IMG/VR virus record: IMGVR_UViG_3300044707_000751
Coordinates: 1 to 43,695 of that record
Reading direction: 5' to 3' (one strand)
Source: a virus
DNA: 43,695 nt
Positions within the stretch are counted from its first letter, which is position 1; each line of letters starts with the position of its first letter. Below are positions 1-43,695 of the stretch, piece by piece. The position numbers and the translations under genes are program-made. A model generated the notes under the pieces. It worked only from the letters and a program-made list of their open reading frames with translations, was not told the origin of the DNA and made no database searches.

Positions 1-1
1 T

Positions 2-1222
2 ACGGGTTTTTTAAATGCATTAGGAGAATCGCACTTATATGTAAATGTAAAGCGGTGTCCTAATCTTACAAGATGCTTAGAGCAGCAACCATTGGGAGAT
101 GATGGCAAGCCCGAAAAGAAAAAAGATATGGATCATATGTGCTTTTCTAGTAATACTCTTGTAGCTACTCCTAACGGTGCGATCGCATTTAAAAACTTGC
201 CAGAATCAGGATTTATTTATGTGGACAGTGAAACCATCGCGCCATATACAAATTGTGGCATTAAAAAACCTTTAGCACAGACGCTAAAGGTTACGCTAGA
301 TAATGGTAAAATAATAGAATGCACGCCAGACCATAAGTTTTTGACAGAACAGGGCTGGCGTGAATGCCAAAATCTATTAAACCAAGAAATATTATGCAGC
401 AAGTTGATCCAACAATATCAGGAAAATTCCAATTTTTTGATGGGATTAAATACAAAAGACGCGGCAAAAGCGGCGGCATTCGGTATTTTGTTAGGGCAAA
501 CTTTGTTAAGGGTGAAACCCAATATTTGCACCGCAAAGTCTGGGAATATCATCGCGGCGAAATCCCTAGAGGTTTTCAAATTCATCATAAAGACATTGAT
601 CCATCTAACAACAAATTGGACAATCTTGAGTGCATTGAAGCCGTTGAACATATGCGATTGCATAATCAGGAATGGAAAGAGCGCGATCCTGAAGGGTATG
701 CACTCAGTAAAAAAACAAGCATTGCTAACGCTCGTAAATACGCCTCTCTATGGCATAAAACGGATGAAGCAAGAGCGATGCACAGTGCAAACTCAAAAGC
801 AATCATTGAGCGAAACCGCAAAACTCTACCTGAAAAAACTTGTCCAATTTGCGATAAAGGATTTCAGCCATGCATGGGAGTCCAAGAATTTTGCTCCAAA
901 AAATGCAACAACATTAACAAGGCTAGAAACCGTAGATCATCAGGTATTGATAACGAATCAAGAAAATGTCAACATTGCGGATCTGAATTTATCACCAATA
1001 AATACGTTAAAAAACTTGGATGTTCTCCAACGTGTTCGCGTCATATCAATCGAACCGTCAAAGAATCAGGATGTTTATTGTCTTACAGTCCCTAGTCATG
1101 GTTACTTTTTATTAGCCGATGGTGAGATAGTTAAAAACTGCGATGCTGCGGGTTATGCTGCTTATAGATTATTACCAATTAGAGCAGGATCAGGATTCGG
1201 TACTAGTCGGGCGCGTGGGTAG
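2..1222 (+). CDS. terL: Terminase large subunit, C-terminal part (partial), interrupted by an intein
   Basis: The frame is open from the left edge, so the gene starts outside the window. The N-extein in the window is 46 codons (2-139) and the C-extein is 27 codons (1139-1219) plus the stop. Joining them gives ...KKKDMDHM|CDAAGYAAYRLLPIR, which fits the last conserved motif of the RNase H-like nuclease domain of phage terminases (D-x-x-D-A-x-x-Y). The large subunit translocates DNA into proheads and cuts the concatemer. The portal gene follows 204 bases downstream, as usual for packaging genes. The TTG at 92 is only an internal codon, not the start. The N-terminal ATPase domain is not visible, so the name rests on the motif, the end of the protein and the neighbours. 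Confidence 0.78.
   Translation, partial: TGFLNALGESHLYVNVKRCPNLTRCLEQQPLGDDGKPEKKKDMDHMCFSSNTLVATPNGAIAFKNLPESGFIYVDSETIAPYTNCGIKKPLAQTLKVTLDNGKIIECTPDHKFLTEQGWRECQNLLNQEILCSKLIQQYQENSNFLMGLNTKDAAKAAAFGILLGQTLLRVKPNICTAKSGNIIAAKSLEVFKFIIKTLIHLTTNWTILSALKPLNICDCIIRNGKSAILKGMHSVKKQALLTLVNTPLYGIKRMKQERCTVQTQKQSLSETAKLYLKKLVQFAIKDFSHAWESKNFAPKNATTLTRLETVDHQVLITNQENVNIADLNLSPINTLKNLDVLQRVRVISIEPSKNQDVYCLTVPSHGYFLLADGEIVKNCDAAGYAAYRLLPIRAGSGFGTSRARG
140..1138 (+). other. Intein (333 residues) in the terminase nuclease motif
   Basis: A Hint-type protein-splicing element in frame with the terminase. It begins with Cys (CFSSNTLVATPNG, block A), has a block B with T62 and H65 (ECTPDHKFL), and ends in HGYFLLADGEIVKN followed by Cys+1 (blocks F and G). 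The terminal Asn and the +1 Cys are present. The penultimate residue is Lys rather than the usual His, a variation found in some active inteins. Between blocks B and F lie about 235 residues that look like no endonuclease in this frame. The same DNA encodes an HNH protein in another frame. Splicing should restore a conserved nuclease motif, so the terminase probably needs it. Confidence 0.85.
364..1095 (+). CDS. HNH homing endonuclease nested out of frame inside the intein
   Basis: A 243-residue protein lies wholly within the intein but in the -1 (+2) frame relative to it. It has an HNH_3-type core at about residues 55-100: HRKVWEYHRGEIPRGFQIHH, then NN at 82-83, DNL at 86-88 and H96. Two zinc-finger-like units follow (C160/C163 with C177/C181, and C202/C205 with C220/C224). 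The ATG at 364 directly follows an in-frame TGA at 361, so nothing upstream can be part of it. No good Shine-Dalgarno is seen. The ORF starts about 11 codons after block B and ends inside block F. It probably cuts an intein-less terminase allele so that the element can home. The host frame stays open across the whole overlap. Confidence 0.8.
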   Translation: MPKSIKPRNIMQQVDPTISGKFQFFDGIKYKRRGKSGGIRYFVRANFVKGETQYLHRKVWEYHRGEIPRGFQIHHKDIDPSNNKLDNLECIEAVEHMRLHNQEWKERDPEGYALSKKTSIANARKYASLWHKTDEARAMHSANSKAIIERNRKTLPEKTCPICDKGFQPCMGVQEFCSKKCNNINKARNRRSSGIDNESRKCQHCGSEFITNKYVKKLGCSPTCSRHINRTVKESGCLLSYSP

Positions 1223-1396
1223 TGTATCTGTTGCTTTAGTTACCGTATCCTTGCTAATCGTAATCGACTCAAGCGCACTACGCGATCGCAAATCTTTGGG
1301 GACAACAACGCCTAACTTCTTAAGATTAGCTCTAATCTCTGCTACTTTGCCAGTATTAGCATGTGAAATAATTGCTAAATGTTTTTTTATAGACAT
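1190..1396 (-). CDS. Hypothetical small protein, antisense to the terminase end
   Basis: A 68-residue ORF starting MSIKKHLAIISHANTGKVAE fills the gap between terminase and portal on the opposite strand and overlaps the last 33 bases of the terminase. The middle is basic and helical-looking and the end is Ser/Thr-rich. No family is recognised and no ribosome binding site is visible. A lone - strand gene among late + strand genes could be a regulator, or the ORF may be chance. Confidence 0.3.
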   Translation of the reverse strand: MSIKKHLAIISHANTGKVAEIRANLKKLGVVVPKDLRSRSALESITISKDTVTKATDTLPTRPTSTES

Positions 1397-1426
1397 ATAA
1401 TAAAAACAAATCAATACTTATAGATT

Positions 1427-2989
1427 ATGTCGGAAATTGAAATCATTCAACCTAATGAAGCGTTTACATGGCGCTCCAATAAATTAGGTGAGAATAATAA
1501 AGCTAGCCCAAACTATAAACACCCTGATTATATTGAATATCAATATGATGTAGAGCGTTGCGAAGACTTCTATGAGGGGCGTAGAGCGTGGATATCAGGA
1601 CGTTATTACAGCAATTTTGACACAATTAAGCTACAGGAATATCTACCTAAGAACCCTGCTGAAGAAACCGAAGAGTATTTTGATCGGGCGCGACAAACTC
1701 TGTTTCATAACTTTTTCCGTCCATCGGTTGACATGTTTGCTGCATTGATAAGCAAATTTGACCTTACAGACAATGTAAGTGAATCAATACTTATCAATCA
1801 AAGCAATATTGACCTTAAGGGATCTGACTTAATCAGCTTCAAAACTGATGCAGATACGTGGGCATTACGTGATGGCTTTGCGGTAATAGTCGTCAGCTAT
1901 CCAGAGAATGCGATCGCTAATCCTAGACCATACTTAAACTTAATTGAACGTGATGACCTGATTAATTGGGATTTCACCTATGACGAAAGCGGCGCTGAAA
2001 AAATGACGCTAGCTGTTATTAAGCGTGAAGAAACCGAAAAGATTAATCAGTTTGCAAGTGAAGAAATTGAGACAAGATGGGTCTATTCTCTTGATGAAAA
2101 CGGCTTTGTAACCACGGAAAAATATTATAAGAGCATCGAAAAATCAAAGCCTACACGCGGTAAAAAAACAACATCAACAGAGCTATGGGTCAGATACGAT
2201 CCACCCGTGATTTTGCGCGATGCAAATCAGCAGCCATTGACCGAGATTCCGATTGTGATTTACTCAGTAAGCGATCGCGATGCTATCTGCTCAGCACCTC
2301 CCCTATTGGATTTGCTTGAAAAGGTAAAATGCCATTACCAGAATTACTCTAGCTATCAGCGCACAATCTATAAGTTACAGCCAACCTATAAACGCAAATG
2401 GGCTGACTTTATCCCAGATAATCCGCCCTCACTGGTGATTGGTGGGAGCTTAGCAATCGAATGCTCTAACGGCTCTGATGTTGGCGTTTTGCAGATTGAC
2501 CCGTCCGCAGTAGAACCTATGCGCCAAATGCTTTCAGATTTACGTGCAGAAATCAAAGCAGAGGCTTTATCCTTCTTGGGACAAGGATCGGTGCAGCAAA
2601 CTGATGACGAAATTGCTCTCAAGATGGCGCAGGGCAAAGCATCGTTACGCAAGTTTGCTTTAAGGCAAAAGAGCTTATGGCAAACGGTATTTAGTTTCTG
2701 GGATAGGTGGACAGGAGTAGAACCTACTGATGCGAGTATTGACGTGGATATCAATGTACTTGATAAGCCAGTCACTCCTCAAGAAGTGCAAGTGGTACTT
2801 GATGCTGTAGCCACTGGTACTATGGACGCTGACACGGGATCGGCTAAACTAAATCAGTTGCGATGGTTGCCTGAGGGGCTAAAACTTAGTGCGATCGCGC
2901 CGCCGCAAAGTATTCCTCAAACTAATAAAGTGATGATTAATAAGGTTGACGATTCAGAAGATGATAATGATGATGAGGTGCAATCATGA
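1427..2989 (+). CDS. Portal protein (DUF4055-like)
   Basis: 520 residues. The portal forms the dodecameric ring at the head vertex through which DNA is packaged and to which the tail attaches. The pattern YLPKNPAEETEEYFDRARQT followed by an HNFFRPSVDMFAALISKFDL stretch matches the start of the DUF4055 portal-like family. A central FLGQGSVQQTDDEIALKMAQ stretch and an acidic C-terminus (DDSEDDNDDE) follow. Length and position between terminase and scaffold fit. The ATG start has no clear Shine-Dalgarno, which is common in cyanobacteria. The stop overlaps the next start (ATGA), suggesting translational coupling. Confidence 0.82.
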   Translation: MSEIEIIQPNEAFTWRSNKLGENNKASPNYKHPDYIEYQYDVERCEDFYEGRRAWISGRYYSNFDTIKLQEYLPKNPAEETEEYFDRARQTLFHNFFRPSVDMFAALISKFDLTDNVSESILINQSNIDLKGSDLISFKTDADTWALRDGFAVIVVSYPENAIANPRPYLNLIERDDLINWDFTYDESGAEKMTLAVIKREETEKINQFASEEIETRWVYSLDENGFVTTEKYYKSIEKSKPTRGKKTTSTELWVRYDPPVILRDANQQPLTEIPIVIYSVSDRDAICSAPPLLDLLEKVKCHYQNYSSYQRTIYKLQPTYKRKWADFIPDNPPSLVIGGSLAIECSNGSDVGVLQIDPSAVEPMRQMLSDLRAEIKAEALSFLGQGSVQQTDDEIALKMAQGKASLRKFALRQKSLWQTVFSFWDRWTGVEPTDASIDVDINVLDKPVTPQEVQVVLDAVATGTMDADTGSAKLNQLRWLPEGLKLSAIAPPQSIPQTNKVMINKVDDSEDDNDDEVQS

Positions 2990-3357
2990 GTACATGGACA
3001 GCAACCGATGTCACCAACATCAAAACAATATTCAACCTTGAATATAAATATGTGCAACGCATCGAGGAAGCTCTTACAGATTTTGAGAATCAATATACTG
3101 CTACCGCGATCGCTGATTTGCAAACCAAAATCAATGAGGCGATCGCCCTGAAAGCAACCATCGCAGGAATAGAGCAAAGTGCAGACTTTGGAGTTACGAG
3201 TCAATCAGTCCCATCCTTTTACTCAATCACTCGCAAGGATGGCACTGAGGTAAGCGGCTATCGCAATGCCTATGACAGCCTCAAGCAGACTATTAGCAAT
3301 GAACTTAGATTGCAAGACGTTGCCCGAATCAATACAACTAGAATTATTAGAGCTTAG
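2986..3357 (+). CDS. Hypothetical head-region protein with helical N-terminus
   Basis: 123 residues, starting in an ATGA overlap with the portal stop, so it is almost certainly co-translated. The first 65 residues are predicted-helical (FENQYTATAIADLQTKINEA) and the end is polar (LRLQDVARINTTRIIRA). No family is recognised. Position between portal and scaffold suggests a connector or minor head role, but this is inference. HIP1 octamers occur inside the gene. Confidence 0.65.
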   Translation: MSTWTATDVTNIKTIFNLEYKYVQRIEEALTDFENQYTATAIADLQTKINEAIALKATIAGIEQSADFGVTSQSVPSFYSITRKDGTEVSGYRNAYDSLKQTISNELRLQDVARINTTRIIRA

Positions 3358-3365
3358 GAGAATTT

Positions 3366-4139
3366 ATGCGATTTCATTGGAATCATTATTTTTATCAATC
3401 TGAAACTACCGACGGTGACACAGGCGGGGGTGCTGATAATCCATTGGGCCCAAAGGGAGAAAAAGCTTTAGAAGCAACCAAACAGAAAGCGCGTGAACTC
3501 GAAAAACAACTTGCGGAAGAGCGTGAGAAAAATAAAAGATTTGAGGGTATCGACCTAGCCAAAGTTGAGGAGGCTCTCAAATTCCAGCAAGAGGCGGCGA
3601 TCCGTGAAGCTGAAGCTAAAGCCAATACAGAAGAAGCCCGCAAACTTGAAAGAGAACAAGCGGCTGCTGAGAAGAAACGTTTGCAAGCCGAAAAAGAGCA
3701 AGCTGAAAAGGAGAAACTAGCAGCAAGGGCAGAATTAACAGAGACTCGTATCGATGCAGCGATCGCTCTTAACTTGGCTAACACTGGTATCAAACCTCAG
3801 TACACTGGCTTACTATCCAAGGATCAGGAGTTTCGTGGTCAGCTAGCCTATATGACAAAAGCTGCCGATGGTGTTGATAATGATGGGATCTATGTTGTCG
3901 ATAAGTCTGGCGATCCTCGATATCATCCAGATGATCGCAATAAGTACCTACCTATCGATCTTTGGATTGAGACTGAGATTGCCAAAAAATATCCTGATAT
4001 GTTTGTTGCGCGTGTCGGTACTGGCGATGGCTTAAGCGGTAGACGTGGTAAGCGTGGCGGCGGTCTAGATATTGAAGCACTTGGCAAAATGAGTCCAACA
4101 CAACGAGCCGAAGAGGCAAGACGAATGAATTTAAGATAA
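3366..4139 (+). CDS. Capsid scaffold protein
   Basis: 257 residues. After a short N-terminus, residues about 30-125 are a highly charged coiled coil rich in Lys, Glu and Ala (QKARELEKQLAEEREKNKRF). A more globular part (ALNLANTGIKPQYTGLL) and a Gly/Arg-rich stretch (SGRRGKRGGGLDIEALGKM) follow. This layout, just upstream of the major capsid gene, is typical of phage scaffolding or minor structural proteins that guide prohead assembly. A TTAGGAG Shine-Dalgarno lies 6 bases before the ATG. Confidence 0.7.
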   Translation: MRFHWNHYFYQSETTDGDTGGGADNPLGPKGEKALEATKQKARELEKQLAEEREKNKRFEGIDLAKVEEALKFQQEAAIREAEAKANTEEARKLEREQAAAEKKRLQAEKEQAEKEKLAARAELTETRIDAAIALNLANTGIKPQYTGLLSKDQEFRGQLAYMTKAADGVDNDGIYVVDKSGDPRYHPDDRNKYLPIDLWIETEIAKKYPDMFVARVGTGDGLSGRRGKRGGGLDIEALGKMSPTQRAEEARRMNLR

Positions 4140-4141
4140 TC

Positions 4142-4175
4142 AACAAAAAAGGAGCGTAACAGCTCCTTTTTTGTT
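4142..4175. terminator. Bidirectional intrinsic terminator
   Basis: Perfect 14-bp stem (AACAAAAAAGGAGC with its complement) around the loop GTAACA, with A and T runs on the outer sides. It lies three bases after the scaffold stop and five bases from the end of the - strand methylase gene, so it can end both transcripts. Confidence 0.85.
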
Positions 4176-4179
4176 TGGC

Positions 4180-5021
4180 TCAAAATAATGTTAGCTGTCC
4201 TTTTGGTGCTGGTTTGGGCTTCTTGGTTTTTACAGGTGCAAACGGATCATGATTCTCAATCCTATTACGCATTACCTCGAAATAATGTTCATCCTTTTCA
4301 ATGCAAATGTAATTTCTGTTTGTGTTGATGGCGGCGATCGCTAATGTGCCACTCCCTGCGGTGTTGTCTAAGATTAGTTCGCCTTCTTGGGTGTAGGTTT
4401 TGATTAGGTATTCGATAAGTTGGGTAGGTTTCTGTGTGGGATGGGTTAATCCGCTATTATGTTTTGGCTTATTGAACTTAACAATCGTTTTGGGATACCT
4501 GAATGTTGTTAGGTTTTGACTTGAGTTTTTTACGAATCTACTGCCAGATGTCCCTAAAACAGAATTTTTCCCTTGTGTATTGGAAACAAAACCAGCGTCC
4601 CACATTTCAGGGTTATACGTTGTCCTTCCTTCGCAAAATACCGAAATATTCTCATGGTATTTTAACGGCTGGACTTTAGCTAATGCAGGATTACTCATGG
4701 CATCCTTCTCCCAAATCCACTCATACTTAAACCACTTAGGATTACTCATCACAAGCGCACTGGTAAAAGGCTGCGAGCCAAAAAGACAAATCGCGCCATT
4801 AGGTTTAATGATTCGCTTGTACTGCTCCCACAACAGATCAAAGGGAATAACAGAATCCCAATGACAAACAGTGATGCTCAACCGTAGGGGAGATCACAAA
4901 TAATACAGTCGATACTTTTATCTGGAATAAGCTGCATAGCCTCCAGACAGTCGGCATTGACGATACTATTAGGCGCGATCGCCCCTACTTCAAGACCCTC
5001 TATATTTGCGATTACATTCAA
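4180..5021 (-). pseudogene. N6/N4 DNA methyltransferase, frameshifted near the DLPY motif
   Basis: The long part (4180-4881, 233 residues) reads VCHWDSVIPFDLLWEQYKRI, FGSQPFTSAL, HPTQKPTQLIEYLI and DNTAGSGTLAIAA, the typical body of phage beta-class (N6_N4_Mtase) DNA methylases with a C-terminal AdoMet motif. The missing N-terminus is upstream in another frame: NADCLEAMQLIPDKSIDC then IICDLPYG, and a TGA stop at 4880-4878. The join DLPYG/ITVCHWDS suggests about five extra bases. A start for the N-terminal part could be TTG at 5021. As it stands the protein lacks its catalytic DLPY segment, unless a frameshift is programmed or the sequence has an error. The TTG at 4881 is unlikely to be a true start. 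Confidence 0.8.
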
Positions 5022-5042
5022 AGTAGAAACTCACTCAATCCC

Positions 5043-5070
5043 TTTATTGTAAAGCGTTTTGCGATATAAT
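5043..5070 (+). promoter_or_regulatory. Possible promoter of the first BRO-N gene
   Basis: A perfect -10 (TATAAT, 5065-5070) lies 68 bases before the BRO-N ATG. The best -35 with suitable spacing is a poor TTTATT (5043-5048, 16-base spacer). The -10 is convincing and the -35 is not, so an activator may be needed. Confidence 0.4.
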
Positions 5071-5082
5071 ATAGAAATACCC

Positions 5083-5116
5083 CGCGATGCTGAAACATCC
5101 GAGGCGTGATCAACCT
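5083..5116 (+). promoter_or_regulatory. Conserved leader element shared by the two BRO-N genes (copy 1)
   Basis: The 34-base stretch starting CGCGATGCTGAAACATCC and ending CAACCT is also found, with a few changes, at 40833-40866 before the other BRO-N gene. It sits 22 bases before the ATG here and 20 there. Both can form a short GATG/CATC hairpin. It is likely a control site for antirepressor expression, at DNA or RNA level. Confidence 0.5.
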
Positions 5117-5138
5117 TATCTTTTAGCCAAAGGTCAAT

Positions 5139-5849
5139 ATGACAAGTTTAGCAGTTTTTAACTTTGATTCTCAAGAAATCCGCTTTGTTGATGGTAAGCC
5201 AGTAGCCAATGACGTTGCGAAAGTTTTAGGGTATGCCGATCCTCAGTCTACTATTTCTAAGAAGGTAGATACAGAAAACAAAGGGGTTGCCAAAATGGCA
5301 ACGGCTGGCGGAGTGCAGTCTGTAACGGTTCTAGAAGAGGCTGGCATTTATCAACTTATTTTTGGATCTAAGTTGCCAAGTGCAAAAGCTTTTCAGAAAT
5401 GGGTGTTTTCTGACGTTTTACCAAGTATCCGCAAAACTGGTGGGTATGGAGTAACCACCGCTAATCCTAAAAAGGCGATCGCCCATTATTCAGATCGCTG
5501 TGCAGACATCCGAAAGAATTTGGTAAAGCCAAAAGGTCATTGGTGTGTCATTGAGAAGTGCAATCACCTTTTGTTGGAGGTTGAGAAAGCTGGTTATCCC
5601 ATTGATAAGTTCGATCTGTTAGATTCGAGCGTAGGGCGGCGCTATGCACAATACCGCCGTGAGATTGGCTACTCAGAGCCTACGCAGTCAGCGCACTATC
5701 AGCTACCACATTGCCCTCATCCTGTAACGATCGCTTGCTATCCAAGCAGTGAGCTTGGTATTTTCTCTGATTGGCTTGAAAGTATTTATGAGGAGCGTCA
5801 CCTCAACAAATATTTGCAGGAAAAGTATGGGAAACTCGCAAAAATTTAA
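5139..5849 (+). CDS. BRO-N domain antirepressor-like protein (copy 1)
   Basis: 236 residues. Residues 1-105 are a BRO-N domain (FDSQEIRFVDGKPVANDVAK, then LGYADPQSTISKKVD, LEEAGIYQLIFGSKLPSAKA and WVFSDVLPSIRKTGGYG). BRO-N proteins bind DNA and often act as phage antirepressors or regulators. The C-terminal half (IRKNLVKPKGHWCVIEKCNH ... YEERHLNKYLQEKYG) differs from that of the second copy at 40887 and is of a type seen in other antirepressors. The gene sits between scaffold and capsid genes, behind its own promoter region and leader, as an inserted accessory gene. Confidence 0.85.
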   Translation: MTSLAVFNFDSQEIRFVDGKPVANDVAKVLGYADPQSTISKKVDTENKGVAKMATAGGVQSVTVLEEAGIYQLIFGSKLPSAKAFQKWVFSDVLPSIRKTGGYGVTTANPKKAIAHYSDRCADIRKNLVKPKGHWCVIEKCNHLLLEVEKAGYPIDKFDLLDSSVGRRYAQYRREIGYSEPTQSAHYQLPHCPHPVTIACYPSSELGIFSDWLESIYEERHLNKYLQEKYGKLAKI

Positions 5850-5874
5850 ATTTATGCTATTTTATAAATAACTG

Positions 5875-5920
5875 ACTCAATAACTTTTGCTTATCGCAAT
5901 GTTCGCAAAAGTTATTGAGT
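5875..5920. other. Long hairpin upstream of the major capsid gene
   Basis: Perfect 16-bp inverted repeat (ACTCAATAACTTTTGC, 5875-5890, and its complement, 5905-5920) around a 14-base loop. No T run follows on the + strand, so it is a poor terminator for the BRO-N transcript. It could be an RNA processing or stability element for the capsid mRNA, or a partial terminator. Confidence 0.6.
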
Positions 5921-5967
5921 ACTAATAAAAGAATTTTTCGCAACGAATTTCTTTGATTTAGTGAGGC

Positions 5968-5990
5968 GCAATGCCAGCAGAAGGTATTGC
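5968..5990 (+). other. Second hairpin in the capsid gene leader
   Basis: GCAATGCC and GGTATTGC pair (8 bp with one G-T) around AGCAGAA, ending 27 bases before the capsid ATG. With the hairpin at 5875-5920 it makes the capsid leader strongly structured. Confidence 0.35.
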
Positions 5991-6017
5991 AAATCATTAG
6001 ATATAAAGAGAAAAAAG

Positions 6018-6950
6018 ATGGCATTAACCCTTACAGAAGCCGCAAAGATTGCGCTTAATGAAGGCAAAGTATTTGAATCGGCAATTATTGAGCAGTTCGC
6101 TAGCTCTAGCGGAATCCTCGAAAATATTCCCTTTGTGGATATCGCAGGTAATGCATATAGCTATAACCGTGAAGAAGCGCTTCCTGGTATCGGTTTTCGC
6201 GGTGTAAACGAAGGGTATGACGAATCGGTAGGCGTTGTTAACCCTGTAACCGAAACACTGTCTATCTTAGGCGGTGATCTTGATGTTGATAAATTCGTTA
6301 TCGACACAATGGGTATCGGTGTTCGCTCTCAGCATGAAATGATGAAGGTTCGGGCCCTAGCTTTGGCGTGGACAAAAGAATTTATCCAAGGCGATACAGC
6401 TACCAATATTAAAGCCTATGACGGATTGCGTAAGCGCTTGACTGGTACTCAGTTAATCGACAATGGCGCTACTTCTGGTGGTGATGTACTGAGCTTGGAA
6501 CGTTTGGACGCAACCATTGACGAGGTGACTAATCCTACTCACATCATCATGAATAAGACAATGCGACGGGTGCTGACTAGCGCTGCTCGTAATACGTCTG
6601 TGGGTGGTTACATCACTTATGAACTCGATAGTTTTGGTCGTAAAATTGCGTTTTATAACGATCTTCCTATCATCGTCTTGGATCAAGATGGCTCTAAGTC
6701 TCAGATCTTGCCTTTCACTGAAGCGGCTGCTTCTGGTACTGCTCAAACTACTTCGATCTATGTTGTCAGCTTTGACACGATGGGAGTACATGGTTTGCAA
6801 AACGGTGGTATGCAAATCCGCGATTTAGGCGAGCTAGATACTAAACCCGTATTTCGTACTCGTGTAGAGCATTACCAATCGATCGCAATTAAAGATGGTC
6901 AAGCGGCGGCTCGTTTGCGTTACATCAAGTCTGGCGCTGCTGTCGCTTAA
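6018..6950 (+). CDS. Major capsid protein
   Basis: 310 residues starting MALTLTEAAKIALNEGK, preceded by AGAGAAAAAAG. An upstream in-frame start at 5961 would add 19 basic residues and is less likely because it crosses a leader hairpin. N-terminal residues (LENIPFVDIAGNAYSYNREE) and the end (FDTMGVHGLQNGGMQIRDLG, KPVFRTRVEHYQSIAIKD) fit HK97-fold capsid proteins of the type that follow DUF4055-like portals. It builds the icosahedral shell. The neighbours (scaffold upstream, small structural genes downstream) agree. Confidence 0.85.
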   Translation: MALTLTEAAKIALNEGKVFESAIIEQFASSSGILENIPFVDIAGNAYSYNREEALPGIGFRGVNEGYDESVGVVNPVTETLSILGGDLDVDKFVIDTMGIGVRSQHEMMKVRALALAWTKEFIQGDTATNIKAYDGLRKRLTGTQLIDNGATSGGDVLSLERLDATIDEVTNPTHIIMNKTMRRVLTSAARNTSVGGYITYELDSFGRKIAFYNDLPIIVLDQDGSKSQILPFTEAAASGTAQTTSIYVVSFDTMGVHGLQNGGMQIRDLGELDTKPVFRTRVEHYQSIAIKDGQAAARLRYIKSGAAVA

Positions 6951-6951
6951 T

Positions 6952-6977
6952 TTAATCAGGGGATATCCCCTGATTAA
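6952..6977. terminator. Perfect palindrome after the capsid gene
   Basis: 13-base arms (TTAATCAGGGGAT and its complement) with no spacer, two bases after the capsid stop. There is no immediate T run; TATTTTTT comes about 20 bases later. It may be a weak terminator, an mRNA end stabiliser or a protein site. Confidence 0.5.
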
Positions 6978-7022
6978 TAATTCACAATGCTTTCAAGTAT
7001 TTTTTAAACAGGTAAAAACCTA

Positions 7023-7454
7023 ATGGCTACAACATTTTCAACTATTGCAGATCGGCGCGTTCGCGGTACTTACGACGCAGCGCTAGCCCTTCGTACCCCT
7101 GAAGCAGCGGCGCTATCTGCTACTACTTCCACAACTCGACTAGCCTTTGCTGTCCGCAAAATTGAAGCTTTTAAGGTGTGCTTTGATATTGAGGCATACA
7201 CCAGCTACAGCGCTGGTACTGCTGAATGGACGATCGCTGTTGACGTATCTGCTACCGTAGGCGGCTCTAGTACCGTAATCGGTACTATTCTCCCTGCTCA
7301 ATTAGCTGGTGCTGCTGGCGAACTAGAGATCGTATTTGGCGGCGCTGAAATTGCTGCTAAATTGGCGACTGCTGAAGCGATCGGCTTGGTTTGCACCAAG
7401 ACTGGCTCCCCAGGAAACTTGACCCTATCCGCTTGGATTGTACCTGTTCAGTAA
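7023..7454 (+). CDS. Small virion protein, possible capsid decoration protein
   Basis: 143 residues, rich in Ala, Thr, Ser and Gly with alternating beta-strand-like patterns (SYSAGTAEWTIAVDVSATVG, GAAGELEIVFGG). Composition, size and place directly after the capsid gene suggest a head decoration or minor virion protein. No family was named with confidence. Confidence 0.6.
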   Translation: MATTFSTIADRRVRGTYDAALALRTPEAAALSATTSTTRLAFAVRKIEAFKVCFDIEAYTSYSAGTAEWTIAVDVSATVGGSSTVIGTILPAQLAGAAGELEIVFGGAEIAAKLATAEAIGLVCTKTGSPGNLTLSAWIVPVQ

Positions 7455-7456
7455 TC

Positions 7457-7651
7457 ATGAATTACCCACAAAACCCCGTCACCGTCGCTAAAGGTAGCCA
7501 CATCGTAAAAGATGTGTACCTCTCTGATTTGGAAGCATGGCAATCTGAAGGATACGAAATTTACGATCTTACAGCACCTGTCGCCACTGAAGAACCAGCA
7601 GTGATCGCACCAAAGAAAAAAGCAAAATCTACACCTGTAGAACCTGAATAA
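7457..7651 (+). CDS. Hypothetical small structural-region protein
   Basis: 64 residues from the ATG at 7457, two bases after the previous stop. A start further upstream would overlap that gene. It begins MNYPQNPVTVAKGSHIVKDV and ends in a Lys/Pro/Glu tail (PKKKAKSTPVEPE). Such small proteins sit between capsid and connector genes in many phages. Function unknown. Confidence 0.55.
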   Translation: MNYPQNPVTVAKGSHIVKDVYLSDLEAWQSEGYEIYDLTAPVATEEPAVIAPKKKAKSTPVEPE

Positions 7652-7659
7652 CTAAACGG

Positions 7660-7685
7660 AATAGGCGATCGCAAGGTCGCCTATT
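7660..7685 (+). terminator. Hairpin with HIP1 sequence between structural genes
   Basis: AATAGGCGA and TCGCCTATT (9 bp) around TCGCAAGG, followed by TTAAT. It fills the 43-base gap before the next gene. The tail is weak in T, so partial termination or mRNA stabilisation is likely. Confidence 0.5.
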
Positions 7686-7694
7686 TTAATAAAA

Positions 7695-8630
7695 ATGACA
7701 GTACAAACTGATTTACAAACAAATTTAGACGCTTACATACAAGCTAATTTCTCTGGTAGTTTAGCTGAAGTTTCGGCTAGCAAAAAACCGTTAGAGGATT
7801 TGCTAGACATACAGCAATCACTAAGCAGTGGCGGCGGTTCTGGTGGCGTTGCTGACACGACTGCAACAGGTACAATTACCACTGAAAATCTAGTTCCCGC
7901 TGGCGTTGCAACGGCTGGCTCCGCTGTATCTATAGACCTTGATAGCAAAGGTACAGTTACGATTCAAGTAACTGGAACTTATACAGGCGCTCTATCAGCG
8001 CAAATCACGACCGATGGGACTAATTGGATTACTCCAGCAAATGCCGTATTTAAAAACATGGTCACAGGTGCGAATAGTGTTACTATTCCAAGCGCATCTG
8101 TGGGGATTTGGCAGATTGAAGTTATCGGTCATGCAAAGTTCAGATTGAGCGCTCTTGCAGCCGTCACGGGTACAGCTACAGTAGCTTTAAGAGCAGCGGC
8201 AAATACTTCACAGGTAAGCGTTGCGGGTGTATCTACAGCATCGAATCAAACAACTGGAAATGCTTCTCTAACAAGTTTGGTCACAGCGGCGATCCCTGCG
8301 TTTACCAATAGCCCTATTAATCTGGGATCTGCTAACGCTGATACGCTCAAGGCTAGCGCGGGGGCGGTTTACAAAGTGTATTGCTACAACAAAAATGCAG
8401 CAACGAGATTTTTCCAAATCCACAACAAAGCAACTACGCCTGTAAACACCGAAGTCCCCGTCGAATCATTTCCAGTAGCTGCTAATTCGGCGCTGATAAT
8501 TGATTCTACCTTTTGGGGTGCATCTGGTCGGACTTGTAGTACTGGCGTATCGTGGGCTTTCAGTACTACTGAGGCGACATTGACGTTAGGTTCTGCTGCT
8601 GACCAAACTAGCTCTGTGGGGTATTTGTAA
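7695..8630 (+). CDS. Structural protein, probably tail or head fibre
   Basis: 311 residues. A helical N-terminus (residues 1-45) is followed by a Gly/Ser linker (SLSSGGGSGGVADTTATGTI) and a long beta-rich, Thr/Ala-rich body. A GTYTGALSAQITTDGTNWIT stretch is common in phage virion and tail proteins. Probably a surface-exposed fibre or decoration. The stop overlaps the next ATG (TAATG). Confidence 0.6.
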   Translation: MTVQTDLQTNLDAYIQANFSGSLAEVSASKKPLEDLLDIQQSLSSGGGSGGVADTTATGTITTENLVPAGVATAGSAVSIDLDSKGTVTIQVTGTYTGALSAQITTDGTNWITPANAVFKNMVTGANSVTIPSASVGIWQIEVIGHAKFRLSALAAVTGTATVALRAAANTSQVSVAGVSTASNQTTGNASLTSLVTAAIPAFTNSPINLGSANADTLKASAGAVYKVYCYNKNAATRFFQIHNKATTPVNTEVPVESFPVAANSALIIDSTFWGASGRTCSTGVSWAFSTTEATLTLGSAADQTSSVGYL

Positions 8631-9052
8631 TGAGTGGAATTATTTTTGGTGGGAGCGTAATCGCTGATGGCTCGGTAACAACAGCCAAGATTGCTGATGC
8701 AAATATTACTGCGCCAAAATTAAACGGTGCTCAATCTGGATCGGCTCCTGTTTTTGGTGTTCGTGCATGGGTGAACTTTAACGGGACTGGTACTGTCGCG
8801 ATTCGTGCTAGTGGTAATGTGAGTTCTATCACTGATAACGGCACTGGCGATTACACGGTGAATTTTACTACTCCTTTACCCGATGCCAATTATGCAGTTT
8901 CAGGTTCTTGTGGTGGTGGTAGCTCCATAGGCTCAATTGCAACTAATGACGCTGGCACACCTCGAACAACTTCGCTCTTCCGATTCTTTACAATAACAAC
9001 CGCAGGGAGTGTTACTAACCCTACTAATGTAGATATAATGGTAATTAGATAA
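8630..9052 (+). CDS. Tail fibre-like or receptor-binding protein
   Basis: 140 residues. The N-terminal repeat-like part (GSVTTAKIADANITAPKLNG) is typical of phage fibre repeats. The following FGVRAWVNFNGTGTVAIRAS then ITDNGTGDYTVNFTTPLPDA is a pattern widely seen in phage tail fibre tips. It is short, so it may be a fibre tip or a truncated fibre. The start overlaps the previous stop, and the stop overlaps an ATG that now opens only a short aborted frame. Confidence 0.7.
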   Translation: MSGIIFGGSVIADGSVTTAKIADANITAPKLNGAQSGSAPVFGVRAWVNFNGTGTVAIRASGNVSSITDNGTGDYTVNFTTPLPDANYAVSGSCGGGSSIGSIATNDAGTPRTTSLFRFFTITTAGSVTNPTNVDIMVIR

Positions 9053-9100
9053 TGAAAATAATAGCTTTTACAAACAATGAAAATAATAGCTTTTACAAAC
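9052..9100 (+). repeat. 25-bp tandem duplication at a gene start
   Basis: The 24 bases starting ATGAAAATAATAGC occur at 9052-9075 and again at 9077-9100 (period 25). The first copy overlaps the upstream stop as TAATG but runs into TGA after 17 codons. The second copy opens the full gene. A recent duplication that moved the coupled start is the simplest reading. Confidence 0.9.
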
Positions 9101-9307
9101 GATGAAGGTGGTGTATCTATCCTTACTCCTATCCTAGATAGCGGGTTAACGATAGAAGAAATTGCAGAAAAAGATATTCCGCTACTCAATGGAGAGCCTA
9201 TACCTTATCTGATTCTTGATGATTCGGAGTTACCCGATCGCATTGATCGCGATCGCTGGAAGATTCAAGACGGGAAAGTAATTATTAAAGATGAAGTAGA
9301 AAGCTGA
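9077..9307 (+). CDS. Small protein of the tail-fibre-associated MKII-FTNDEGGVS type
   Basis: 76 residues: MKIIAFTNDEGGVSILTP then LTIEEIAEKDIP, ILDDSELPDR and RDRWKIQDGKV. Proteins of this pattern follow fibre genes in many phages and prophages and are suspected assembly helpers, though I know no proven function. The ATG at 9077 lies in the second unit of the tandem duplication. Confidence 0.65.
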   Translation: MKIIAFTNDEGGVSILTPILDSGLTIEEIAEKDIPLLNGEPIPYLILDDSELPDRIDRDRWKIQDGKVIIKDEVES

Positions 9308-9400
9308 TGTGGAATCCAGCAAAGAGTAGATCGCAAGCTCAAAGAGATAGATGAGCTATTTGATAGAGAACTACCCTTTGGTGATTTCCTTATCAACTGA
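9306..9400 (+). pseudogene. Remnant of the small gene that usually follows, frameshifted
   Basis: An ATG overlapping the previous stop (ATGA-like) opens MWNPAKSRSQAQRDR and then TGA. The adjacent frame continues sensibly as IDELFDRELPFGDFLIN and then a stop. The MWNP start is typical of the protein after the MKII-FTNDEGG protein in other phages. It looks like one small gene broken by a single-base shift near 9345-9355. The next 116 bases (9401-9516) show no gene. Confidence 0.45.
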
Positions 9401-9516
9401 GCTGGGCTTAAATGTTAGCAAAATTTTTGATGTTGCGATCGAGATAATCTAAATATTTCTATCAATACGATCTCCACTAAGCAACCTAAAAAGCAAACCA
9501 AAAAAAATTTAATAAA

Positions 9517-9882
9517 ATGCCTTGTAGTACTCCTCTCCCAATAAACAAATTTACAAATAATCCTATTTTAATTGGGTTCCCTTGGAAGGATTCGCTCGTA
9601 TTTGCTACGGGTACTCTAGCCAGCCCTACCTATTTAAACCTAAGTTTGTACGATGTTTATTTTGCGATCGCCCCTTCATTTACATCAGCTATCAGCCTAG
9701 CTCCTACGATTACTAAATTATCTAACGGGCTTGCAACGTTTGAGTTTACTGATGTGCAAACAGCAACTATGACGGCTGGTACATGGGTGGGACATGTTTT
9801 TTTGCAACTTATTGCGGGCGGCGCTCCTGATTTTAAAATGCAACTTGAGATCCCTGTAATTGACTCAGTACCAACGCCATGA
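9517..9882 (+). CDS. Hypothetical structural-region protein
   Basis: 121 residues, beta-rich (LVFATGTLASPTYLNLSLYD, TMTAGTWVGHVFLQLIAGGA). It resembles small phage proteins that modify or attach fibres, but no family is recognised. The A-rich stretch before the ATG may help translation. The stop overlaps an ATG (ATGA). Confidence 0.55.
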   Translation: MPCSTPLPINKFTNNPILIGFPWKDSLVFATGTLASPTYLNLSLYDVYFAIAPSFTSAISLAPTITKLSNGLATFEFTDVQTATMTAGTWVGHVFLQLIAGGAPDFKMQLEIPVIDSVPTP

Positions 9883-10097
9883 CGCAAATAATTAAATTCA
9901 CAGAGCCTCTATTGCAGATTATTCAGCGCAACAATCAACCAACTTTAATTGTGCAATATTTAGTGCAGCGCCACCGCCTGATACGTAGCTAAATAGGTGA
10001 TACTAATCCGTTGGTAATACCACCGATCATTTATCCAATTAGAGCAGTAGCGCCGCCTGTTTACTACGCTTTACCGTTGATGCTTTTGGCTTGCTAA
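9879..10097 (+). pseudogene. Small ORF with an in-frame TAA
   Basis: The ATG overlapping the previous stop reads MTQIIKFTEPLLQIIQRNNQ up to a TAA at 9990-9992. The same frame then stays open for 34 codons (TNPLVIPPIIYPIRAVAPPV ... LPLMLLAC), ending at 10097. Either a 37-residue protein ends at 9992, or a 71-residue gene carries a nonsense change. It meets the oppositely oriented methylase at 10094-10097. Confidence 0.4.
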
Positions 10098-10975
10098 ATA
10101 AAGCTTAACTGAATTTGTTTTGATGGCATCTTAGCGATCGCCTGTAAGTCTGCTCTGATATTTTTAGAGCGATCGCATATCCATAGTTTCTCAATCCGTT
10201 TGCAGTCATCAGCATTTTTGCGCGATGTACGCCCGTTTGCGGCAGTCATGACTGCTTCTATCCCTGCGCATTTTTGAGCGCTTTTGGGCGCGATATCTTG
10301 ATGGTAGTTACTCAGTACATAGCTAGACTCGCAAGTATCTAGAACATCGCATAGAGCTTGATAATCGTCTAGGGTATATCCGCCATAATGCCCTTGATTA
10401 GTATCAGGATATGGAGGATCGGCATAAATTAAACCATGTGGACAGTCCCAACGCTTAATGAAGTCAAGAGCATCTTCACAGCCAATATACACATCTCGTA
10501 ATCGCTCAAAACATTCTGGCAATCTAGCGGCGCGATTTGTCCATGTTGCTGCTGAGTTTGGACCGATTACTTCCGTCGCCCACCCCGCCTCAATCTTTCT
10601 ACTGAAACTCATATTGCATTGAATATAAGTAGCCCAAGCAACTTTAAGATCGCTGTACTCAGATGGATTGTTATAGATTTTTCGCGCCTCACGGTATTCT
10701 TCTTGGCTGTAAGGAGTGAGTTCAATCCATCGCGCTAGTTCGCTAGGCTGCTCTCTTGCCACGCGCCAAAACGTGATTAATTGCTTATTTAGATCATTGA
10801 TTGCCTCGCGGTAATAGTGACTATTACCGCGATCTATTTTGCCTTTGGCATATAACACAGCGCCGCCGCCAAAGAACGGCTCTACATAAACGGTGTGTGG
10901 TATCGCCATGAGGTGAGGGACGATCTGGGTGGCAATACGACTTTTGCCCCCATAATAAGAACAGGGAGTTTTCAT
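10094..10975 (-). CDS. DNA adenine methylase, D12 class
   Basis: 293 residues. Motifs in order are YYGGKSRI (7-14), VEPFFGGGAVLY (31-42, AdoMet pocket) and ADPPYPDTN (catalytic DPPY at 186-189). It transfers a methyl group to N6 of adenine in a short DNA target. Length is normal for the family. It overlaps the end of the second methylase by four bases (ATGA), so the two are translated together. Target site unknown. Confidence 0.88.
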   Translation of the reverse strand: MKTPCSYYGGKSRIATQIVPHLMAIPHTVYVEPFFGGGAVLYAKGKIDRGNSHYYREAINDLNKQLITFWRVAREQPSELARWIELTPYSQEEYREARKIYNNPSEYSDLKVAWATYIQCNMSFSRKIEAGWATEVIGPNSAATWTNRAARLPECFERLRDVYIGCEDALDFIKRWDCPHGLIYADPPYPDTNQGHYGGYTLDDYQALCDVLDTCESSYVLSNYHQDIAPKSAQKCAGIEAVMTAANGRTSRKNADDCKRIEKLWICDRSKNIRADLQAIAKMPSKQIQLSFI

Positions 10976-11808
10976 ATATTCCTCGTAGCTAAAATCTCTT
11001 TTGCATCAGTGCGATCTCCATTGCAGCTAATACGGCGGCGCATATCAATAAATTGCACATCAAAGCCTAAACCTTGATACAAATCAATAATCCTGTCAGT
11101 CGCCTTGTTACTTGCTACTACAGGGCAATTTAGCGCGGCTAAGGAGCTAGCTAAATCCACTTGATCGTCCCATGTAAATGAGCCTGAATAATCTACAAAC
11201 CCTTCATCGTAGGGGGGATCGGCGTAAAAGAAACAATATGGTATTAGCTCTTCAAGAAAGCCCTTGATAAAATCGGTATAGCTAAAACTTGAAAATTGCC
11301 ACGTTCCAAAAGCTTTCTGGTACTCAGTAAAATCATGATCAAGAATCGGCTTTTTGTAATGCCCAAAAGGTACATTAAATCCACCACTGCTATTTGTTCG
11401 GCACAGTCCCCGATAGCCTACACGGTTGAGATAATAAAATAATTCGGCTAGCTCTGCTTGAACTTCTGCATAAAGAGTCATCGATCGCAAATTATTAAAT
11501 CGTTCTCTTAATCTGTAATAGCTGCTTTCGGACGTGGCATATTGCAGATTTGTATCGATTCCGAATCCATTGAAATTACCTTTAACTTGTCGATACAAAT
11601 TGATTAAATACGGATTAACATCATTCAGCAAAGCATATTCAGGCATCACCCCAAGCGTAGCGCCCAATGCTCCACAAAATGGCTCTACCCATGTGTGAGT
11701 ACTACGGAATGGCTCGTACATTTCTGCTAGCAAAGCAGCTAATTCACGCTTGCCGCCACACCACTTCAAGAACGGTTGCAATGGTTTAATCTTTGTTTGC
11801 GTTGTCAT
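10972..11808 (-). CDS. DNA adenine methylase, D12 class (Dam/DpnM-like)
   Basis: 278 residues. Motifs are FLKWCGGK (13-20), VEPFCGALGATLG (41-53), NDVNPYLINLYRQVK, the GYRGLCRTNSSGGFNVPFGH stretch typical of GATC-type Dam enzymes, and DPPY (197-200). Such enzymes often methylate GATC, but the target cannot be read from sequence alone. ACTCC-like pairing is weak; translation is probably coupled to the upstream gene, with which it overlaps by 23 bases. Confidence 0.88.
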   Translation of the reverse strand: MTTQTKIKPLQPFLKWCGGKRELAALLAEMYEPFRSTHTWVEPFCGALGATLGVMPEYALLNDVNPYLINLYRQVKGNFNGFGIDTNLQYATSESSYYRLRERFNNLRSMTLYAEVQAELAELFYYLNRVGYRGLCRTNSSGGFNVPFGHYKKPILDHDFTEYQKAFGTWQFSSFSYTDFIKGFLEELIPYCFFYADPPYDEGFVDYSGSFTWDDQVDLASSLAALNCPVVASNKATDRIIDLYQGLGFDVQFIDMRRRISCNGDRTDAKEILATRNI

Positions 11809-11983
11809 TTGTTACTCCTATAAACTCACCTTTAGCCATCCGCACAAAAGCCGCCTGATCTGCCAAGTACTTGACATGCAATTGCTTCAGCATCTCAATC
11901 AGCACATTGCGATCGCGTATATCTGCAATCTGTTCGCAGAATTGGTGATGCGTTAGCTGCTTTTCAATTGGTAAGTCACTCAT
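11786..11983 (-). CDS. Small helical protein, weakly NblA-like
   Basis: 65 residues: a short helix, then a long one (HHQFCEQIADIRDRNVLIEM then LKQLHVKYLADQAAFVRMAK). The length and pattern (Leu/Gln start, long helix ending in a basic residue and aromatic positions) resemble NblA, the phycobilisome-degradation adaptor carried by some cyanophages. Similarity is only by pattern. It lies between the methylase genes and small early genes, overlapping both neighbours. It could as well be an unrelated small regulator. Confidence 0.6.
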   Translation of the reverse strand: MSDLPIEKQLTHHQFCEQIADIRDRNVLIEMLKQLHVKYLADQAAFVRMAKGEFIGVTNDNANKD

Positions 11984-12198
11984 AGCGGTATATCAGGATT
12001 ATTCAAAAACATTATTTCAGTTAGCCATACTTGAGAGACTGTGGACTCAATACCTAACCCTAAATACAAGATAAATTGCCAAGTTCCAGCTAGGTTTGTT
12101 TCCTCAAAAGCAGACTGTAGCGCCCTGCGATTGCTCTCGCTGTCTCCTTCATCGGTGTAGGGGTAGTAGAATCGGTCAAATAGTTCATTCATCACCAT
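11980..12198 (-). CDS. Hypothetical small protein
   Basis: 72 residues starting MVMNELFDRFYYPYTDEGDS. This start overlaps the end of the upstream gene by 14 bases; a longer reading back to 12267 would overlap it by 83. The C-terminus (WQFILYLGLGIESTVSQVWL) is hydrophobic and could touch a membrane. The stop overlaps the next start (ATGA). No family recognised. Confidence 0.55.
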   Translation of the reverse strand: MVMNELFDRFYYPYTDEGDSESNRRALQSAFEETNLAGTWQFILYLGLGIESTVSQVWLTEIMFLNNPDIPL

Positions 12199-12379
12199 GT
12201 TTGTCAACTCCAAAATAAAAATATCTCCAGTGAATTGAGAAGCAGTATTTACCGTTGTAAAACTCAAATTTTGAATAAACTGGAACTCTCCAAATAGCTA
12301 AAGTTAATCTACCGATCTCAATGCGTAAAAGGTTTACGCCCTTAAGTTCATCGTTTTTAGAGTCGCCAAATTGAATCAT
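12185..12379 (-). CDS. Hypothetical small protein
   Basis: 64 residues starting MIQFGDSKNDELKGVNLLRI, with ATG overlapping the upstream stop (ATGA) and GAAGGG just before it. The C-terminus is aromatic-rich (YNGKYCFSIHWRYFYFGVDK). No family recognised. The overlaps on both sides support a real member of the small-gene chain. Confidence 0.55.
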   Translation of the reverse strand: MIQFGDSKNDELKGVNLLRIEIGRLTLAIWRVPVYSKFEFYNGKYCFSIHWRYFYFGVDKHGDE

Positions 12380-12564
12380 AATCCCTTCAACTCCTTCCAT
12401 TCATCCTTTAACATTCTGAAAGCCGCCAAGTCCTGATTAATTTGGCGATCTCCAACAGCTTTACTAATTGCGTGAACCGCCATGCGATCGCCTATAGACT
12501 CTACAAGCTTATCAATGGCTTGCTCTGTACCTGCGATCGCATCTTGCCTGATTTGCGCGTTCAT
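12376..12564 (-). CDS. Hypothetical small helical protein
   Basis: 62 residues, probably all helix (NAQIRQDAIAGTEQAIDKLV ... AFRMLKDEWKELKGL). It overlaps the upstream antitoxin-like gene by four bases (ATGA) and the downstream gene by four. No toxin family is recognised, although its place after an antitoxin-like gene invites that idea. Confidence 0.55.
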   Translation of the reverse strand: MNAQIRQDAIAGTEQAIDKLVESIGDRMAVHAISKAVGDRQINQDLAAFRMLKDEWKELKGL

Positions 12565-12842
12565 ATCTTTTCACACCTTACTAATCGTTTATTTCTCGCA
12601 GTCAGAATAACCACGTCATGCAGTTCAATTGCGTCTAGAAATTCAGATTGGTTTCTAACGATTTGGACAAAACTTCTCTCTGGTATTGATGGCTCAATCT
12701 CATCATTTTTAAGCTTTACGACCTTAAAAACAGGCTGCTGATGAAATGTTACGATCACTTCCTTTTTACCAGCTTGTACAGCACGGCATAGGGAGGTTAG
12801 AGACGCACGAAACTTGGTTAAGGGTTTGTATTCTGCAATCAT
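12561..12842 (-). CDS. Phd/YefM-like protein
   Basis: 93 residues. The N-terminal 45 residues (YKPLTKFRASLTSLCRAVQA, then KKEVIVTFHQQPVFKVVKL) match the fold pattern of Phd/YefM antitoxins, which bind DNA and neutralise a toxin. The C-terminal half (VRNQSEFLDAIELHDVVILT) is not typical. No Doc or YoeB-like toxin is seen nearby, so it may act only as a DNA-binding regulator. Confidence 0.6.
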   Translation of the reverse strand: MIAEYKPLTKFRASLTSLCRAVQAGKKEVIVTFHQQPVFKVVKLKNDEIEPSIPERSFVQIVRNQSEFLDAIELHDVVILTARNKRLVRCEKI

Positions 12843-12932
12843 TTATACCCTCTGGATGCCATATGCTTTACCCTTAAATTTAATAATGTTTGATCCGTCA
12901 TCTAACTGATAAACAGTATATACACGTTTCAC
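12843..12932 (-). CDS. Hypothetical 29-residue protein
   Basis: GTG start at 12932, reading (M)KRVYTVYQLDDGSNIIKFKG then KAYGIQRV, and stopping directly against the ATG of the next gene (TAAATG). The sequence has a natural beta-hairpin look and codon use like its neighbours. An in-frame TAG 18 bases upstream limits the start. Confidence 0.45.
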   Translation of the reverse strand: MKRVYTVYQLDDGSNIIKFKGKAYGIQRV

Positions 12933-12996
12933 ACTAAATACAATACCCTAATCATAATCATTCACCACAACATCCGCACAAAGCATAGACTAAAAT

Positions 12997-14154
12997 CTAT
13001 AGCTGAATATCGCGATACCGCAATAGACTACACTCGTTATCAGGGGCGGTTTTGCGAAACTCCAACCCGTAAGCGCTGTAATCGAATTTATGCGTCTTCC
13101 TAAATGTATTCCTAGCAAATGGACATCCTCGCGATACAGCCAATTGATAAGCCATCTCTAAAGTCATCCACTCGTTCTCGAACTCAGTAGCCTGTACCTT
13201 TGAGAAGAAAGAAATCTCATGATGATCGCGATTGTAGCGATAGATTTCACCTGATACGGAACGATTGTAGAGCAGTTTAGATAATCTCCTTAGCTCAATG
13301 TTTTCACCTAGCAGCTCGTTCAATTTGTAGGCAATCGTTACCGCATCTTGCCACTTATCGGTAAGCACTGAGTTAATTTGCTCTTTCGAGATAATCCGTT
13401 TAGCGACTCCCTTCTTTTTATCGGATTCGATTTTTTTTCTGGTGCGGGTTCGCTTTGGATTACTCCAATCCAGTAGAAGCTTTTGCACATCAGGGTGCAT
13501 TCTGTACCGCTTTTTGAGCGATGGCAAATACACTTTTAAGCTGGAATATTCACCGCCCCTAGTTTTATATGCCAGCAAAGCTTTAATCCTTTGTCCATCA
13601 GGGCGATCCGCGATTGGTATCTTTACGCGAGGGCATAGCGGCGCGATGTAGGCAAAAAAGCTGTATAGGGTGATTACTGATAGCAAACCACTTAAGCAGG
13701 GCTTTAGGCACGCAAAAACATATAGGTGCGTTGGTGATTTGCGATCGGTTAATCTTTGACCTCGTACTCGTTTACGGGGCTTTTTCTTTTTCGGCTTCGC
13801 TGCAATATTCTTAGGCGGCTTAGTTGGGCAATCGCTTTTTGGTTTTGGCGGTGGAGCTGCAATTACCTCTAACTCTGGTTCAGGTCTAGCTTTTGGCGGC
13901 TGTAGTTTTGGTGCATCTCCAATATGCAAAACCTTGCGATCTAATAGCGATTGCCATAGGTTAGACCACTGATTTTTATATACCAAATACTGAGCAACAA
14001 ATAGCGCATTAGTGGCAATAGCGCGATCGTCTTTGAGCTTGCGTCTTTGCTCATGCGCTGCGATCGCACTTAAGATTGGCGCAACTTGTCGCCATATTTC
14101 AGGGCTGGTGTCAAGGGAGGGGATTGAGGGGATGCAGATGGGTAATTTATTCAT
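12997..14154 (-). CDS. Hypothetical protein of the replication operon
   Basis: 385 residues. The N-terminal 75 residues are helical. A Pro/Lys-rich linker follows (about 80-135; PPKPKSDCPTKPPKNIAAKP and KKKKPRKRVRGQRL), which is very basic and could bind DNA. A hydrophobic stretch at about 148-172 (LLSVITLYSFFAYIAPL) looks like a membrane segment and is odd for a replication protein. The C-terminal 200 residues are basic and helical. It overlaps the upstream gene by four bases and follows DnaB-like helicase and its companion, so a replication role is possible. No family recognised. Confidence 0.65.
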   Translation of the reverse strand: MNKLPICIPSIPSLDTSPEIWRQVAPILSAIAAHEQRRKLKDDRAIATNALFVAQYLVYKNQWSNLWQSLLDRKVLHIGDAPKLQPPKARPEPELEVIAAPPPKPKSDCPTKPPKNIAAKPKKKKPRKRVRGQRLTDRKSPTHLYVFACLKPCLSGLLSVITLYSFFAYIAPLCPRVKIPIADRPDGQRIKALLAYKTRGGEYSSLKVYLPSLKKRYRMHPDVQKLLLDWSNPKRTRTRKKIESDKKKGVAKRIISKEQINSVLTDKWQDAVTIAYKLNELLGENIELRRLSKLLYNRSVSGEIYRYNRDHHEISFFSKVQATEFENEWMTLEMAYQLAVSRGCPFARNTFRKTHKFDYSAYGLEFRKTAPDNECSLLRYRDIQL

Positions 14155-14594
14155 AGTAAAGATTTCAAAGAGCTAATTAATTTTTCAATGGTTGAGATAT
14201 CTGCAATTTGAGAAACAGTTTCAACCTCAGAACCAGTACGCAACCTGTATTTAGAAAGCCAAGCTGCAAGGCGTTCTCTTACTGGTATTTCCCCTAGTTT
14301 TGCTTCAAGTAAAGTTAGATTTTCTTTGAGTTCGTTGTCTAAATCTTTGCGCTGATTTACTAGGGTTTTACGCTTTTCTACCAGCTTTCCAGCTAATAAA
14401 ATATAGTCGTAAGGATCTTTAATCATGGCAGTAGAAGTCACCACGGACGGCGAAATATCGCCTATCTCTTGCAGTGCTGTTATCAAGATTTTTTGAGCTT
14501 CATCCTTACCAACGTAAGCAGCAATCAATTCCAATTCAGTCTGTTTGGTGCAGATGTATGGGGAAAAGTCTGATTCAAATTTAGAAAGATCCAT
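14151..14594 (-). CDS. Hypothetical coiled-coil protein between helicase and the 385-residue protein
   Basis: 147 residues with a central charged helix (VEKRKTLVNQRKDLDNELKE) and a helical end. It overlaps the helicase gene by 14 bases and the next gene by four, so all three are co-translated. It could be a helicase partner; no family recognised. Confidence 0.6.
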   Translation of the reverse strand: MDLSKFESDFSPYICTKQTELELIAAYVGKDEAQKILITALQEIGDISPSVVTSTAMIKDPYDYILLAGKLVEKRKTLVNQRKDLDNELKENLTLLEAKLGEIPVRERLAAWLSKYRLRTGSEVETVSQIADISTIEKLISSLKSLL

Positions 14595-15936
14595 ATTTTA
14601 GATCCTGAATAGTTGAGTATTGACCATCAAACAAAACCTTAACCGTGCCTCTAGGAACCGATCGCCCCTTAAGGACAGATATCTCCATAATCCCTCTATC
14701 ACTAGAGTCTGGATTGTAATGCTCATCCCTAAAAGCTGATATCAAAATATCGCTCGTTTGCTCAATCCTTCCAGATTCAGCAGCATCATGAAGAGTTGGG
14801 CGCTTATCTGCTCTATCCTTTACGTTGCGCCCAATCTGCGATAGTAAAATAATGCGAGTTTTCAACTCTTTCTTGAGTGCGTTCAATTCATTGCAAGCAT
14901 AGACAAATCGGCGGCGATCGTCGTACTGTAACTCCTTCCTAGTCGATTCGATTAACTGCAAATAATCGATCGCAATAATGCCAATTTTTCCATACTTTGC
15001 ATAGTAATTTCTTGAGATAGAAATAATATCTTCAATGTTGCGAACTTGGTCGTTAATCAGCGAAGGGAGATCAATATAAGATTCTCTAGCCTGTGCTAGT
15101 TTTTCCCATTGGTCATCACGGATCGCGCCATTTCGCAAAGCGGTTGTAGGGATTTGAGCCAAGTCTGAGTAAATCTTTTGGGACATACTTTCTGCGCTCA
15201 TTTCAATACTAAACTCAAGGGTAGGAACTCCCAAAGAAGCAGCCGTTTTGATGATTTTTCTGAGTACGGTAGTTTTGCCGATCCCTGTGTCAGCAAGAAT
15301 TGTAATGAATTGCTCTTCACCAAAACCACCGCCGATCAAAGCATCAAAGTCTCGTATGCCAGTAGGTAAAAGCACCTCATGCATTAATCCTGCTTGCTTA
15401 CGATCGTAGACTTCCATTAAATCAGTAAACACATCAGCCATCGGTTTAGAGAGAGGGACTGTATGATCGCTAGAGCTGATTTTTGATAGCTCTACGAGTC
15501 CAGACTCAAACTTTTCTTTAGCTTCATCAATTGGCAATTCTTGAAATAGTCCAGCCGCTTGTTTGCAGAAGTCGCGATACTTGCGAGATTTATATTTATC
15601 TCGGATTAAATGGGCATACTCCAAACAGCTAGGAGTTGGAAACGTGCTCTCCATGATCTCGTAAATTTTGCCACGATAATCAAAAATAGCAGCGCCACTC
15701 ATTTGGCTTTTGGTTTCCAACTCTTGAGCGACGATTTCGGGTGTTATTTGACAACCTTGTTGATGCAATTTTAAAGCCATGCCAAAAATAGCGCCGTGAA
15801 GGTGGTTGAAAAACATCTCAGGTGTGAGTATAGCGGTGAGGGGGGGTAACCAGTCTCCGCTCTGCAAAAAAGTGGCAACTACATTGATTTCTGAAACGTT
15901 AGAACATAGCAGATCGGGTGTGCTTAGATCGTTCAT
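14581..15936 (-). CDS. dnaB: DnaB-like replicative helicase
   Basis: 451 residues. An N-terminal helical domain (VVATFLQSGDWLPPLTAILT) is followed by a RecA-type core: Walker A LADTGIGKTT (about 214-223), EFSIEMSAESMSQKIYSDLA (H1a-like), Walker B IGIIAIDYLQLIES, then LLSQIGRNVKDRADKRPTLH and DAAESGRIEQTSDILI. This is the usual DnaB family order and length. It unwinds DNA 5' to 3' at the phage fork. The winged-helix protein gene directly upstream overlaps it by four bases and may supply the loader or origin-binding role. Confidence 0.9.
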   Translation of the reverse strand: MNDLSTPDLLCSNVSEINVVATFLQSGDWLPPLTAILTPEMFFNHLHGAIFGMALKLHQQGCQITPEIVAQELETKSQMSGAAIFDYRGKIYEIMESTFPTPSCLEYAHLIRDKYKSRKYRDFCKQAAGLFQELPIDEAKEKFESGLVELSKISSSDHTVPLSKPMADVFTDLMEVYDRKQAGLMHEVLLPTGIRDFDALIGGGFGEEQFITILADTGIGKTTVLRKIIKTAASLGVPTLEFSIEMSAESMSQKIYSDLAQIPTTALRNGAIRDDQWEKLAQARESYIDLPSLINDQVRNIEDIISISRNYYAKYGKIGIIAIDYLQLIESTRKELQYDDRRRFVYACNELNALKKELKTRIILLSQIGRNVKDRADKRPTLHDAAESGRIEQTSDILISAFRDEHYNPDSSDRGIMEISVLKGRSVPRGTVKVLFDGQYSTIQDLKYGSF

Positions 15937-16895
15937 GCTGTCTTAAATCTCTCTCTAATGTGTGCTGGGGGTGCTGTTGCGGTTAATTCTTGGACTGCGA
16001 TCGGGGCGGGTTGCTGTTGCGATCGCTGGGCTTGGGATTGTTCTTTTTGTTGACGGGCTGTAGCTTCATCCGCAAAAAGTTCAAACTTAGCCCAATCCTC
16101 TCTCATGCAAATTGCGTTAATAAAATTAATCGCGTCACCATCACCAAAGGGTTTTTCGTGTTTCTTGAGGTGGACTTTGGCAACAGCAATCAAATCTAAA
16201 TGCCAGTTATTACGCTTACCGCCTAAATGCCAATCAGCAAAACCTTGCAAATCTAAACCCTTTGGGGCAAACCGATTTGTTTTGTTACTAAAGCGATCGG
16301 TCATCTCTTGAGCATAATTTCGCGGCGCGGGGGGGGCTATGGGGGGGGTCTTAGGATCTTCAGGTTTACTTAAATCCGAGAGGGGATCTGGTTTTTGTTC
16401 AGACGGCAATTTTTCCTGATCTTGCAAGCCCTGTTTTTTATTTAAATTTTTAAGATCTTTAGATCTATTGATCATGTAGTCATTTTGACTAGATCTGATT
16501 TGGTCAATTTGACTAGATGGGAGATCGTCATTTTGACTAGATGCAGTTTTCGATCTGACATGCAAAACGTCATAATCGATCCTGTACCATTTCGTCTGAT
16601 CTCTGCTTGACGCATACGGTTGAATCGTTTTTATAATTCCTTCGTTTTCAAGCTTTTTGAAAAGTCGGAAAATACTAGATCCTGAAAGCCAAGGCATTTT
16701 TTCGCCCCATTGAACTAATGTGTATTTACACCACATGAAATCTTCGTAAAAAGTTTTATCATCTTGATGCTCATGCTTAATCGTGATAACCCAATGGATT
16801 TGTTGAATTGCGATCGCCTCGTTAATTCCAAATACGGCTGCTAGCGTCGGTAAAACCTGTAAAGGTCGCTCGTTAAGTAGTAGATGTGTGGTCAT
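15933..16895 (-). CDS. Winged-helix replication protein (phage O/DnaD-like)
   Basis: 320 residues. The N-terminal 110 residues (LQVLPTLAAVFGINEAIAIQ, WCKYTLVQWGEKMPWLSGSS, IFRLFKKLENEGIIKTIQP) form a winged-helix pattern seen in phage replication initiators. A repeated SSQND/SSQID linker follows, then a Pro-rich linker and a conserved C-terminal domain (FADWHLGGKRNNWHLDLIAV, FINAICMREDWAKFELF). Gene order (initiator then helicase) fits a phage origin-recognition protein. Origins often lie in such genes, but no iterons were seen here. Confidence 0.7.
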   Translation of the reverse strand: MTTHLLLNERPLQVLPTLAAVFGINEAIAIQQIHWVITIKHEHQDDKTFYEDFMWCKYTLVQWGEKMPWLSGSSIFRLFKKLENEGIIKTIQPYASSRDQTKWYRIDYDVLHVRSKTASSQNDDLPSSQIDQIRSSQNDYMINRSKDLKNLNKKQGLQDQEKLPSEQKPDPLSDLSKPEDPKTPPIAPPAPRNYAQEMTDRFSNKTNRFAPKGLDLQGFADWHLGGKRNNWHLDLIAVAKVHLKKHEKPFGDGDAINFINAICMREDWAKFELFADEATARQQKEQSQAQRSQQQPAPIAVQELTATAPPAHIRERFKTA

Positions 16896-17054
16896 TTATT
16901 TCACCCCTGCTTCAGAGATAACTTTCTCAAGAGCTTCAACACAAACATCAACCATCTTGCGGTCAAGGGTTGCACAAGCAATCTTTGCGTCACGATGTAG
17001 CTTGCGAGGGATACGAGCTTTAAATTGCGCCCATTCAATTTCTTGGTTTTCCAT
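16896..17054 (-). CDS. Small DNA-binding-like protein
   Basis: 52 residues starting MENQEIEWAQFKARIPRKLH, with AAGGTGA seven bases before the ATG. The pattern FKARIPRKLHRDAKIACATL followed by a long helix fits ribbon-helix-helix regulators such as Arc and CopG relatives. It ends one base before the next ATG. It may repress its own operon; the palindromic TAGTA...TACTA site is 28 bases upstream. Confidence 0.6.
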   Translation of the reverse strand: MENQEIEWAQFKARIPRKLHRDAKIACATLDRKMVDVCVEALEKVISEAGVK

Positions 17055-17081
17055 AAATCACCTTAGATTGTTTGCTGAGTA

Positions 17082-17097
17082 TAGTATTTTTGTACTA
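17082..17097 (-). promoter_or_regulatory. Candidate operator before the small DNA-binding gene
   Basis: TAGTA and TACTA separated by TTTTTG form an inverted repeat 28 bases before the ATG of the small regulator. Related TAGTAC half-sites occur at other control regions of the window (19102-19117, 27530-27547, 43592-43627). Confidence 0.35.
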
Positions 17098-17168
17098 AAT
17101 TAAATCACTTTGTTTTTAATCATTTACTTGCTTTGCATAGAGATTTGTTTATGCAATACAGGTAAACT

Positions 17169-19067
17169 TTATTTTTTCTTGCCTTTAGCAAGAATATCTT
17201 CACAAAGCTCTTGCGCGATGTCTGCGGGTGATCCAATACCGCGCAAAGTCTTACGTTTGCCCTCTAGGATTAGCTCGATACGCTCTTGTTTTTGTTCCAA
17301 GATGGTATCAATCTTTTGATCGATTTCATGCCACTGAAGCCAATAAACTGACACGCTATTTTTTTGTCCGATCCGATGACAACGATCTTCACACTGCATC
17401 GCATCACCGCTAGTCCAAGGGCGATCAACCATGATTACGGTTTGTGATGCAGTAAGCGTAATGCCTACACCTCCAGCGCGGCTAGTTGAGATAAATACCT
17501 TGGATTGTCCAGATTGAAAACGGTCTACAAGGTTTTGGCGATCGCTTACGGCAGTTTCACCAATTAACAGTTCGCCGCCTAAGCGTTTGTGTAATTCCTT
17601 TGCAGTATCAAGAAACTCAGTAAAAATAACGACTTGTTGACCTTCTTCCAGAATATCGTTAGCCATCTCGATCGCTGTTTCAATCTTGGCAACAGAAGCG
17701 GCTTTTCTGAGCTTGCCAAGCAGTACAAGAGCTTCACCCTTACCCATGCCCTGATTTTGCTCATACTCAAGCTGAGCATCAAGAAATGATTGTTTCCAAG
17801 TTTTGAGAGCGTCGCCTGTAACTTCAGCTGCTCTCATCATGCGTGTCTTTTCTGGCAGATCTAAGCATTGAGCTTTAGTTCTGCGAAACATCACATTTTT
17901 GGTACGAGCGTGAAGTTCATCAAGATGGGCAGCACCTGATACATCCCAAGGACAAAAACGAGTAACTTTAGCAGCGCAAAAATACGACTCAAAATCACGC
18001 TTGTTTTTAGCTAACTCATGGTTAGTAGCTTTGAGCAGTGGAAACAAATTGATCGGGCGACCGTTTTTAATTGGTGTGCCAGTAAGAGCTAAACTACCCT
18101 TGCAATTCTCATGGGTACTTAACTCTACAAAAGCTTTACCCCTGATAGATTTGAGGTTCTGAGCATAGTGAGCTTCATCTGAGATTAGAAAGTATTGGCT
18201 AATCTCTAGAGGTTTTGGAATCTTTGCCCATGAGAAAACCTCAATGGGAACGCCAACCATTTCAGCCTCTCTAAACCAGTTCTCCTTAAGTGATGCAGGG
18301 CAAATTACAAAAACAGGAATTTGGAATACTTGATAGTAAGCTTTTGCAACCATGAGAGAGCAAAGCGTTTTCCCCAAACCCATATCTAGCGCCATGATTG
18401 CGCCTCTGAGTTCAGTATTTTGGATCTGGGAGATTGACCATAGCACCGCTTCTTTTTGGTGCTGGTAAAGGTTGCGACCATTAGCTAGCGGCGCTGACAC
18501 ATTAGCTGCATCTACCAATCTCTGATAATCGGCTTGTGCGATCGCTAATTCTGCCAAGCGCTCTGATTGTGCAGATTTAACTTCGTCGGCAATCGTAGGA
18601 TCTACTTCAAAATCAGAAAATGAAGTCATCAAATCGGCAGCAGAGCTAAAAGGAAACTGCCAAAATTTGCCATCGGGATTCCATTTAGCACCCTTGACAG
18701 ATTTGACCTTAGCGACAGTTTCAGGACTATATGGGAATGTGACAATGATCGCCTTACCCTGCAAAGAAATCTTGCCGTTAGATTTTGGCTTTTCTGCTTT
18801 GACCTCAGTAGCGATCGCTGTAGTTGCGCTGAAAGATTCTGGCAACTCAATCCCCATGTTTTGCAGTTGCTTGCGATAAGTTTGCAGCATCTTGAAAGCA
18901 GCATTTAATTGGTTAGGGGATAAATTTCTACCCGCTTCAATTTGCTCAGCCAAGCTATGCCCAAACTCAGCATCGCGCCCGTTATACCCTCTACCGTCTT
19001 CAGCGATCGCATGATCACAAACGTTAGCCAGTGATGCGATCGCTTTTTGAATAATCTCAATACTCAT
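17169..19067 (-). CDS. SNF2-family helicase with N-terminal recognition domain (SMARCAL1-like)
   Basis: 632 residues. A domain at about 100-160 (AIIVTFPYSPETVAKVKSVK, GAKWNPDGKFWQFPF) resembles the substrate-recognition domain of annealing helicases. The motor follows: YQHQKEAV (Q-motif region), DMGLGKT (228-234), DEAH (297-300), LALTGTPIKN, then VVIFTEFLDTAKELHKRL and the motif VI box CHRIGQKNSVSVYWL. These enzymes remodel or anneal forked DNA and could support recombination-dependent replication together with Bet. Length is normal. It lies 114 bases after the start of the small DNA-binding gene in the same direction. Confidence 0.88.
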   Translation of the reverse strand: MSIEIIQKAIASLANVCDHAIAEDGRGYNGRDAEFGHSLAEQIEAGRNLSPNQLNAAFKMLQTYRKQLQNMGIELPESFSATTAIATEVKAEKPKSNGKISLQGKAIIVTFPYSPETVAKVKSVKGAKWNPDGKFWQFPFSSAADLMTSFSDFEVDPTIADEVKSAQSERLAELAIAQADYQRLVDAANVSAPLANGRNLYQHQKEAVLWSISQIQNTELRGAIMALDMGLGKTLCSLMVAKAYYQVFQIPVFVICPASLKENWFREAEMVGVPIEVFSWAKIPKPLEISQYFLISDEAHYAQNLKSIRGKAFVELSTHENCKGSLALTGTPIKNGRPINLFPLLKATNHELAKNKRDFESYFCAAKVTRFCPWDVSGAAHLDELHARTKNVMFRRTKAQCLDLPEKTRMMRAAEVTGDALKTWKQSFLDAQLEYEQNQGMGKGEALVLLGKLRKAASVAKIETAIEMANDILEEGQQVVIFTEFLDTAKELHKRLGGELLIGETAVSDRQNLVDRFQSGQSKVFISTSRAGGVGITLTASQTVIMVDRPWTSGDAMQCEDRCHRIGQKNSVSVYWLQWHEIDQKIDTILEQKQERIELILEGKRKTLRGIGSPADIAQELCEDILAKGKKK

Positions 19068-19101
19068 GATTTATTACCTAGTTACTTAACTTTTACTATC
19101 T

Positions 19102-19117
19102 TAGTACCATAGTACCA
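19102..19117. repeat. Tandem TAGTACCA repeats before the SNF2 gene
   Basis: Two adjacent 8-base copies, 35 bases before the helicase ATG, in an A/T-rich region suitable for a promoter. They look like binding sites for a regulator. Confidence 0.4.
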
Positions 19118-19194
19118 TAATTAAATAACTATTTATAAATTTAATCCAAAACACAAAACACATAGACTCGCGTCTATACATCCGCGCACAAAAA

Positions 19195-19216
19195 AGCCGT
19201 CACGGGTGCGACGGCT
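19195..19216 (-). terminator. Intrinsic terminator for the upstream - strand genes
   Basis: On the - strand, AGCCGTC and GACGGCT pair around an 8-base loop and are followed by TTTTT. It lies 23 bases after the end of the 54-residue gene, separating it from the SNF2 helicase promoter region. Confidence 0.8.
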
Positions 19217-19238
19217 GGGGGATGTAAAGTTGGTTTAT

Positions 19239-19403
19239 TTACTCAATCTTAGTATTAGCAACAACGATCGCCGCCAGTTCATGGTTAATTTTGCTGCGAT
19301 AGTATCTCAATCTAGCTCTAAGAGCTTTTGCGTCCAACGCTGGGTTGTTAGCATCAAAGCCCATTTCATCGGTTAGGGCGTATAGGCGGGTGTGGTCGAT
19401 CAT
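19239..19403 (-). CDS. Hypothetical 54-residue protein
   Basis: Starts MIDHTRLYALTDEMGFDANN with an ATGA overlap on the upstream gene's stop and ends before the terminator. The middle is basic and helical (LDAKALRARLRYYRSKINHE). No family recognised, but the overlap and terminator support a real gene. Confidence 0.6.
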   Translation of the reverse strand: MIDHTRLYALTDEMGFDANNPALDAKALRARLRYYRSKINHELAAIVVANTKIE

Positions 19404-19621
19404 TTTGCTAATCCCTCGTAATAAAAACAGGTGTAAGTGCCATTGGTATTGTGAACAACGATGTTGCCGCCCTTAGCTCTGCAAAGCCTTGATGCTTCTT
19501 CATTACTCCTAGCTGGTACAGTGCCAAGATTAGAAACGCGATCGCCAGCGGTGCGGTTAACTTGGGCGATTGCAGGGGATTGGATAGCGAACAATGTGAA
19601 TGCGATGATTAGGTTTTTCAT
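19400..19621 (-). CDS. Small exported protein
   Basis: 73 residues with a clear signal peptide: MKNLIIAFTLFAIQSPAIAQ, cleavage likely after AIA. The mature part of about 54 residues has two Cys (SRLCRAKGG ... YTCFYYEG) that could form a disulphide. An exported protein inside the early region could act in the periplasm, for example in exclusion of other phages, but this is only a guess. Confidence 0.65.
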   Translation of the reverse strand: MKNLIIAFTLFAIQSPAIAQVNRTAGDRVSNLGTVPARSNEEASRLCRAKGGNIVVHNTNGTYTCFYYEGLAK

Positions 19622-19653
19622 GATTTAATGTTGGTAATGCAGTTTTCGGGTTG

Positions 19654-19685
19654 TCAGCGATCGCTTGTCATGGGGCGATCGCTGA
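19654..19685. terminator. HIP1-armed hairpin
   Basis: TCAGCGATCGC and GCGATCGCTGA (11 bp) around a 10-base loop; each arm holds a HIP1 octamer. The T run (TTTTT) is on the + strand side, although the flanking genes are on the - strand, so its terminator role is uncertain. Confidence 0.5.
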
Positions 19686-19688
19686 TTT

Positions 19689-20021
19689 TTATGGGAGTAG
19701 AAACTCTTGAAGGATAAATTTGCCGTCGGCATCAAAATGTATTTGGCTATAAGCTGGAAGACTTTCTGCAAGATCTTCCATGCTTGGATCTCGCATACAA
19801 TCCGATCGAAATTTACTGCTTACTGTATCAAGGCAATTGTCTTGATTAGGATTTGCTCCTACAAAGGCAATAAAAGAATTATTGTCTTTTTCTTTATTCA
19901 CGATGCACTCAATCCCAAATGATTTGTACAGCGCTACAAACTTTTGTAAGTCTGTATATTTGAGCTTGCGTCCTGCTCCTTTACGAGCGCCGCCCCTGCC
20001 GATACCTTTGGATTTAGTCAT
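19689..20021 (-). CDS. Hypothetical protein with basic Gly-rich N-terminus
   Basis: 110 residues. The start GIGRGGARKGAGRKLKY is the Gly/Arg/Lys-rich tag common at the N-terminus of small phage DNA-associated proteins. The rest is mixed and acidic (DLAESLPAYSQIHFDADGKF). It overlaps the upstream gene's stop by four bases. Function unknown. Confidence 0.6.
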   Translation of the reverse strand: MTKSKGIGRGGARKGAGRKLKYTDLQKFVALYKSFGIECIVNKEKDNNSFIAFVGANPNQDNCLDTVSSKFRSDCMRDPSMEDLAESLPAYSQIHFDADGKFILQEFLLP

Positions 20022-20206
20022 AGTTTTCTGTATAAAGTTACATTGATAAATTTTGGAGTAACCGCTTCGTAGCTTGTCTTGTTTCCTTTGGTCGCTTCTT
20101 CTAGGTAGAGTGTGACTGGTGTGTTGCTGAATTGAGGCAATCCTAAAAATCTGACTTCTGACGCGATCTCAGAGTCTACTGACAGCTTAATTTTTTTGAT
20201 GTGCAT
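20018..20206 (-). CDS. Hypothetical small protein
   Basis: 62 residues from the ATG at 20206 (MHIKKIKLSVDSEIASEVRF), chosen because longer starts overlap the upstream gene and cross a hairpin. Beta-rich (NTPVTLYLEEATKGNKTSYE). No family recognised. Confidence 0.5.
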   Translation of the reverse strand: MHIKKIKLSVDSEIASEVRFLGLPQFSNTPVTLYLEEATKGNKTSYEAVTPKFINVTLYRKL

Positions 20207-20213
20207 GATTAAA

Positions 20214-20230
20214 GCGGGTAGCGAACCCGC
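20214..20230. other. Small GC hairpin just before a start codon
   Basis: GCGGGT and ACCCGC (6 bp) around AGCGA, ending eight bases before the ATG at 20206 on the - strand and followed there by TTTAAT. It may affect translation of that gene or act as a weak terminator. Confidence 0.35.
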
Positions 20231-20240
20231 AAAGCTAGCT

Positions 20241-20459
20241 CTAAATGTTGTAAAACTTTTGCTCCATTCCAGAGCCATCAAAAAGTCTAAATACATTTGG
20301 ATAAAACTCTAAAGTAAGAGCTTTAGAAAATTGATTTTTCCACCATCCTCGATCGCCATTAGGAGAGCCAGATAATTCTAGGTAATGAATCTCAGAGATA
20401 CAGGTGATCTCTTCCTTACCTAGCTGTGCAAGCATTTGCAAAACTTTTAAACTAATCAT
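20241..20459 (-). CDS. Hypothetical small protein
   Basis: 72 residues from the ATG at 20459 (MISLKVLQMLAQLGKEEITC), with GGTAAAAAAG just before it. It begins five bases after the acetyltransferase stop. The second half (NGDRGWWKNQFSKALTLEFY) is aromatic. Its ending resembles that of the next small gene in style, but no family is recognised. Confidence 0.55.
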   Translation of the reverse strand: MISLKVLQMLAQLGKEEITCISEIHYLELSGSPNGDRGWWKNQFSKALTLEFYPNVFRLFDGSGMEQKFYNI

Positions 20460-20464
20460 CTTTT

Positions 20465-20845
20465 TTACCAAGCTACTTTTACTTCTAATTCCCATTCGCC
20501 ATCGCCAAAAGCGCGGCACATGGATTTCCAAAACTCATCACAGCCATTTTGACGGGGTAGATAAGCTTGCTCGTTACCAGCTTCGATAGCTGCTTTTACA
20601 AGTGCCTTACCAATACCTTGCCCTTGATAATCGTTGCTGACTTGAGTAACAACAGTGCGACCGTTCGCGCCGCTAGCCAAGAATCCAACAACTTCATCGC
20701 ATTCATTGAATGCAACGAAATAATCGTGCAATTCGTTTTGAGAGATGTAATGCTCACTCATCAAGTCGCAAGCGCGAAAGATTTCATCCATCAATTCGCA
20801 GTCCTGATCTTCGATTTCTTTCCCGTATTGCTTGATAATGACCAT
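20465..20845 (-). CDS. GNAT-family acetyltransferase
   Basis: 126 residues. The acetyl-CoA binding motif A is VVTQVSNDYQGQGIGKALVK (QGQGIG). The preceding strand (YFVAFNECDEVVGFLASGAN) also fits. It would transfer an acetyl group to an amine, on a protein or small molecule; substrate unknown. It follows a strong promoter, so it heads a small operon with the next genes. Phage GNATs can modify host proteins. Confidence 0.82.
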   Translation of the reverse strand: MVIIKQYGKEIEDQDCELMDEIFRACDLMSEHYISQNELHDYFVAFNECDEVVGFLASGANGRTVVTQVSNDYQGQGIGKALVKAAIEAGNEQAYLPRQNGCDEFWKSMCRAFGDGEWELEVKVAW

Positions 20846-20902
20846 GACGTTATTTCCTTTGTGTTACTTGTGTTTGCGGCTTTCTCTCTCAGCCATGAAT
20901 AC

Positions 20903-20931
20903 ATAATAAGCCCTATCCTTTTGAATGTCAA
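20903..20931 (-). promoter_or_regulatory. Sigma-70-type promoter of the GNAT operon
   Basis: On the - strand, TTGACA (20931-20926) and TATTAT (20908-20903) are separated by 17 bases, 57 bases before the GNAT ATG. A CACAAAGGAAATAAC leader with a Shine-Dalgarno-like AAAGGA follows. Similar leaders precede genes at 25294 and 38946. Confidence 0.75.
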
Positions 20932-20964
20932 CTAATTCATAGAGATGATGTTACATCTTAATAT

Positions 20965-21231
20965 TTAGTTACAATTGGGGCTTGACTTCTTCAACCTACC
21001 GCCCAAAATATCAGGCTGGATTGAGTACAGATAGCAAGCGTCAGGGGTTTTGAGATTTAGTAGCCAAGTGCGATCGCCACAATGGGGACAGGCTTTGATC
21101 TCTCGTACCGATTGCAAGCTTAGATCGATTGGTAAATCGCACTTCTCGCAGGTAACGGTGTGAGCTTTACCTTTGCGCTTTGGTGACGCTTTTGGTTGCC
21201 CTAGATCTAATCTAAGCTGAATTACATTCAC
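20965..21231 (-). CDS. Zinc-ribbon protein
   Basis: 88 residues from a GTG at 21231 that overlaps the upstream stop. A four-cysteine ribbon (TCEKCDLPIDL ... IKACPHCGDRTW) occupies about residues 28-58. The N-terminus is basic (GQPKASPKRKGKAHT). It probably binds DNA or RNA; function unknown. Confidence 0.6.
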   Translation of the reverse strand: MNVIQLRLDLGQPKASPKRKGKAHTVTCEKCDLPIDLSLQSVREIKACPHCGDRTWLLNLKTPDACYLYSIQPDILGGRLKKSSPNCN

Positions 21232-21506
21232 TGCACCAACTCCACTAACTCGCAATCATAGGGTTTAATCTCTTCAGCAATCTCACCTTGACCAATTCCG
21301 CCTCTCGCTAGAGATTCAAACTTAGTCTCTGATACGATCGCGTTCTCTGGTAGCTTGTAAACCTTGTCGCCACAGTATGCAAATTGCTTAGTAGCACAGG
21401 CATCGGCATAACCGCTTTCACGCAACGCTAGAGCGATCGGTGATGAGTTGGGATAGGGCTTTGCGGCGGCGATGTGTGCGGCGGTGACGGTGACTTTTAT
21501 CAACAT
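21228..21506 (-). CDS. Hypothetical small protein
   Basis: 92 residues starting MLIKVTVTAAHIAAAKPYPN. The text ALALRESGYADACATKQFAY resembles a small phage-conserved protein, but no function is known to me. It overlaps the upstream gene by seven bases. Confidence 0.55.
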   Translation of the reverse strand: MLIKVTVTAAHIAAAKPYPNSSPIALALRESGYADACATKQFAYCGDKVYKLPENAIVSETKFESLARGGIGQGEIAEEIKPYDCELVELVQ

Positions 21507-21790
21507 TGCTTCAACCTCTTAACTACTTCCTTTTTGTACTGTTCTGCTTTCTCCACTTTCGCCCGCTTAGCCTTAGCCACAGGATGAGCTAGCTCCGATT
21601 GCAGGAAATCGGCTAGTTCTGCGGGGTTGCCTTGTTCGTCTACGATCGCATAATCGTAATCGGGATTGCTGTTTTGATGGCGTTCCATCATGAGACGTAG
21701 TACGTCAAGCCTTGCTGTCAGCTTGGTTACGTCTTCTACTGTGCGGATGGTGCGGATGAGCTTGAATTGCTTTTTTGGTTTTTCTTCCAT
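21500..21790 (-). CDS. Hypothetical small helical protein
   Basis: 96 residues, charged and helical (VEDVTKLTARLDVLRLMMER, then a Lys-rich end KRAKVEKAEQYKKEVVKRLK). It lies between Bet and the small gene at 21228. No family recognised. Confidence 0.55.
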   Translation of the reverse strand: MEEKPKKQFKLIRTIRTVEDVTKLTARLDVLRLMMERHQNSNPDYDYAIVDEQGNPAELADFLQSELAHPVAKAKRAKVEKAEQYKKEVVKRLKQC

Positions 21791-21854
21791 GTCTACACCC
21801 TCTCAATACCGTTTAATCGTTGCATGATAATGCTTTCATGTTTTTGTAATATCA

Positions 21855-21873
21855 AGGCGGCATTGCGCCGCCT
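21855..21873. terminator. Hairpin after the Bet gene
   Basis: AGGCGGC and GCCGCCT (7 bp) around ATTGC, 19 bases after the Bet stop on the - strand. No T run follows directly, so it is a weak terminator or mRNA end. Confidence 0.45.
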
Positions 21874-21891
21874 GTGAGTGTGGGTTAGTGG

Positions 21892-22821
21892 CTAGAAGGG
21901 GATATCAGAGTCTAAATTAAGCGCGTCAAGATGCAAATCTTCATCGCGTGATACTGCTTTTTGAATGTCAACATCTTCTACAGCAAATTGCTCTTGAACT
22001 TGTGCAGACTTTACGGGCTTAGGAATATCATCACCTTGCATTGAAATGCCGTTGTTAAGCCTGTCTTTGATATTGTCGATAATCTTCCAAATTGCCTGAT
22101 CCTGCTCTTGACTTGGTTGATACTTCTGAACAGTCTTAGAAACCCATCCAATAAGCTTTTCTAGATCCTCGACAGTAGCGCATTTGTTTACGCCCTTCTC
22201 AAAGATTGCCCATAGCTTGTCATCCCAGCCCGTTGCGATTTCTGGCTCAATAATTTCTGCGATTTGCGGAGTAGTGAAATCGCTTTTAGCTTGATCCATT
22301 TCTTCAGATGTGAGCAAACCTGATGTTTGCTCTGGGAATGCTTTGCGAAGTGCAAGAGCTTCCGAGCATTTGCCAATCATAAGATCGGGCATCTTCTTCC
22401 AGATTGGATTATTGTCTTGCCTGTAAGCATTAAACCTAGCAACGGCTACAAATGGCTGTGCGCATCCTTTTCTATAGGCGATGGTTTTAGCCGCAGTTGG
22501 TGGGTTGGAGTTCAACCAAACCTCAACCCAAATACCGTCATCTCCGCACCAAAAAGTACTTGTGCCATCGTAAGCGCCAGAGTCAGCGGCTTTTTTTCTT
22601 AAGCCATCAATTGAAACTTGTATGGTCATTTTGCCACCGCGAGAGATAGCATAAATTTCACGCATGAATGGATTTAATTTTGACTGTTTGCAAACTTCTG
22701 CAAATAGCTGTAATTCTGCATCAGTACAGCCTTTAGCAATTTGCTGCTTGATAACCTTCCATTGCTCAGTATTAAAGTGTTGAGTGATGCTTGATTGAGA
22801 TGTAGTTGTGATAGCAGACAT
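21892..22821 (-). CDS. bet: Phage recombination protein Bet (Red-beta/RecT-type single-strand annealing protein)
   Basis: 309 residues. The Bet pattern is clear: IAKGCTDAELQLFAEVCKQS, LNPFMREIYAISRGGKMTIQ, VSIDGLRKKAADSG, IWKKMPDLMIGKCSEALALR and KAFPEQTSGLLTSEEM. The protein anneals complementary single strands for recombination and repair of phage DNA. The C-terminal 100 residues are variable, and the very end is LNLDSDIPF, like the acidic tip of SSB (D-D-I-P-F), which binds many replication proteins. No Exo-type nuclease gene was recognised nearby. Confidence 0.88.
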   Translation of the reverse strand: MSAITTTSQSSITQHFNTEQWKVIKQQIAKGCTDAELQLFAEVCKQSKLNPFMREIYAISRGGKMTIQVSIDGLRKKAADSGAYDGTSTFWCGDDGIWVEVWLNSNPPTAAKTIAYRKGCAQPFVAVARFNAYRQDNNPIWKKMPDLMIGKCSEALALRKAFPEQTSGLLTSEEMDQAKSDFTTPQIAEIIEPEIATGWDDKLWAIFEKGVNKCATVEDLEKLIGWVSKTVQKYQPSQEQDQAIWKIIDNIKDRLNNGISMQGDDIPKPVKSAQVQEQFAVEDVDIQKAVSRDEDLHLDALNLDSDIPF

Positions 22822-22826
22822 TTGTT

Positions 22827-22934
22827 TTACCTGTGCGGATTAATATTAATAGCGATCGCCAAAAGGATAGGCGATAAGAATGCGACGGACAGCCAGTAAA
22901 TTAGCTGTTGATGGTAGTAGTCGTATGGGGTCAT
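22827..22934 (-). CDS. Small membrane protein (35 residues)
   Basis: MTPYDYYHQQLIYWLSVAFL followed by SPILLAIAINI and a short basic end: one membrane segment. A strong CGGAGGT Shine-Dalgarno lies seven bases before the ATG. The stop is five bases before the Bet ATG. Too short for most gene callers. Confidence 0.6.
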   Translation of the reverse strand: MTPYDYYHQQLIYWLSVAFLSPILLAIAININPHR

Positions 22935-23001
22935 GCTAAACCTCCGTTAGCTTTTCTTTATTTTGCGAGTTGAGCAGTTTTCGCCATGCTCAGGGCATCG
23001 G

Positions 23002-23151
23002 TTAATTAATTGTTGTTTCCTCGATCCAAGTCACGTAGTAATCAGCTTTTATGGCTGACTCTTTCTTGATTGCCCTGCTCATCACAAAATAAGCGCTGTG
23101 AATGTGTGCAGAATCGTATTCGTGGTTTTTGTAGCAAAGAATATAAATCAT
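23002..23151 (-). CDS. Hypothetical 49-residue protein
   Basis: MIYILCYKNHEYDSAHIHSA then a basic middle and YYVTWIEETTIN. The ATG directly abuts the upstream stop (TAAATG). No family recognised. Bases 22935-23001 upstream of the next gene hold only its ribosome binding site. Confidence 0.5.
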   Translation of the reverse strand: MIYILCYKNHEYDSAHIHSAYFVMSRAIKKESAIKADYYVTWIEETTIN

Positions 23152-23610
23152 TTAAATCAAAGCTCCGCAACCGTAACGAGCGCTAAACACAAAAGCGTCA
23201 TCACCAAAATTATCGCGCCTTGAGTAGGTGGATGCAAAATCATCAGCAGTGTAAGCGCCTTGAGCTGCGATACGTTCTTGACGATCTAGCTCCCATTGGT
23301 CAACTACTGGCAAAAGCTCTAGATAAGCTTGCTCAGCTACTGTCGGATCGATATCTGCGACAGGGGGCAGCAGATCAGCGATAACCTCGATTGCTTCAGT
23401 GGCGATCGCTTCGTTGGAAGCTGCTTCTAATTCGCGCTGCTTGACCAAAGCATTGATGGCAGTTAACGCCGCTTTGCTAGTGTTGCTAGTCCAGCTAATG
23501 TGCTTACCGCTTAGATCGGTGATTTCGGCTAGCTTGCGATAGCCAAATCCGTTAACGAAAAAATTGAACCCGTGTTGTTGTGCGGTTGCGATTACTTTTT
23601 GAGAAATCAT
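23152..23610 (-). CDS. Hypothetical protein
   Basis: 152 residues. N-terminus VIATAQQHGFNFFVNGFGYR then KLAEITDLSGKHISWTSNTS; the middle is acidic and helical; the end is DDAFVFSARYGCGALI. It is probably a soluble early protein. No family recognised. A weak hairpin separates it from the upstream gene. Confidence 0.6.
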   Translation of the reverse strand: MISQKVIATAQQHGFNFFVNGFGYRKLAEITDLSGKHISWTSNTSKAALTAINALVKQRELEAASNEAIATEAIEVIADLLPPVADIDPTVAEQAYLELLPVVDQWELDRQERIAAQGAYTADDFASTYSRRDNFGDDAFVFSARYGCGALI

Positions 23611-23638
23611 AATAGTATGTCCCTAAGATTTTTTGATT

Positions 23639-23669
23639 AAGCGCGATTGCCTGTGGAAGGGTCGCGCTT
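23639..23669. terminator. Hairpin between two - strand genes
   Basis: AAGCGCGA and TCGCGCTT (8 bp) with a 15-base loop and T run on the + side. For the - strand genes around it the tail is CTTAATC, so it is at best a weak terminator. Confidence 0.45.
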
Positions 23670-23683
23670 TTTGTTTGCCCGTA

Positions 23684-23866
23684 TTATGCGAGTGAGATAT
23701 ACAAAAGTCCAGAGTTACCAAACTCAAAATTAAAGCCATCAGGGAACTTAGCGATCATTTTCTCAACCTTGGCAAAAAACTTTGGTTCGTTTTTTACATC
23801 AATAATCAGTTCGCCTGATGTAGAAATTTGGTTAATGATTTGAGTCTCTGATTTATTGAATTTCAT
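23684..23866 (-). CDS. Hypothetical 60-residue protein, first gene of the - strand region
   Basis: MKFNKSETQIINQISTSGEL then LIIDVKNEPKFFAKVEKMIA and a beta end (FNFEFGNSGLLYISLA). It is divergent from the + strand regulator at 24004, with 137 A/T-rich bases between that must hold both promoters. No family recognised. Confidence 0.5.
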   Translation of the reverse strand: MKFNKSETQIINQISTSGELIIDVKNEPKFFAKVEKMIAKFPDGFNFEFGNSGLLYISLA

Positions 23867-24003
23867 GATGCGTTGCCTTGTTGCTTGTGTTTTCTTAACT
23901 GTAAATACAATAGCACGAATAACTCAAAATAAAACATTAAAATAAATATTCTTTTTTACTCAAAGTATGATACCTTGTAAATGTACTGATTAGTAAGGCA
24001 TAC

Positions 24004-24192
24004 ATGGCTATTGAGACCAAACAAATTATTCGTGGCGCTCGTAAAACTCTATCTATACAGTTAGAAGATTTGGAAGCTTTAAAGAGATTGAGGCGAGGTA
24101 AAGAGAGCCTTGCGGTCACATTCCATCGCGTTGTAGATAACGCAGAAATGTATGACGCAATTATGAAAGCTGGTGAGGCTGCTAATGAGTAA
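24004..24192 (+). CDS. Small ribbon-helix-helix-like regulator
   Basis: 62 residues: RKTLSIQLEDLEALKRLRRG, then SLAVTFHRVVDNAEMYDAIM. A beta strand followed by two helices fits a ribbon-helix-helix DNA-binding protein. Divergent from the early - strand genes, it may regulate them and itself. It overlaps the next ATG by eight bases. Confidence 0.55.
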   Translation: MAIETKQIIRGARKTLSIQLEDLEALKRLRRGKESLAVTFHRVVDNAEMYDAIMKAGEAANE

Positions 24193-24655
24193 TCACCTAA
24201 TAGAATCTCAGAAAGTTCTACACCCCGTAGAATCCCTAACCCACTTGTATCGCGCCCGTTATTATTGGCATACACCCGATCTAGATCGCACCGTTGCGGA
24301 AACACTTGCACTGTTTGGCGATCTAGACTCATTTGACAAGGAGTTTGTTAATCAGTTTCTTGCTTCTCTGAACCGTCAACCCGTTCCAGATTGCCAATAC
24401 TCACGAATCTTCTATGAGCCGTGCGTAGTGGTCAAAACCACCGCGATGGAAGTGATTTGCATTTCGCAAACTATGCCCTATGGAATTACAAAGTTGTACC
24501 CAGATTTTAACAAGGGCGGTAAATTCAACATCAACAAACCTAAGCTACAACGCGACGGGAAAGCGCACCACTCACGATATGGTGAGTATTTTTATATTGA
24601 TGTACCTGATAGCGCGATCGCATTGCCAGAAAGTAAAGAATTGTTGGAGGTGTGA
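24185..24655 (+). CDS. Hypothetical protein
   Basis: 156 residues from ATG 24185 (MSNHLIESQKVLHPVESLTH). Aromatic-rich with several YYWHTPDL and CISQTMPYGITKLYPDF stretches. No family recognised. It is co-translated with the regulator upstream and followed at once by the HigA-like gene. Confidence 0.6.
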   Translation: MSNHLIESQKVLHPVESLTHLYRARYYWHTPDLDRTVAETLALFGDLDSFDKEFVNQFLASLNRQPVPDCQYSRIFYEPCVVVKTTAMEVICISQTMPYGITKLYPDFNKGGKFNINKPKLQRDGKAHHSRYGEYFYIDVPDSAIALPESKELLEV

Positions 24656-24657
24656 TT

Positions 24658-24909
24658 ATGAATAAAACCTACAGCGAATTGCTAGCAGAAATACAGCCTC
24701 AAGTCATCACCAACGATGAGCAAAATGACGTAAACCTAGCGCACATTGAGAGGCTGTGGAATATTGAGAATCGCACACCAGAAGAGGAGAAGATATTCGA
24801 CTTGCTGCTTCTACTCTCAGAACAATTTGAAAGTAAGGCGTACCCGATGGAGTCGCCTTGGTATGCGGGGCTTTGGTATCGTGTGCAAGCTTTTATGTTT
24901 AGGTGGTAA
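24658..24909 (+). CDS. HigA-antitoxin N-domain-like protein without the HTH part
   Basis: 83 residues from ATG 24658, with TTGGAGGTGTG as Shine-Dalgarno. The text LAEIQPQVITNDEQNDVNLA, ERLWNIENRTPEEEKIFDLL, SEQFESKAYPM matches the N-terminal half of cyanobacterial HigA-type antitoxins, which normally continue with a helix-turn-helix domain. Here the protein ends after 20 more residues (ESPWYAGLWYRVQAFMFRW). It lacks the DNA-binding half, and no HigB toxin gene is seen. Confidence 0.6.
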   Translation: MNKTYSELLAEIQPQVITNDEQNDVNLAHIERLWNIENRTPEEEKIFDLLLLLSEQFESKAYPMESPWYAGLWYRVQAFMFRW

Positions 24910-24911
24910 TT

Positions 24912-25073
24912 ATGGCTAGAAAATCAGCACCCAAAGCAGCACCCAAGCAAGAATTAGCGATCGCACCAACCCCGATCATTGAGCGATACCGATCGCGCCC
25001 GTGGAAGGAGTTCGTGATGGAGCTTGTACCAGCGGATAAATATCCAACTATGCATAGAGAGTATTTGAAATAA
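24912..25073 (+). CDS. Hypothetical 53-residue protein
   Basis: MARKSAPKAAPKQELAIAPT, then RYRSRPWKEFVMELVP and a Tyr-rich end. Basic, Pro/Ala-rich start. It follows the HigA-like gene by two bases and precedes a strong terminator. Confidence 0.5.
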   Translation: MARKSAPKAAPKQELAIAPTPIIERYRSRPWKEFVMELVPADKYPTMHREYLK

Positions 25074-25114
25074 AGCAGCGCATCGCGCCAACCAACAAAC
25101 CAGCAAAACACAAT

Positions 25115-25159
25115 AAAAATCGCAACGAGAAATCAAGGGTTTCAGGCGTTGCGATTTTT
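25115..25159 (+). terminator. Intrinsic terminator
   Basis: AAAAATCGCAACG and CGTTGCGATTTTT (13 bp) around a 19-base loop, then TGTTTTT. It closes the 24004-25073 operon. Confidence 0.8.
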
Positions 25160-25193
25160 GTTTTTATGCGTGGCGCGATGCGAGTTGTTAGAT

Positions 25194-25296
25194 GAGCAAA
25201 ACTATTTTAATTAAATGCTTGACAAAATAATTAAATGCTTGATATAGTGATTTACATAAGGAAATAACAAAAGCGCTGGGAGGCGCAAAACAAATG
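25194..25296 (+). promoter_or_regulatory. Duplicated promoter region, copy 1
   Basis: TTGACA (25219-25224) and TATAGT (25243-25248), 18-base spacer. The 15-mer TAATTAAATGCTTGA occurs at 25208-25222 and 25228-25242 (period 20), overlapping the -35 and spacer. The leader ends with GCGCTGGGAGGCGC, in which the Shine-Dalgarno sits in the loop of a small GCGC hairpin. A nearly identical region is at 25738-25839. Confidence 0.8.
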
Positions 25297-25647
25297 AACT
25301 ATCAAGAATATAAGCTAGCTAATGCGGAAATTACATCTCAAATTGCGGCGCTAAAAAACGCATCTCGAAGCATCGAAGAAGAGTTTATTTCTTCGATGCA
25401 AGCTCAAGGATGGGCTTATGTAAATACAGAATACACTTCGTACGGTGAAACTTGGGGTTTGTCTCCACGTTTGCTATCTCCTTCCTTCTTGGCTAAGCAC
25501 GGAGCAACCCGTGAAACGATTGAAGGGACAATAGAGTATACAAAAAAAGAGCATGGAAAAGATGTTCGCTATTCCCGATACCGAGCTGACGACTTCAATA
25601 TTGATTGGGATCTCGATTGGAGTGAAGAAGAAACGATTTTCTTGTAA
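25294..25647 (+). CDS. Hypothetical protein under duplicated promoter 1
   Basis: 117 residues: helical start (ANAEITSQIAALKNASRSIE), then an aromatic and Ser-rich middle (TSYGETWGLSPRLLSPSFLA) and an acidic end (FNIDWDLDWSEEETIF). No family recognised. Its promoter and leader match those of the gene at 25837, so the two are probably expressed together. Confidence 0.6.
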   Translation: MNYQEYKLANAEITSQIAALKNASRSIEEEFISSMQAQGWAYVNTEYTSYGETWGLSPRLLSPSFLAKHGATRETIEGTIEYTKKEHGKDVRYSRYRADDFNIDWDLDWSEEETIFL

Positions 25648-25697
25648 TTACCTAATTAGCGATCGCTAAGTAAGCCATCTTGTTTAACTCAATCCTT

Positions 25698-25734
25698 AAA
25701 GGCGATCGCACACTCCACAGCGATCGCCTTTTTT
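25698..25734 (+). terminator. Intrinsic terminator with HIP1 arms
   Basis: AAAGGCGATCGC and its complement around ACACTCCACA, then TTTTTT. It separates the gene at 25294 from the second promoter copy, so the two genes are separate units. Confidence 0.85.
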
Positions 25735-25737
25735 ATT

Positions 25738-25839
25738 GAGCGAAAACTATTTTAATTAAATGCTTGACAAAATAAATAAATGCTTGATATAGTGATTTAC
25801 ATAAGGAAGTAACAAGCGCTTGGAGGCGCAAAGCAAATG
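25738..25839 (+). promoter_or_regulatory. Duplicated promoter region, copy 2
   Basis: TTGACA (25764-25769) and TATAGT (25788-25793), 18-base spacer. The 15-mer is at 25753-25767 and, with one change, at 25773-25787. Most of about 100 bases matches copy 1, up to the start codon. Confidence 0.8.
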
Positions 25840-26424
25840 ACTACCAAACCCATTCTCAAGAAAAAAATAGTTGTAGGGATTCAAACTGTTCCCACAAATA
25901 ATAACAACCTTCAGGTTGACGGCTACATTGTAACCGAAGTTACTTTTGATCAAAAAGAGACAAGTTTTTGTAACTTGTCTGTAACCTTGGAAAACGGAGC
26001 AATTGTTCCGTTGGAATGGATTCGTTCTGACCGATACGGCAAGAAACACCAGGAGTCTGAAGCGACTCAATCAGGAATCCACCCCTTGCTGAAAGGTGAT
26101 AATTTTCATGGGCAAGGACTTTCTCATGCGATCGTAAAACCAGCTACCTATGTAAAACCAGAAGAAGCTCCAAAAGGCTTCTTCTTGTGGCAATCATGGG
26201 ATTGCGGAATGGAAAAAGATCCTGAGAGAAGAGATTTCTCTTTGAGGATTACCCCTGAATGGTGGGATGCGTACAAAGTGTATCGATACACTGAAATAAC
26301 TCTAGAGGAGTTGCTTTCGCTTCATTCTTTTGAAGAATGGGAAATACTTCAAAAGCAAAAACAATCCGCTATTCAGTACCGTTTGTGCAGTAAGCCAAAC
26401 GGCACTGACGGATGGCGCTGGTAA
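25837..26424 (+). CDS. Hypothetical protein under duplicated promoter 2
   Basis: 195 residues. Beta-rich N-terminal half (KIVVGIQTVPTNNNNLQVDG) and a Trp-rich middle (FFLWQSWDCGMEKDPERRDF). The protein product is not a copy of the one at 25294 although the promoter is. No family recognised. Its stop overlaps the ATG of the 2H protein (TAATG). Confidence 0.6.
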   Translation: MTTKPILKKKIVVGIQTVPTNNNNLQVDGYIVTEVTFDQKETSFCNLSVTLENGAIVPLEWIRSDRYGKKHQESEATQSGIHPLLKGDNFHGQGLSHAIVKPATYVKPEEAPKGFFLWQSWDCGMEKDPERRDFSLRITPEWWDAYKVYRYTEITLEELLSLHSFEEWEILQKQKQSAIQYRLCSKPNGTDGWRW

Positions 26425-26912
26425 TGCGCGGGATCCTCTGGGCAGTACTGCAACAGCCGATCGCAGTACTGCCAATATTCCCGAACGGCACTCCACACCA
26501 TATAACCCTGTTTTATGATGTGGACAAAACTCAGTATCAGCACCTGATCAATACTGAGTTTGAAGCAACAGCGATCGCAAATCTCTGGAACAAAGATATT
26601 CAAGCGATCGCTATGCTAATGCCTGACAACATCCCCCACAAATCTAACCCGCATATAACGGTTAGTTACCGCGATGGGATAGCGCCAGCGGCAAGTAACG
26701 ATCTATTTAAGTGTGATGATGATCGTGTAATCGCGCCTTACAGTCAAAAGCTTAATTTTAAGATTGAGTTCTTTGAGTTTACTGAGTGCGATCATCAATG
26801 GCTACGCAACGGCAAACGCAAAGGCATCCAGCAATGGATTTGCAAGCATTGTAAGAAAAGCCGAAGCGGTGACGGCACTGTAAAACGTGGTAGACCGTTT
26901 AAGCAGAAATAA
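26424..26912 (+). CDS. 2H phosphoesterase-like protein with C-terminal zinc ribbon
   Basis: 162 residues from ATG 26424, overlapping the previous stop. It has two H-x-T motifs: PHHITLFYDV (H26, T28) and PHITVSYRDG (H77, T79), the signature of 2H phosphoesterases, which cut 2',5' or cyclic phosphodiester bonds in RNA or nucleotides. From residue about 123, CDHQWLRNGKRKGIQQWICK continuing HCKK gives a Cys/His ribbon and basic tail (KRGRPFKQK). T4 Acb1, an anti-CBASS enzyme, is of the same superfamily, but so are RNA-end enzymes. A terminator follows directly. Confidence 0.65.
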   Translation: MRGILWAVLQQPIAVLPIFPNGTPHHITLFYDVDKTQYQHLINTEFEATAIANLWNKDIQAIAMLMPDNIPHKSNPHITVSYRDGIAPAASNDLFKCDDDRVIAPYSQKLNFKIEFFEFTECDHQWLRNGKRKGIQQWICKHCKKSRSGDGTVKRGRPFKQK

Positions 26913-26947
26913 AAAAAGCTGGTAGAGAATATCTACTAGCTTTTTTT
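26911..26947. terminator. Bidirectional terminator
   Basis: AAAAAAAGCTGGTAGA pairs with TCTACTAGCTTTTTTT (one mismatch) around GAATA. It overlaps the last two bases of the 2H gene stop and separates it from the convergent - strand gene. Confidence 0.8.
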
Positions 26948-26950
26948 ATT

Positions 26951-27151
26951 TTAAGCACTTTTGTTTTGCCAATCGTGGCAATCATTAGCAGTGTAGAAAC
27001 TAGCGCTATCCCGTGGCGGCACTTTGGTGCATAACCGCCAATTATTAAATCTGCAATTGTGGCAACCTTTCAGCGATCGCACATCTTGGGTATTTGCTAG
27101 CAGGACGGGATAGGATTCTTGTACTTGATATTCGGTAAGTTGTGGCGACAT
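26951..27151 (-). CDS. Small Cys-rich protein
   Basis: 66 residues with CHNCRFNNWRLCTKVPPRDS and later NDCHDWQ, giving four Cys plus His that could bind a metal. Starts ATG at 27151; A/T-rich TATAGC-like -10 upstream. No family recognised. Confidence 0.5.
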   Translation of the reverse strand: MSPQLTEYQVQESYPVLLANTQDVRSLKGCHNCRFNNWRLCTKVPPRDSASFYTANDCHDWQNKSA

Positions 27152-27222
27152 GTTTTATTTTTGATATTAAAAGCTATACTAAAAGAGCCTTGTTACCTTT
27201 GTTACTTGTTACTTTCTTGATC

Positions 27223-27260
27223 AAAGGCGGATCGCACTCCCTACAGCGATCCGCCTTTTT
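27223..27260. terminator. Intrinsic terminator
   Basis: AAAGGCGGATCGC and its near-complement GCGATCCGCCTTT around ACTCCCTACA, then more T on the + side. It lies at the end of the - strand gene at 27260; the stronger T run faces right. Confidence 0.7.
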
Positions 27261-27484
27261 TATTTGTCTAATTTTTCTTTAATCTCGCTTACTTTCTGCT
27301 CTAGGGTGGTGACGCGGCTAGCTAGCCTATCCCAAACGTGGATAGGCATTTGCAATCGTAGAGACTCGTTAATTAGTTTTGTAATGTCGATATCTTCGCC
27401 ATTGGCTTTTCGCGCCGCTACGCATTGGATAAGCGCACTGTAGATATCGTCATCAATACGAATTGATCGGGGCGTTCCTGCCAT
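27260..27484 (-). CDS. Ribbon-helix-helix-like regulator with coiled-coil tail
   Basis: 74 residues: GTPRSIRIDDDIYSALIQCV, then DITKLINESLRLQMPIHVWD and a coiled coil (VTTLEQKVSEIKEKLDK). The strand then two helices fit CopG/Arc-type DNA-binding dimers. It is transcribed away from the module at 27616, with an operator-like palindrome between them, so it is a good candidate repressor of that module. Confidence 0.65.
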   Translation of the reverse strand: MAGTPRSIRIDDDIYSALIQCVAARKANGEDIDITKLINESLRLQMPIHVWDRLASRVTTLEQKVSEIKEKLDK

Positions 27485-27518
27485 AAGGTTTACTCAAAAA
27501 TAATATTTAGCATAGCAC

Positions 27519-27548
27519 TTGACAGTATTTACTACAGCACTGTAGTAT
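27519..27548 (+). promoter_or_regulatory. Promoter with an internal palindromic operator
   Basis: TTGACA (27519-27524) and TAGTAT (27543-27548), 18-base spacer. The palindrome TACTACAG-CA-CTGTAGTA (27530-27547) fills the spacer and overlaps the -10. It would drive the ATT-start gene and the ATPase module, and a bound repressor would block it. Downstream, CATCAGACA occurs twice (about 27561 and 27585). Confidence 0.75.
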
Positions 27549-27615
27549 TTTGTTAATGTCTCATCAGACATCCAATGGACATCCCATCAGACACTAGCAT
27601 TAAGGAGGTAAAACA

Positions 27616-27843
27616 ATTGAAATAGAGCAGTCTTTAAGGTGTTGGGCGGATTATTTCGGGATTCCCTTTGGCACTTTTAAAAACCGTGCTTATCAGCATG
27701 GTATTAAAGCCCCGTTTACCGAATCAAAAGCAAGACTAGTAGCCGCTTATGCTGCTGGTAAAGCATTAAGAGCTAGAGGTTTTACAGCTTCAGCAGGGAA
27801 AAGAAATTACACAAATATTATGGAGAAATTATCTAATGACTGA
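27616..27843 (+). CDS. Hypothetical protein with an ATT start codon
   Basis: 75 residues reading IEIEQSLRCWADYFGIPFGT, then FKNRAYQHGIKAPFTESKAR and a basic end. A textbook AAGGAGG Shine-Dalgarno lies seven bases before ATT, and the in-frame TAA is inside that site, so no ATG, GTG or TTG is available. The stop overlaps the next ATG by eight bases. The reading is a plausible folded DNA-binding domain. ATT starts are very rare (infC, pcnB of E. coli). Confidence 0.7.
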   Translation: MEIEQSLRCWADYFGIPFGTFKNRAYQHGIKAPFTESKARLVAAYAAGKALRARGFTASAGKRNYTNIMEKLSND

Positions 27844-28192
27844 GCAAGAAAAAGAAGCGATGAAGCAAGGGCAATCAACCGAGCCTAAAAAGACTCGCAA
27901 GCCAAGCAACAAACAAAGTGTCACTCTAACTGCTGATGAACTAAGGCAGCAAACGTCAGATCAGATCGGCGCTTTGTCTACCTCTGTTTCTAACCCGATG
28001 ATGGCAGCAATCAAAAAGACCGCATCACAAAAAATCATGCTGGAAACAGTGCAATCAATGCCCGATATTTTGGCAGATGCTAACGCAGGGTTGGAAGATT
28101 TTTTCGGTTCCTTCGAGCCAGAAACGCTGGCTTTCGATTTGACGATGAACCAATTACCCCAATCAGCACAGCTAGCACTCAAGGCGGCATAA
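27836..28192 (+). CDS. Hypothetical soluble protein of the ATPase module
   Basis: 118 residues: basic, unordered start (EPKKTRKPSNKQSVTLTADE) and helical rest (MMAAIKKTASQKIMLETVQS). It overlaps the ATT gene by eight bases and is followed by the membrane protein gene. No family recognised. Confidence 0.55.
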   Translation: MTEQEKEAMKQGQSTEPKKTRKPSNKQSVTLTADELRQQTSDQIGALSTSVSNPMMAAIKKTASQKIMLETVQSMPDILADANAGLEDFFGSFEPETLAFDLTMNQLPQSAQLALKAA

Positions 28193-28197
28193 ACGAA

Positions 28198-28911
28198 ATG
28201 GACTACTACCCTGATACGATTCAACAGCAACAATTCACAGCACAATCAAATACTGAGGCTCCTCTTGTTGCTGTCAATCCTTACCAATACCAAGGGCAAG
28301 GGCAAGGTAATCAGTATCAGTTGGTAAATCCTCGCGTTATTTTTGGTGGATTGGGCGCGATCACTCTTTTGGTAATTGGTGCGCTGGCTATGCGTAGCAC
28401 TGCTATTAATACCGATGCACCGATCAAAATCGCGCCATTGCAAAACGTAGCGCCAAGCTCACAGCAAGTTAATCAGGTGATTCTCGAAAATAGCAAAGCC
28501 AGCCTTTCTGATATCAAAATCGCAACCGATTTAAAGATAGAAGAAGTAAGCCTTGCAATGCTTAATGAGAGGGCTAATGAGATTCTGACTGAAGCAAAGC
28601 GCCATGTGAGCAATCCTAAAAGCCCCTGCTACCGCTCTCCATATCAGCAAGCTTGCTATATTTCTACCTTTATTCCAGAGATGCAGAAGCGATATGAAGA
28701 TGCAGTCTTGACCCGTAAATGGTCGCAAGCTAACCAAGCCTTGTTTGATATTAAGGCGGCTCGTATTGCCTTAGATGGCTCTCAACCAGTGCCATTTACT
28801 CCAAATGTTACGAGCGCCGCGATTATTAAAGAGATGGAATTGCGAGTGAGTATTTTACAGCAAAGCGACAATGCGATCGCCTCTGAAATGTACGGAGGTA
28901 AAGCCAAATGA
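28198..28911 (+). CDS. Membrane protein of the ATPase module
   Basis: 237 residues. Gln-rich N-terminus, one membrane segment at about 47-65 (VIFGGLGAITLLVIGALAM), then a long helical domain (NERANEILTEAKRHVSNPKS) with two Cys. It overlaps the ATPase gene by four bases (ATGA). A bitopic protein joined to an ATPase suggests a membrane complex. Confidence 0.65.
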   Translation: MDYYPDTIQQQQFTAQSNTEAPLVAVNPYQYQGQGQGNQYQLVNPRVIFGGLGAITLLVIGALAMRSTAINTDAPIKIAPLQNVAPSSQQVNQVILENSKASLSDIKIATDLKIEEVSLAMLNERANEILTEAKRHVSNPKSPCYRSPYQQACYISTFIPEMQKRYEDAVLTRKWSQANQALFDIKAARIALDGSQPVPFTPNVTSAAIIKEMELRVSILQQSDNAIASEMYGGKAK

Positions 28912-30002
28912 AAGCCCTAGCTTATGGTCTGAGCTTCTTTTCTAGCTGCATTGCTACTGCGATTCTGGCTACTCCCATGCCTTATGTAATCCAAAATAAA
29001 GCCGAATTAGGTCAAGCTTTGGAGCAGTACGCAATCAACAAACAGAGCTTAGAGCTTAATTCGCGCAGTTATAACAATCCTGCTTTGATGGGATTGACAG
29101 GGCTAGCAGCGCTTGTGTCGTTTGGATTCATGATCAAGGAACTTAGCGATAAGCCTTTGATTGAGATGCCTATACAGCAATCACAAGCTCAAACCGTAAT
29201 CCCTCCAATTGTGAACAATATCAATGTTCGCAATACCGCTGTTAATCATGGCGATCGCACTCAAACAAAACGGGAATACACGCCTGATTTAGTTGATAAC
29301 AGCAACAAAGATCCCTATGCATGGATGGACTTATTGCATGAAGTAAATTGCTTGCTAATCTATGGTCAGCAAGGCGCGGGTAAAACTACGTTTATCGAAA
29401 ATGAGATAAACGCTAGAAAAGCATTAGGGCATGAAATCCTAGTGTTCGATACTCATCGCGAATATGGAGCATGGGAAGGGTTGGAAGTCGTTGGCGATGG
29501 CATGGATTACGATGCCATCGATGCTGAATTGGCTAATGTCAATTCGCTGATTAAAGCAAGATATCAGCAAAGGGCAACAGTCAAAGGCTTTAATCCTCAA
29601 CCCATGACGATCGTTTGTGAAGAGTTTACGGATTGGGCTATTAAATGCCAATCGTCTGATGAGTTCTTCCTTTCAGCACTTAAGGATTGTCGCAAAGTTC
29701 GCATTCATGTAATCTTTGTAGCTCATGCTCGGACTATGGGAGTGCTAACTAAAAAAGCTGGTATGTCCGTAATGTTTGAGAATGGCTCTACTAAGCTCGA
29801 AATACTTGGCAAGCCTAACGCATTAGGTAAGACGATCCCTAGTGGATTCGCAGACCTATACAACGACCCTAACGACACCAAAAAAGCTGTACGGGTTGCA
29901 ATTCCTGATCTATCAAATAGAATTTCAGATCCAATTGACGATTTATTTGTAGATGAAAATCCTGTAGACAACGTTATCCCATTAAGGAGACAAGCATCAT
30001 GA
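28908..30002 (+). CDS. Membrane-anchored P-loop ATPase (HerA/FtsK-like)
   Basis: 364 residues. Hydrophobic segments at about 3-22 and 60-77 anchor it. A linker follows, then the ATPase core: Walker A GQQGAGKTTF (153-162), Walker B MTIVCEEFTD (233-242) with adjacent Glu, and a sensor-like HVIFVAHART (267-276). These features fit the HerA/FtsK group of DNA or protein pumps, which includes conjugation coupling proteins and packaging enzymes of internal-membrane phages. The terminase ATPase cannot be confused with it. Hexamer formation and substrate are unknown. Confidence 0.75.
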   Translation: MKALAYGLSFFSSCIATAILATPMPYVIQNKAELGQALEQYAINKQSLELNSRSYNNPALMGLTGLAALVSFGFMIKELSDKPLIEMPIQQSQAQTVIPPIVNNINVRNTAVNHGDRTQTKREYTPDLVDNSNKDPYAWMDLLHEVNCLLIYGQQGAGKTTFIENEINARKALGHEILVFDTHREYGAWEGLEVVGDGMDYDAIDAELANVNSLIKARYQQRATVKGFNPQPMTIVCEEFTDWAIKCQSSDEFFLSALKDCRKVRIHVIFVAHARTMGVLTKKAGMSVMFENGSTKLEILGKPNALGKTIPSGFADLYNDPNDTKKAVRVAIPDLSNRISDPIDDLFVDENPVDNVIPLRRQAS

Positions 30003-30463
30003 GCAACCTCACACGCTACGAAAATCGCGCCCGAAATACCCATGATATCGATCCCGATCACGATGGCAAGATCGATGGATTTAATACAGGCGATCGCCCT
30101 GTGTATGCAGTCAATTGCAATACTCGATCTGGTATTTGGGTTTGGTTTAAATCTGGCTTTAAGCTGCTATGGTTTTATCCTTTCAGCTTCTCTCTTTTTT
30201 GTATTGTGGTTTGGTTTATATTCCGTCCATTGGTGTTTGTGACACCTGTTGCAGCGTTTAGAAATAACCCTAAAATCTTGACAGAAAAAGAAGCTGGCGG
30301 AGAGTTTAACGCTCTAATCAACAATACCGTCGTAGGAGTTCGCGGCTTTGCTGGAACTTCCTTAGAAGCGGTTCAAGAGCGCCAAATCAAAGCGAATACT
30401 GAGAATGCCGAGCGCCGCCCCGATCTAGTTACCAAGGCTAAAGTCGTATTTGTGGATAACTAA
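29999..30463 (+). CDS. Membrane protein with EF-hand-like loop
   Basis: 154 residues. The start has DIDPDHDGKIDGF, which matches a calcium-binding loop (D-x-D-x-D-G-x-x-D). A membrane segment at about 56-80 follows (SFSLFCIVVWFIFRPLVF), then a soluble domain (GGEFNALINNTVVGVRGFAG). It overlaps the ATPase by four bases and belongs to the same complex or pathway. Confidence 0.6.
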   Translation: MSNLTRYENRARNTHDIDPDHDGKIDGFNTGDRPVYAVNCNTRSGIWVWFKSGFKLLWFYPFSFSLFCIVVWFIFRPLVFVTPVAAFRNNPKILTEKEAGGEFNALINNTVVGVRGFAGTSLEAVQERQIKANTENAERRPDLVTKAKVVFVDN

Positions 30464-30468
30464 ACCTC

Positions 30469-30978
30469 ATGCGTAAATCAGCGATCGCCACTACATTAAT
30501 ATTATCCCTATCCGTTGTGGCGATCATTGCTGACTTATCGAAGCAAGGCTACATGACGTTAGCCGATACCAGTGACATTAGAAACGCACTCCCAAATATC
30601 ACGCCGCCACAATTTGCAGGGATATTAAAAGGTAACGACAAAGGCTGTCTCACAAAACCCTCGCAGACAAAGCCAGTTACCCTTAATCAGATTAGAACTT
30701 TAAGACAACTAACCGATCCTGATGCGATCGCCGCATTGCTAGGTAACTCTTACTGTCAAACCGCCACAGGCTTTAAATGGGTTACTGAATCAGGAAAAGA
30801 ATTAAACCTTAAATTTAATAAGACTTTAGATTATGACTTTAGCCAATCAGCACCACAATCGCTCACCAACAAAAAGCGCACATCCAAAGAAACAGATGGA
30901 ATCGCTGATCGAGATATGCCTACCAGAGTATCAGCACCAAGTCTTATCACGGGCGGAAAGACAACTACAAATAAATAA
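30469..30978 (+). CDS. Exported or membrane-anchored protein of the ATPase module
   Basis: 169 residues. N-terminal signal or anchor (SAIATTLILSLSVVAIIADL), then a mature part with Cys at about 60 and 97 and a disordered Ser/Thr/Lys tail. The tail coding region overlaps the next gene by 83 bases in another frame. No family recognised. Confidence 0.6.
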   Translation: MRKSAIATTLILSLSVVAIIADLSKQGYMTLADTSDIRNALPNITPPQFAGILKGNDKGCLTKPSQTKPVTLNQIRTLRQLTDPDAIAALLGNSYCQTATGFKWVTESGKELNLKFNKTLDYDFSQSAPQSLTNKKRTSKETDGIADRDMPTRVSAPSLITGGKTTTNK

Positions 30979-32017
30979 CGCTGCAAGGCTTATAGTTTCA
31001 GGTGTTTTACTTTCTTTTGTAGTTATCCAGCCATTTAACAGCTTTGCAGAATGGGGTTGGAGAGCGTTGAATTTACCAGTATTTGATAAATCATCGCTCG
31101 AAACCAACCTCAAAATAGATCCCGCAAACAAAGATTTTAATGCCCCTTTAAAAGTTGGTGAAAAGATATTGCAATGGGAAGTTACATCTGCTTTCGGATT
31201 ACGTGATAAGCCATGCGCCGAATGTTCTACCGATCATAAAGGCGTGGACTTAAATACACCTGTAGGAACGCCCCTATATGCAATCGGTAAGCCTAGTCCT
31301 AATCTTGCCTTTAGCGAAGGATACGTCGATGTAGCTTGCCCCTTAAATATCGGCAATCCACCCGAAGGGATTGCAGCTTGGGTAACTTCGCCATTATTGC
31401 CAGAATACGAAATAGCCCTATTCCACTTGGAGGCTTGCTATTCAGGTCGCCATCCTATCGGTGCAATGATCGCAAAAACTGGTAATACGGGCGCTAGTAC
31501 TGCCCCTCATTTACATTTTGGTATAAAGCAAAATGGTCAATGGATAGATCCTCCTAGAGGCTTTGTAATTAGCACTCTACAGGGTAAATGGTATGAAACT
31601 AGCACTAATAATAAACCAATCGTAGAGCGCTTACGCAACGCGATCGCAGGGCAAGAATCAAACCACAATCCAAGCGCTATTAATCCGCACAGTAATGCCC
31701 TTGGATATGGTCAAGTGATGCCTGAAAATATAAAAGAGTGGTCTACTCAGTGTTTAGGCAAGCCGATTACTGAAGATGAGTTTATCAAGTCTAAGGATAA
31801 GCAAGTCCAGATCATTGATTGCAAGCTTACAGAGTATTTAGAGGCAACTAAAAACGCTCCCGATCCTGATACTCAGATCCGCAAAGTTGCCTCTATGTGG
31901 TATTCGGGCGATCCTACTTTGTACGATAATCCTACTCCTCAAAAGTATGGGGCGGGTGACTATCCTTCGATCAGAGAATATACACAAACAGTACTAGGGA
32001 GATTTAAAAAGCAGTGA
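30896..32017 (+). CDS. Two-domain peptidoglycan hydrolase: M23 peptidase plus lytic transglycosylase
   Basis: 373 residues from ATG 30896 (chosen over 30833 because the extra residues look like shadow coding). One membrane segment lies at 32-47. The M23/LytM domain has HKGVD (H114, D118), LFHLEA and PHLHFG (H205, H207), the zinc ligands and catalytic His. A lysozyme-like transglycosylase follows: catalytic E254 in QESNHNPSAI and GYGQVMP (270-276). It would open the cell wall during DNA entry, assembly of a wall-crossing machine, or lysis. Similar two-domain enzymes accompany conjugation and injection machines. Confidence 0.85.
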   Translation: MESLIEICLPEYQHQVLSRAERQLQINNAARLIVSGVLLSFVVIQPFNSFAEWGWRALNLPVFDKSSLETNLKIDPANKDFNAPLKVGEKILQWEVTSAFGLRDKPCAECSTDHKGVDLNTPVGTPLYAIGKPSPNLAFSEGYVDVACPLNIGNPPEGIAAWVTSPLLPEYEIALFHLEACYSGRHPIGAMIAKTGNTGASTAPHLHFGIKQNGQWIDPPRGFVISTLQGKWYETSTNNKPIVERLRNAIAGQESNHNPSAINPHSNALGYGQVMPENIKEWSTQCLGKPITEDEFIKSKDKQVQIIDCKLTEYLEATKNAPDPDTQIRKVASMWYSGDPTLYDNPTPQKYGAGDYPSIREYTQTVLGRFKKQ

Positions 32018-32169
32018 TGACAGAAACCCCAATAACACCCGCACTAGCATTAAAGCTTTATCTCCGCTTACAGGAAATACCAAACCCGCAAAACATAGTA
32101 ATAACGCCAAAAACTAGCCATTATTACTACGACAAAAAGACTGACCGATACTATTTGGAGCTGCTATGA
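32017..32169 (+). CDS. Hypothetical 50-residue protein
   Basis: MTETPITPALALKLYLRLQE, then a Tyr-rich end (SHYYYDKKTDRYYLELL). Overlaps the hydrolase stop by one base and the next gene by four (ATGA). No family recognised. Confidence 0.5.
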   Translation: MTETPITPALALKLYLRLQEIPNPQNIVITPKTSHYYYDKKTDRYYLELL

Positions 32170-32378
32170 CAGATTTAATCCTAATCTCGATCGCCCTAAT
32201 CGTCTTTGCTTTCCTATTCCGATGGTACGCGCGATTTGTGGACTCGCAGATCGAATACCGCGATCGCAGATTGAGAGAGGTTAAGATCGCGTGGCTAGAT
32301 CGATGCTATGCGGTGGACAAGGAAGATCTAGACCGAATCAGATACAAACAGATTATGGATGATAAATATAGTGCATAA
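32166..32378 (+). CDS. Small membrane protein
   Basis: 70 residues with one N-terminal membrane segment (LILISIALIVFAFLFRWYAR) and a charged cytoplasmic tail (EYRDRRLREVKIAWLDRCYA). Could be a spanin- or holin-associated protein or part of the ATPase complex; unresolved. Confidence 0.6.
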   Translation: MTDLILISIALIVFAFLFRWYARFVDSQIEYRDRRLREVKIAWLDRCYAVDKEDLDRIRYKQIMDDKYSA

Positions 32379-33059
32379 ATATTTCCAAAGAAATGATGAC
32401 GCAGTACTAGCCGATAAGCTAATGCGATTTGGGCAAAAGCTTGCTGTATGGCTAACTAATAGTGACGATCTCACGACGTTCCATTTGATTCACTATTCCG
32501 ATGACGGTCTTTGTATTGATGGTGTTTTACAGGAAAATCTTAATTGGCAATCTGACTTTTTTGCATGGGCAACATATAAACAAGCCGAGTTTATATTGCC
32601 GATCCTTGATCCCGTTTTTGAGCGTGACGCTTTGCAAAACAGCCTCACTCAAGCTTTGAATGAGTGCGACAGCTATAAATCCATGTTGGATGGAGTAAAT
32701 GAGGCTTGTGCTAGGCGACAAGCCAAGCTCAAAGAACAAGAGCGGATCATGCAGGTATCATGCAGGTCATGGAGACAGAGATCGAATCATTTACTGATGC
32801 CAAAGTTCAGATTGAAGGGAGAGACGCGGCTCTGAGAGGTGGTATCAAAACAGTTAAAGAGCTAAATCAAAAGATTCAAATTCTAGAAGACAATCTCAGC
32901 CGAGCCGACAGTAATCGCCTATCAGAGCTAACAAGCATTATGCGTATGGTGCAAGTCCTAGACAAAATGCCGCAAGCCAATCTAGTAGGCGCTCTATGCC
33001 TACTCAAGCGCGTATTGTTTGACGCGATTTGTAGGCTCGATCCTAGCCAGTCTCTTTAG
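32359..33059 (+). pseudogene. Coiled-coil protein gene split by an 11-bp duplication
   Basis: The first frame (32359-32835) reads normally to KLKEQERIMQV, then becomes SCRSWRQRSNHLLMPKF, which looks out of frame. A second frame (32760-33059) begins MQVMETEIESFTDAKVQIEG and continues as a coiled coil. Removing one unit of the tandem repeat at 32746-32767 joins them as QERIMQVMETEIESF, giving one protein of about 229 residues. Two separate proteins may now be made, since the second frame has an ATG at 32760. Function unknown. Confidence 0.75.
32746..32767 (+). repeat. 11-bp tandem duplication
   Basis: ATCATGCAGGT occurs twice, side by side. Its length is not a multiple of three, and it breaks the reading frame of the coiled-coil gene. 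Confidence 0.9.
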
Positions 33060-33732
33060 CTTTTAAAGCTCTTCTCAACTCCAAAAAAGCAGATGCAAAT
33101 TCTTCTTTGACCTGAGTTGAGAAGAGCTTTTGATTTTTCTCAATCCTATCAAGGCGATCATCCAATAAGTCCAACGCCACTCGAAATTCAGCAGCGTAAA
33201 CTTCAATCACTGAAGCTGTCTCTGTGGGAATAGCCTCTATCGCTTCCTTCAAAGCTTTTAAAGCTTCGCTATTATGCGTTGTAGCTTTGATTAAATCCTC
33301 AGTTGCTTGTACCTGTGATTCGCTTGCCCTTGATAATGCTTGTGTAGAGTGAGCATTTGCTGTTGAGGATTGGATTGCATCGCCTACTAAATGCAATAAG
33401 TCTTTGATTACAAATTCTGAGGAATCTGCGCTGTGCTTTGCAATCTGGGAAACCGTATCGGCTAACCCTTGATTAATATCAATTTCGGCTTCTAATTCTT
33501 GTCCTTTGCGGTTCTCTGCCTGCAATACTTTGCTAGTTCTTACCCCTGCAAACTGCTTGGCAATCTCTCCCCAAGGCATCCATTTACCTATCAAGATGCT
33601 TACAAGCGAAATAGCCACGCCTGCACCACCTAAACCGATTACAGGCATTTCATTGCTATTATTATTGGCTCCGCTATTTGGCGTAGGTTGCGACTGTGTA
33701 GCAGGGGCTACAGCGATATAAAATCTTGACAT
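33043..33732 (-). CDS. Membrane-anchored coiled-coil protein
   Basis: 229 residues. A Gly/Ala-rich N-terminus leads to one membrane segment at about 30-48 (PVIGLGGAGVAISLVSILI), then a long helical region (AIQSSTANAHSTQALSRASE ... RIEKNQKLFSTQVKEEFA). The 3' end overlaps the convergent coiled-coil gene by 17 bases. It may be a lysis accessory protein or a tail-region membrane protein; no family recognised. Confidence 0.6.
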   Translation of the reverse strand: MSRFYIAVAPATQSQPTPNSGANNNSNEMPVIGLGGAGVAISLVSILIGKWMPWGEIAKQFAGVRTSKVLQAENRKGQELEAEIDINQGLADTVSQIAKHSADSSEFVIKDLLHLVGDAIQSSTANAHSTQALSRASESQVQATEDLIKATTHNSEALKALKEAIEAIPTETASVIEVYAAEFRVALDLLDDRLDRIEKNQKLFSTQVKEEFASAFLELRRALKAKETG

Positions 33733-33807
33733 TGCGACGTTAGGGAAAGCATCACGCTGATTATCGCATTATTAACTAAAATAGAGGCGTAATTACTGGT
33801 AATTAAT

Positions 33808-33963
33808 ATGAGCAATTCCTCAATACTTTCGATTCTCGGTATTGTTGTGGGTACTAGTGGCTATGCGGCTCAAAGCGGTTTTTATCCTCAATATACGGGC
33901 GCTGTTTTTGCAGTCTCGACCAGTATTTTTGGGATATTAACCAAAGGAGTTGATAAAAAATAG
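33808..33963 (+). CDS. Small membrane protein, holin-like
   Basis: 51 residues with two short hydrophobic stretches (ILSILGIVVGTSGYAAQSG and TGAVFAVSTSIFGILTKG) and a basic end (VDKK). Size and layout fit a small holin, although no family can be named. It stands alone between the tail operon and the coiled-coil gene and ends at a terminator. Confidence 0.55.
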   Translation: MSNSSILSILGIVVGTSGYAAQSGFYPQYTGAVFAVSTSIFGILTKGVDKK

Positions 33964-33967
33964 ACTC

Positions 33968-33998
33968 AAAAAAAAGCGGCGCTAAACGCTGCTTTTTT
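33968..33998. terminator. Bidirectional terminator
   Basis: A run of A, GCGGCG, loop CTAAA, CGCTGC, then TTTTTT. It serves the holin-like gene from the left and the tail operon from the right (its last gene stops at 34000). Confidence 0.8.
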
Positions 33999-33999
33999 G

Positions 34000-34257
34000 T
34001 TATCTTGCCTTAGTATCAACCCATCCAATAAGCCCTTTATCTGGTAGCACTACCGATACTTGCGATCCGATTGGCAGTGTTGCATTACCAATAAATCTAA
34101 AATACCTTAACGAGCCATCAGGGGCTTTAGCTGTGTATGAGGCTGTTTTGATATCGTATCCAGTCACCTCGCAGACAACAACGCTGTTATCCTGCTGCTT
34201 TTCTAGGGATAAGCGACGGGTTGCATTTTGCTCTAATTGGAGTTTGAGTGCGTTCAT
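34000..34257 (-). CDS. Hypothetical protein of the tail operon, last gene
   Basis: 85 residues from ATG 34257 (MNALKLQLEQNATRRLSLEK), chosen because a longer start overlaps the previous gene. The body (VVVCEVTGYDIKTASYTAKA ... GSQVSVVLPDKGLIGWVDTK) looks like a small beta-barrel, similar in style to phage baseplate or tail accessory domains. Confidence 0.55.
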   Translation of the reverse strand: MNALKLQLEQNATRRLSLEKQQDNSVVVCEVTGYDIKTASYTAKAPDGSLRYFRFIGNATLPIGSQVSVVLPDKGLIGWVDTKAR

Positions 34258-34261
34258 GGTT

Positions 34262-35365
34262 TTAGGTGGGGCAAGTGGAAGGGAGATTACCACAGTTGTC
34301 AATATCTGAGGCACTCTTAGGATAAACGCCTTTTAAAGAATAGGTATAAGGGATATAGTTAGGAAACCCATTATTAGCAGGTAAAGGGATACCTTGTGTG
34401 GTAGGAGTCCCCAATGGAAGATCAAAACCTACCGTTACAGTAGTTGTGTTTCCTACTGTCGAAATATTGGTAATGCCAGTAGGTTTAAAAACTTGGCTAT
34501 TAGCTCCACCTCTAGCCCCAGATATAGCAACAGCCAACAAAGGATCTGGGGCAGTTGTAGTCCCGTTCGTGGCATTAAGCAGCCCTATATAGAAAGTAGT
34601 ACCAGTACCTCCGCCAGTACGGGTCAGAATATAAATATAAGCAAAAGCACATTGACCTCCAGTAAATGGGGGAGGGATTAACGCCGCTTCACATTCAGAC
34701 TGAGAGGCATAAGATCCGTTAGGGTTTGGCGAACAAACGCCACCAGAACAAGCCCACTTTTGAAGGAAATCACAGCCGAGATCTTGTGATACAGCCGTGC
34801 CAGCCGTGCAGTATAAAAATAGCTCGATCCCGTTCTCATTAACCACGGCGCTACCGTAGCTTTGATAGCCATCTGGTACGTTAGGATCGCTAGTCCATAG
34901 GCATTGTGGTGGTGGTGGTGTACAGCCAAAAGGAGGCGGGAAACTAGGTGGTAATTTTGGCTTATTGCGTGGGTCGTTTGGATTGTTAGGATCAGGATCT
35001 TCATCACCTCCATTTCTACCCAAGGTATTATTTCTGCGATTGCCATTAGCGTCTCTATCATTCTCTACAGCCTTACGGTAAGCACTGCCAAGCAAAGCAC
35101 CGCCGTTCGTATTATCCACACGCCGCAATACATTGCCTTTGGCTAGAGGTAGCATTACGTCACCAATCTTAAGGGATTGATTATTAAGTACTACTCCATT
35201 CTCGATAATTCCATCACCTAATTGCTGAATTTTGCGATCGCCTTGATAGGTCGTATGGCGCAAAATCTTAGGATTGTCGCGCCTCTCATTACGCGCCTTA
35301 TCATCCGCTAATCGTTTAGCCTGATTAGTGTCAAGAAGTTCATTTAGGCGATCGTTAATATCCAT
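34262..35365 (-). CDS. Tail-associated protein with Pro-rich hinge
   Basis: 367 residues. Residues 1-115 are polar with Asn repeats (DRDANGNRRNNTLGRNGGDE). A Pro-rich hinge follows (about 122-158: NPNDPRNKPKLPPSFPPPFG), then a Cys-rich, Gly-rich C-terminal domain with possible disulphides (GCDFLQKWACSGGVCSPNPN). The hinge suggests a virion protein with two separately folding parts, such as a fibre connector. No family recognised. Confidence 0.6.
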   Translation of the reverse strand: MDINDRLNELLDTNQAKRLADDKARNERRDNPKILRHTTYQGDRKIQQLGDGIIENGVVLNNQSLKIGDVMLPLAKGNVLRRVDNTNGGALLGSAYRKAVENDRDANGNRRNNTLGRNGGDEDPDPNNPNDPRNKPKLPPSFPPPFGCTPPPPQCLWTSDPNVPDGYQSYGSAVVNENGIELFLYCTAGTAVSQDLGCDFLQKWACSGGVCSPNPNGSYASQSECEAALIPPPFTGGQCAFAYIYILTRTGGGTGTTFYIGLLNATNGTTTAPDPLLAVAISGARGGANSQVFKPTGITNISTVGNTTTVTVGFDLPLGTPTTQGIPLPANNGFPNYIPYTYSLKGVYPKSASDIDNCGNLPSTCPT

Positions 35366-35367
35366 GG

Positions 35368-35772
35368 TTAATCAAAAATAAAATCTAAATCACCAATCGC
35401 GATTGAGTAGCTCGTACCAGAAATAAATGAGTAAGGAGCGACAGCTTTAGCAATAAAATTCCCGCCACTTGACGCATCCCATATACCAATATGAGTTGAA
35501 GAAATGGTACTAGCAGCCGAGCCAATAGTTAAGCCTGAACTATTGCTGATTACTCTAGAATTACCGACTGCGGTGATAGCACTCCATCCTGATGACGCGA
35601 TCGCTATTCTGCCAGCGGCTCTTACTGATGTGGTTATGTCAGTGCCACCCGTTCCAGTTCGTCCGGGATCTCCAGAGTAAAAAGCAATATATAAATTTGC
35701 GGGGGGACTTGGGAAAGCAGTTCCTTTAATCCAAGATAGAATTGCGTCTCGTAAGTAGGTAGAAAAGTCCAT
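35368..35772 (-). CDS. Small tail fibre-type protein
   Basis: 134 residues: MDFSTYLRDAILSWIKGTAF, then PPANLYIAFYSGDPGRTGTG and a beta-rich end (HIGIWDASSGGNFIAKAVAP). This start (DYLRDAILDWIxGTAFP, PANVYVAL) is a known pattern of small phage tail or fibre proteins. Two bases separate it from the next gene. Confidence 0.7.
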   Translation of the reverse strand: MDFSTYLRDAILSWIKGTAFPSPPANLYIAFYSGDPGRTGTGGTDITTSVRAAGRIAIASSGWSAITAVGNSRVISNSSGLTIGSAASTISSTHIGIWDASSGGNFIAKAVAPYSFISGTSYSIAIGDLDFIFD

Positions 35773-35849
35773 TTTTTATTCCTGTATAAATTGATAAAAG
35801 CCATATCCAAGAGCAGTTATAGCGATGTGAATATTATCGCTTGTGGCGA

Positions 35850-37949
35850 TTATGTAATTGTAATCGCTATACTGCCTGTAAGCTTAAATTGTGCTTGTAT
35901 CAGCACACCCTCACGAATAAATACATTTACCCGACCCGAAAATCGCGCTGCACCTCCTACAAACGTATCTTGGTAAATGCCTATCCTTATCGATCCTGAT
36001 AGCCTTGCTGATATCTTAATCAGCGCACTAGCAGCGACTAATGGATAAATCGTTTCAGGTGGATCAGCTTCGAGCGCTGTCCCAATTACAATCAATCGCA
36101 TCCCGATCGCGCATTCAGTAAGATTGTGAGTCCATGATGCGCCATCGGTAAGGCATCGATACCGCACGCCACGCCATAGGATATCGATTCTCGATAATGG
36201 GGTAAGCGATGCAATCAGAGTATTGCTAATTGCAGTCCCAAATACAAAGCCTTGCTTGCGTCCATAGAGCAAAGCCAGATAGGTATTCCCGTATTCTGTT
36301 GCCTGTAATTGGCTCTCAAGGTATGGCACGTCAACGGGGCGCGATCGCGAATAAAAGCTTTGCCCTGCAAATGGTGTCGCTTTTAAAGTTGCTGTGATTT
36401 GCGTCTCTATTGGCTCGAAAGGTTTGCGGTAAGTCGTTGCGGGTGCTTTTGTACTGCCATCGGTGCTGTAAGTGCTAGTAGATCCGCCTGCGAGTTCCCA
36501 TGCATTCTCAATTACTTCAAATCTTTTGGAGTCAGTTCTTAAAGATATACGCGCAAAATTTAAAGTGTTGTTTTGATAAAAATTTTGTACATCGTAAAAG
36601 CCGTTGTTCCATGATTCGACTTTAGCTACTCGTTGAAATACAGTATCGTTTTCAGTCCCAACCAACCGTGAGCCAGTAGCCAATAACGTTAAATAAAATA
36701 CTTCTTCTGTTCTTTTAGAAATTAAAACATCCGTTGTTTCATCGTAACTATAAGTAGTAATTACATCCTTAGAATTTAGCCTTGTAGTCGTAAATTGCGG
36801 GGTAGGATTAATGGTTAAACCAGTCCCAAATGCGCCGCTAATAAGCCTAAAAAACTCAACAGTAGTAGCAAAAATATCTTCTTCTTCTAACTCATAAACC
36901 AACCTGTTTTTAGCGTCATATCTCTTGATTGTTGTGGTTTCGGTTTTAGGAAGCAAAAAAGCTTCTGGATTTGAATCTAGTAAATTTAAATGAGAGCTAT
37001 AAATCGTAGTTGCTTCAACAAAACTAACTACTCTTTCTTGCGCCCCATCCCATCCGTAATCGGTAACAGTAGTGCGGTTAGCAATATATTTTGTGCGGCG
37101 AATTGGTTGAACTGTATTAGTAAGAAGATTAACCAATCCGCCCCACACTATATTCCCATAGCTAATTGTTACATTGGTTTTAGGATAAGAGCTTACGTCA
37201 ATCGTGGTAGCAATGCCAGCGATTACAAGCTGATCTACAGGTGTTTCGACTCCAGAGCTATCTACTTGATCAAATAGCTGTTCGTTTTCGCCGATCCTAA
37301 AAGTGGCGATCGCGGATGCGTTAAAATCAATCGCTTTGTTAACAATTGTCCCAGATGCATTGGTGTGCAAAATATGCCCAGCCGATCGCGCCATTTGCGC
37401 CGCCACACTGACAAGACTATTGCCTTCAGTTTTTGGCTGTGGAAACGTGAACGGATAGGGAATAGAGCTAATGCTATAACTAGCGCCGCTAGCTGCTAAA
37501 TATCGCTCTATTACGGTATTTCTATCGGTGCTTACCCCAGCTACTACTGCACTCGGATCTGTGTCTGCTGTACGGTAATTTAGCAGCGCACCTTGATCGC
37601 CTACTTGGATTTTGATTCTAAAATTTGAGTCAGGCGGCGCTGGTTCTTTAAGGATATAGAGTGCACCGCCTGATAATGGATGGTTTACTAGTGTTCCTGT
37701 GTCATTCGCAATCTGGTAAACAACAGATGCACCACGCGCCCAATTTTCGGCGATCGTTGGCGACGCAAGATAAGTAAATTCTGACACCTCGTTATAATTC
37801 GCTTGCAGTTCAATCTCACCCGTGATAAATACACCCTCAGAGCCTAATTCATTTTGAGTTAATGAAATTCCAGTCCCCTTGACATTACCTGTACGGTCAA
37901 TGCCGTTAATCGTGAGAGAAAATGGTCTAGAGCTTAGATTGACGGTCAT
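35850..37949 (-). CDS. Large tail or baseplate protein
   Basis: 699 residues, the longest in the window. Starts MTVNLSSRPFSLTINGIDRT and is beta-rich throughout, with early text like a tail hub or phage tail protein (GEIELQANYNEVSEFTYLAS, GALYILKEPAPPDSNFRIKI). The end has a repeat-like ARLSGSIRIGIYQD / KLTGSIAITIT. Probably part of the tail tip or hub. The ATGA overlap couples it to the upstream tail gene. No tape measure protein is in the window. Confidence 0.65.
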   Translation of the reverse strand: MTVNLSSRPFSLTINGIDRTGNVKGTGISLTQNELGSEGVFITGEIELQANYNEVSEFTYLASPTIAENWARGASVVYQIANDTGTLVNHPLSGGALYILKEPAPPDSNFRIKIQVGDQGALLNYRTADTDPSAVVAGVSTDRNTVIERYLAASGASYSISSIPYPFTFPQPKTEGNSLVSVAAQMARSAGHILHTNASGTIVNKAIDFNASAIATFRIGENEQLFDQVDSSGVETPVDQLVIAGIATTIDVSSYPKTNVTISYGNIVWGGLVNLLTNTVQPIRRTKYIANRTTVTDYGWDGAQERVVSFVEATTIYSSHLNLLDSNPEAFLLPKTETTTIKRYDAKNRLVYELEEEDIFATTVEFFRLISGAFGTGLTINPTPQFTTTRLNSKDVITTYSYDETTDVLISKRTEEVFYLTLLATGSRLVGTENDTVFQRVAKVESWNNGFYDVQNFYQNNTLNFARISLRTDSKRFEVIENAWELAGGSTSTYSTDGSTKAPATTYRKPFEPIETQITATLKATPFAGQSFYSRSRPVDVPYLESQLQATEYGNTYLALLYGRKQGFVFGTAISNTLIASLTPLSRIDILWRGVRYRCLTDGASWTHNLTECAIGMRLIVIGTALEADPPETIYPLVAASALIKISARLSGSIRIGIYQDTFVGGAARFSGRVNVFIREGVLIQAQFKLTGSIAITIT

Positions 37950-38677
37950 ATTTTAACCCCCGTTTCCTGCAACTCAACAATCGCGGTAACGTTACCTACA
38001 CCCGTATCGACTCCAAAAGTAGGCTCTGTAGGCATATAGACTTGAAGTTTTGGATAGTAATTAACACCGCCGTTTTGTTGAGTAACAGTGCCTACGGATG
38101 ATCTGGTTTTAGTCGCTGATGTTTTGCCCTCTTCAAAGTACAGAGTAATCTCATCAGTAAGTTCCATATATGGCGATCCTGTTACTGTCTGCAATTCGCG
38201 ACGCATCTTGTCAGCAGTTGACCACATCGCTTTCAGCTTGAGATGATCAGCAATCGATACTTTGCTTTGAATATTGTACGTTTGTGGATCTTCAAAGCTA
38301 ATACCTGAAATCTGGAAAGCACCATTTACGCTAAAACTCCCATTACCTGAAAGTCGAGAGCTTTCCCGTGGCGGTCTGTCTTCGATGAACCTGCGAAATA
38401 CAACAGACATCACAACACGGATCGAGTGCGTACCACTTCCACCGCTTAAGCTTATTGCGCTTCCCCCTAGTGTTGCTGATACCGTAATCGTTGCGCCTAC
38501 ACTGACCACATAATAGCTAGTATTTAGTGCTAGTCCAGTTGGCAATGTGCCTGTGGTGGTAAAGCGCACGATATCGTCAACTGCAAAAACTTGAGTTGAT
38601 GGAGTTATGGCGCTACCTGAGAAAGTAAAGGTATAGCTACGCCCAAAATATACGAGTGTGAGATCACCGATCGCCAT
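37946..38677 (-). CDS. Tail protein with an inserted repeat-type domain
   Basis: 243 residues. The N-terminal part (MAIGDLTLVYFGRSYTFTFS) is split from the rest by an insert (about 21-88) with the pattern FTTTGTLPTGLALNTSYYVV, common in phage tail and fibre proteins. After the insert, RFIEDRPPRESSRLSGNGSF and a beta-rich end continue. It is the first gene of the - strand tail operon. Confidence 0.6.
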   Translation of the reverse strand: MAIGDLTLVYFGRSYTFTFSGSAITPSTQVFAVDDIVRFTTTGTLPTGLALNTSYYVVSVGATITVSATLGGSAISLSGGSGTHSIRVVMSVVFRRFIEDRPPRESSRLSGNGSFSVNGAFQISGISFEDPQTYNIQSKVSIADHLKLKAMWSTADKMRRELQTVTGSPYMELTDEITLYFEEGKTSATKTRSSVGTVTQQNGGVNYYPKLQVYMPTEPTFGVDTGVGNVTAIVELQETGVKI

Positions 38678-38825
38678 GAGTAAGTCAAGGGATTTTGATT
38701 AATTATCGCACATCAATCTATGGTACATTTTGATTGCGTTAAATTTCGACTGACCTAGATTCCAAGGAGAACCGAAAAGCCGATTGTTTTGATTTGTGGA
38801 TTTGTAATGATTTTTTGAGAATTAC

Positions 38826-38850
38826 AAGGCGATCGCGAGATCGTCTTTTT
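38826..38850 (+). terminator. Short hairpin with T run
   Basis: AAGGCGATC, loop GCGA, GATCGTCTT, then TTTT. It lies in the 268-base divergent gap (38678-38945) before the 38946 promoter, where no gene is seen. It may shield the + strand genes from read-through. Confidence 0.55.
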
Positions 38851-38880
38851 TGTTGGGTAAAATTATTTTTGATTTAGTGG

Positions 38881-38909
38881 TTGACATTATCTGGTTACTA
38901 AAGTAATGT
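38881..38909 (+). promoter_or_regulatory. Promoter of the 38946 gene
   Basis: TTGACA (38881-38886) and TAATGT (38904-38909), 17-base spacer. A CACAAAGGAAAAAAGC leader with AAAGGA follows. Confidence 0.65.
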
Positions 38910-38945
38910 ATATACAGAAAGCAAATAACACAAAGGAAAAAAGCA

Positions 38946-39170
38946 ATGACCAAAGCAGATGTTCTCAAAAATGTAAAAGCAAGACTCGCTGCTAAAAGCG
39001 AAAAAGCAATTGCAGACAAAGCAATTGCGATTGGTTCAAAAGTCACACTAAAAGGTGGCGCTGCACTCGTACAAAACCTGTACTTCAGTGAGTGGACTGG
39101 AGAATGGTTGATGGATGTTTGGTTTAAAGAATCTCTCATCAAAAACGTTTCTGTACTCAAGGCGGTTTAA
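38946..39170 (+). CDS. Hypothetical small basic protein
   Basis: 74 residues: helical and basic start (ADVLKNVKARLAAKSEKAIA) and a beta end (LYFSEWTGEWLMDVWFKESL). Starts the right-hand accessory operon. No family recognised. Confidence 0.6.
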   Translation: MTKADVLKNVKARLAAKSEKAIADKAIAIGSKVTLKGGAALVQNLYFSEWTGEWLMDVWFKESLIKNVSVLKAV

Positions 39171-39173
39171 ATA

Positions 39174-39518
39174 ATGCTGTTAACAACACTTCCAGAAAAC
39201 GCTGTATACACCGATCAATATGGCGGGGAAAGCTACGCTGATGATGCAAGATTTGCGTATGTAGATGACTCAAAGTTTGAGCGATGCTATGTAACTAATT
39301 CGTGGGAATTGGTTACACCATCAAACCCAATCCTTAGAATCACCTCTTGGTGTGGAAATTTCATGCTAATTAGCTATGATGCAACCGTTGGCAACGCTAA
39401 AAGATTGGCAGAGCGATGGAATAATGATCCTGATACTCATCCCAATCAAATCATTACGCATTTACTCGCTGACGGCAAGCAATACCCAATCAGCGATCGC
39501 CAGTTCACTTTATTTTAA
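39174..39518 (+). CDS. Hypothetical protein
   Basis: 114 residues: MLLTTLPENAVYTDQYGGES, acidic and aromatic. Three bases after the previous stop. The last nine bases overlap the convergent gene at 39510. No family recognised. Confidence 0.55.
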   Translation: MLLTTLPENAVYTDQYGGESYADDARFAYVDDSKFERCYVTNSWELVTPSNPILRITSWCGNFMLISYDATVGNAKRLAERWNNDPDTHPNQIITHLLADGKQYPISDRQFTLF

Positions 39519-39707
39519 AAAATCCTGAATACTCTTTTTCGCTTCGGTGAGTGTATACCCCATATATTCACCGTTTTCATCGTAAGAGCGCGGAGTATCA
39601 GGAAATATATACCATCCTTTGCGTGGTACATATCTAGCCGTCCAGTCATAATGAATTGGCTTTTTTATTTGATTTATTAGCTCGTTTAATTGTTCTGTTT
39701 GAGTCAT
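39510..39707 (-). CDS. Hypothetical small protein
   Basis: 65 residues: MTQTEQLNELINQIKKPIHY, then DWTARYVPRKGWYIFPDTPR and a helical end. It is the only - strand gene here; translation reading is plausible. No family recognised. Confidence 0.45.
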   Translation of the reverse strand: MTQTEQLNELINQIKKPIHYDWTARYVPRKGWYIFPDTPRSYDENGEYMGYTLTEAKKSIQDFLK

Positions 39708-39735
39708 GACTTTATCTTGAATAATATTTAATTTT

Positions 39736-40044
39736 ATGCCAAAACCTAATCCCGCAAACCCCTACCATTGCGATCGCTATTTCTGTATCAAGTGTTGGGC
39801 GATCGCTGTGATGCTGATGCCTGTAAACCTTAAATACGCAATCCGGGTTTTAGCTAACCTCTTGTATTTAAGACGCAATGGTAAACAAGCCAAATCAGGA
39901 GCAGTGCAATATCGCTGTAAATGTGGCTTTACTTGTACCGATGGCGATCGCCCCGCGCATCGTCCCCTATTGGGTGATGAACCTTTGACGCAATTTGAGC
40001 GCAGTCGTAGGTATAGAGCTAAGTTGAAAGCTAATTTAAATTAG
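39736..40044 (+). CDS. Zinc-finger-type hypothetical protein
   Basis: 102 residues with CDRYFCIKC near the start and YRCKCGFTCTDGDR later, giving Cys ligands for a zinc. Basic in between (LRRNGKQAKSGAVQ). It may bind nucleic acid. Confidence 0.5.
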   Translation: MPKPNPANPYHCDRYFCIKCWAIAVMLMPVNLKYAIRVLANLLYLRRNGKQAKSGAVQYRCKCGFTCTDGDRPAHRPLLGDEPLTQFERSRRYRAKLKANLN

Positions 40045-40054
40045 TTGTAAATAG

Positions 40055-40086
40055 TAGTTGACAACTAGGGATATTCGATCAATAAT
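40055..40086 (+). promoter_or_regulatory. Promoter with palindromic operator
   Basis: TTGACA (40058-40063) and AATAAT (40081-40086), 17-base spacer. The palindrome TAGTTG-A-CAACTA (40055-40067) overlaps the -35 and looks like a repressor site. Confidence 0.6.
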
Positions 40087-40120
40087 AGATCATTGAGTTA
40101 AACAAGCAAGGCAAAAGACA

Positions 40121-40411
40121 ATGAAAACATTACAGGTTGAATATCGCTTCCAAAAAAACGGTCATTTCATTTATGTATCTACTGGTGCTACACCTCAAGA
40201 GCATGACGAAACATTAACAGCATTCTCTTTCACCCCAGACAGCAAGCTCATTGGAGTAGGTAGAAGTTTTCGCGATGAGTCTGGCAAGGTTGTAGCTAGA
40301 ACTTATAGAGCTTTGAAAAGACTACTAAAAATTACTGATTGCAGCCCCGCAGCTAATTTACTAATTACTGAAATCGCAAAGAGCGCTAAATATGCACAAA
40401 TCTCTGCTTAA
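40121..40411 (+). CDS. Hypothetical protein
   Basis: 96 residues: VEYRFQKNGHFIYVSTGATP, then a helical basic end. No family recognised. Overlaps the next gene by 20 bases. Confidence 0.5.
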   Translation: MKTLQVEYRFQKNGHFIYVSTGATPQEHDETLTAFSFTPDSKLIGVGRSFRDESGKVVARTYRALKRLLKITDCSPAANLLITEIAKSAKYAQISA

Positions 40412-40610
40412 AGTTTTAAACAATCTGCTTTTAATGAGAATAAAAGCAGATTGCGCCCCTTGTTCTAGCGATCAGCATTGGTGTGATGCTATTACGGAAT
40501 TAACCAAATTAATTCCTGAGTATAAAACCGACAACCCAGAATTTATTTCTGAGTTGGAATATGTAGAAATCAATCAAAAACTTTTGCATGGGCAAAGTAA
40601 AAATGACTAA
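40392..40610 (+). CDS. Hypothetical small protein
   Basis: 72 residues: MHKSLLKVLNNLLLMRIKAD, then CAPCSSDQHWCDAITELTKL. Three Cys with His could form a small metal site. No family recognised. Confidence 0.45.
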   Translation: MHKSLLKVLNNLLLMRIKADCAPCSSDQHWCDAITELTKLIPEYKTDNPEFISELEYVEINQKLLHGQSKND

Positions 40611-40818
40611 AACCCGCGCAGACATAGATCGCGCCGCATATCTAAAGCGTACAGCAGACAAACCACGCTACTACTGTACGCAATGCGATCGCCAACTCAG
40701 ATCAGACTCACCTCTCACTATTTGCCGCGCATGTTGGCTTAAAACGGATGATGGCAAGCTATACATGCGACTGAAGCAAGCGGAGTCAAGAGCTAAGTTA
40801 AAAGCTGAAAAATGCTAA
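40603..40818 (+). CDS. Zinc-ribbon protein
   Basis: 71 residues from ATG 40603. Four Cys in YYCTQCDRQLRSDSPLTICR followed by ACWLK form a ribbon. Basic tail. It overlaps the upstream gene by eight bases and precedes the second antirepressor. Confidence 0.55.
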   Translation: MTKTRADIDRAAYLKRTADKPRYYCTQCDRQLRSDSPLTICRACWLKTDDGKLYMRLKQAESRAKLKAEKC

Positions 40819-40832
40819 AATATTAATGGCTT

Positions 40833-40866
40833 CGCGATGTTGACAGCATCCAAGCCCGTACAACCT
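40833..40866 (+). promoter_or_regulatory. Conserved leader element shared by the two BRO-N genes (copy 2)
   Basis: Begins CGCGATGTTGACAGCATCC and ends CAACCT, 20 bases before the ATG. It matches the element at 5083-5116 with a few changes and the same length. A TAAAAT sequence 12 bases upstream could be a -10. Confidence 0.5.
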
Positions 40867-40886
40867 CAACTACAGGTATTTGCACA

Positions 40887-41702
40887 ATGACAAGCTTAAC
40901 AGTTTTTGCGTTTGAGTCTCAAGAGATCCGCTTTGTGGATGGTAAACCCGTAGCTAATGATGTAGCTAAGGTTTTGGGTTATAAGAATCCTGCAAACGCT
41001 GTAAATCGCATGGTTAAAGCATCTAACAAAGGTCTTTGCGATTTACAAACACCTAGCGGAATCCAATCTACTACCGTATTAGAAGAGTCTGGGATCTACC
41101 AATTAATATTTGGTTCTAAGTTGCCAGCCGCCGAAACTTTCCAGCAATGGGTATTCTCTGAAGTTTTGCCAAGTATCCGCAAAACAGGCAAGTATGAGAT
41201 CGCTCCATCACAACCCGCACTACCTCAAACATTTTCTGAGGCTTTGCGCCTTGCTGCTGACTTGGAAGATCAAAAGCAAAAGTTGATGGCAGAAAACCAA
41301 GCTTTGCAGATCGAAGTGCAGACTTTAGAACCAAAAGCCGATCGCTATGATTTAATTCTGGCTACTGATGGATGGATGACGGGTGAAGAGATTGTTAAGC
41401 AGCTTGCTATTCCCAAGTTTTCAGTTCGTAAGCTCTATGATATTTTGCGTCAAGAGAAAGTATTGTTTAAGCGCCCTAGCGACGGATTGAATATGCCCTA
41501 TGCTGAATATGTAAATGAGGGGCTTGCTAAACTTCGCGATGGGCAGTGCTTTGATGGACGCATGAGGTTTAGTCCTGCTTTCTCTTGGAAGGGATTAGAT
41601 CGCATTCTTGACCTATTGCGTAAACATCAAGTTATTCCCAAGGATAAGCAGTACAGGTTTAACTTTGATTCTGACAAAATCGTTGCAATGAAGAGGGCTT
41701 AG
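40887..41702 (+). CDS. BRO-N antirepressor with KilAC-like C-terminus (copy 2)
   Basis: 271 residues. BRO-N domain at 1-105 (FESQEIRFVDGKPVANDVAK, WVFSEVLPSIRKTGKYE), close to copy 1 at 5139. A coiled linker follows (LAADLEDQKQKLMAENQALQ) and a C-terminal domain with YDLILATDGWMTGEEIVKQL and KLYDILRQEKVLFKRPSDGL, the order seen in phage antirepressors with KilAC-like ends. It likely relieves a repressor or binds control sites. Confidence 0.87.
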   Translation: MTSLTVFAFESQEIRFVDGKPVANDVAKVLGYKNPANAVNRMVKASNKGLCDLQTPSGIQSTTVLEESGIYQLIFGSKLPAAETFQQWVFSEVLPSIRKTGKYEIAPSQPALPQTFSEALRLAADLEDQKQKLMAENQALQIEVQTLEPKADRYDLILATDGWMTGEEIVKQLAIPKFSVRKLYDILRQEKVLFKRPSDGLNMPYAEYVNEGLAKLRDGQCFDGRMRFSPAFSWKGLDRILDLLRKHQVIPKDKQYRFNFDSDKIVAMKRA

Positions 41703-41704
41703 TC

Positions 41705-42151
41705 ATGTCTATCAAAATCAAATTCTCATTCGATGAATTGCGCCGCCGCGCTGCTAAGATGCTTGATGTGCATCCCAGCTATATTGATAATGTATGCCCT
41801 TCTGAAGGTGGTACAAAGTTCTATGTTCTATATCGTGGTAGAACCGATCGCGGATATTCAGGTAGAGGCGCAACATTCACTATCTGGCAATTTGTTGAAG
41901 CGTTGCCAATCGAAAATCTAACAGGTAGTGTCGAAACTTTCTGGGATAAAGGGATTGATTCCGTTCTTGCTGTTTTGGGCTTGGATAAGTTTCCAAATAG
42001 TGAGAGGGAAATTAAATCCGCTTACCGCAAACAGGCGAAATTGCATCACCCTGATACGGGCGGCGATCCTAACAAATTTCGTGAGGTGCAAATGGCTTAT
42101 GAGACTGCGATCAATTTGTTGCCTGAGTTGAGAAGAGCATATGGAAAATGA
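41705..42151 (+). CDS. Protein with C-terminal J-domain
   Basis: 148 residues. The last 60 residues form a J-domain: VLAVLGLDKFPNSEREIKSA, YRKQAKLHHPDTGGD with HPD at 115-117, then FREVQMAYETAINLLPEL. The N-terminal 80 residues are unrecognised. J-domains stimulate Hsp70 (DnaK). Because the domain is at the end, the front part probably selects the client. It follows the antirepressor by two bases. Confidence 0.85.
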   Translation: MSIKIKFSFDELRRRAAKMLDVHPSYIDNVCPSEGGTKFYVLYRGRTDRGYSGRGATFTIWQFVEALPIENLTGSVETFWDKGIDSVLAVLGLDKFPNSEREIKSAYRKQAKLHHPDTGGDPNKFREVQMAYETAINLLPELRRAYGK

Positions 42152-42296
42152 GCAATTCGACATCACCAAAGCCGTACCAAGGGCAAGCCAAAAGCCCAAA
42201 GTGTACAACCCGTTCCCCATCGATACGAGCGCATTAACCAAGCGCTTGATTCGGGAATATTATCCTGAGTTGGAGGGGCGGTTGATTCGGGATTGA
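42141..42296 (+). CDS. Hypothetical 51-residue protein
   Basis: MENEQFDITKAVPRASQKPK, then VYNPFPIDTSALTKRLIREY. Overlaps the J-domain gene by 11 bases. No family recognised. Confidence 0.5.
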   Translation: MENEQFDITKAVPRASQKPKVYNPFPIDTSALTKRLIREYYPELEGRLIRD

Positions 42297-42321
42297 GCGC
42301 AAAACTATGTAATAATTAAAA

Positions 42322-42347
42322 GCGATCGCCTTTATCACAGCGATCGC
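42322..42347. other. Paired HIP1 octamers forming a hairpin
   Basis: GCGATCGC at 42322-42329 and 42340-42347 around a 10-base spacer. Each is itself a palindrome, so they also pair with each other. No T run, so not a clear terminator. Confidence 0.4.
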
Positions 42348-42398
42348 CCGATTCGGTTATCAGTCGAATCTATCCACATACCTATTGGAGTAGGTTAT

Positions 42399-43127
42399 AT
42401 GTCTGACAGTATTGTATCAACAAAAAAGATTCCTATTGCTACTAGGGATTTTTGCTCAATAGACAAATCTCTTGTTGAAGATGACTATCGTGGTTGTGGT
42501 TTTTTGCCGCACAATAATTTTGTTTACGCTTTTTTTGATGATAAAGATGACAATTGGGAATCAAAAAGTTTCCCTCTAAATTGTGTAACAGTTCATGATT
42601 TTAATTGGGAGACTAATGCACTTGCCAATCACGATCGCCTTGGGATAGTCAACGAAAATGAAATTCTTGGATTATCCGAATGGAAATCAGAACAAGGTGT
42701 TTATTTTTGCATTAGATGCTTACCTTCAGGCGAGCAAGGTGGGGACTTTCACAATGAAATAATATACGTTGGCAAAACAAACAATATTTGCCAACGGTTT
42801 TCTTCACATCACAAGAAAAAAGCTTTTGAGTTTTTGGGGTTTGATCGACTTATTTTTATAAGTTACAAAGTTGACCTTTACTCTGAATCGGATGTACTTT
42901 GGGCTGAACGTCAATACATTGAGATGCTTAAGCCTATATTGAACGATCGCCATTGTTTAGGATTGCTTTCCTCTGATGAAACCGAATCTAAAACAAATGC
43001 TATTCAAGAAGTAAGTACTATCTGGGATATGGCTTATAACGAAGGTCTAAAGCATGGTTTTGCATCCGCTAAAAATCAAATGATGGATTTCTTTGATTCA
43101 GCGATACAGCCGCCTGAGTTAAAATAA
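42399..43127 (+). CDS. GIY-YIG nuclease-like protein
   Basis: 242 residues. The unrecognised first 95 residues precede a GIY-YIG core: EQGVYFCIR (about 99-106), EIIYVGKTNNICQRFSSHHK (Y123-V-G, R133), and AERQYIEMLKPILND (Glu and Asn). Such enzymes cut DNA at specific or branched sites and include free-standing homing endonucleases. The long front part could be a target-selection domain. A strong terminator follows, so it is a separate unit. Confidence 0.75.
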   Translation: MSDSIVSTKKIPIATRDFCSIDKSLVEDDYRGCGFLPHNNFVYAFFDDKDDNWESKSFPLNCVTVHDFNWETNALANHDRLGIVNENEILGLSEWKSEQGVYFCIRCLPSGEQGGDFHNEIIYVGKTNNICQRFSSHHKKKAFEFLGFDRLIFISYKVDLYSESDVLWAERQYIEMLKPILNDRHCLGLLSSDETESKTNAIQEVSTIWDMAYNEGLKHGFASAKNQMMDFFDSAIQPPELK

Positions 43128-43172
43128 CCATGCAAGGTTAAACCCTATTCATTAGCGTTGAGTCAACCCCTT

Positions 43173-43222
43173 GCAACAAAAAGACCATTTTCCTGTCATC
43201 GGGAAAATGGTCTTTTTGTTGC
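43173..43222. terminator. Very long-stem bidirectional terminator
   Basis: A perfect 21-bp stem (arms starting GCAACAAAAAGACC and ending GGTCTTTTTGTTGC) around the loop TGTCATCG. It lies between the convergent GIY-YIG gene and the - strand gene at 43244. Confidence 0.9.
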
Positions 43223-43243
43223 GTTTAATCAATCGTTTAGATA

Positions 43244-43555
43244 TCACTTCATTTTAGCGATCGCCTCTAGCAAAGCATCAATCATCTTGTCTTTGCGCCG
43301 CATTTGGTCACGCAAAATATCAACTTCATCCTCGCTTAGTTCTTCAGCCTCTACTATTTGGTTATGATTTTCGGGATGATTTTGTGACTCAACCATGGTT
43401 AACCATTGCTCAAAACTAGTCTGTATATTCCGAGGATCTACAGCGTAAAAATCAGCGTATAGTTGCATCATGTGACGGGTAATTGCAACACGCACCTCTG
43501 GATAGAGATCGATTTTGTAGATTTTGTCTTCGAGTTGTAGATTGAAAGTTGTCAT
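43244..43555 (-). CDS. Hypothetical acidic protein
   Basis: 103 residues: TFNLQLEDKIYKIDLYPEVR, then VAITRHMMQLYADFYAVDPR and an acidic tail with a helical end (LRDQMRRKDKMIDALLEAIA). No family recognised. The AGGTGA Shine-Dalgarno lies just before the ATG. Confidence 0.6.
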   Translation of the reverse strand: MTTFNLQLEDKIYKIDLYPEVRVAITRHMMQLYADFYAVDPRNIQTSFEQWLTMVESQNHPENHNQIVEAEELSEDEVDILRDQMRRKDKMIDALLEAIAKMK

Positions 43556-43597
43556 CGCTTCACCTTAGCTTTTGATTATTTTAAAGCAAAATAGTAC

Positions 43598-43627
43598 TTG
43601 ACAATAATATTAGTACGTACTAATATT
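43598..43627 (+). promoter_or_regulatory. Rightward promoter covered by a 22-bp palindrome
   Basis: TTGACA (43598-43603) and TAATAT (43621-43626), exact 17-base spacer. A perfect palindrome (43606-43627, arms AATATTAGTAC and its complement) covers the spacer and -10. It would drive a gene beyond the right edge. The palindrome also lies upstream of the - strand gene, so one protein could control both. Confidence 0.8.
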
Positions 43628-43635
43628 TAGAGGTC

Positions 43636-43652
43636 AACAGCGTAGCGCTGTT
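43636..43652 (+). other. Hairpin in the leader of the right-edge transcript
   Basis: AACAGCG and CGCTGTT around TAG, about ten bases after the expected transcript start. It could protect the 5' end of the RNA. Confidence 0.35.
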
Positions 43653-43695
43653 TCTAGTCCTGTACCTCCTGCGGTGTATTAATCATGATCAATCA

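Follow-up and report, generated by a model that had tools for sequence, protein, structure and literature searches.

The large terminase (TerL) gene at the left end of the window, a viral sequence of 43,695 nucleotides (IMG/VR record IMGVR_UViG_3300044707_000751), carries what is very probably a mobile intein system in which one piece of DNA encodes two proteins separately. The TerL reading frame is interrupted at the nuclease active site of the enzyme by an intein, and the DNA encoding the middle of this intein also contains, in a different frame, the complete gene of an HNH endonuclease.

Positions 2–1222 of the window form a single open frame (frame 2), which runs from the N-extein (…KKKDMDHM) through the intein into the C-extein (CDAAGYAAYR…); the intein is thus not split. 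The N-extein portion present (2–139, plus strand) is the C-terminal part of a terL gene that extends past the left end of the window; it matches phrog_10250 (terminase large subunit, 2.4e-4) and ends at the RNaseH metal-site motif. The intein occupies 140–1138, from Cys1 (140–142) to N333 (1136–1138), and gave matches to Pfam Intein_splicing (2.8e-11) and to NCBIfam intein_Nterm (5e-7) and intein_Cterm (0.009). Its N-terminal splicing part (140–397) comprises block A with Cys1 and block B with the TxxH motif (TPDH, T62 to H65), and its C-terminal splicing part (1031–1138) comprises blocks F and G and ends V-K-N333; both parts are also seen in the AF2 model. The following C-extein (1139–1222, CDAAGYAAYRLLPI) begins with the +1 nucleophile Cys. 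Between the two splicing parts, positions 398–1030 encode in the intein frame a linker that is the stop-free +1-frame reading of the HNH gene and is predicted to be largely disordered. C1, T62 and H65 showed no variation across 36 aligned inteins. The penultimate residue is Lys instead of the His that characterizes class 1 Hint inteins; since the penultimate His is variable among known active inteins, the Lys was not counted as excluding. The portal gene (phrog_145) follows downstream from 1427. Opposite the end of TerL and the gap between TerL and portal, the minus strand has a 74-aa ORF (1190–1414) that could be a small gene. A 34-bp palindrome (4142–4175), located directly after a gene ending at 4139 and matching relatives in reverse orientation too, is probably a terminator.

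The nested HNH gene extends from an ATG at 364 to a TAG ending at 1095 (plus strand, 243 aa) in frame 1, i.e. the −1 frame relative to the intein. Its product matched Pfam HNH_3 (1.2e-15) and, across residues 39–233, phrog_15471 (1.8e-30). The catalytic core (H74 H75 … N87 … H96 … H100) is encoded by 583–663 and a first zinc ribbon (C160, C163, C177, C181) by 841–906; a second zinc ribbon (C202, C205, C220, C224; 967–1035) was recognized in the HNH alignment and the AF2 model, and its end overlaps the start of intein block F. Over the HNH core, the intein frame contains no stop codon, compared with 30 in the third frame. AF2 modelled the HNH protein with an overall pLDDT of 89. A fold search with this model returned weak matches only, and the HNH assignment for this reason rests on sequence, by which I-HmuI (1u3e) is the best PDB match. 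The possibility of a chance ORF was rejected, because homology recognizes the product as an HNH protein and 84 loci share this layout. These matches and frames confirmed all of the coordinates, the −1 offset, the intein blocks, the H-N-H core and the two zinc ribbons of an earlier, sequence-only reading of this DNA.

Seed relatives were collected by tblastn of the window HNH protein against phage records. Matches were located inside terL of unrelated phages, namely gut phage MT838676, Tetrasphaera phage TJE1, Acinetobacter phage Highwayman and a Rhodobacteraceae phage; in each of these, TerL with a complete intein reads through a −1-frame HNH ORF. A search of IMG/VR and of GTDB, the latter with one genome for each species, with an alignment of the seed HNH proteins yielded 146 further loci, and all loci (n = 159) were then sorted with profiles for HNH and for both intein ends. 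This alignment search was far more productive than single-sequence scans of viral contigs, which found no relatives with the window HNH and one relative with the window intein. One continuous intein in the HNH+1 frame, with the HNH gene accordingly in the −1 frame, was present in 84 of the 159 loci. Five more (L082, L085, L091, L100 and L101) have one continuous intein in the HNH+2 frame and probably represent an independent nesting event. In 19 loci the N and C parts of the intein reside in separate ORFs on either side of the HNH gene; by profile classification, a single intein end was seen in three loci and no intein was found in 48. An in-frame HNH fusion was found in none of the 108 intein loci and in none of the 159 overall. 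The nested total of 89 loci corresponds to 88 distinct ones, L133 and L134 having given identical results and being counted once.

Nested loci came from viral contigs as well as from contigs assigned to Bacteroidota, Bacillota, Pseudomonadota, Actinomycetota, Chloroflexota, Myxococcota, Nitrospirota, Patescibacteria, Thermoplasmatota and Nitrososphaerota. A Pfam scan of the host proteins identified terminase families in most loci, and nearly all recognized host genes encode TerL. Most insertions lie close to the RNaseH active site; some, such as those of L147 and L071, are in the ATPase domain. In the annotated records that we looked at (Tetrasphaera phage TJE1, Highwayman and the Rhodobacteraceae phage), terminase is the sole annotation at the nested site. 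The census also bears on what the sequence-only reading had proposed. It supports, together with the start sites described below, a separate HNH gene that is nested out of frame, begins just after block B and is unfused. A regularly broken frame among homologues is not what we observed: in the loci whose intein frame is broken over the HNH gene (most of the 19 split ones), the intein has turned into two halves.

Both proteins have retained their key residues in the nested loci. On the intein side, Cys1 is present in 88/88, TxxH in 86/89, and the terminal Asn and the +1 Cys/Ser in 89/89, while the penultimate position is His in 58/89 and Ser in 23/89. On the HNH side, the core residues (His-His, Asn and His) and all four Cys of the first ribbon occur in every one of the 89 loci. 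Stop codons in the intein frame over the HNH core were compared with an expectation from synonymous-codon shuffling with each gene's own codons, in loci long enough to test. None occurred in any of the 81 testable −1-frame nested loci, with 161 expected in all (log10 P about −105), a count that is partly zero by construction because an open frame is what defines a nested locus. The codon sets of nested loci are likewise depleted, giving 2.0 expected stops compared with 6.1 in relatives, and this depletion is independent of the class definition. No avoidance was seen in free HNH relatives (6.2 stops observed, 6.1 expected) or in split-locus relatives (6.5 observed, 6.5 expected).

The chosen HNH starts lie mostly 218–302 nt past Cys1, directly after block B. 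Using a match of at least 4 nt to AGGAGG, 4–11 nt upstream, as the criterion for a Shine-Dalgarno (SD) sequence, we found that 38 of 112 HNH-frame ATGs in the post-block-B region were preceded by an SD, versus 5/142 and 3/88 in the other frames and 1/109 for internal Met codons (p = 4e-12 for the HNH-frame enrichment). About half of the loci have no SD at the chosen start. The window itself has a weak candidate site, AGGG (351–354), 9 nt upstream of the HNH ATG and in the region of the family-wide enrichment, which falls short of the 4-nt criterion. Judged by these start-site sequences, internal initiation is the likely route of HNH expression, in line with the separate expression suggested earlier.

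Selection on the shared DNA is strongly asymmetric. Differences at HNH codon positions 1/2/3 numbered 724/646/1264 in related nested pairs, a distribution much like the 391/294/654 of non-nested controls. More diverged nested pairs share 53–70% identity in HNH versus 28–50% in the overlapping intein-frame peptide, and this middle peptide is far less conserved than either HNH or the splicing blocks. The substitution pattern thus points to purifying selection on the HNH frame, with the middle evolving as an HNH gene; selection on the middle in the intein frame is mainly for the absence of stop codons. The need for dual coding is limited to about 40 bp near 1031–1068, where the last part of the second zinc ribbon runs into block F. 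The idea that the overlap restricts each codon in both frames is therefore wrong: the codon-position pattern is that of the HNH frame alone, and the intein-frame middle is unconserved and predicted to be disordered. AF2 assigned the window intein pLDDT values of about 95 for residues 1–80 and 93–97 for residues 301–333; the middle remained mostly at 35–65, with one short helix at 76–84. A fold search with this model retrieved the DnaB, gp41-1 and RecA mini-inteins, gp41-1 being the best solved match of the splicing domain. Going by the predicted structure, the stretch of the intein that is read off the HNH gene is a largely passive linker.

Comparison with empty alleles argued that the element is mobile. 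Two relatives (L002 and L003) carry the window's terL without the intein; they align without gaps to the N-extein as far as the junction, and the C-extein is the same as theirs beginning 10 bp past it. Between L002 and the joined flanks of the window, 10 of 501 positions differ, all within −12 to +9 of the junction. The more distant L004–L006 are empty as well, with the same site sequence, and since these outgroups lack the element, the window most simply represents the derived state. Among Acinetobacter phages, one of 42 related records, that of Highwayman, has the element; the flanks of the empty Acba_21 are 99.6–100% identical to those of Highwayman, with mismatches again clustered at the junction. 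Such a mismatch pattern is characteristic of homing in which a short donor flank is co-converted, and the near-identical empty alleles indicate recent homing in two phage groups, in which the HNH enzyme probably spreads the intein.

Several other explanations of the layout were considered. Programmed −1 ribosomal frameshifting might produce the HNH protein fused to the N-extein and the N-terminal part of the intein, with no internal initiation. The −1 frame of 84 of the 89 nested HNH genes would fit this, but HNH-frame starts with an SD are strongly enriched right after block B and five loci use the other frame. Moreover, the frame bias is accounted for by stop density: relatives have about 6 stops in the frame that needs to stay open for −1 nesting versus about 19 in the other, and the −1 frame is preferred because about a third as many stops are met. 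We consider frameshifting improbable. A sequencing or assembly indel that broke an in-frame fusion has next to no likelihood, as the frame offset is identical in 84 loci on independent contigs and in-frame cases are absent; this also excludes errors near 361–364 or 1090. An in-frame fusion as such was rejected on the same census count.

One of the two frames could also be dead, either as a decayed HNH gene in a mini-intein or as an intein-frame pseudogene around a live HNH gene. The unconserved middle peptide of the intein frame speaks for this; however, the 89 loci retain the catalytic residues of both proteins, the HNH frame appears to be under purifying selection and the intein frame avoids stops, and we regard this explanation as very improbable. 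In other phages, HNH proteins encoded next to terminase genes help with packaging (Kala et al., 2014, as cited in passages of PMC10448857 and PMC12613952), and nearly all recognized hosts here are TerL, which raises the prospect that the HNH protein is a packaging-associated terminase helper and not a homing endonuclease, its location inside TerL being incidental. Against this, near-identical phages differ in whether they have the host intein, their mismatches cluster at the junction, and the nearest solved relative is the homing enzyme I-HmuI; a packaging role is about as improbable as frameshifting.

We favour a mobile intein with a separately encoded homing endonuclease, which would work as follows. 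In the TerL frame, the DNA would specify a class-1 Hint intein, with a long, stop-free and mostly unstructured linker between its two halves; to judge from its conserved residues, this intein would splice itself out and leave an intact TerL. A free zinc-ribbon HNH endonuclease would be made from the same DNA in the −1 frame, beginning at its own start after block B. This enzyme would cut intein-less terL at the insertion site, and repair would copy the whole element. What selection would maintain is the sequence of the HNH protein and, for the intein frame, mainly freedom from stops.

As to origin, an HNH gene probably homed beside or into terL, in the manner of its free-standing relatives, and landed out of frame in an intein. 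Free-standing HNH relatives next to terL without an intein (L011, L012, L013, L020 and L021) are part of the family. A stop or frameshift gained later in the intein frame would give a split intein with the endonuclease between its halves, the state of L016, L018 and 17 others. In the HNH tree, free, nested and split states are intermixed with several changes of state, and the tree gives no order for nested-first versus split-first; a nested-to-split direction is plausible, L106 being split with nested sisters (L029 and L113). There is in our estimate an even chance that frame-nested inteins are a large unannotated class of mobile elements in TerL of bacterial and archaeal phages and prophages, whose splicing domain and homing endonuclease share DNA in two frames, and that they represent a stage by which free endonucleases enter inteins and natural split inteins arise.

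Inteins and HNH homing endonucleases are each already known. Like canonical bifunctional inteins with an in-frame LAGLIDADG or HNH domain, the window element has Hint blocks A, B, F and G, has endonuclease sequence between B and F, and interrupts an essential protein at its active site; unlike in those, the endonuclease has a gene of its own in another frame and is not part of the excised intein. In the 'fractured genes' split inteins (gp41-1, NrdJ-1) that Dassa et al. are said to have described in 2009, a free-standing endonuclease reportedly lies between the halves. Here, too, the endonuclease is coded separately between intein halves, and 19 relatives are split in this way, whereas in the window and the other nested loci the intein runs unbroken, as a single polypeptide, through the HNH gene. 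The nucleases differ as well, being HNH_3 with zinc ribbons here and Vsr-like in the fractured genes. With the I-HmuI-type endonucleases of phage group I introns, the HNH protein shares the HNH_3 core; it is carried by an intein and not by an intron, and has extra long helices and two zinc ribbons.

The closest published case is the ShiLan domain, an out-of-frame HNH insert in a phage DNA methylase (PMC11855218, Genes 2025). It resembles the window element in having a zinc-finger HNH in the second frame of an insertion that is open in the host frame, and in its patchy distribution. Its authors found no intein splicing domain and propose that the insert remains in the methylase (PMC11855218), whereas the host frame in the window is a recognizable intein (by its Intein_splicing match and Hint fold) and the host gene is terL. 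The sequence-only reading knew of no standard family with this layout. This needs qualifying: the out-of-frame HNH inserts published in 2025 (PMC11855218) are not inside an intein, but the census reveals the layout to be a widespread family of its own. We found no description of the frame-nested continuous architecture and its breadth in the full texts searched. In a passage of the ShiLan paper, the authors state that overlapping frames are frequent in actinobacteriophage inteins of 'non-canonical architecture', citing their own 2025 preprint (PMC11855218); that preprint may describe part of the frame-nested architecture.

On the reading favoured here, the cutter of a mobile element can be encoded by a separate gene concealed in the same DNA, which makes the family a natural, recurrent case of two unrelated proteins packed into one sequence by one mobile element. 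It would also offer a concrete route by which endonuclease and intein become associated without domain fusion, and a candidate origin of split inteins. Built-in controls are available, since relatives of this nuclease occur in nested, split and free-standing form, and expression, splicing and homing can be tested directly by means of the conserved start sites and the pairs with and without the element. Standard gene calling probably misses such nested elements, given that the annotated records examined show terminase alone.

Further arrangements were noted among the census loci. In the public phage records L014, L015 and L019, GenBank gives the long terminase ORF alone, and the nested HNH genes are unannotated. 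Vibrio phage 1.245.O (L018, positions 1–3446) has a TerL with two inteins, one close to its N-terminus and another that is split, the halves of which flank and overlap an HNH gene; the C half is annotated apart as a 'hedgehog/hint domain protein'. TerL or TerL-like ORFs apparently with two inteins, the downstream one with a frame-nested HNH gene, were seen in L084, L128, L133 and L145, and the upstream intein contains an in-frame LAGLIDADG domain in L084, L133 and L145.
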